Positions 1-33,288 of a DNA stretch of 33,288 nt are shown piece by piece. Numbering within the stretch: the first letter of the stretch is position 1; each line of letters starts with the position of its first letter. A program made the position numbers and the translations under genes. Below the pieces are notes generated by a model. That model had not been told where the DNA came from, ran no database searches, and saw only the letters and a list, made by a program, of their open reading frames with translations. The DNA lies in contig QOAX01000295.1 of the NCBI GenBank assembly GCA_003972865.1, forward strand, positions 1 through 33,288. Direction: 5' to 3'. This stretch comes from Verrucomicrobiota bacterium (GTDB lineage: Bacteria > Verrucomicrobiota > Verrucomicrobiia > Limisphaerales > UBA1096).

Positions 1-912
1 GCGGAAACTGGTGCAGGCCAGCACGGCGTGGCCACGGCGACCGTCTGCGCGAAGTTCGGGCTGAAATGCGTGGTCTACATGGGCGCGACGGACGTGGAGC
101 GGCAGGCGCCCAACGTCTTCCGGATGCGCCTGCTGGGAGCCGAGGTGGTGCCGGTAACCTCCGGGCGGGGCACGCTGAAGGACGCGATGAACGACGCGCT
201 CCGCGACTGGGTGACGAACGTCCGCGACACGTTCTACTGCATCGGCACGGTGGCGGGGCCGCATCCCTATCCAGCGATGGTGCGCGACTTCCAGGCCGTC
301 ATCGGCAAGGAGGTCCGCTGGCAGCTGGCCGAGCAGGAGGGCGAGGGCCGTCTGCCCGACACCGTGATCGCGGCGATCGGCGGCGGTTCGAACGCCATGG
401 GGCTCTTCTATGAGTTCCTCGACGAGCCGGTGGATCTGCTGCCGATGGTGCGCTCCGGCGGGAAACCGAACCTGCTGCTGATGCGCACCTTCTCGAAAAT
501 TTACGGCTTGGCCGGGCTGCGCATCGGCTACGGCATCGGGCATCCCGACTTCGTCTCCGCGCTGGAAAAAGTTCGCCAGCCGTTCAACACAAATGCCGTG
601 GCCCAAGCCGGCGCGATGGCTGCTCTTGACGACGACAAGCACCTGGCAAACACCCGCCGCACGAATGCTGAGGGGCTGAAGTTTTTCGAGGCGGTTTGCG
701 CGGAGCAGGGCATCGAGTTCGTGCCGTCGTATGCCAATTTCGTGATGGTGCGGGTTGGCGACGGGCAGGCGGTGTTCGAGGCGATGCAGCGGCAGGGCGT
801 CATCACGCGCGCCATGGGCGGCTACGGTTTGCCCGAATGGATTCGCCTCTCCATCGGCACGGCAAAAGAAAACCAGCGGGCCGCCGAATCCCTCAAGGCA
901 TCGCTGGCCTAA
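1..912 (+). CDS. Chimeric partial ORF: TrpB (tryptophan synthase beta, mid part) fused in frame to HisC (histidinol-phosphate aminotransferase, C-terminal part)
   Basis: Frame 1 open from base 1: [21 protein letters not shown]...[10 protein letters not shown] is Trp[43 protein letters not shown]...to the stop is HisC. No stop between them. Confidence 0.85.
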
Positions 913-2240
913 TCCCCGTCGGTCAGGGGCCAGTCGAAGTGGATTCGTTTGCCTTTGCGGAGGAGGATCAGTGGCAGTTTGTCGCCTACCCTGTAGTTGA
1001 GCTTCACGTGCATGTTGAAATGCTGCGAGTTCATCCGCAGCGGTTTGCCTTCCATGCCAATGATGATGTCGCCCTGCCGCAGGCCGGCACGCTTGGCGTT
1101 GCGGCCCTCGGGTCGGCCGGTGTTGATCCAGCGCACCTCGAGCGGCTTCACGCCCTTGGCCAAGCGCAGTGGCTTGATCTGCTTGTCTTTCATCGGCGCG
1201 CACCACGTGGCTAAAACCGGCTTGATCGACCAAATCGAGCCGCGCCACGAAATATCGGTCTTCTTCCAGTCGGCGTTCATCGCCAATTTCTTTTCGATCG
1301 CGTGATCGCCGCGTGTCGCCTTCAACGTCACGTTGGCTGAGGTGTTCGGGAGGTTGTGCAGCACCCATTGCAGGTCGGCGATGGAGGTGAGCACTTGGCC
1401 GTCGGCGCGGGTGAGCACGTCGCCCGGGTGGAGACCGGCTTTGTAGGCGGGAGAGTCGGCCTGCACGGCGGTGACGACGAGACCGTCGCTGGGGTCGAGT
1501 TGCAGGCCAAGGTTGTCCGGCAGCGGGTAGCGCCAAAGTGCGTCGTGGTTGAGCCGGCCGGCGTCTTGCAGTTGTTCATGCTCGGCGTCGTGGATGTTGT
1601 GGCAGTGCACGCAGTTGTTGCGCGCGGTGCTGCCGGCGAGCTTGCTGCGATGTTTCATGCCGGGCATTTGCAGCGCGGACTTGTACGTCTTCGGCTTGCC
1701 GAGTTTGCCGGCGAGGGCGGCTTGGTTTGCCGGGTAGCCATTGTGCAGGGCGAGCACGCGGCGCATGGTTTTCTCGAGTGACTCGACCGAGTTGTAGGCG
1801 TCCGCCCCCATGGCCGACTGGGTGCCGTAACGGGCGTACACGGTGCCGTCGGCGTTGATGAACATCGCGGCCCAATTCAGGTCGTAGTCGAACTGGAACT
1901 GCGACAAATCCACGCCCTTCATTTCCACCTGCCGCACGGCCACAAATTTTTCCTGCGTGAAGTTTTTGATGCGCTGATTATTCTTGGCCACCTCGGCGTC
2001 GAAGCCTTTGCAGTCGGCGCACGGCACGCAGCGGAAGGTGACGAACAGTGGCTTGTTGGCGCGCTTGGCCTCGGCACGGGCGGCGGCGAGATCGTTGTAA
2101 ATCCAGAAATCTGCGTCGCGGGCATTTTCGTCCTGCAACACATCGAGCAGCTTGTTTTGTGCGTGAGCCATTTGGCCAAGCGCGAGCGTTGCCGCCGCTG
2201 CAAACAGGAGCAGGGGGGAGGGTATGGTTTTCATTGGCAT
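909..2240 (-). CDS. Secreted thioredoxin-like protein with CxxCH heme motif and two PDZ-like domains
   Basis: Signal peptide; [19 protein letters not shown] (Trx-like); [16 protein letters not shown] (CxxCH); two PDZ-like segments ([55 protein letters not shown]). Confidence 0.8.
1155..1166. repeat. Iterated palindrome CTTGGCCAAGCG
   Basis: Exact 10-bp core CTTGGCCAAG. Confidence 0.8.
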
Positions 2241-2258
2241 GGGGGTGTTGATCTGTTG

Positions 2259-2277
2259 GGCGGATGAGACGTCCGCC
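2259..2277. repeat. Palindromic repeat copy 1 (GGCGGATGAGACGTCCGCC)
   Basis: 6-bp arms, 7-bp spacer; 17/19 identical to the copy at 3704-3722. Confidence 0.6.
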
Positions 2278-2306
2278 TGTTAAAAACCGCAAGCGCATTT
2301 TCTTCC

Positions 2307-2330
2307 CGCTTGCCAAGCGGGGTTTTTTTT
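2307..2330 (+). terminator. Intrinsic-terminator-like hairpin plus T8 tract in the fabI leader
   Basis: CCCGCTT-GCC-AAGCGGG followed by GTTTTTTTT, ending about 20 nt before the fabI ATG. Confidence 0.5.
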
Positions 2331-2348
2331 CTTACTGCTGCCTGCCGG

Positions 2349-3128
2349 ATGAGTAAGCCACTTGCAGGAAAAACCGGGGTTGTCTTTGGCGTCGCCAACA
2401 AGAATTCAATCGCGTGGGGCATCGCCCAGGCTTGGCATGAGGCCGGCGCCAAACTGGCGTTCACCTATCAGGGCGAACGGTTGAAGGGGAAAGTTGAAAA
2501 ACTGGTTTCCGATTTCGGCGAGGACACTTTGGTGACGGAGTGCGACGTCAGCAGTGACGGGGACATCGACCGCGTATTTGGCGAGGTCGGCTCTCAGTTC
2601 GGCGGCAAGCTGGATCTGCTTTTGCACTCAGTGGCATTCGCGCCGCGCGAGGCGCTTGAGGGTCGTTTTGTCGATACCACGCGCGAGGCGTTCGCCACCG
2701 CGCACGACGTCAGCGCCTACTCGCTGGTGGCCCTGGCCAAGCGCGCCGCTCCGCTGATGACCGATGGCGGCAGCATCATCGGCATGAGCTACTACGGCGC
2801 GGAAAAAGTCATCAAGCATTACAACGTCATGGGCGTGGCCAAGGCGGCGCTCGAGGCGAGCACGCGTTATCTCGCGGCCGACCTTGGCGAAAAAAAGATC
2901 CGCGTCAACTGCATCAGTGCCGGCCCGGTGAACACTCTCGCGGCCCGCGGCATCGCCGGTTTTTCGGAGATGCTCAAGCACTACGAGGCCCGCGCCCCGC
3001 TCAGGCGCAATGTCTCCCACGAGGAACTGGGTCAGACCGGTGTGTTCCTCGCCAGCGACGGCGGCGCGGCCATCACCGGCCAGGTTATCTATGTCGATTG
3101 CGGCTACCAAATCATGGGTGGAATGTAA
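2349..3128 (+). CDS. fabI: Enoyl-[acyl-carrier-protein] reductase (NADH), FabI family
   Basis: [27 protein letters not shown]...[30 protein letters not shown]...[11 protein letters not shown]: FabI hallmarks. Confidence 0.93.
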
Positions 3129-3139
3129 GGCTTGATGCC

Positions 3140-4039
3140 TTACGAGGTCGCTTTCCAGTTTTTAAGTTCCTCGGTGAGGCCTTCGCGGAAGGTGGGGTAT
3201 TTGTATTGGAAGCCGCTGACCCACTTGAAGAGGTCGTTCGAGACGCGCTTGTTGGTGATGCCGCGTTTGCGGGTGGACCGATCCGGCTCGGGGACAAAGG
3301 GCGGCATCGGGCGTCCGGTGGCTTCACTCAGCCACGTAAAAAAATCCAACTGCGTCACCGGCTCGTCGTCGGTGATGTTGTAAATGTTGGCCCCCTGTCC
3401 CGGGTGAGTGAGCACGCGGACGATGGCTTCCGCCAAATCGTCCCGGTGCACCATGTTGAGAAAGCGCTTTCCGTCGCTCTCGATGGTGGCGTTTCCGCTC
3501 ATGAATTGTTGGAACAGATAGCCCCGTCCCGGGCCGTAAATCCCGGATGATCGCAGAATGGCGACCGATGGGCCGGCTGTCGCGATTTCCCGCTCAGCTC
3601 CCCGGAGTGTTTTGGTGGTGATGTTATCAGGGGTATCGGCTCCATTTTCAAAAACCCATTCAGCGTTCGTCTGGCGATAAACTCCGGTGCTGCTGATGAA
3701 CACGGCGGATGAGGTGTCCGCCGTTTTGAGCCATTGCGCGATGTGTTTCGTGCCAAGGCCGAAAACTTGTTTATATGCATCTTCGCCGCCACGGGAGGAG
3801 GAGATGGCGATGACGACCCAGTCGTATTGGCCGTCGAGTTTGGCGAATTCGCCTTCCTGGGTGATGTCGATGTTGAGGGGGCGGATGCCGAGCTTGGCCC
3901 GGCGGTCGTTGTGTTCGCTACTGCGCCGGATGCCGGTGACGTCGTGGCCAAGCGCGATCAGCCGTTGGCCAAGCGCTTCGCCGACGTAGCCGCAGCCGAT
4001 GATCAGTACCCGCACACGGCCACTGTATCGCTTGGCCAA
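3140..4039 (-). CDS. NAD(P)-binding SDR-family epimerase/dehydratase-like protein
   Basis: [19 protein letters not shown] Rossmann motif; [20 protein letters not shown]. Start uncertain (TTG at 4039 or a downstream GTG). Confidence 0.8.
3703..3723. repeat. Palindromic repeat copy 2 (CGGCGGATGAGGTGTCCGCCG), inside the SDR CDS
   Basis: 7-bp arms, 7-bp spacer. Confidence 0.6.
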
Positions 4040-4042
4040 GCG
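4029..4042. repeat. Iterated palindrome, full CGCTTGGCCAAGCG
   Basis: Perfect 14-bp palindrome. Confidence 0.85.
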
Positions 4043-4104
4043 GAGGGACGAATCATTTTGGACTTTGCCGGGTGCGGGGTGGCCCGTACGTTTTGCCGCG
4101 GAAC

Positions 4105-5733
4105 ATGAGCCGAGTGAAGAAACTAAAGCCGAAACAGGTTTACATTATGGCCAATGGTGACCTACGGCTGTCGGCAAACCAGGTTTGCTGGGCGGAGCAG
4201 TCGAAAATGGAGGCGACGTTGGCCAAGGCGCTCAAGGTCGAGGGCTGGACGGTGGTGCGCGCCCACGCGTACGACCGCAAAAAGAAGCACGGCTTCATCG
4301 ACTCGCAGAAGCGCGGGATGGAGGTGTTTCAGACGATGGATTCGGATGCGCCGTTAATCGTGGCGGAGTGTGTCTGGCAGTACAGCCAGCATATTTTACC
4401 GGGACTCTCGACGCATCGCGGCCCGATTTTGACGGTGGCTAACTGGAGCGGCACGTGGCCGGGCCTGGTCGGGATGCTGAACCTGAACGGCTCACTGACG
4501 AAGATGGGCGTGGAGTACAGTACGTTGTGGAGCGAGAAGTTCACCGACAAATATTTTCGGGACGGCCTGCGGCAGTGGCTGGGCGAGGGCACGGTGACGC
4601 ACGACCAGAGTCACGTGCGTAGTCTCGACCTGCTCAAGCTGCCGCCCGGCGAGGCGAGGCTTGGCCAAGCGGCGGCGCGGCGGTTGCACGACGACAAGGC
4701 GATCATGGGCGTGTTCGATGAGGGCTGCATGGGCATGCACAACGCGATCATCCCGGACGAGTTGCTCAACCCGACCGGCCTGTTCAAGGAGCGCCTGAGC
4801 CAGTCGGCGTTGTTCGCCGCGATGGGCGAAGTGAGCGATGACGAGGCGAACGAGGTTTACGCTTGGCTGAAAAAGAAGGGCGTGAAATTTCGCCTTGGGC
4901 CGGACGAGGCGAGCGACCTCACCGAGGCGCAGGTGTTGCAGCAGTGTAAAATGTACATCGCTGCCGTGAGGATTGCCGACGAGTTCGGCTGCGCGACGAT
5001 CGGCATCCAGTACCAGCAGGGGCTGAAGGATTTGACGCCGGCGAGCGACCTGGCCGAGGGCATGTTGAACAACGTCGATCGACCGCCGGTGAGCGACGCC
5101 AAGGGACGCGAGCTGTTCGTAGGGCAGGCCGTGCCGCACTTCAACGAGGTGGACGAGTGCGCCGGACTGGATGCGCTGGCGACGAACCGGCTGTGGACGG
5201 AGCTGGGCTGGCCGCCGGAGAACACGCTGCACGACTTGCGTTGGGGCGACTCGTGCAGGGTCAACGGGCGCAGCGAATATGTTTGGGTGTTTTTGATTTC
5301 CGGCGCTGCGCCACCGGCGCATTTCATTGGCGGCTGGAAGGGGGCGTCGAGCGAGCGGCAGCCGCCGATGTATTTCCGGCTGGGCGGCGGCACGCTCAAG
5401 GGTGTGTCCAGGCCGGGCTGGATTGTCTGGAGCCGGGTGTTCGTGATGGACGGCGCGTTGCAGTGTGACATCGGTGTGGCCGAGGTGGTGAAACTCTCGC
5501 AGAAGGAAACCGACCGGCGCTGGCGCGAGACCACGCCGCAATGGCCGATCATGCATGCGGTGCTAAAAGGCATTTCGCGCGACCAAATGATGGCTCGCCA
5601 CAAGTCGAACCACATCCAGGTGGTTTATGCGCCCAGCGAAAAAGCCGCGCACAAAGGCGCCCGGATCAAGGCGGCGATGCTTGTCGAAATGGGCCTCAAA
5701 GTGCAGCTTTGTGGCGAGGTGAACTTGAAGTAA
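4105..5733 (+). CDS. L-fucose/L-arabinose isomerase-like protein
   Basis: ATG at 4105 ([19 protein letters not shown]); overall resemblance to the fucose isomerase-like family ([49 protein letters not shown]). Confidence 0.65.
4659..4671. repeat. Iterated palindrome GCTTGGCCAAGCG
   Basis: Exact core. Confidence 0.8.
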
Positions 5734-5736
5734 TCG

Positions 5737-6564
5737 ATGAGCGACCAAGTGCCAGAATCGCCACCTGAGTCTACTAAGGACATAGAGCCGAAGCCGTCCG
5801 GGCATGCGGCTTGGCGCTGGCCGTTGGTGGTGGTGTTTGTCGCGCTGTTCGGGCTGATTGCCTTCGTCTACATTCTTAGAATACCCGGGCAGTTGGTGGA
5901 GTCGGCGGGCAAGGGAGTCGTTGGTGTTGCAGAGGCACTGGATGGAGCCGCCGCGAAGTTACTCAAAGGCACCATCACGGAAACGTTTACGGCCAGCCTG
6001 CCCAAGCTGGAAACCGAGCGGGGCGGGCTGCTAGAGTTGTCCAAGGTCACAGCGACTGAGACATTCCGCAGCAAGGATGAATTGACCTATGACTTCAGAT
6101 GGTTTGAAGTTGATGTCGGCACGACCATCACGGAGATCCGGGTGCCGGTGACCTACCGGTATCATTTGCGGATGCGCGATGCGTGGCAATTGTCAGTGAC
6201 GAACGCGGTTTGCATCGTGCACGCGCCGGCGATCCGCCCCAGCCAGCCGCCGGCGATCCACACGGATCGGATGGAAAAATCGTCGGACGAGGGCTGGGCA
6301 CGTTTCAACGCCGAGGAGCAAATGACCAAGCTCGAGAAAACCATCACGCCGACCCTCCGCAAATACGCCGGTGATGAGCAGCACCTTGATGTGATCCGTG
6401 AGAATTGCCGAAAAACCGTGTCCGAATTCATCGAGGACTGGCTGCTGCGCGAGGGCCAGTGGGGCGAAGGCCGGCTTCGTGTCGTGAAGGTTTACTTCCC
6501 GGGGGAAGGGGAACCGGCCCGGGCGATCGTCGAGGACGACCCGGAACGGCGTGAGAGCAATTGA
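5737..6564 (+). CDS. Membrane-anchored protein of unknown function (single N-terminal TM)
   Basis: WPLVVVFVALFGLIAFVYI TM segment, soluble C-terminal region; starts 3 nt after the preceding stop. Confidence 0.65.
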   Translation: MSDQVPESPPESTKDIEPKPSGHAAWRWPLVVVFVALFGLIAFVYILRIPGQLVESAGKGVVGVAEALDGAAAKLLKGTITETFTASLPKLETERGGLLELSKVTATETFRSKDELTYDFRWFEVDVGTTITEIRVPVTYRYHLRMRDAWQLSVTNAVCIVHAPAIRPSQPPAIHTDRMEKSSDEGWARFNAEEQMTKLEKTITPTLRKYAGDEQHLDVIRENCRKTVSEFIEDWLLREGQWGEGRLRVVKVYFPGEGEPARAIVEDDPERRESN

Positions 6565-6640
6565 ACACGTAACCGGTTGCAGCCGTCGGGCGTAGCACGT
6601 ACGGTTCGCCGCGCTGCGATTCAGGGAGAGATTCAACACC

Positions 6641-7831
6641 ATGTCGACTTTGTTACTGCCGGAACATGCCAAAGCGATGGCCGCGTTTGACCACGTGCTG
6701 CGCACGCGCCTGGTTTTTGGCAACGGCAGTGCGAGTCGCGTTGGCGCGCTTTCCGCCGAGCTGGGCCTGAAGCGCATCCTGCTCGTCACCGACCCCGGTC
6801 TCGTTCGCGCCGGGCATGCCGCCACCGTTCGGGAGGCGCTCGAGTCCGCCGGGCTGGAGGTGGTCTTGTTCGACGCTGTGATCGAGAACCCCACCACCGA
6901 TTGCGTTGAGACCTGCCGGCAAGTGGCCGAGCAGGCCGGGATCGACTCATTCCTCGGTCTCGGCGGCGGCAGTTCGATGGACACCGCCAAGGGCGCAAAC
7001 TTCCTGCTGACCAACGGCGGCCGGATGCAGGACTACTGGGGCATCGGATTGGCCGGGCGGGAGATGCTGCCGCTCATCGTCATCCCGACCACCGCCGGCA
7101 CCGGCAGCGAGTGCCAGTCTTTCGCGCTGATCTCCGATGCCAAGACACATCAAAAGATGGCTTGCGGTGATCCAAAAGCTGCCGCCAAAATCGCCATTCT
7201 CGATCCCGAACTGACCCTTTCCCAACCGCGCAACGTGACCGCCTGCACCGGCATCGACGCAATTGCGCACGCCGTCGAAACTTCGGTGACCAAAAAAAAG
7301 AACGAGTTGTCCTGGATGTTTTCGAAGGAGGCATTCGAACTGCTCCTGCCGCATTTCCCAACGGTGCTCAACCAGCCGGACGACCTCAACGCCCGCGGCA
7401 GCATGCTGCTCGGCGCGGCGATGGCCGGCTGCGCGATCGAGGCGAGCATGTTGGGCGCGGCGCACTCGACCGCGAACCCGCTGACAGCGCACTACGACAT
7501 CGTCCACGGCCAGGCGGTCGGGGTGATGCTGCCGCACGTCGTGCACTTCAACGTCGGGGAGTGCGAGGCGCGTGAGGCTTATGCCGAGTTGGCGGCCATT
7601 GGCAAACTTGGCCAGGCGGAAACCGGCGATGAGCCGGCCGAGTACTTGGCCAAGCGGCTGACGCAGTTGCTCGAGATGGCCGACATGCCGGTGACGTTGA
7701 AGGCCAGCGGCGTGGAGGAATCAATGCTGCCAGCCCTGGCTACGGAGGCGGCCGATCAGTGGACGGCCAATTTCAACCCGCGAGAGGCTGGCCAAGCCGA
7801 GATGGAGACCATTTACAGGGCCGCCTTCTAG
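6641..7831 (+). CDS. Iron-containing alcohol dehydrogenase
   Basis: GGGSSMDTAKG, PTTAGTGSE, DAIAHAVE, and H-rich metal-site region (GAAHSTANPLTAHYDIVHGQAVGVMLPHV). Confidence 0.92.
   Translation: MSTLLLPEHAKAMAAFDHVLRTRLVFGNGSASRVGALSAELGLKRILLVTDPGLVRAGHAATVREALESAGLEVVLFDAVIENPTTDCVETCRQVAEQAGIDSFLGLGGGSSMDTAKGANFLLTNGGRMQDYWGIGLAGREMLPLIVIPTTAGTGSECQSFALISDAKTHQKMACGDPKAAAKIAILDPELTLSQPRNVTACTGIDAIAHAVETSVTKKKNELSWMFSKEAFELLLPHFPTVLNQPDDLNARGSMLLGAAMAGCAIEASMLGAAHSTANPLTAHYDIVHGQAVGVMLPHVVHFNVGECEAREAYAELAAIGKLGQAETGDEPAEYLAKRLTQLLEMADMPVTLKASGVEESMLPALATEAADQWTANFNPREAGQAEMETIYRAAF
7645..7656. repeat. Iterated palindrome CTTGGCCAAGCG
   Basis: Exact core. Confidence 0.8.
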
Positions 7832-7872
7832 ATTGGCTTTTCCTTCGGGCGCCTGGCTGGTTCAATCGCCGC

Positions 7873-8436
7873 GTGACGAGGGACGAGATTCTTCAGCTCT
7901 TCAGGGACTCCGGCGCACTGCTGGAGGGTCATTTCATTTTGCGCAGCGGCCTGCGTAGCCGCCAGTTTTTTCAATGCGCCATGGCACTGCAGGATATGCC
8001 AAGCGTCGAGCGGCTTGGCGCGGTGCTGGCGGAAAAACTCCGTCGATACGAGCCGGTCACGGTGCTGGCCCCGGCCATGGGCGGGCTGGTGATCGGGCAG
8101 GAGGTGGCGCGGCAACTCAGCGTGCGCTTCATCTTTGTTGAAAAAGTGGAGGGGAATCTGATGCTCCGGCGTGGCTTCAAGATCGAGCCGGGCGAAAAGC
8201 TGATCATCGTCGAGGACGTGGTGACCAAGGGCGGTCGCGTGGCCGAAACCGTCGCCATCGCCAGGGAACACCAGGCCGAGGTCTGCGCCGTTGGCGTGGT
8301 GGTCGATCGCTCCAACGGAACAGTCGATCTCGGAGTGCCGATGGAATGCCTGCTCCCGATGGTGGTTAAGACGTTCGACCCCGACGATCTACCGGAAGAT
8401 CTCCGGGCCATCCCGCCGATCAAGCCGGGGAGTTAG
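7873..8436 (+). CDS. pyrE: Orotate phosphoribosyltransferase
   Basis: GTG start; LLEGHFILRSGLRSRQFFQCA and PRPP-binding LIIVEDVVTKGG. Confidence 0.85.
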   Translation: MTRDEILQLFRDSGALLEGHFILRSGLRSRQFFQCAMALQDMPSVERLGAVLAEKLRRYEPVTVLAPAMGGLVIGQEVARQLSVRFIFVEKVEGNLMLRRGFKIEPGEKLIIVEDVVTKGGRVAETVAIAREHQAEVCAVGVVVDRSNGTVDLGVPMECLLPMVVKTFDPDDLPEDLRAIPPIKPGS

Positions 8437-8442
8437 GGCGTT

Positions 8443-9711
8443 TTATTTTGCCAGGTCGAGGCAGATGAGGTTGCCTCCCTTTTTCTTGATGCCGTCCCGG
8501 ACGAACAGCCAACCGTCGACGTAGGCCGGCATGCACCAGTTTAGCCCGCAGACCTGGGTGCGGCCGAGTTCGTTGAAACCTCTTGGCGAGGCTTCAAAGA
8601 GACAGAGCTCGCCGCCGCTGCTGAGCGAGAGGATGTTTTTCCCCATTACGATGAACGCCGCCATGGCGCGCTTGGGATCGGGGAAGGAAAGGCTGTCGTC
8701 GCTCCAGGCGGTCTTGCCGGTGGCGATATCGACGCAGACGAGTTTTGCCGGATCGCCGATGCCGTAGTAGTGGCCGCCGACCCGGACGCCGTGGGTGATG
8801 TTCGGCTGCGCCTCGATGTTTTTCCATACCGGCTCAGCTTTGAGTCCGTCGTCGTCCGGCGAAATCGTGATGCCCCGCAGGCCGGTTTGGTGGGAGCCGA
8901 CGACCACCGTGTTGCCATGAACAACCGGCGCGGCGACGTGGCGGCCGTAGTCGGTTTTCATCGGCACTTTCCATAGTTCCGCGCCGTTGCGGACATCGAC
9001 TCCGACCGCACCCTCGACGAAAAAGCAGACGAATTGCTGAAGCCCAGCGATGGTGGCAGGGATCGGCGGCGGGTAGCCGGGTTCGTAGTCGAGCGAGTTC
9101 CAGATTATTTCGCCGTTGGCTCGGTTGAAGCAGACGATGCCGGTTCCCTTCCCGCCGACCAGCGCGTACACCATGCCCCCGATGACGAGCGGTGCGCCGG
9201 TGAAGCCGTGGCGCCGAGCGCCGGGCACGCGGCCTTTTTCGCCGACGAACTTCATGCCCAACTTGGCGTAGTCGAGTTCCCATTGGACTTTGCCGTTCCG
9301 GGCGCTGAGACAGTGGAGAGTGCCACGGCTGCATTGCGCGAACACCTGGCCTCCGTCCACCACTGGCGTGCAGCGCGGACCGCGCGGGCCTTGGCCATCC
9401 TCAAAAACAGGTGCCAGCCCCTTGGCCCATTTCTCCGAGCCATCGGCAGCCGAGAGGGCGCCCATGGTTTCCTTCCCACCGCGATTCTCGAAATGGAACA
9501 CCGTGCCGTCGGCGACGACCGGCGACGACAGTCCTTCACCCGATTTGATCTTCCAAACGATTCTCGGCTGATCCGGCAATTGGGTCAGGGCTAAGCCCTT
9601 GGCCGGCAGGACGCCGTCTCGGGTCGGGCCGCGCCATTGCGGCCAATCGACTGCCTGGGCCAGGGACGCTTGGCCAAGCGCGGCGATGAGTAGCGATATT
9701 CGAAATTGCAT
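8443..9711 (-). CDS. Secreted PQQ-like beta-propeller protein (outer membrane protein-type)
   Basis: Signal peptide then VDWPQWRGPTRDGV; repeated propeller blades. Confidence 0.85.
   Translation of the reverse strand: MQFRISLLIAALGQASLAQAVDWPQWRGPTRDGVLPAKGLALTQLPDQPRIVWKIKSGEGLSSPVVADGTVFHFENRGGKETMGALSAADGSEKWAKGLAPVFEDGQGPRGPRCTPVVDGGQVFAQCSRGTLHCLSARNGKVQWELDYAKLGMKFVGEKGRVPGARRHGFTGAPLVIGGMVYALVGGKGTGIVCFNRANGEIIWNSLDYEPGYPPPIPATIAGLQQFVCFFVEGAVGVDVRNGAELWKVPMKTDYGRHVAAPVVHGNTVVVGSHQTGLRGITISPDDDGLKAEPVWKNIEAQPNITHGVRVGGHYYGIGDPAKLVCVDIATGKTAWSDDSLSFPDPKRAMAAFIVMGKNILSLSSGGELCLFEASPRGFNELGRTQVCGLNWCMPAYVDGWLFVRDGIKKKGGNLICLDLAK
9667..9680. repeat. Iterated palindrome, full CGCTTGGCCAAGCG
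   Basis: Perfect 14-bp palindrome; near-copy CGCTTGGCCAGGCG at 9767-9780. Confidence 0.85.
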
Positions 9712-9782
9712 CGCGGCGAATTCAGTCTTTTAGCGGCGGTGCGTCAAGCGATAACGTGCGCGAGGCCGCTTGGCCAGGCGCG

Positions 9783-10715
9783 ATGAATCGGGACAAACTC
9801 GGCAGCAACCTGTTACTGCTCATCACCAGCACCATCTGGGGCTTCGGTTTCGTGGCGCAGGAAATGGGCTCGGCGCATCTTGGCCCGAACGCCTTCAACG
9901 GCATGCGCTACTCACTGGGAGTGGTGTGCCTGCTGGTGATCCTGCTGGCGTGGCATCGTGGGAAAGCAATGGACGGCTTCCGGTCCCGCGACTGGGTGAA
10001 GGCCAGCCTCAGCGCCGGGCTGTTCCTGTTCCTCGGCTCGCTGTTGCAGCAGGCGGGGATAGGCGATGAGGCCACCGGGGCCGGCAAGGCGGGATTCATC
10101 ACCGGGCTGTACGTGGTGATCGTCCCGGCACTTGGCTTGATGGTGGGCCACCGGACAAATTTGCAGACGTGGGCCGGCGTGGTGCTGGCGACGGTGGGGC
10201 TGTGGCTGCTGAGTTTCAAGCAGGCCGATGCGCAGTGGGCGATCGGTCAGGGCGACCTGCTGGTGTTCTTCGGGGCGTTTTGTTGGGCGGGACATGTGCT
10301 GGTGATCGATCGGTTCACCAATCGCGTATCGTCCCTGCATTTGGCCATCGGGCAAGTGACGGTGTGCGCCGGGGCAAGTTGGGGGGTTGCGGCGTTCAGT
10401 GAACCGTTGAAATTGGCCAAGTTTCAGGCGGCGTTCATGCCGGCGCTTTACCTCGGCGTGATGTCGATCGCCATCGCATTCACGCTGCAAATCATCGGCC
10501 AGCGAAAGGCGCACCCGACCCATGCCTCGATCATTTTCGCGATGGAGGCCGTGGTGGGCGCGTTCGCCGGCTGGCTGATCCTGCACGAAAAACTGACCGA
10601 GCGGGAACTGACCGGCTGCGTGCTGATGTTCTGCGGGATGGTGCTGTCGCAGTTGCCCGTTCGCCTCATCCGCCTCGGCCTCACGCGCCGGGCGAACCAC
10701 AAGCCGCCTGCCTGA
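9783..10715 (+). CDS. EamA/DMT-family transporter
   Basis: About ten hydrophobic segments; ITSTIWGFGFVAQEMG and second-repeat AMEAVVGAFAGWLILHEKLT. Confidence 0.88.
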   Translation: MNRDKLGSNLLLLITSTIWGFGFVAQEMGSAHLGPNAFNGMRYSLGVVCLLVILLAWHRGKAMDGFRSRDWVKASLSAGLFLFLGSLLQQAGIGDEATGAGKAGFITGLYVVIVPALGLMVGHRTNLQTWAGVVLATVGLWLLSFKQADAQWAIGQGDLLVFFGAFCWAGHVLVIDRFTNRVSSLHLAIGQVTVCAGASWGVAAFSEPLKLAKFQAAFMPALYLGVMSIAIAFTLQIIGQRKAHPTHASIIFAMEAVVGAFAGWLILHEKLTERELTGCVLMFCGMVLSQLPVRLIRLGLTRRANHKPPA

Positions 10716-10717
10716 GT

Positions 10718-11119
10718 TCAGGAATCACTTACCAACAGTTCATCCTTCACCAATGCCCTCGCCTTCTCGAGCGGCTCGGCGCTGACGGCGATGGCGCCCC
10801 AGTCGCCGTGATGCTGGACGAGTCGCATGCTGCGCACCTGCAGGTTGGCGTCCCGGAAGCGCTTGGCCAAGTGGGCGATGGCGCCGGGCTCGTCTTTCAC
10901 GCGAACCACAAGCGCGTCCTCGGTGATGGCATTCCAACCGGCGTTGCGCAGGACGCGCAGGGCGCGGTCGTACTGATCCACCTTGAGCATTACCATACCC
11001 ATGTCGTCGATTTTCTTGGCGTCGAGCGACTCGATGTTGATGTCGTTGCTGCCGAGCGCCGAGGTAATGTCGGCGGTGAGTCCGTTGTAATCCTTGGTGA
11101 CGATGGTGATCTGGTTCAT
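10718..11119 (-). CDS. Tandem ACT-domain protein
   Basis: MNQITIVTKDYNGLTADITSALGSNDINIESL...VVRVKDEPGAIAHLAKRFRDANLQVRSMRLV: two ACT-like units. Confidence 0.8.
   Translation of the reverse strand: MNQITIVTKDYNGLTADITSALGSNDINIESLDAKKIDDMGMVMLKVDQYDRALRVLRNAGWNAITEDALVVRVKDEPGAIAHLAKRFRDANLQVRSMRLVQHHGDWGAIAVSAEPLEKARALVKDELLVSDS
10860..10871. repeat. Iterated palindrome CGCTTGGCCAAG
   Basis: Exact core. Confidence 0.8.
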
Positions 11120-11168
11120 GATGAGTGGAGGGCGATGTCAGCAGCAACAATCTGCACGGCAAGCTGTC

Positions 11169-11193
11169 ATTTGTCGAGTATTGTTCGACAAAT
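11169..11193. promoter_or_regulatory. Operator-like perfect dyad in a divergent intergenic region
   Basis: ATTTGTCGA-GTATTGT-TCGACAAAT, 9-bp perfect arms, 7-bp spacer. Confidence 0.55.
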
Positions 11194-11231
11194 CCCTTTG
11201 CTTCGCCCGGGGGCGGATTTAGGTTCCGCGC

Positions 11232-14200
11232 GTGATCGGATTGCCTCGCAGGCTGCTTTTGATTCTGCCGCTTGGCCTGCTGGCAACGCTTTTCCCCGGC
11301 TTGGCCAAGGGGCTCGAGTGGCAGGAGGCGGCCGGGCATCGCTTGGCTAAGCTCACGCTGCCGGCGCAGGGGCGGACCGGCTTCACGCAGCTCCCGACGG
11401 CCGCGCTTGGAATTCAGTTCACCAACCGCGTGTCGAGGGCGACGTTGGCGCGTCGTTCCAACCTCACGAACGGCTCGGGCGTGGCGCTTGGGGATGCCAA
11501 CGACGACGGTCTGTGCGACATCTACTTTTGCCGGCTCGAGGGCGACAACGAACTGTATCTCAACCAGGGCGGCTGGCGATTCCAACTCGCGCCCAACGCC
11601 AACGGCGCGGCGGCGGCCGGGCACCTGACGCGCGGCGCGGCATTCGCCGACGTGAATGGCGACGGGTCGTTCGACCTGCTGCTCACCACGTTTCGCAAGG
11701 GCACACTTTGCCTGCTGAACGACGGCAAGGGGCAGTTCACCGACGCCACGGCCAAAGCCGGCTTGGAGAGCCGAACCTCCGGCACGACGCTGGCACTGGG
11801 TGACGTGGATCGCGACGGCGATCTCGACCTGTACGTGGCCAACTTTGGAGAGCTGGCGCTGCTGCGCGATGGCGGGTCGTTCGCGGTGCGGCGGGTGGGC
11901 GGCAAGTCGGTTGTGACAGGACAACACGCCAAGCGGCTGAAGATCATCAACGGCAAGCTGATCGAGTTTGGCGAGACGGACGCCTTTTATCTCAACGACG
12001 GTCACGGCGTGTTTCAGCGCGTGCCGTGGGGCGACGGGCGATTTGTCCGTTCCGATGGCCAGCGGCTCGCCGAGCCGCTCGACTTCGGCTTGTGCGTGCA
12101 GATGCGCGACATCAACGGCGACGGCTTCGCGGACATTTACGTCTGCAACGATTTCCAGACGCCGGACCGGTTCTGGCTCAACGACGGTGCCGGGAAGTTT
12201 CGCGCGGCCGGCCCGGAGGCGGTGCGCTCGGTGGCCTACGCCTCGATGGGGGCGGACTTCACCGACATCGATCGTGACGGGCACACCGACTTTTTCGTGG
12301 TCGAGATGCTGAGCCGCGACGCGTCCACGCGGCTGACGAAAGCCAGCCCGAACAACCCGCTGCCCCCGGTGCCGGGCGGTGTTGCCACGCGCCTGCAGGT
12401 GGCGCGCAACACCCTGTTTTGGAATCGCGGCGACGGCACCTTCGCCGAGGTGGGCCGCTACGCCGGTGTCGAGGCGACCGACTGGTCGTGGCAGCCGGTA
12501 TTCCTCGACGTGGACCTGGACGGCTACGACGATCTGCTCGTCACCAACGGGCATCTGCACGATGTCAACGACCGCGACTCGCAGGCCCGTTACGCGCGCA
12601 TCCCCAAGGCCAAGCGCGAGCAGCTCGGTCTGCTGATGTTCCCGCCAAACACCACGGCCAATGTCGCGTACCGAAACCTGGGCGATTTTCGGTTCGCAGA
12701 GACGGGGCAGGCGTGGGGGTTCAACTCGCCGCAAATGTCCCACGGCATCGCCACCGGCGACCTCGACAACGACGGCGATCTCGACCTCGTCGTCAACTGC
12801 CTCAACCAGCCGCCGTTGATTTATCGCAACGACACGATCGCGCCGCGCGTGGCGGTGCAACTGCGCGGCCTGCCGCCGAACACCCACGGCATCGGCGCGC
12901 GCGTGACGGTGGCCGTCGACAACATTCGGCAGACGCAGGAGATCGTCGCCGGCGGCCGCTACCTCTCCGGCGACCAGCCGCTGCGGATGTTCGCGATGGG
13001 CACCGGCTCGCTGAAGCGATCGATCGAGGTTGCTTGGCCAAGCGGACGCCGGTCGTTTATCGCCAACCCGCAGCCGAACCACATTTACGAGATTGCCGAG
13101 CCAAGCGGCGAGTTACCGAAACCGGCCTTGGCCAGGCAGAAGCCGGAGCCATTCTTTGAGGACGCCAGCCGGCTGCTCAATCACGCGCACGTTGAGAACG
13201 ATTACGACGACACCGCTCTGCAACCGCTCTTGCCGCGGCGGCTCGACCGCCCGGGGCCGGGCGTGGCGTGGCTCGATTTCGACAACGACGGTGACGACGA
13301 TCTGCTGCTCGGTGCCGGTGCAGGCTCTGCAGTTGTGGTTTACCAAAACCTGGGCGACGGACGGTTCGGGGTCGTGTCGAGCGCCGCCGGCTTGAAGATG
13401 CCCGGCGACGTGGTGAGCGCCTGCGGCTGGGTGGACGGCAGTGGCCGGCGTACCTGGCTGGTGGCGGTGACAAACTACGAGTCGCCGCGATCCCGGGCGC
13501 GGCTGAGGACGTTCAAGAAAAGCGGCGGGCTGGCCCGTGGCGGCCAGTCGCTCGAGGGCATCATGCCGGGGCCGATCGCCGTGGCGGATGTCGATGCTGA
13601 CGGCGACCTCGACGTGTTCATCGGCGGCCGGGCGGTCACGGGGCATTATCCGCAGGCGAGCGTCTCGATGCTTTTGCGCAACACCACGCGGAGCCTCGAG
13701 CCGGCCGGCGGCACGCTGGGCCAGGCGCTTGGTCTCGTGAACGGCGCGGTGTTCAGTGATCTCGATGGCGACCGTTTTCCCGAGCTGATCGTGGCGACCG
13801 AGTGGGGGCCGGTGCGTGTCTTCAAGAACCAGCAGGGCACATTCAGCGAGGTGACCGAAGCGCTTGGCCTGGGCGGGTTGACCGGCCTCTGGCAGGGCGT
13901 GGCCACCGGCGACTTCGACGGCGACGGGCGCATCGACATCGTCGCCACCAACTGGGGACTCAACTCGTCGCTGCGGCCGAACGTCATCAATCCGCCGCGC
14001 CTCCACTATAATTTCACCGACTCGAGCGTGCCGACCTCGCTCATTCTCGCCGCCTGGGATGAACGGCTGAAACAATACCTGCCGAGCCGCGATCTGCCCG
14101 CGCTGTTTCGCGGCTATCCCGGCTTGCGCGGTGTGTTCCAGTCGCACCGCGAATTCGCCGGGGCCGGCGTGCTGAAGTTGATGGATCATCACCCGTCGCC

Positions 14201-14900
14201 GGCCCGGTCCGTGACCGCAGCGGTGCTGCAATCGATGGTGTTCCTGAATCGCAAGGAAGGCTTCGAGCCGAAGCCGCTGCCGCCGGAGGCGCAGTTGTCG
14301 CCGGCGTTCGGCGTGTCAGTCGGCGACCTCGACGGCGACGGAATCGATGACCTGTTCCTCGCGCAGAACTTCGCCGCGTTCCCGACCGACGCAGACCGGC
14401 TCGACGCCGGCCGCGGACTGTGGCTGCGCGGCCTTGGCCAGGCCAACTTCACGGCGGTGAAAGGCGACGAGGCCGGCCTGATAATGTACGGCGACCAACG
14501 CGCATGCGCCCTGGCCGACTACGACGCCGACGGCCGGCTCGACTTGGTCGTCACACAGAGCGGCGGGCGCACCCGGTTGTTCCGCAACAACAAAGCCAAG
14601 CCGGGCCTGCGCGTGCGCCTCGTTGGCGGCAAGCTGAATCCGGACGCCATCGGCTCGGCCGCCCGCCTGCACTTTGGCCAGGCGCAGGACGCCCCCACCG
14701 GCACTTGGCGCGAGTGGCAACTGGGCAGCGGCTACGGTTCGCAGGACGGCTTGGTCAAGGTCTTGGCCACGCCACAGCCGCCCAATGCCATCGAGGTTCG
14801 TTGGCCAAGCGGCAAAACGACGCGCACGTCGCTCCCAGCCGGCCTGACCGGGATCACCCTCACGCCGGACGGAAAAATTCTCGAACAGAAAACCAAGTAG
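11232..14900 (+). CDS. Large CRTAC1-like protein: FG-GAP/VCBS repeats with two ASPIC/UnbV modules
   Basis: Many DxDGDGxxD repeats and two UnbV-type ends (IEVAWPSGRRSFI; IEVRWPSGKTTRT). Confidence 0.88.
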   Translation: MIGLPRRLLLILPLGLLATLFPGLAKGLEWQEAAGHRLAKLTLPAQGRTGFTQLPTAALGIQFTNRVSRATLARRSNLTNGSGVALGDANDDGLCDIYFCRLEGDNELYLNQGGWRFQLAPNANGAAAAGHLTRGAAFADVNGDGSFDLLLTTFRKGTLCLLNDGKGQFTDATAKAGLESRTSGTTLALGDVDRDGDLDLYVANFGELALLRDGGSFAVRRVGGKSVVTGQHAKRLKIINGKLIEFGETDAFYLNDGHGVFQRVPWGDGRFVRSDGQRLAEPLDFGLCVQMRDINGDGFADIYVCNDFQTPDRFWLNDGAGKFRAAGPEAVRSVAYASMGADFTDIDRDGHTDFFVVEMLSRDASTRLTKASPNNPLPPVPGGVATRLQVARNTLFWNRGDGTFAEVGRYAGVEATDWSWQPVFLDVDLDGYDDLLVTNGHLHDVNDRDSQARYARIPKAKREQLGLLMFPPNTTANVAYRNLGDFRFAETGQAWGFNSPQMSHGIATGDLDNDGDLDLVVNCLNQPPLIYRNDTIAPRVAVQLRGLPPNTHGIGARVTVAVDNIRQTQEIVAGGRYLSGDQPLRMFAMGTGSLKRSIEVAWPSGRRSFIANPQPNHIYEIAEPSGELPKPALARQKPEPFFEDASRLLNHAHVENDYDDTALQPLLPRRLDRPGPGVAWLDFDNDGDDDLLLGAGAGSAVVVYQNLGDGRFGVVSSAAGLKMPGDVVSACGWVDGSGRRTWLVAVTNYESPRSRARLRTFKKSGGLARGGQSLEGIMPGPIAVADVDADGDLDVFIGGRAVTGHYPQASVSMLLRNTTRSLEPAGGTLGQALGLVNGAVFSDLDGDRFPELIVATEWGPVRVFKNQQGTFSEVTEALGLGGLTGLWQGVATGDFDGDGRIDIVATNWGLNSSLRPNVINPPRLHYNFTDSSVPTSLILAAWDERLKQYLPSRDLPALFRGYPGLRGVFQSHREFAGAGVLKLMDHHPSPARSVTAAVLQSMVFLNRKEGFEPKPLPPEAQLSPAFGVSVGDLDGDGIDDLFLAQNFAAFPTDADRLDAGRGLWLRGLGQANFTAVKGDEAGLIMYGDQRACALADYDADGRLDLVVTQSGGRTRLFRNNKAKPGLRVRLVGGKLNPDAIGSAARLHFGQAQDAPTGTWREWQLGSGYGSQDGLVKVLATPQPPNAIEVRWPSGKTTRTSLPAGLTGITLTPDGKILEQKTK
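11300..11309. repeat. Iterated palindrome CTTGGCCAAG
   Basis: Exact core; degenerate copy CGCTTGGCTAAGC at 11340. Confidence 0.75.
13032..13044. repeat. Iterated palindrome GCTTGGCCAAGCG
   Basis: Exact core. Confidence 0.8.
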
Positions 14901-14952
14901 CGTGTCACTTTACGGTGACGCCAATGGTGGTGCATGCTAGCTTTTTCGCGCG

Positions 14953-17115
14953 TTGAAACAGATTGCCCAATATCAGGACGGACGGCTGGAACTGCAGGAG
15001 GTGCCGCGTCCCGTCCCGCCGCCGGGCGGGGTGCTGGTGCGCACGACACACTCGGTCATCTCGATTGGCACCGAGAAGATGAAGGTCGAGCAGGCCAAGA
15101 TGAACCTGCTCCAAAAAGCCAAGGCCAGGCCCGATCAGGTTCGCAAGGTGATCGATACCGCGCGAAACATCGGCTGGAAATCCGCCTACGAAAAAGTGCG
15201 CAACCGTCTCTCCTCGCCGACGCCGCTGGGCTACAGCGCGGCCGGGATTGTCGAGGCGGTGGACGAGGGCAACTCCCGTTTTCGCGTCGGCGACCGTGTG
15301 GCCTGCGGCGGCGCCGAGTGCGCGTTTCACGCCGAGTATATCGCCGTGCCGGACATGCTTGCGGCCAAGGTGCCGGAGCACGTGCCGATGTGGCAGGCGG
15401 CCTACACGACGCTGCTCTCCATCGCGATGCAGGCGGTGCGCCAGACCGAGCCGCGGCTTGGCGACCGTGTGTTGGTGATGGGGCAGGGGCTGGTCGGCCT
15501 GTTGGTCACCGGCCTGCTCAAGGCCAACGGCGCGCGCGTCATGGCGGTGGATCTCGAGGAGTCTCGCCGTGCCCACGCATCCGCGATGGGTGCCGAGCGG
15601 GTGGTGGTTTCGACGTCGCAGGATTTGCAGAATGAAGTTCGGGAGTGGACAGACGGCCACGGCGTCGATGCCGCGGTTGTCTGTGTCGGCACCGACAGCA
15701 ACGCGCCCATCGAGCAGTGCGCCGACGCGTTGCGCGACCGTGGCCGCATGGTCGATGTCGGCATCACGAAGATTGAGTTGCCGTGGCGCATCTTTGCCAA
15801 CAAGGAACTCGACGTGCGTTTTTCGCGCTCATACGGCCCGGGCCGGTACGATCCGTCGTACGAATGGGGCGGCGCCGATTATCCGATCGGCTACGTGCGC
15901 TGGACCGAGCAGCGCAACTTTCAGGCTTGTTTGCACCTGTTGAGTGAGGGAGAGATCGACCTGGGTGCGATCACCACCCGGCACGTGAAATTCGGGGATG
16001 CGTTGCCGGTGTACCAGTCGCTTGGGGACGGTGGTTCGCAGGACGTCGGCGTGGTGATGGAGTACGGCGAACCGGACGACGCACCGGACCAGGCCGAAGC
16101 CAAGCCAGCCACCGAGCCGGCCGACATCCCGTCGGCCAGACGCTTGGCCAAGCCGGTGAACCGGCTCGACGTGATCGGTGCGGGCAACTTCGCCCGGACG
16201 ATGCTGCTGCCGAGTCTCAAGGGCAGGATTCCGCTTGGCACGATCGTCAACAACACCGCGCTCAGCGCGAACCACGTGCGCGACAAGTTCGGCTTTGCCG
16301 AGGCGGCGAGCGACCCCGCGGCCGCGCTTGGCCAGGCGGGCGATGGCGCGGTGCTGATCGGCACGCGCAATCACCTGCATGCGCCGATGGTGATGGCCGC
16401 GCTCAAGTCGGGGCGGCATGTATTCGTCGAGAAACCGCTCTGTCTTTCGCGCGCCGAGCTAGATGAAATCGACGCGACGATTGCGGATCATCCGCAGAGC
16501 GTGCAGGTCGGGTTCAACCGCCGCTTCGCCCCGGCAAGCGTCGAGTTGAAGCGGCGGCTCGACCGTGTTCCGGGCCCGAAGTCGGCCAGCTACCGCGTGT
16601 ACGCCGGCAAGCTCGATGCCGGCCACTGGTACGCCAACCAGGACGAGAGCGGCGGGCGCGTCATCAGCGAGGGCTGCCACTTCCTCGACTACTTTTGTTT
16701 CCTGTTCGGCTCGCGGCCGGTGCGCGTCACGGCGCAGAGCACCTGGTCGGCCGGCGGGGCGCCGCCGTTGCCGGACAGCGTCACGGCGCAGGCCGAGTTT
16801 GCCGACGGCTCGAGTGGGCAGCTGATTTATTCCGCCGAGGGCGACACCACCTATCCCAAGGAGCATTGCACGGTTTACGGTTCCGGCATCGTGGCGGACA
16901 TCACCAACTTCCAGTCGCTGGCGATTTACCAGCGCGGCTCGAGGAAGCGGTTCCGATACAGTTCAAAGGGCCACGCCGAGCAGATGGCCGCGTGGCTGGC
17001 GTTCCTGCGCGGCGAGGCGGAGCACCCGCTGCCGTACGCTGGGGCGCGGCAAAGCATGCGGCTCACGTTCGCCGTGCTCGAGTCGATCCGCGAGGCCCGC
17101 TCGGTGGAGGTTTGA
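14953..17115 (+). CDS. Bi-domain oxidoreductase: zinc-type alcohol dehydrogenase fused to Gfo/Idh/MocA dehydrogenase
   Basis: TTG start. N-terminal MDR features (GYSAAGIVEAV, VLVMGQGLVGLL); C-terminal IGAGNFARTMLLPSL...GRHVFVEKPLCLS. Confidence 0.88.
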   Translation: MKQIAQYQDGRLELQEVPRPVPPPGGVLVRTTHSVISIGTEKMKVEQAKMNLLQKAKARPDQVRKVIDTARNIGWKSAYEKVRNRLSSPTPLGYSAAGIVEAVDEGNSRFRVGDRVACGGAECAFHAEYIAVPDMLAAKVPEHVPMWQAAYTTLLSIAMQAVRQTEPRLGDRVLVMGQGLVGLLVTGLLKANGARVMAVDLEESRRAHASAMGAERVVVSTSQDLQNEVREWTDGHGVDAAVVCVGTDSNAPIEQCADALRDRGRMVDVGITKIELPWRIFANKELDVRFSRSYGPGRYDPSYEWGGADYPIGYVRWTEQRNFQACLHLLSEGEIDLGAITTRHVKFGDALPVYQSLGDGGSQDVGVVMEYGEPDDAPDQAEAKPATEPADIPSARRLAKPVNRLDVIGAGNFARTMLLPSLKGRIPLGTIVNNTALSANHVRDKFGFAEAASDPAAALGQAGDGAVLIGTRNHLHAPMVMAALKSGRHVFVEKPLCLSRAELDEIDATIADHPQSVQVGFNRRFAPASVELKRRLDRVPGPKSASYRVYAGKLDAGHWYANQDESGGRVISEGCHFLDYFCFLFGSRPVRVTAQSTWSAGGAPPLPDSVTAQAEFADGSSGQLIYSAEGDTTYPKEHCTVYGSGIVADITNFQSLAIYQRGSRKRFRYSSKGHAEQMAAWLAFLRGEAEHPLPYAGARQSMRLTFAVLESIREARSVEV
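16141..16153. repeat. Iterated palindrome CGCTTGGCCAAGC
   Basis: Exact core; near-copy CGCTTGGCCAGGCG at 16325-16338. Confidence 0.8.
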
Positions 17116-17117
17116 GA

Positions 17118-17342
17118 ATGGAACTCAAGACGGTGTTTCGGGCGTTCAACTCGGCGGAGGCGCAGCTGGTTCGCTCGCAACTCGAGGCGGCCGAGTTCGA
17201 CGTGTTTGTCGCCGACGAGAGCAGCGCGCTGGCGGTTGAGTGTTATGTGCTCGGCGTGGGGGGCATCCGCGTGCAGGTGCCGGGGGATCGGGAGTCAGAG
17301 GCACGCGAGTTTTTGAAATCGTGCGGTCACCCGGTCGAATGA
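17118..17342 (+). CDS. DUF2007-like small protein
   Basis: MELKTVFRAFNSAEAQLVRSQLEAAEFDVFVADE...; ATGA overlap with the next CDS. Confidence 0.7.
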   Translation: MELKTVFRAFNSAEAQLVRSQLEAAEFDVFVADESSALAVECYVLGVGGIRVQVPGDRESEAREFLKSCGHPVE

Positions 17343-18718
17343 CAATCGCCCGCCGTAAACAGCTTGGCCAGCTTCAGCGCCGCTTGCCCAAGGGCACGCT
17401 GCGCACGGACGAACGCACGCTCCAGCGGCACGCCGGCGACAAATGGTCCGCCACAAACCCGCCCGACGCGGTGGCCTTCCCGCGCAGCGCCAAGGCGGTC
17501 GCGGAGATTCTCAAGTTCGCCAATCGGCACCGCATCCCGGTGACCGCGCGCGGCGCGGGGCAGGGCTATGTCGGCGGCTGCGTCCCGGTGCGCGGCGGCA
17601 TTGCGCTGAGCCTGGCCCGGATGAGGCGCATCCGGGAAATCAGCGGGAGCGACTTCGTCGCCGTGGTTCAGCCGGGCGTCATCACGGCCGAGTTGCAGGA
17701 CGCCGCCGAGGCGAAGGGACTGTATTATCCACCCGACCCGGCCAGCCGCGCGGACTGCAGTATCGGCGGCAACATCGCCACCAACGCCGGCGGCCCGCGA
17801 TGCCTCAAGTACGGTGTCACGCGCGACTATGTGCTCGGGCTCGAGGTCGTGCTGCCGGACGGCTCGATCGCGAAGCTCGGCGGGCGTTGCCACAAAAACA
17901 AAACCGGCTTCGACCTGGCGCGGTTTTTCGTTGGCTCGGAGGGTCTGCTCGGGATCGTCACCGGGGCGACGCTCAAGCTGCTGCCGCTGCCGCCGTTCCG
18001 GGCCTGTGTCGGCATGGGCTTCGGCTCGATGCGCCATGCCGCCCGGGCGATTCAGGCGATTTTCAAGGCCGGTTTTCTGCCGTCGGCGGTCGAGGTTGCC
18101 GATGCCTTTACGCTGGCGGCTGCACGGGAGCGCACCGGCAGCCGGTTGTTCGACGGCTGCAAGGCTCACTTGATCGTCGAGATCGACGGACAGGAAAAAT
18201 CGGTGCGCAGCGAGCTTGGCCAGTTGCAAAAACTGCTCAAGCCGTTCTCGCCGCTGAACACACAGAAAGGATTCGGCCAGGCGGGCGTCGAAAAATTTTG
18301 GCAGTTGCGCCGCGAGTTTTCGTACTCGTTGCGGGACACCGGCCTGACCAAGCTAAACAACGACATCGCCGTGCCGCGAGGCAAGCTCGAGCCAATGTTC
18401 AAGTTTGCCGGTCAACTGCAAAAAAAACACGGCATCCGCGTGGCCTGCTTCGGGCACGCCGGCGACGGCAACATCCACGTCAACCTGATGATGGACGAAA
18501 ACGATCCGGGGCAGGTGAGGCGCAGCGCCGCGGCGCTGGATGACCTGTTTCGCCAGGTGCTGGCGTGGGGCGGGGTGATCACCGGCGAGCACGGCATCGG
18601 CGTGGCGCGGTTGCCGTGGTGGGAACAGGCAACGTCGCCGGAGGCGCGGAAACTGCACACGGCGTTCAAGCGGGCAGTCGACCCGAACGGCATTCTCAAC
18701 CCTGGCAAGTTCGTTTAG
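17339..18718 (+). CDS. FAD-binding oxidase (GlcD / D-lactate dehydrogenase type)
   Basis: NPPDAVAFPRSAKAVAEILKFANRHRIPVTARGAGQGYVGG; CFGHAGDGNIHVNLM; GEHGIGVARLPW. Confidence 0.9.
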   Translation: MTIARRKQLGQLQRRLPKGTLRTDERTLQRHAGDKWSATNPPDAVAFPRSAKAVAEILKFANRHRIPVTARGAGQGYVGGCVPVRGGIALSLARMRRIREISGSDFVAVVQPGVITAELQDAAEAKGLYYPPDPASRADCSIGGNIATNAGGPRCLKYGVTRDYVLGLEVVLPDGSIAKLGGRCHKNKTGFDLARFFVGSEGLLGIVTGATLKLLPLPPFRACVGMGFGSMRHAARAIQAIFKAGFLPSAVEVADAFTLAAARERTGSRLFDGCKAHLIVEIDGQEKSVRSELGQLQKLLKPFSPLNTQKGFGQAGVEKFWQLRREFSYSLRDTGLTKLNNDIAVPRGKLEPMFKFAGQLQKKHGIRVACFGHAGDGNIHVNLMMDENDPGQVRRSAAALDDLFRQVLAWGGVITGEHGIGVARLPWWEQATSPEARKLHTAFKRAVDPNGILNPGKFV

Positions 18719-18720
18719 CG

Positions 18721-19404
18721 ATGGAGTTCGACCGGTTCACCCACGAGCGGGAGCGCCTGGCCAAGGGCTGCGAGCGGATCGCCGGGGTGGACGAGGCCGG
18801 TCGCGGGCCGCTGGCTGGACCGGTGGTCGCGGCGGCGGCGGTATTTTCTCCCGAACACATTCGCGCCGGGCTGCCCAAGCCGCTGGACGAGGTGAACGAC
18901 TCGAAAAAGTTGAGCGCCAAAAAACGGGAGTCGCTCTTCGAGTTGCTTCGGTCGCTGGACGGGTTCGAGTTTGGCATCGCACTCGTCGAGCCGGCGGAGA
19001 TCGACCGGATCAATATTTTGCAGGCGACGCACCGGGCGATGAACGGGGCGTTGGCCGCGCTTGGCCAGGTGCCAGGGCATGTGCTGGTCGACGGTCGGCC
19101 GGTGGCGTCGCTTGGCCAGGCGCAGACGGCGTTCGTGAAGGGCGATTCGCTGAGCTACTCGATCGCTGCGGCGAGTATTATGGCCAAGGTGACGCGCGAC
19201 CGGATGATGATGGAACTCGACCGCGAATTTCCCGGCTACGGCTTCGCTGCGCACAAGGGCTACGGCACGCGTGAGCATCTCGATGCGTTGACGAGGCTGG
19301 GGCCGTGCCGCGAGCACCGGCACAGCTTCGCGCCGATCAAGCCGGGGCCGCAGCTTGGCCTGTTCCCGGGGGAGGCGATCGATGAGCCTGTGGCGCACAG
19401 TTAA
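18721..19404 (+). CDS. rnhB: Ribonuclease HII
   Basis: IAGVDEAGRGPLAGPVVAAAAVF; SIAAASIMAKVTRDRMM; GYGFAAHKGYGTREH. Confidence 0.94.
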   Translation: MEFDRFTHERERLAKGCERIAGVDEAGRGPLAGPVVAAAAVFSPEHIRAGLPKPLDEVNDSKKLSAKKRESLFELLRSLDGFEFGIALVEPAEIDRINILQATHRAMNGALAALGQVPGHVLVDGRPVASLGQAQTAFVKGDSLSYSIAAASIMAKVTRDRMMMELDREFPGYGFAAHKGYGTREHLDALTRLGPCREHRHSFAPIKPGPQLGLFPGEAIDEPVAHS

Positions 19405-19810
19405 ACGGGCGCTTGGCCTGTGGCGCGAGCCGGAGCATCTGCGCCGGGGCCGGGTCGGCGAGGCGGCGGCCAGGCGGCATCTCAGGCGGGCCGGACTGAA
19501 GTTTCTCACCGCCAATTACCGCACCAAAAGCAGCGAGATCGACCTCCTGTTTCGCGACGGCGACTGTCTGGTGTTCGTCGAGGTGAAGACGCGGACGGAG
19601 GGCGGCTGGACCCGGCCCGCCGCCGCGGTGGATCAGCGCAAGCGCGGGCTGATTGGCCAAGCGGCGAAGGAGTACCTGCGACGGCTTGGCAACCAGGAGA
19701 CCAAGTTTCGCTTCGACATCGTCGAGGTGCTGTTGCTCGACGGCGAGGTGAGCGAGGTGCGACATCTGCCAAACGCCTTCCCGCTGACGAACCCCAAGCG
19801 CCCCCGCTGA
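19382..19810 (+). CDS. yraN: YraN/UPF0102 family endonuclease-like protein
   Basis: RGRVGEAAARRHLRRAGLKFLTANYRTKSSEIDLLFRDGDCLVFVEVKTRT. Confidence 0.9.
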   Translation: MSLWRTVKRALGLWREPEHLRRGRVGEAAARRHLRRAGLKFLTANYRTKSSEIDLLFRDGDCLVFVEVKTRTEGGWTRPAAAVDQRKRGLIGQAAKEYLRRLGNQETKFRFDIVEVLLLDGEVSEVRHLPNAFPLTNPKRPR

Positions 19811-19820
19811 TTAGTGGGGG
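19801..19820 (+). terminator. Hairpin overlapping the yraN stop codon
   Basis: CCCCCGCT-GATT-AGTGGGGG (one G-T pair); no clear T-tract, so weak. Confidence 0.3.
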
Positions 19821-19877
19821 GGAAGTTTCAAGAGAGAGCCCAACCAAGCCGAAAATTTGAAACCAAAAAACTCGAAT

Positions 19878-20492
19878 TTATTGGCGAGTGATCTGCCCGG
19901 GACTCTCGAGTGACCTGGGCGCGCCAAGGATGATGGAACCCACGACGGCTTGCCGCGCGGCCCGGATGTCGGTGCCGATGTGGTGTGCAATGTTGCCGGT
20001 GTAGATGGGGGAGTCGTAAACGGGCGAACGGGTCGGGGCCGTTTTCCGGGCGGCGCTGGCCTGTTCGGCCTCGCGCAACTGACTGGTGAGCGGTGTGTCA
20101 CGGAACGCTTCCTGTGCTGTACCAGCCAGCGGAGGCAGTGTAGGTGCGCTGGTGCCGATCACCGGGGGCAGATCGACCGATTCCTCCTCGTAATCGTCGG
20201 CATATTCCCTCTCGAGTTTCTGGTCGGTCTCGCCGAGTTGTGCCCCGACCAGTTGCTCGAGTCTACCCAACCAGCTGGTAGATTCCCCGGTTGTTTTCGT
20301 CTTGGAGGGTTGCGTCGGCACGGACCGGGCCAGCTGATCGCGCTTGGCGGCCTGCTTGCGCTTGTTGATCCAGCTGACAATCGCGGCAAGCAGGCCGAAC
20401 ACAAGGTAGAACAACAACGTATTATCCACCGCTGCCAGGATCGGTTGCCCCGGCAGGCCACCGTTCAGCCATTCTGTGAAGCCGTTGGCCAA
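19878..20492 (-). CDS. Membrane protein of unknown function downstream of floA
   Basis: One TM (TLLFYLVFGLLAAIVSWI) followed by a charged tail; 6 nt from floA on the same strand. Confidence 0.65.
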   Translation of the reverse strand: MANGFTEWLNGGLPGQPILAAVDNTLLFYLVFGLLAAIVSWINKRKQAAKRDQLARSVPTQPSKTKTTGESTSWLGRLEQLVGAQLGETDQKLEREYADDYEEESVDLPPVIGTSAPTLPPLAGTAQEAFRDTPLTSQLREAEQASAARKTAPTRSPVYDSPIYTGNIAHHIGTDIRAARQAVVGSIILGAPRSLESPGQITRQ

Positions 20493-20498
20493 GGTGGT

Positions 20499-21551
20499 TT
20501 ATATCTTCGGTTTGCCGGAGTCGGACGACTCGTCGTCGCCGGCAATCTTGCTGCGCATGTCGGTGTCGGCCGCGAGATTCTTGATGCGGTAATAGTCCAT
20601 GATGCCGAGATTGCCGCTGCGGAAGGCCTCGGCCATGGCCAATGGCACCTGCGCCTCAGCCTCGACGACCTTGGCCTGCATCTCCTCGACGCGGGCGATC
20701 ATCTCCTGTTCCACCGCGACAGCGGCGGCGCGGCGGACTTCCGCCTGGGCCTGGGCGACGAGCTTGTTGGACTCGGCCTGCTCGGCCTGCAGTTTGGCGC
20801 CGATGTTCTCGCCGACGTCCACGTCCGCGATGTCGATCGATAGAATCTCGAAGGCTGTGTTGCTGTCGAGGCCCTTGGCCAGCACGTTTTTTGAAATGCG
20901 GTCCGGGTTCTCGAGCACGTCCTTGTAGCTCGTCTCGGAGCCGATGGAGGAGACGATGCCTTCGCCGACACGTGCGATGATAGTATCCTCGGTGGCACCG
21001 CCGACGAAGCTCGCGAGATTGGTGCGCACAGTCACGCGGGCACGGGCCTTGATGACGATGCCGTCCTTGGCCACGGCGTCGATGCTGCGTTTTGAGCCGC
21101 CCGCAGGCGGAACGTCGATCACTTGCGGATTGACGGAAGTGTGGACCGCCTCTACCACATTTTTGCTGGTACCCTTGGTCGCAAGATCGATGGCGCACGC
21201 CTGGTCGAACACGAGGTCGATATTGGCCTTCCGGGCGTTAATCAACGCCGCGATCACCTGCTCGACATGGCCACCCGCCAGAAAGTGTGTGGAAAGGTCG
21301 TCGATGCTCACGGGAATGCCCGACTTCACCGCGGTGATTCGCGAGTCGACGATTCGTCGGATCGGAATCTTGCGGAGTTGCAGGGCGATGAGATCGACGA
21401 AACTCACCGGTGCGCCGGAGACCTTTGCGCGCAACCACGTCATCCCGAAGTTCAGGACGATGATCGCCAGTAAGAATAGAACCAGGGCGAGGATGCCGAA
21501 GCCGATGAGGCTACCGGTGCCCCCGAGTTGTGCCAGTATTATATTTGTCAT
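20499..21551 (-). CDS. floA: Flotillin-like protein FloA
   Basis: N-terminal hairpin [77 protein letters not shown]. Confidence 0.93.
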
Positions 21552-21575
21552 TGTTCTGTCTTGGTTAAGTTGAAA

Positions 21576-22025
21576 TTAGATTTCACGAACCACCACCCGT
21601 TTGCCTTCAACGGCGACCACCCGGATGGGGGTGTCCTTGTCGATCATCGTGCCCTCGGTGACCACATCCAAGCGCTCGTCGCCGATGGTGGCCTTGCCGG
21701 ACGGACGCAGGTTTGTGTAGGCCAACCCAGTTTGATTAACCAATTCTGATAAGTCAATACCCAAATCACCCACGGTGGACGTGGAGGTGAGTTTCCGCCC
21801 CATGAACGAGTTCGGGAACCAGTACACGAAGCCGACCGCGAACACAGCCAGCGATACGAGGGCGATGACGAGAAAGATGTTGCCGTGGTCGGTGTTCGCA
21901 TACGCCACGGCCACCGAGGCGATCAAGCTGAGAATAGCACAGGCACCGAGCACCATGCCCGGCAGCAGAACCTCAAAGAACATCAGCACGAAGCCGATGA
22001 CGAGAAGTGCGATTGCCAGTTGCAT
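21576..22025 (-). CDS. NfeD-like membrane protein
   Basis: TM segments plus C-terminal OB-like region (GLAYTNLRPSGKATIGDERLDVVTEGTMIDKDTPIRVVAVEGKRVVVREI); directly upstream of floA. Confidence 0.88.
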   Translation of the reverse strand: MQLAIALLVIGFVLMFFEVLLPGMVLGACAILSLIASVAVAYANTDHGNIFLVIALVSLAVFAVGFVYWFPNSFMGRKLTSTSTVGDLGIDLSELVNQTGLAYTNLRPSGKATIGDERLDVVTEGTMIDKDTPIRVVAVEGKRVVVREI

Positions 22026-22105
22026 GCCCCTTTTATTATGCCAAGCCAGCGTGTTTGGCAATTACAAACGACCGCTTTCTTTGAATCGCCCGGCCAGAGG
22101 TCCGG

Positions 22106-23113
22106 TCAGTCGATGGCTTTGCAGAATGTATCCACCCCAGCCACCGCGGCGTCCTGCTCCGCCTGGCCAAGCGGCCACTCGGCGGCCCGGACGGTCTCGG
22201 CAATCTGGCCCCTACGCCGTGCGCCGACGATGGCCGAGGTGATCTCCGGCCGGCGCAGCGTCCATGCCACGGCGAGCTGCGAGACGGTGTGTCCGCTTGG
22301 CTCGGCGATCGCCCTGAGTTGGTCCACCAGTTGCAGGAACGGCTCGAGCTTGGGCGGGCGGAGTAGGGAGGCCACCGGGTGATCCTCCTGCTTGTGGCGG
22401 CGCCAGTCGTTCTCCGGCAGGCTGTCAATCCACTCGCGGGTGACCTTGCCGGTGAGCAGGCCGCTCTCCATCGGGCTGTAGCAGACGATGCCGCAGTTGT
22501 TTTCGCGACACCAATCCATCTGCCCTTCGTCCTCGATTTGGCGGTTGAGCAGGCTGTAGCGCGGTTGCAACGAGGAGACCGGGCCAAGCGCGGCAGCGCG
22601 GCCGAGCTGGCTTGCCGAGTAGTTGCTGACGCCCGGCCAGCGAATCTTCCCCTGCGCCTGCAGGTCGAGCAGTGTCTGCCATGCCTCCTCGATGTTCTCG
22701 TCCGGTTCCGGCCAGTGGAGCTGGTAAAGATCGATCGTCTCCACCTGCAGCCGGCGCAGCGAGCCCTCCACCTCCTCGAGGATGATTTCTCGCGAGGCGA
22801 AGCGGCGTGGAGTTTTGTCGTCGTTGGGCAACACGCCGCACTTGGTGGCGACAATGACCGGCTGCCCCCATTCCCTGAGCGCCTTGCCGACCACCTCCTC
22901 CGACAGCCCGAAGCCGTAGGCGTACGCGGTGTCAATCCAGTTGATGCCGGCTTCCAGTCCCTCGAGGATCGACCCGATCGAGTCCTTCTCTTCCTGCGGA
23001 CCCCAGCCCATGCCCCAGCCGCCGCCGCCGATGGCCCAGGTGCCGAAGCCGATCGGGGTCAGGTCGAGATTCGTGTTTCCAAGTCTGCGGGTTTCCATTC
23101 GGACGCGGATCAT
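22106..23113 (-). CDS. Aldo/keto reductase
   Basis: METRRLGNTNLDLTPIGFGTWAIGGGGWGMGWG...NWIDTAYAYGFGLSEEVVGKAL...IDLYQLHWPEP. Confidence 0.92.
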   Translation of the reverse strand: MIRVRMETRRLGNTNLDLTPIGFGTWAIGGGGWGMGWGPQEEKDSIGSILEGLEAGINWIDTAYAYGFGLSEEVVGKALREWGQPVIVATKCGVLPNDDKTPRRFASREIILEEVEGSLRRLQVETIDLYQLHWPEPDENIEEAWQTLLDLQAQGKIRWPGVSNYSASQLGRAAALGPVSSLQPRYSLLNRQIEDEGQMDWCRENNCGIVCYSPMESGLLTGKVTREWIDSLPENDWRRHKQEDHPVASLLRPPKLEPFLQLVDQLRAIAEPSGHTVSQLAVAWTLRRPEITSAIVGARRRGQIAETVRAAEWPLGQAEQDAAVAGVDTFCKAID

Positions 23114-23221
23114 AAGGGCAGTCGCCGCGCGAGAAAAGCCGGATGGGGTGGGGCATTAAACTTGCCATCACGGTTATGCGCGACTAGGTTGCGCCCGCTT
23201 CCGGGGCAAACCCGGACCCTT

Positions 23222-23296
23222 GGGTTGGTAGCTCAATGGTAGAGCAGCGGCCTTTTAAGCCGTTGGCTGTGGGTTCGAGTCCCACCCGACCCACCA
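23222..23296 (+). tRNA. tRNA-Lys (anticodon TTT), encoded CCA
   Basis: Folded by eye: GGGTTGG/CCGACCC acceptor, GCTC/GAGC D stem, CTTTTAA anticodon loop, GTGGG-TTCGAGT-CCCAC T arm, ACCA end. Confidence 0.95.
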
Positions 23297-23311
23297 TTAA
23301 AAACCTTCGGT

Positions 23312-23326
23312 GTTTAAAAGTTAAAC
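23312..23326. promoter_or_regulatory. Short perfect dyad between tRNA-Lys and integrase
   Basis: GTTTAA-AAG-TTAAAC. Confidence 0.35.
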
Positions 23327-23365
23327 GAGGGTTCCGGCCCTTCTTAAGCCGCCAAAGCCATCTGT

Positions 23366-23385
23366 TTCATTGACAGTTCATTGAC
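23366..23385 (+). repeat. Short tandem direct repeat upstream of integrase
   Basis: TTCATTGAC-AG-TTCATTGAC. Confidence 0.6.
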
Positions 23386-23417
23386 GTTTAGAAACTCAAA
23401 AACTGGAACTGAATACG

Positions 23418-24530
23418 ATGCGCCCCTCTAAAATCCGGGTAGCAAAATACGAGCACTCAGCAACTTCGAAGTGGGTTGTTGAAGGCCTCAAGAGCAGCAA
23501 GGGCAAACGTTCTCGGAAGTTCTTCCGCTCAAGGGCTGAAGCAGATGACTTCGCGCGAGATGCCCTTGAAGAGCAGCGCCAGTATGGCCACAAAGCCCAG
23601 CACCTGCCCCACGAGTTAAGGCTCTCTGCAATCCAATGTGCCGAGAAGTTAAGCGTCTACGATAAATCGCTTGAGGAGGCAACTGAGGCACTTTTAGAGC
23701 GCCTCCGAGTATCCCAACGCTCCTGCAGCTTAAACAAGCTTGTGTCGGAGTATCTGAGGAGCAAGCAGGACAAAGGCCTCAGCAGACGCCATCTTCAAGA
23801 TCTTAAGAACAGGCTAGGGAAATTCGCCAGTTTCGCAGGCGAGAAGACGGCGTCTGAGATCAAACCCGAGCAGATCGAGCAGTGGCTCCAGCAATTCGGA
23901 GGTGAGAACCACAACAACTACCTTCAAAGACTCCACGGACTCTTCAACTACGGGATCAAGCGTGGGTATCTTGCGGAGAACCCCACAAAGGCCATTGATA
24001 AAGTGAAGGTAGCCGAGACGGAGCCAGCTATCTTCGCCCCAGAAGAAATCAAAGCGCTCCTTAACGCAATCCCTAGCAGGGCAGTTCCCTACTTCTCCAT
24101 AGGCGCTTTCGCGGGACTGCGCCCCAGAGAAATCGAGCGGCTAGACTGGGCGGAGATTCACCTGGAGGAAGGCTACATCCGAGTGCGCCCCAAAGTTGCG
24201 AAGACTGCGAGCAACCGCCTCGTAGACATCCAACCCAACCTTCGAGCATGGCTAAATCCGCTGACCCGAGAAAATGGCCCTGTGACGCCACCCAACCTCC
24301 GTAAAATCAGAGAGGCCTCCCAGCGCAAGATCGGCTTAACCCGATGGCCTCAAGACGGACTCCGCCATAGCTACGCAAGCTATCACCTCGCCCATTTCAA
24401 AAACATAAATGACCTAGCAACACAAATGGGGCACACAGACACAAAACTCATCTTCAGACACTACAGAAGCGTTGTTACAAAAGATGAAGCGTACAAATTC
24501 TGGAAGATAGAGCCAGCGGAGCTAGCGTAG
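23418..24530 (+). CDS. Tyrosine recombinase/integrase
   Basis: Catalytic-domain motifs GLRPREIERLDW, LRHSYASYHLA, MGHTDTKLIFRHYRS; tRNA-adjacent. Confidence 0.93.
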   Translation: MRPSKIRVAKYEHSATSKWVVEGLKSSKGKRSRKFFRSRAEADDFARDALEEQRQYGHKAQHLPHELRLSAIQCAEKLSVYDKSLEEATEALLERLRVSQRSCSLNKLVSEYLRSKQDKGLSRRHLQDLKNRLGKFASFAGEKTASEIKPEQIEQWLQQFGGENHNNYLQRLHGLFNYGIKRGYLAENPTKAIDKVKVAETEPAIFAPEEIKALLNAIPSRAVPYFSIGAFAGLRPREIERLDWAEIHLEEGYIRVRPKVAKTASNRLVDIQPNLRAWLNPLTRENGPVTPPNLRKIREASQRKIGLTRWPQDGLRHSYASYHLAHFKNINDLATQMGHTDTKLIFRHYRSVVTKDEAYKFWKIEPAELA

Positions 24531-24592
24531 GGAGGTAATTTCATAACGTAGGGACAAAGAGTCCTATTTTAAAGTTTTTTTATTTTTTTGTA

Positions 24593-24640
24593 TTGACAGG
24601 GCTCTAAGGGCTGGCAATATAGGCTGGGGCGTAACGCCCC
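24593..24640 (+). promoter_or_regulatory. Candidate sigma70-like promoter and leader hairpin for the helicase gene
   Basis: TTGACA at 24593; AATATA/TATAGG-type -10 around 24616-24623; hairpin TGGGGCG-TAA-CGCCCCA; GGGCTCTAAGGGCT repeat between. Confidence 0.4.
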
Positions 24641-24664
24641 AAGACACTTAAGCCCTAAATAAAA

Positions 24665-26215
24665 ATGAACAATAACAAAGACGGTGAGCCGCAGAGGCAA
24701 AGTAAACAAGACACCCATCCAGTAGTTTGGTTAAACGAAAAATATCCAAAGGTGAGGGAGAAATATGGATTACCCCTGGACATCGCCATAGAGGGAAACA
24801 ACATAAAGATAAAAGCAATCAGCGATGAATTCTTTGCGGCTTGTCTAGCCGAGCTTGGTCAACCGAAGGCTCCTGTTGTTTTCACTCAAGGAGCGTTCTA
24901 CCGTTACAGTGCAGAGACAGGGATATTTGAACCCATCAAGGGCAGAAAAGTTGAGACAATGCTTGGTGAGATAATGAGAGGCTGCGCTGATGCTTGCGAT
25001 AACGGTGGAATGAATGATGTTAGTCCATTGATATTCAGGTTCGCCAAGAAGAGCGTACTCTCCTCCATTCGGCAACGCGCTGCCGCCCTTGCAGAGCAGC
25101 CAGATGATTACTTCGAGGAAACTCCGAACTTCATTATTTTTGAAAACGGTGTCCTCGAACTTGAAACCGAGAAAGTCGTCGATTTCAGTCCGAAGTACAG
25201 GAGCCGAAATAGAATACCATTCCCATTTGACCCCAAATCGAAATGCGATCTTTTCCTCAATAAGCTATTAGGCGAAGCGCTGGATGAGGATCAGATCGAG
25301 TTGCTTCAAAAGGTCTGCGGCTTGGTGCTTCTTGGGGTTAATAAAGCTGAAAAAGTTTTGTTGATTCTGGGTACAGCTGGTGGCGGCAAAAGTAAAATGC
25401 TTGAAGTAATCAGCACTTTAATTGGCGACGACAATATCAGAGAGCTTAGGACGCAGCATCTGCAAAAACAGTTTGAGATAGCAGCCTATCGAGGTAAAAC
25501 GTTCCTTATCGGGTCAGATGTAAAACCTGATTTCTTGATGAGAGATGGGGCATCAACGATCAAGGCGTTGACGGGCGGTGATATGCTAACCGGCGAGGTT
25601 AAGAACGGAGGTCACATTAATATTAGGGGGATATTTAATGTCGCGATCTCAAGCAACTCGATCCTAACGGTTCATATGGAACAAGATGCGAAAGCCTGGG
25701 AACGGCGTCTTTTAGTACTGAAATATGCAAAGCCGAAAACAAACAATCCAGACCCAGACTTGGCTCGGAAGATTCTAGAGAATGAGGCCGCCGGTGTTCT
25801 GTGTTGGATGTATGAAGGATACAAGAAACTACGCGATGATAATTTTAAGTTTACTCTAAACGAAAGACTTACCCGGGACAGAGATGACATCCTCCTTGCC
25901 TCCTCCGCGCCAGAGTTGTTTGTGCGGGATTGTCTTATGGAGAAAAGTGAAGGTTCAGCATCAATGACGAAAGAAGTGGTTAGAAAGTTGTACCATGAAT
26001 ACTGCAAAGAGCGGGGTTGGCCGAAGGGGAATGCGAGGAGCTTTCCTGGGAGGATTGAGGCGGAAATTGAGAACCTCTTTGGGATTTCAGTCTCCAACAA
26101 TGTCCACCCTGAGTTAGGGACGGGGGATCAAAGGGGTTGGCATGGGATTAGGATCAAGGGTGCGGACGCCAAGGACCCCTTTTTTTCAGTCCTTAGTAAA
26201 TATTCGACTCAATAA
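24665..26215 (+). CDS. D5/P4-type primase-helicase (superfamily 3 helicase)
   Basis: D5_N-like segment NFIIFENGVLELETEKVVDFSPKYRSRNRIPFPFDP; Walker A LGTAGGGKSKML; AISSNSILTVHMEQDAKAWERRLLVLKY. Confidence 0.85.
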   Translation: MNNNKDGEPQRQSKQDTHPVVWLNEKYPKVREKYGLPLDIAIEGNNIKIKAISDEFFAACLAELGQPKAPVVFTQGAFYRYSAETGIFEPIKGRKVETMLGEIMRGCADACDNGGMNDVSPLIFRFAKKSVLSSIRQRAAALAEQPDDYFEETPNFIIFENGVLELETEKVVDFSPKYRSRNRIPFPFDPKSKCDLFLNKLLGEALDEDQIELLQKVCGLVLLGVNKAEKVLLILGTAGGGKSKMLEVISTLIGDDNIRELRTQHLQKQFEIAAYRGKTFLIGSDVKPDFLMRDGASTIKALTGGDMLTGEVKNGGHINIRGIFNVAISSNSILTVHMEQDAKAWERRLLVLKYAKPKTNNPDPDLARKILENEAAGVLCWMYEGYKKLRDDNFKFTLNERLTRDRDDILLASSAPELFVRDCLMEKSEGSASMTKEVVRKLYHEYCKERGWPKGNARSFPGRIEAEIENLFGISVSNNVHPELGTGDQRGWHGIRIKGADAKDPFFSVLSKYSTQ

Positions 26216-26219
26216 AAAC

Positions 26220-26594
26220 ATGACAAGTAGTAATAAGGGGTCCGTAAGGTCCGCAGACAAATCCGATAATCCGTTACCGAGAGTTAATGAATTATCGCCA
26301 TACACAAAAGCAGAGTTCGAGATCCTCAAGCTAGCCGTTCAAGGGCACTCCCTTAAGGCCACAGCGGCCCTCCTAGGGCTTTCCGAGGATCAAGTGGCCC
26401 TTGAGACCCACGAGGATTGGTATGCCGCCAGCATCGACCCCACAGACCTTTGCCATAGGGCTATTCGAGTCCTCATGGAGTTGACTGCCTCTGAGAAATC
26501 AAAGATGGCAGCCGCCGATTCACGCAAATGCTTAAGAAAGTTTTGGGGTAAAGCATCCAAGCAATTCAATGACACCCAGATGGACATACACTGA
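26220..26594 (+). CDS. Small HTH-like protein of unknown function
   Basis: YTKAEFEILKLAVQGHSLKATAALLGLSEDQV resembles an HTH; ORF ends in translational overlap with the next ORF. Confidence 0.5.
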   Translation: MTSSNKGSVRSADKSDNPLPRVNELSPYTKAEFEILKLAVQGHSLKATAALLGLSEDQVALETHEDWYAASIDPTDLCHRAIRVLMELTASEKSKMAAADSRKCLRKFWGKASKQFNDTQMDIH

Positions 26595-27012
26595 GGCCAA
26601 CGCCTCCCGCTGGCGGCCCCTCTTCGACGACCTCATTGGCGGCACTCCCGCCCTTGAGGTGCCCCTCGAGGGCAACGGCAAGAGCCTCTGCTCCCTTCAC
26701 ATCCGCATCTCTGACGCCCTCAAGTGGCTTGCCGACCAGTTCAAGGCAGGCAACCCCTCCATGGAGCCTTACGCCCGCCTCAAGCGCCAGCTGCGCTACT
26801 CCACGCACGGCGCCGCCCTGCGCCTGCACCTGAAGCGGGCCCACGCCTACCGCCCCGTCCCGCACCTTGACCCAGCGCTCTGCGCCCGACTACAATCAGC
26901 CCTGCAACGACCCGATCTAAAGCCCACCACACGGGCCAAAATCGAGGCAGTCCTTAACCCAAGAAAACCCCACATACTTCCAACCGCCGAGCATGGATCA
27001 CCAGAGCAATAG
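26569..27012 (+). CDS. Basic protein of unknown function
   Basis: 147-aa ORF overlapping the previous ORF; no family recognised. Confidence 0.45.
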   Translation: MTPRWTYTEANASRWRPLFDDLIGGTPALEVPLEGNGKSLCSLHIRISDALKWLADQFKAGNPSMEPYARLKRQLRYSTHGAALRLHLKRAHAYRPVPHLDPALCARLQSALQRPDLKPTTRAKIEAVLNPRKPHILPTAEHGSPEQ

Positions 27013-27868
27013 CAGTCGTTACGGGGCAAAGCCCCTACTGCTTTGCTTGGGGTTGCTCATGTCCATTACCGGGTTTGGACAGGAGAAGAAGCCGGCGCTC
27101 ACGTTCTTCGGATGGTCGGATCAACACACCAATACTAGCGGTGACACCTCGCGGCTTCATCCCTTCGTGGACGCCATGAACACTATGGCAGGCACCGCCT
27201 GGCCCAAGACGGTTGGTGACAAAGTGGCAAAGCCCAGCTTTGTCATTGGCGCGGGCGATATTACTGAATGGCCCACGCACGCAGCCATGAAAGGCTACGA
27301 CTCGCTCCTGAATAACCGCCTGCAATTCCCCGCCTACGATGTCCTCGGAAATCACGATGACGGTGGCCGCGCCTTTTCCCCGACCATGATCAACTGGCTT
27401 AAGAAAAAGCACGGCAGCTTAAGCTACACCTTTGAAAAAGGCGGCGTGGTCTTCATCGGCCTTTGGTCTAAGTTTGATCCCAAGGGCAAGCCCGCCCAGC
27501 CCCTGACGCAAGAAGCCCTGACATATCTTAAGGAACAACTCGCCAAGTTGTCGAAGGAGAAACCGGTGGTGATCTTCACTCATCTCTGCCATGACGCCAT
27601 GACCAACAGGGACGAACTAGTCAACACCATCGGCAAATCCAACGTCATCATGATCTTGGGCGGCCATTACCATTACTCTAGCGTGAACCAATATCGTGGG
27701 ATCAACTTTGTGCAGCTACCCTCACCCAAATCGAAAGTCACCGAGTTCACGGTCATCCGGATCACAAAAGACAGGCTCATAGCCATTCCTTATGACTTCA
27801 CCAAGAAAGCGTGGGTGTCCGAATCCAAAAAAGTGCTCGATACAAAAATCAAGGTGGTGGAGCAATGA
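26993..27868 (+). CDS. Secreted calcineurin-like metallophosphoesterase
   Basis: Signal peptide; VIGAGDITEWPT, LGNHDDGG, VIFTHLCHD, LGGHYHYSS: metallophosphoesterase metal motifs. Confidence 0.85.
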   Translation: MDHQSNSSRYGAKPLLLCLGLLMSITGFGQEKKPALTFFGWSDQHTNTSGDTSRLHPFVDAMNTMAGTAWPKTVGDKVAKPSFVIGAGDITEWPTHAAMKGYDSLLNNRLQFPAYDVLGNHDDGGRAFSPTMINWLKKKHGSLSYTFEKGGVVFIGLWSKFDPKGKPAQPLTQEALTYLKEQLAKLSKEKPVVIFTHLCHDAMTNRDELVNTIGKSNVIMILGGHYHYSSVNQYRGINFVQLPSPKSKVTEFTVIRITKDRLIAIPYDFTKKAWVSESKKVLDTKIKVVEQ

Positions 27869-27912
27869 AACACCTCCTACTCACAACAATCGCAGCCGTG
27901 CTGTGCCTTTAA
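27865..27912 (+). pseudogene. Orphan secretion leader remnant MKHLLLTTIAAVLCL*
   Basis: ATG overlaps the MPE stop; 29/30 nt identical to the start of the DUF1592-type gene at 29481; stops immediately after the hydrophobic leader. Confidence 0.65.
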
Positions 27913-27974
27913 AATTACTCCATTGACGCAGAGGGATTTTGGACTACTTTTTCAGCACTAAGTTATATCGAGAA

Positions 27975-29390
27975 ATGAAAACACTCGTAACAACCATGCT
28001 GCTCGGCTCGGCTGTCTGCTTTCAAGCGGCCGATTGGCCCAACTGGCGCGGCCCGGACCACAATGGCATCTCCCAGGAAACGGACTGGTCCGAGAAATGG
28101 GGCTCGAGCGGCCCCAAGCGACTTTGGAATGCCTCGGTCGGCACTGGCGTTGCCACCGTCTCGGTGGCCGACGGACGGGTGTTCACCATGGGCAACAAAT
28201 CCAACCGCGACTCGGTTTACGCCCTGGAGGAAGCGACTGGTGATATCCTGTGGCGACATTCCTATTCTGAAGCATTAAGCCCCAAACAATACGATGGTGG
28301 ACCCAGTGCAACTCCTACCGCCGACGGCGAATACGTTTACACCCTTAGCAAAACTGGGAAGGCGTTTTGTCTTGAGGCGTCCACTGGAGACGAGGTGTGG
28401 AACAGGGATTTAAAACAACTCTACAGTCTTCCGACGCCTACCTGGGGTTTTGCCTCCTCAGCGTTGATCCATGGAGACAAGGTTGTTTACAATGTTGGCT
28501 CACGCGGGATTGCACTTAGTAAGACAAACGGCAGCCTCAAGTGGAAGACCGCCAGTGGCACACCAGGCTATGCAACCCCCGTTCGCTACGACCATCGCGG
28601 CACCGAGGCTTTCATCATGTTCGGCCCCAGCTACGCCTATGGCGTGAATGCCGCCACGGGCAAGCAGCTCTGGTCCAAGTCCTTTAAATCGAGCGACATC
28701 AATGCCGCAGACCCAGTTTTGTACGATGGCAAGATCTTCCTCACCTCCAGCTCCCGTGACGGCGAGTTGATCGAGCTGAGTGGCACCAGCACAAGTTCCA
28801 AATGGAAGAACCGCAACATGCGTATCTACTTAAACGCCGGGGTGGTGATCGGCGATTATTTGTACGGTGCCGATGGCACTACCAATCGCGGCAACACGGT
28901 CCGCTGCATCAACATGGAAACCGGCGAAACCGAGTGGACAAAAAACAGCATTCCTTGCGCTTCTATCACCGCTGCTGATGCCAAACTGATCATACTCAGC
29001 CTCACCGGTGACCTTTACATCGCCGAGGCGTCGCCGAGCCGTTTTATGCAACTGGCCAAGGCCAAGGTCATCACCGGCACCTGCTTGACCGTGCCGGTCC
29101 TGGCCAACCGAAGCCTCTACGTCCGCAACTCTCGCGGCACGCTCTACAAGCTGCAAATGAGCGAGATGGTGGTCGAGCCGCAGCCGTTGGCGGTTAATTT
29201 TGCCGGCAGCTACCTCGAGTTCTCCTGGCCGGCCAAAGGCAACTTCATCCTCGAGTCTGCCGATGCGCTTGGCCAAGCAGCCGACTGGAGCGAGGTCGGC
29301 GGAAGACCGCCCACCACGGAGGATGACCGTTACGTTGTCCGCGTCAGGCCAAGCGCTGGACAGCAATTTTTCCGTCTCCGCAGCGAATGA
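27975..29390 (+). CDS. Secreted PQQ-like beta-propeller protein
   Basis: MKTLVTTMLLGSAVCFQAADWPNWRGPDHNGISQETDW...; quinoprotein blades; C-terminal beta-rich tail. Confidence 0.87.
   Translation: MKTLVTTMLLGSAVCFQAADWPNWRGPDHNGISQETDWSEKWGSSGPKRLWNASVGTGVATVSVADGRVFTMGNKSNRDSVYALEEATGDILWRHSYSEALSPKQYDGGPSATPTADGEYVYTLSKTGKAFCLEASTGDEVWNRDLKQLYSLPTPTWGFASSALIHGDKVVYNVGSRGIALSKTNGSLKWKTASGTPGYATPVRYDHRGTEAFIMFGPSYAYGVNAATGKQLWSKSFKSSDINAADPVLYDGKIFLTSSSRDGELIELSGTSTSSKWKNRNMRIYLNAGVVIGDYLYGADGTTNRGNTVRCINMETGETEWTKNSIPCASITAADAKLIILSLTGDLYIAEASPSRFMQLAKAKVITGTCLTVPVLANRSLYVRNSRGTLYKLQMSEMVVEPQPLAVNFAGSYLEFSWPAKGNFILESADALGQAADWSEVGGRPPTTEDDRYVVRVRPSAGQQFFRLRSE
29266..29278. repeat. Iterated palindrome CGCTTGGCCAAGC
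   Basis: Exact core in the 3' part of the PQQ gene. Confidence 0.8.
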
Positions 29391-29424
29391 GATGGCACCA
29401 TATAGGCAACTTCACGTTGATTGA

Positions 29425-29484
29425 GACCTCCTCCGCAAACACGGCGGCAAGACGGGTGCAGAATTGAAAGCTGAAGGGAAATGA
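29425..29484 (+). pseudogene. 3' remnant of a probable ankyrin-repeat family gene (DLLRKHGGKTGAELKAEGK*)
   Basis: 19 codons plus TGA in one frame, TGA overlapping the next ATG; an in-frame stop precedes it so it is not an intact ORF. Confidence 0.55.
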
Positions 29485-31931
29485 AACACCTCCTACTCAC
29501 AGCAATCGCAATGGTTGTCGCGCTTCTGTGGCCTTGCGTGAGCTATGGCGAAAAACAAGAGGCTTCCGACAAACAATTCCGGGAACAGATTGCGCCTCTG
29601 TTGGAAAAGCGTTGCGCAGGCTGTCACGGAGCCAAGAAACCAAAAGGCAACCTGAGGGTGGATCAGCTGGATCTGGATTTCATTCACGGGAGGGACACTG
29701 AGACTTGGCACGACATTCTGGACGCCTTGAATCGGGGAGAAATGCCGCCTGAGGACGAGCCTCAGCTCAGCGACGCGCAACGGCAGACGCTGGTGAATTG
29801 GATTACGATCCGAATGACTCATGCCGCCCATGTGAAGCGGGCCACCGGCGGACAGGGCGTCCTTCGTCGGTTGACCCGATATGAATACAACAACACGATG
29901 GCGGACCTGCTGGGAATCCCCTTGGACTACTCCAAAGACCTCCCCCCCGAACCGAACAGCGAGGATGGCTTCATGAACAATGCCATGGCCATGGGCATGT
30001 CCGGCATGCAATTGGAGTATTATCTGCGAGCCGCCCAATTGGGCTTGAGCAAGGCTCTGGTGGAAGGTCCGGAACCCAAACGTTTTGAACACACGGGAAC
30101 GGTCAATGTGGGGCGCAGAAAAGGACGCGCCCCCAAAACGCCGCACACGAGCAACATCCAACCCGGCAATTGCTTCATGACCCGAGTAATGGACTACCCC
30201 GTTTCCGGACCGGTCCGCGTCCGGGTGAAGGCCCACGCCGTCATCCCCGAAGGCAAAGGTCCGCCGCGCATGCGGGTGATGATTGGGGTCCGGGCGGACA
30301 CCTATGTTCCCGGCGGACAGGTCGGCCCGGAGGTGGATGTCACCGCCAGCGCAGATGAGCCAGGAACCTATGAATTCACGGGATGGCTGGAGCATTTCCC
30401 GATGTTGAAATCTCCCTCCAATTTCCCCGGACTGCTGGTCAATGTTCACAATGTGTATGATGACGGCTCCAACGCCATCGAACTGCTGGACAAGAAGATT
30501 GGCGAACAGGAAAAGAAACTCAACCAACCCGACCTCAATCAACCTTGGCTGGTGGTGGAGTCGGTGGAATTCGTCGCTCCCGACCACCAGGTTTGGCCGC
30601 CTCAACGCCATCGGAACATCTTGTTTCAGGGAGCCGATATTCCCGACGATGAAACCGCTTACGCACGACAAGTCCTCAAGCGTTTCATGCGACGCGCGTA
30701 TCGTCGTCCGCCCACCCCCGATGAGGTTGAGTACGTCCTGCGGTTTCACAACAAGATCCGCCCGGACTACCCGAACTTCATCGAGGCCATACGCCAAAGC
30801 CTGGCCATGACGCTGATCTCCCCTCAGTTTCTGTATCTGGTTGAGCCCAAACGAGCGGGCAAGGCGGCCCGACGCCTGACCGATCACGAAGTGGCCGCGC
30901 GCCTCTCCTATTTCCTTTGGAGCACAATGCCCGACGAGAAACTGAGTCAACTGGCGGACAGTGGCTCCCTGAGAAAAGGCAAGACTCTTTCAGCCCAGGT
31001 TCGACGGATGCTCGCTGACCCGAAGGCGCAACGTTTCGTCGACCAATTCACGGATCAGTGGCTGGACCTCTCTTCACTGGACCGGGTCGCGGTCAACCCC
31101 CAGTTCTACCCGGAATTCAAGGACCGTGTAAAAACCGCCATGCACCAGGAAACGCTGCATTTCTTTTCGGAAATCCTGCGCAACAAACTATCGGCGCTAA
31201 ATTTCCTGGATTCCGATTTCACGATACTCAACGAGCGTTTGGCAAAGCACTACGGCATCGAGGGGGTCACCGGAACGGAAATGAGGAGGGCGGCCCTGAA
31301 ACCGGCCTACAAACGGGGGGGACTCATCACTCAGGGCAGCATGCTGATCGGCAATTCAACGGGTGAGGATTCCCACCCCATCAACCGCGCGGTATGGATC
31401 CTGAAACGTCTGCTGGACGAACCGCCGTCCCCGCCGCCCGCCAACGTGCCGGCCTTGGATTCCGAAACGCCGGGCTTCGACAAGCTCACCCTGAAGGGGC
31501 AATTGGCGGTCCATAGAGAGAAGGCCGCCTGTGTCAGTTGCCATCGCAAGATCGATCCCTGGGGCATTCCCCTGGAACACTACGACGCGGCCGGCCTGTA
31601 TCGGACGGAGGCGCTCCGATTGACCGCAAACCAGAAGGGCCAGACACGTAACAAGGTCGGCAAAGCCCCTTTGGACGCGGGCGATGTCATGCCGGATGGA
31701 ACGGCCATCCAGGGAGCCGATGAATTGAAGGATTACCTCTTGCGGGAGAAAAAGGATGCCTTCGCGCGGGCACTCGTCGTGAAGTTGACAACCTATGCAT
31801 TGGGGCGTTACCTTGAATTTACCGACGATAAAATCGTCGATGACTTGACCGCCCGATTCCAAGAACAGGGATATCGGCTGGATAAACTGATCCAATCTAT
31901 CGTTGCATCCGAACTGTTCCTTACCCGCTGA
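29481..31931 (+). CDS. Planctomycete-type cytochrome C / DUF1587-1592-1588-1585 protein
   Basis: LLEKRCAGCHGAKKPKGNLRVD; LRRLTRYEYNNTMADLLG; FMRRAYRRPPTPDEV; RLSYFLWSTMPDE; CVSCHRKIDPWGIPLEHYDAAGLYR. Confidence 0.92.
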   Translation: MKHLLLTAIAMVVALLWPCVSYGEKQEASDKQFREQIAPLLEKRCAGCHGAKKPKGNLRVDQLDLDFIHGRDTETWHDILDALNRGEMPPEDEPQLSDAQRQTLVNWITIRMTHAAHVKRATGGQGVLRRLTRYEYNNTMADLLGIPLDYSKDLPPEPNSEDGFMNNAMAMGMSGMQLEYYLRAAQLGLSKALVEGPEPKRFEHTGTVNVGRRKGRAPKTPHTSNIQPGNCFMTRVMDYPVSGPVRVRVKAHAVIPEGKGPPRMRVMIGVRADTYVPGGQVGPEVDVTASADEPGTYEFTGWLEHFPMLKSPSNFPGLLVNVHNVYDDGSNAIELLDKKIGEQEKKLNQPDLNQPWLVVESVEFVAPDHQVWPPQRHRNILFQGADIPDDETAYARQVLKRFMRRAYRRPPTPDEVEYVLRFHNKIRPDYPNFIEAIRQSLAMTLISPQFLYLVEPKRAGKAARRLTDHEVAARLSYFLWSTMPDEKLSQLADSGSLRKGKTLSAQVRRMLADPKAQRFVDQFTDQWLDLSSLDRVAVNPQFYPEFKDRVKTAMHQETLHFFSEILRNKLSALNFLDSDFTILNERLAKHYGIEGVTGTEMRRAALKPAYKRGGLITQGSMLIGNSTGEDSHPINRAVWILKRLLDEPPSPPPANVPALDSETPGFDKLTLKGQLAVHREKAACVSCHRKIDPWGIPLEHYDAAGLYRTEALRLTANQKGQTRNKVGKAPLDAGDVMPDGTAIQGADELKDYLLREKKDAFARALVVKLTTYALGRYLEFTDDKIVDDLTARFQEQGYRLDKLIQSIVASELFLTR

Positions 31932-31947
31932 CGAAACCAAACTTATT

Positions 31948-33288
31948 ATGACGCGCAAATCATGGCATCTAGATCGAAGGTCCTTTTTGAAGGGAAGCGG
32001 CGTGGCTCTGGCTCTTCCCTTTCTGGAGTGCATGCAGTTGGGAGCCAAAGAGTCCCGGCAGGAAGACATACCCAAACGCCTGTGCTCGGTGTATTTCCCC
32101 TACGGAGCCAGCGTGCCGGCGGACAATCATGCGGACCGGGACTGGGGCTGGTTTCCCGTGCGGGAGGGAGACAGCTTCCGATATACCCAGGTCATGAAGT
32201 CCCTGGAGCCATTGCGTCGATCCGTCAGCGTCATTGGCGGTCTCTCTCATCCCAGCGGACTTCATATCGGCGGGCATGACACCGGAGATATCTTTCTGAC
32301 GGGCGCCAGTTTCAAAGGAGCCAATTACAGAAACTCGGTCTCGTTTGATCAGGTCGCGGCGGAAAAGTTTGGCTCCAAAACCCGCTTTTCCTCTCTGGTT
32401 CTTTCCAGCGACGGCGGCATTGGAATGCCCACCCGCTCCAAGACGCTTTCCTTCACCCAATCCGGTCAACCCATCCCCGCTCTCGACAAACCGCGACAGA
32501 TCTTTGAGCGCCTCTTCGGGGACGAACAGGGCAGCAAGGAGCAAACGCGTCGCCGACTGGCAACCGAAGCCAGCATGCTGGACCTGGTCATGGAGCAATC
32601 CAAATCACTGCGCGGCAAATTGGGAAAACAGGATCAACTGAAGTACGACGAATATCTTAGCTCGGTCCGCGACGTTGAAAAACGGGTCCGCAGGAGCGAG
32701 GCCTGGTTGGAGATCCCCAAGGCCAATGTGAACGAGGAAGAACTGGAGCTCTCGGCCAGCACGGACGCCCCTCTGGAATACATTCGAGTCATGTATGACC
32801 TGATGTATCTGGCCTTTCAAACGGACTCCACCCGCGTGGCCACCTACATGCTCAGCGCCATGAATGGCAAAGTGTCCAACCAGTTTCCCAGGGCGCTGGG
32901 TCTCTCCAGCCAGCACGACCTGGCTCACAAGGCGGGCAAGCCCGGAGGGTTTCCGCGACAAGGCAAATGGAATCAATGCCTGATTGAAAACCTGGCTTAT
33001 TTCCTCCATCGACTGGACGACACTCCTGAAGGAGATGGAACTATGCTGGATAATTCAATGATCCTGCTCGGAACCTCCAACAGCCGCACGCACAACAATC
33101 GGAACTATCCCCTCGTGCTCGCCGGGGGAGCCAATCTGGGAATGAAGCATGGACAGTTTCTCACCTACAACAAGGGGAACGAGGACCAACCGATGTCCAA
33201 TCTGCTCTTCACCCTGTTGAACCGAATGGGCGTCTCAGACACCGGATTCTCCGACAGCTCCGGCGATCTTTCGGAACTCTACGTCTAG
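31948..33288 (+). CDS. DUF1552 family protein with Tat-like signal
   Basis: LDRRSFLKGSGVALALPFLE; KRLCSVYFPYGASVPA; GGLSHPSGLHIGGHDTGDIFLTG. Confidence 0.92.
   Translation: MTRKSWHLDRRSFLKGSGVALALPFLECMQLGAKESRQEDIPKRLCSVYFPYGASVPADNHADRDWGWFPVREGDSFRYTQVMKSLEPLRRSVSVIGGLSHPSGLHIGGHDTGDIFLTGASFKGANYRNSVSFDQVAAEKFGSKTRFSSLVLSSDGGIGMPTRSKTLSFTQSGQPIPALDKPRQIFERLFGDEQGSKEQTRRRLATEASMLDLVMEQSKSLRGKLGKQDQLKYDEYLSSVRDVEKRVRRSEAWLEIPKANVNEEELELSASTDAPLEYIRVMYDLMYLAFQTDSTRVATYMLSAMNGKVSNQFPRALGLSSQHDLAHKAGKPGGFPRQGKWNQCLIENLAYFLHRLDDTPEGDGTMLDNSMILLGTSNSRTHNNRNYPLVLAGGANLGMKHGQFLTYNKGNEDQPMSNLLFTLLNRMGVSDTGFSDSSGDLSELYV

Follow-up and report, generated by a model that had tools for sequence, protein, structure and literature searches.

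Reused ends of an ankyrin lipoprotein gene family, and their probable terminal reassortment around a PQQ gene and its neighbours, in a genus of marine Verrucomicrobiota

Introduction

Integron cassette arrays consist of tandem one-gene units of varied function with a repeated sequence between them. Polymorphic secreted-protein families have a conserved N-terminus and swapped C-termini, that is, a conserved export end on an exchangeable body, and ankyrin-repeat genes form tandem families. The closest described process we found is the terminal reassortment of type III effectors (Stavrinides et al., 2006, cited in PMC6460904), in which unrelated coding sequences reportedly acquire the same conserved 5′ end, which carries a secretion signal, so that the resulting chimeric families have nothing but their ends in common.

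Here we describe a leader (L) and a tail (T) found in a window (the whole 33,288-nucleotide stretch of DNA that was analysed) and followed through related genomes. As with the type III effectors, the L/T families are chimeric and linked by ends alone, one terminal secretion signal (predicted) being placed on several unrelated protein families. Unlike there, the signal is a Sec/lipoprotein leader, the bacteria are free-living and marine, a conserved 3′ end is reused too, most of the cargo consists of hydrolytic enzymes, and a donor can be identified, namely a tandem ankyrin family. Unlike integrons, the system has no integrase over the cut-off, no attC-like folding, a repeat that is coding on both sides, and variable edges; unlike polymorphic secreted families, it swaps whole unrelated enzymes and has both termini in common. 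Tandem ankyrin-repeat genes (with matches to Ank_2 and related Pfam models) are the donor family itself, but in contrast to ordinary families of this kind their ends have spread to non-ankyrin genes. The leader sequence was in no paper found by our literature search.

Results

A leader, a tail and a PQQ gene in the window

The features considered here are listed below.

26569–27012, + strand: orf26569, whose end, with the MDHQSN leader, makes a second reused junction.
26993–27095, + strand: a different leader (MDHQSNSSRYGAKPLL...EKKPA), which heads other bodies in genomes G009 and G019.
27090–27854, + strand: metallophosphoesterase (MPE) body, 93% identical to G017:C72, where the leader and the 3′ end differ.
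27865–27903, + strand: L, a 39-bp leader copy (MKHLLLTTIAAVL), out of frame with the PQQ gene; 100% identical copies lie elsewhere in the genome.
27906–27974, + strand: DNA native to the upstream side of the PQQ gene (CCATTGACGCAG..., promoter-like), with homology to relatives starting at about 27906–27920.
27975–29390, + strand: PQQ_2/BamB-like beta-propeller gene, a copied member of a locus found in 22/22 genus members.
29392–29424, + strand: prepilin remnant, the first ~11 codons, frame-shifted and cut at ...TTGATTGAG.
29425–29484, + strand: T, a 60-bp tail copy with blast copies in the genome.
29481–29510, + strand: second L copy, the in-frame start of the next gene.
29481–31931, + strand: PSCyt1/PSD2-5 (DUF1585/1587/1588/1592/1595) cytochrome gene, with its first ~10 residues from L.

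The sequence reads as an earlier, preliminary description had it: the ATG at 27865 overlaps the MPE stop and opens a frame that translates as MKHLLLTTIAAVLCL before a stop, and 29425–29484 translates as DLLRKHGGKTGAELKAEGK, its TGA overlapping the ATG at 29481. Since the latter ATG opens the second L (96.7% over 30 bp), 29425–29510 is a single 86-bp T-ATGA-L junction; directly before the tail lies the truncated prepilin gene, not ankyrin sequence. Blast searches of the window's own genome, a 2.77-Mb metagenome-assembled genome (MAG) of 319 contigs for which counts are based on the stretches examined, gave 40 matches for L (E 1e-9 to 3e-14) and 42 for T (E down to 1e-36), which greatly exceeds chance. 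Many of these are a continuous junction in which the tail stop overlaps the next leader start (...GAAGGGAAATGAAACACC...), and an IUPAC pattern of the T-ATGA-L core found 23 matches in this genome, with none for the reversed control. We counted 159 L and 213 T copies in 1.7 Mb of same-genus DNA, which was chosen for T/L and is thus biased towards contigs bearing them. Differences among the T copies are synonymous-biased (0.60 versus 0.22 expected), as in coding DNA, and the T pool therefore descends from coding sequence.

The ankyrin family as source, and its restriction to one genus

The same 1.7 Mb contains 34 ORFs that span L to T in a single frame (median length 229 aa), ten of them in the window's own genome. 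Since nearly all are ankyrin proteins (L018:10549-11382, for instance, matches Ank_2 with E=2.6e-41), the preliminary description was right in placing both of these ends on an ankyrin family, and the intact genes that it proposed to look for are present. That L and T are the conserved ends of a high-copy ankyrin lipoprotein family, with genes arranged head to tail as T-ATGA-L or T-spacer-L, is supported.

T copies that end in GN and a stop are followed by a spacer repeat of ~105 bp (CTAAACCAACCCGCTCCACCACTTGAACGC...TTGAAAACTGCGCTCAACGG), which elsewhere precedes L (L018:12143-12238, L017:4422-4523 and ~30 further places); it is probably the intergenic spacer of ankyrin arrays. An ankyrin gene with another tail (RQRGGKLGSELAKPEGG...FYRVRVLD), L164:1-954 on contig G000:C304, lies ~1.6 kb from a PQQ gene that has an intact prepilin neighbour.

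The L/T pair is peculiar to a single genus of marine Verrucomicrobiota. Matches occur in 21 of the 22 genus genomes, own genome counted; one weak match only (E 4e-7) was found among the other families searched, and the T-ATGA-L core was absent from 141 sampled out-of-genus genomes of the order. Judged by their public titles, the genomes bearing the core are mostly marine Verrucomicrobiota/Pedosphaera MAGs, and all genomes compared are MAGs.

Origin of the PQQ block

The PQQ gene is a genus-wide locus and not foreign cargo. All 22 genus genomes carry an orthologue; in the relatives with a readable 3′ side a prepilin gene comes next, and none of the relatives has the window's MPE or PSD neighbours beside it. 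The window copy has its native upstream DNA and ~11 prepilin codons, and then switches to T. Two further copies lie in the same genome: C304 carries a PQQ gene with intact prepilin, and C308 a diverged PQQ copy (84% identical DNA) in which prepilin and T meet at the same joint and no L comes after T. Since this second, diverged copy has the same junction, the PQQ/prepilin/T joint is not a misassembly; it is old and real, and the PQQ block is copied from a resident locus type. A short tree (369 bp) places the C308 body among C304 and close relatives, and the window copy outside them. Considering that the tree places the two copies apart and that the prepilin/T joint is nevertheless common to both, the PQQ copies have recombined.

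The preliminary description also read 27865–29484 as a gutted ankyrin gene, the body of which had been replaced by the PQQ gene. The arrangement fits this, in that L and T agree with the ends of intact genes in order, strand and family and another L follows; the replacement by PQQ is, however, unproven, as no ankyrin residue is left between L and T, and the block brings along its own upstream DNA and a piece of its native downstream gene. Moreover, the T junction stands without the window arrangement, since in the C308 copy no L comes after it. An ankyrin body could have been replaced, or L and T could have been joined separately to the two sides of the PQQ block, and we regard direct replacement as possible but doubtful. 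Random gutting of one gene was rejected as a full account of the PQQ gene, given its own upstream DNA and native prepilin start.

Neighbouring genes

The MPE gene is chimeric at both ends, a feature missed in the preliminary description, and its leader joint falls on AGCCGG. The window leader at 26899–27095, which takes in the end of orf26569, stands at the head of a cytochrome-type ORF in G009 and ahead of another ORF in G019. Most top homologues of the PSD-type protein align from residue 11–12 onward, as expected if its first residues come from L. We think it probable that three consecutive neighbours in the window (MPE, the PQQ block and the PSD-type cytochrome gene) have had their ends rebuilt by reassortment.

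The orf26569 end with the MDHQSNSSRYGA leader stands before different bodies at 26569–27095 in the window, on G009:C11 and on G019:C107, and in G015 an orf26569 homologue (L090:6377-6685) is followed 14 bp later by L. Further upstream in the window, 23222–26215 holds a tRNA-Lys, a tyrosine integrase and a D5_N/DUF5906 primase-like gene, that is, an integrated satellite-like element; the window contains no attR (tRNA end copy), and none of the other 21 genus genomes has the primase. Since T/L are genus-wide and the primase is in no other genus member, with no attR in the window, the element was rejected as a general carrier of T/L.

Ends joined to non-ankyrin bodies

Among copies with enough context, no ankyrin lies alongside 81 of 210 T and 78 of 153 L. 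Behind the 78 non-ankyrin L copies, 34 reading frames stay open for at least 90 codons in the L frame, versus 14/156 in the other two frames (7 ORFs per other frame), a 7.8-fold odds in favour of in-frame reuse (p=2e-9). At least 10 Pfam families are found behind L. The bodies include four sulfatases, GDPD, DUF4838, two 3-keto-disaccharide hydrolases and a pectate-lyase-like protein, together with a calcineurin-like phosphoesterase, a beta-lactamase fold, alpha/beta hydrolases, a thioredoxin-like protein, and an enolase-like protein whose native TAT start is located behind L. Other loci with different cargo between the same ends, as anticipated in the preliminary description, are exemplified by a sulfatase ending in KTGEELKAEGK (L275:16625-18040), and three more non-ankyrin ORFs have both ends in frame (L269:8789-9232, L274:1824-2447 and L021:3617-4771). 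As judged from the sequence, 18 of the 34 in-frame fusions have a lipobox-consistent Cys at residue 14–22 and are candidates for export.

At the other end, 32 of the 125 T copies without L run straight into an ATG ORF of at least 80 aa, versus 7.8% at random, and these joins lie mostly at offset 0, on ATGAAA. Genes with L/T ends are strung together as arrays in G008:C159, G019:C107, G006:C3 and G011:C311, in which T-ATGA-L and gene alternate on the same strand with varied cargo; G006:C3 and G017:C1 have their outer flanks in common and differ in contents. Prepilin genes (FTLIELLVVIAIIAIL) begin right at a T end at L018:3593, L018:9278, L017:5938, L260:13838 and L031:12350, and are a recurrent cargo type at T ends.

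If ankyrin arrays simply decayed by random deletion and insertion, L and T would be non-functional fossils beside incoming genes. Many copies are indeed short or out of frame (44 of the 78 non-ankyrin L copies have no long in-frame ORF), and decayed ankyrin copies are common. The strong in-frame bias behind L, the precise fusion of T to foreign start codons and the conservation of whole cassettes across species nevertheless make it unlikely that the ends are relics only.

Exchange between species

The proposal that the conserved ends act as flanks for cargo swapping agrees with what is seen across the genus, where the same ends stand on many bodies and where whole cassettes, as well as leaders, exchange at the ends, at the ATGA junction. 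In particular, G008 and G011 share a 448-bp block (90% identical) that is exactly one L-to-T cassette, with differing neighbours. One sulfatase body has different leaders in G011 and G000, the switch falling within ATCGCAGCCGTG; a pectate-lyase-like gene block begins at the ATG in G015 and G019; and the MKAGIAIS gene, which meets T at AAATGAAA in G011, is preceded by unrelated DNA in G006. Capture events with a native donor are few.

Of 303 alignment ends, 19 fall within 60 bp of T/L, versus 4.7 expected from random positions, and synteny breaks occur at 17/142 T/L sites versus 26/467 other gene starts on the same contigs, a modest excess (p=0.014). T and L copies are one pool with no clustering by species: similarity among T copies is 0.859 between species versus 0.862 within a genome (a difference reached in 166/500 permutations), and among L copies 0.859 versus 0.875 (58/500). 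By comparison, the PQQ locus is only about 60–91% identical between genus members. The likeness of copies across species could also be due to purifying selection on an old family.

A true cassette-exchange system with the gene termini themselves as exchange sites, in which a putative recombinase or annealing protein would recognize T-ATGA-L as a coding adaptor that captures bodies at start codons and circulates L-gene-T units among species, seems rather unlikely. Quite improbable, in our judgement, is a dedicated cassette system, in which a recombinase would recognize T-ATGA-L and L-gene-T units would be excised and inserted like integron cassettes. Cassette blocks do end at ATGA in some cross-species pairs, the tandem same-strand arrays carry varied cargo, and every genome has several tyrosine recombinases. 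However, no gene scored above the integron-integrase (TIGR02249) cut-off in the 22 genomes, no recombinase gene was noted in the two array flanks read (G006:C3 and G017:C1), and the T-L sequence lacks attC-like folding (z-scores 0.1 as DNA and -0.03 as RNA; spacer repeat -0.26). Further, the edges of T and L are scattered over some 40 bp, from about -57 to -18 in T and from about +25 to +57 in L, and do not fall on one point, and the synonymous bias of T is coding-like. A 284-aa ORF in one relative (G002:C370:34-807, L196) has two strong partial matches to the integron-integrase model (114 + 84 bits, below cut-off) and is possibly a true integron integrase.

Misjoining of short repeats in fragmented MAGs is very improbable and largely refuted: the assembly does have 319 contigs, some contigs break off within T or L, and 11 anchors are no more than 150 bp from a contig end, but joining inside a shared k-mer cannot yield junctions with a truncated T or L, two contigs that are 16% different in sequence both carry the PQQ/prepilin/T junction, and the same patterns recur in G015 (no ankyrin at 15/37 L and 17/57 T), putatively of the Fram Strait PacBio HiFi set (PMC10504371).

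Discussion

We suggest that the observed copy number, shared ends, in-frame reuse, start-codon joints, interspecies exchange and mosaic copies probably reflect terminal reassortment, in which new bodies would be captured through microhomology and the shared ends would then serve for homologous exchange. The ends of ankyrin lipoprotein genes would act as adaptors. New bodies may be joined to L or T by illegitimate joins with 0–8 bp of microhomology (as read from few junctions), often at AAATGAAA around the start codon or inside signal-peptide codons. In-frame joins behind L would be retained by selection, since L would give a start codon and an export signal, and T may give a stop that couples translation to the next start. 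Cassettes would then move and duplicate between arrays and species by homologous recombination at the shared 40–100 bp ends; synteny breaks and mosaic copies are present, and a RecA-type enzyme presumably carries out the exchange. Starts, bodies and ends of genes appear to be combined in varying ways in this genome, with no recombinase visible. The Ku protein (NHEJ) was found in none of the 22 genus genomes, and carriage of T-L by phage was rejected on finding no exact match to the core in 2.9 million viral contigs.

Clustering by termini and short-read assembly will mislead in this genus. Finally, both the donors and the products are visible in related genomes, where new secreted proteins can arise from ready-made ends fitted to other bodies. 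Several capture joints can be read at base level, including the case of one locus that a single genome carries both as a native and as a captured copy, and they bear on the way in which integron cassettes or secreted chimeras come by their ends in the first place.
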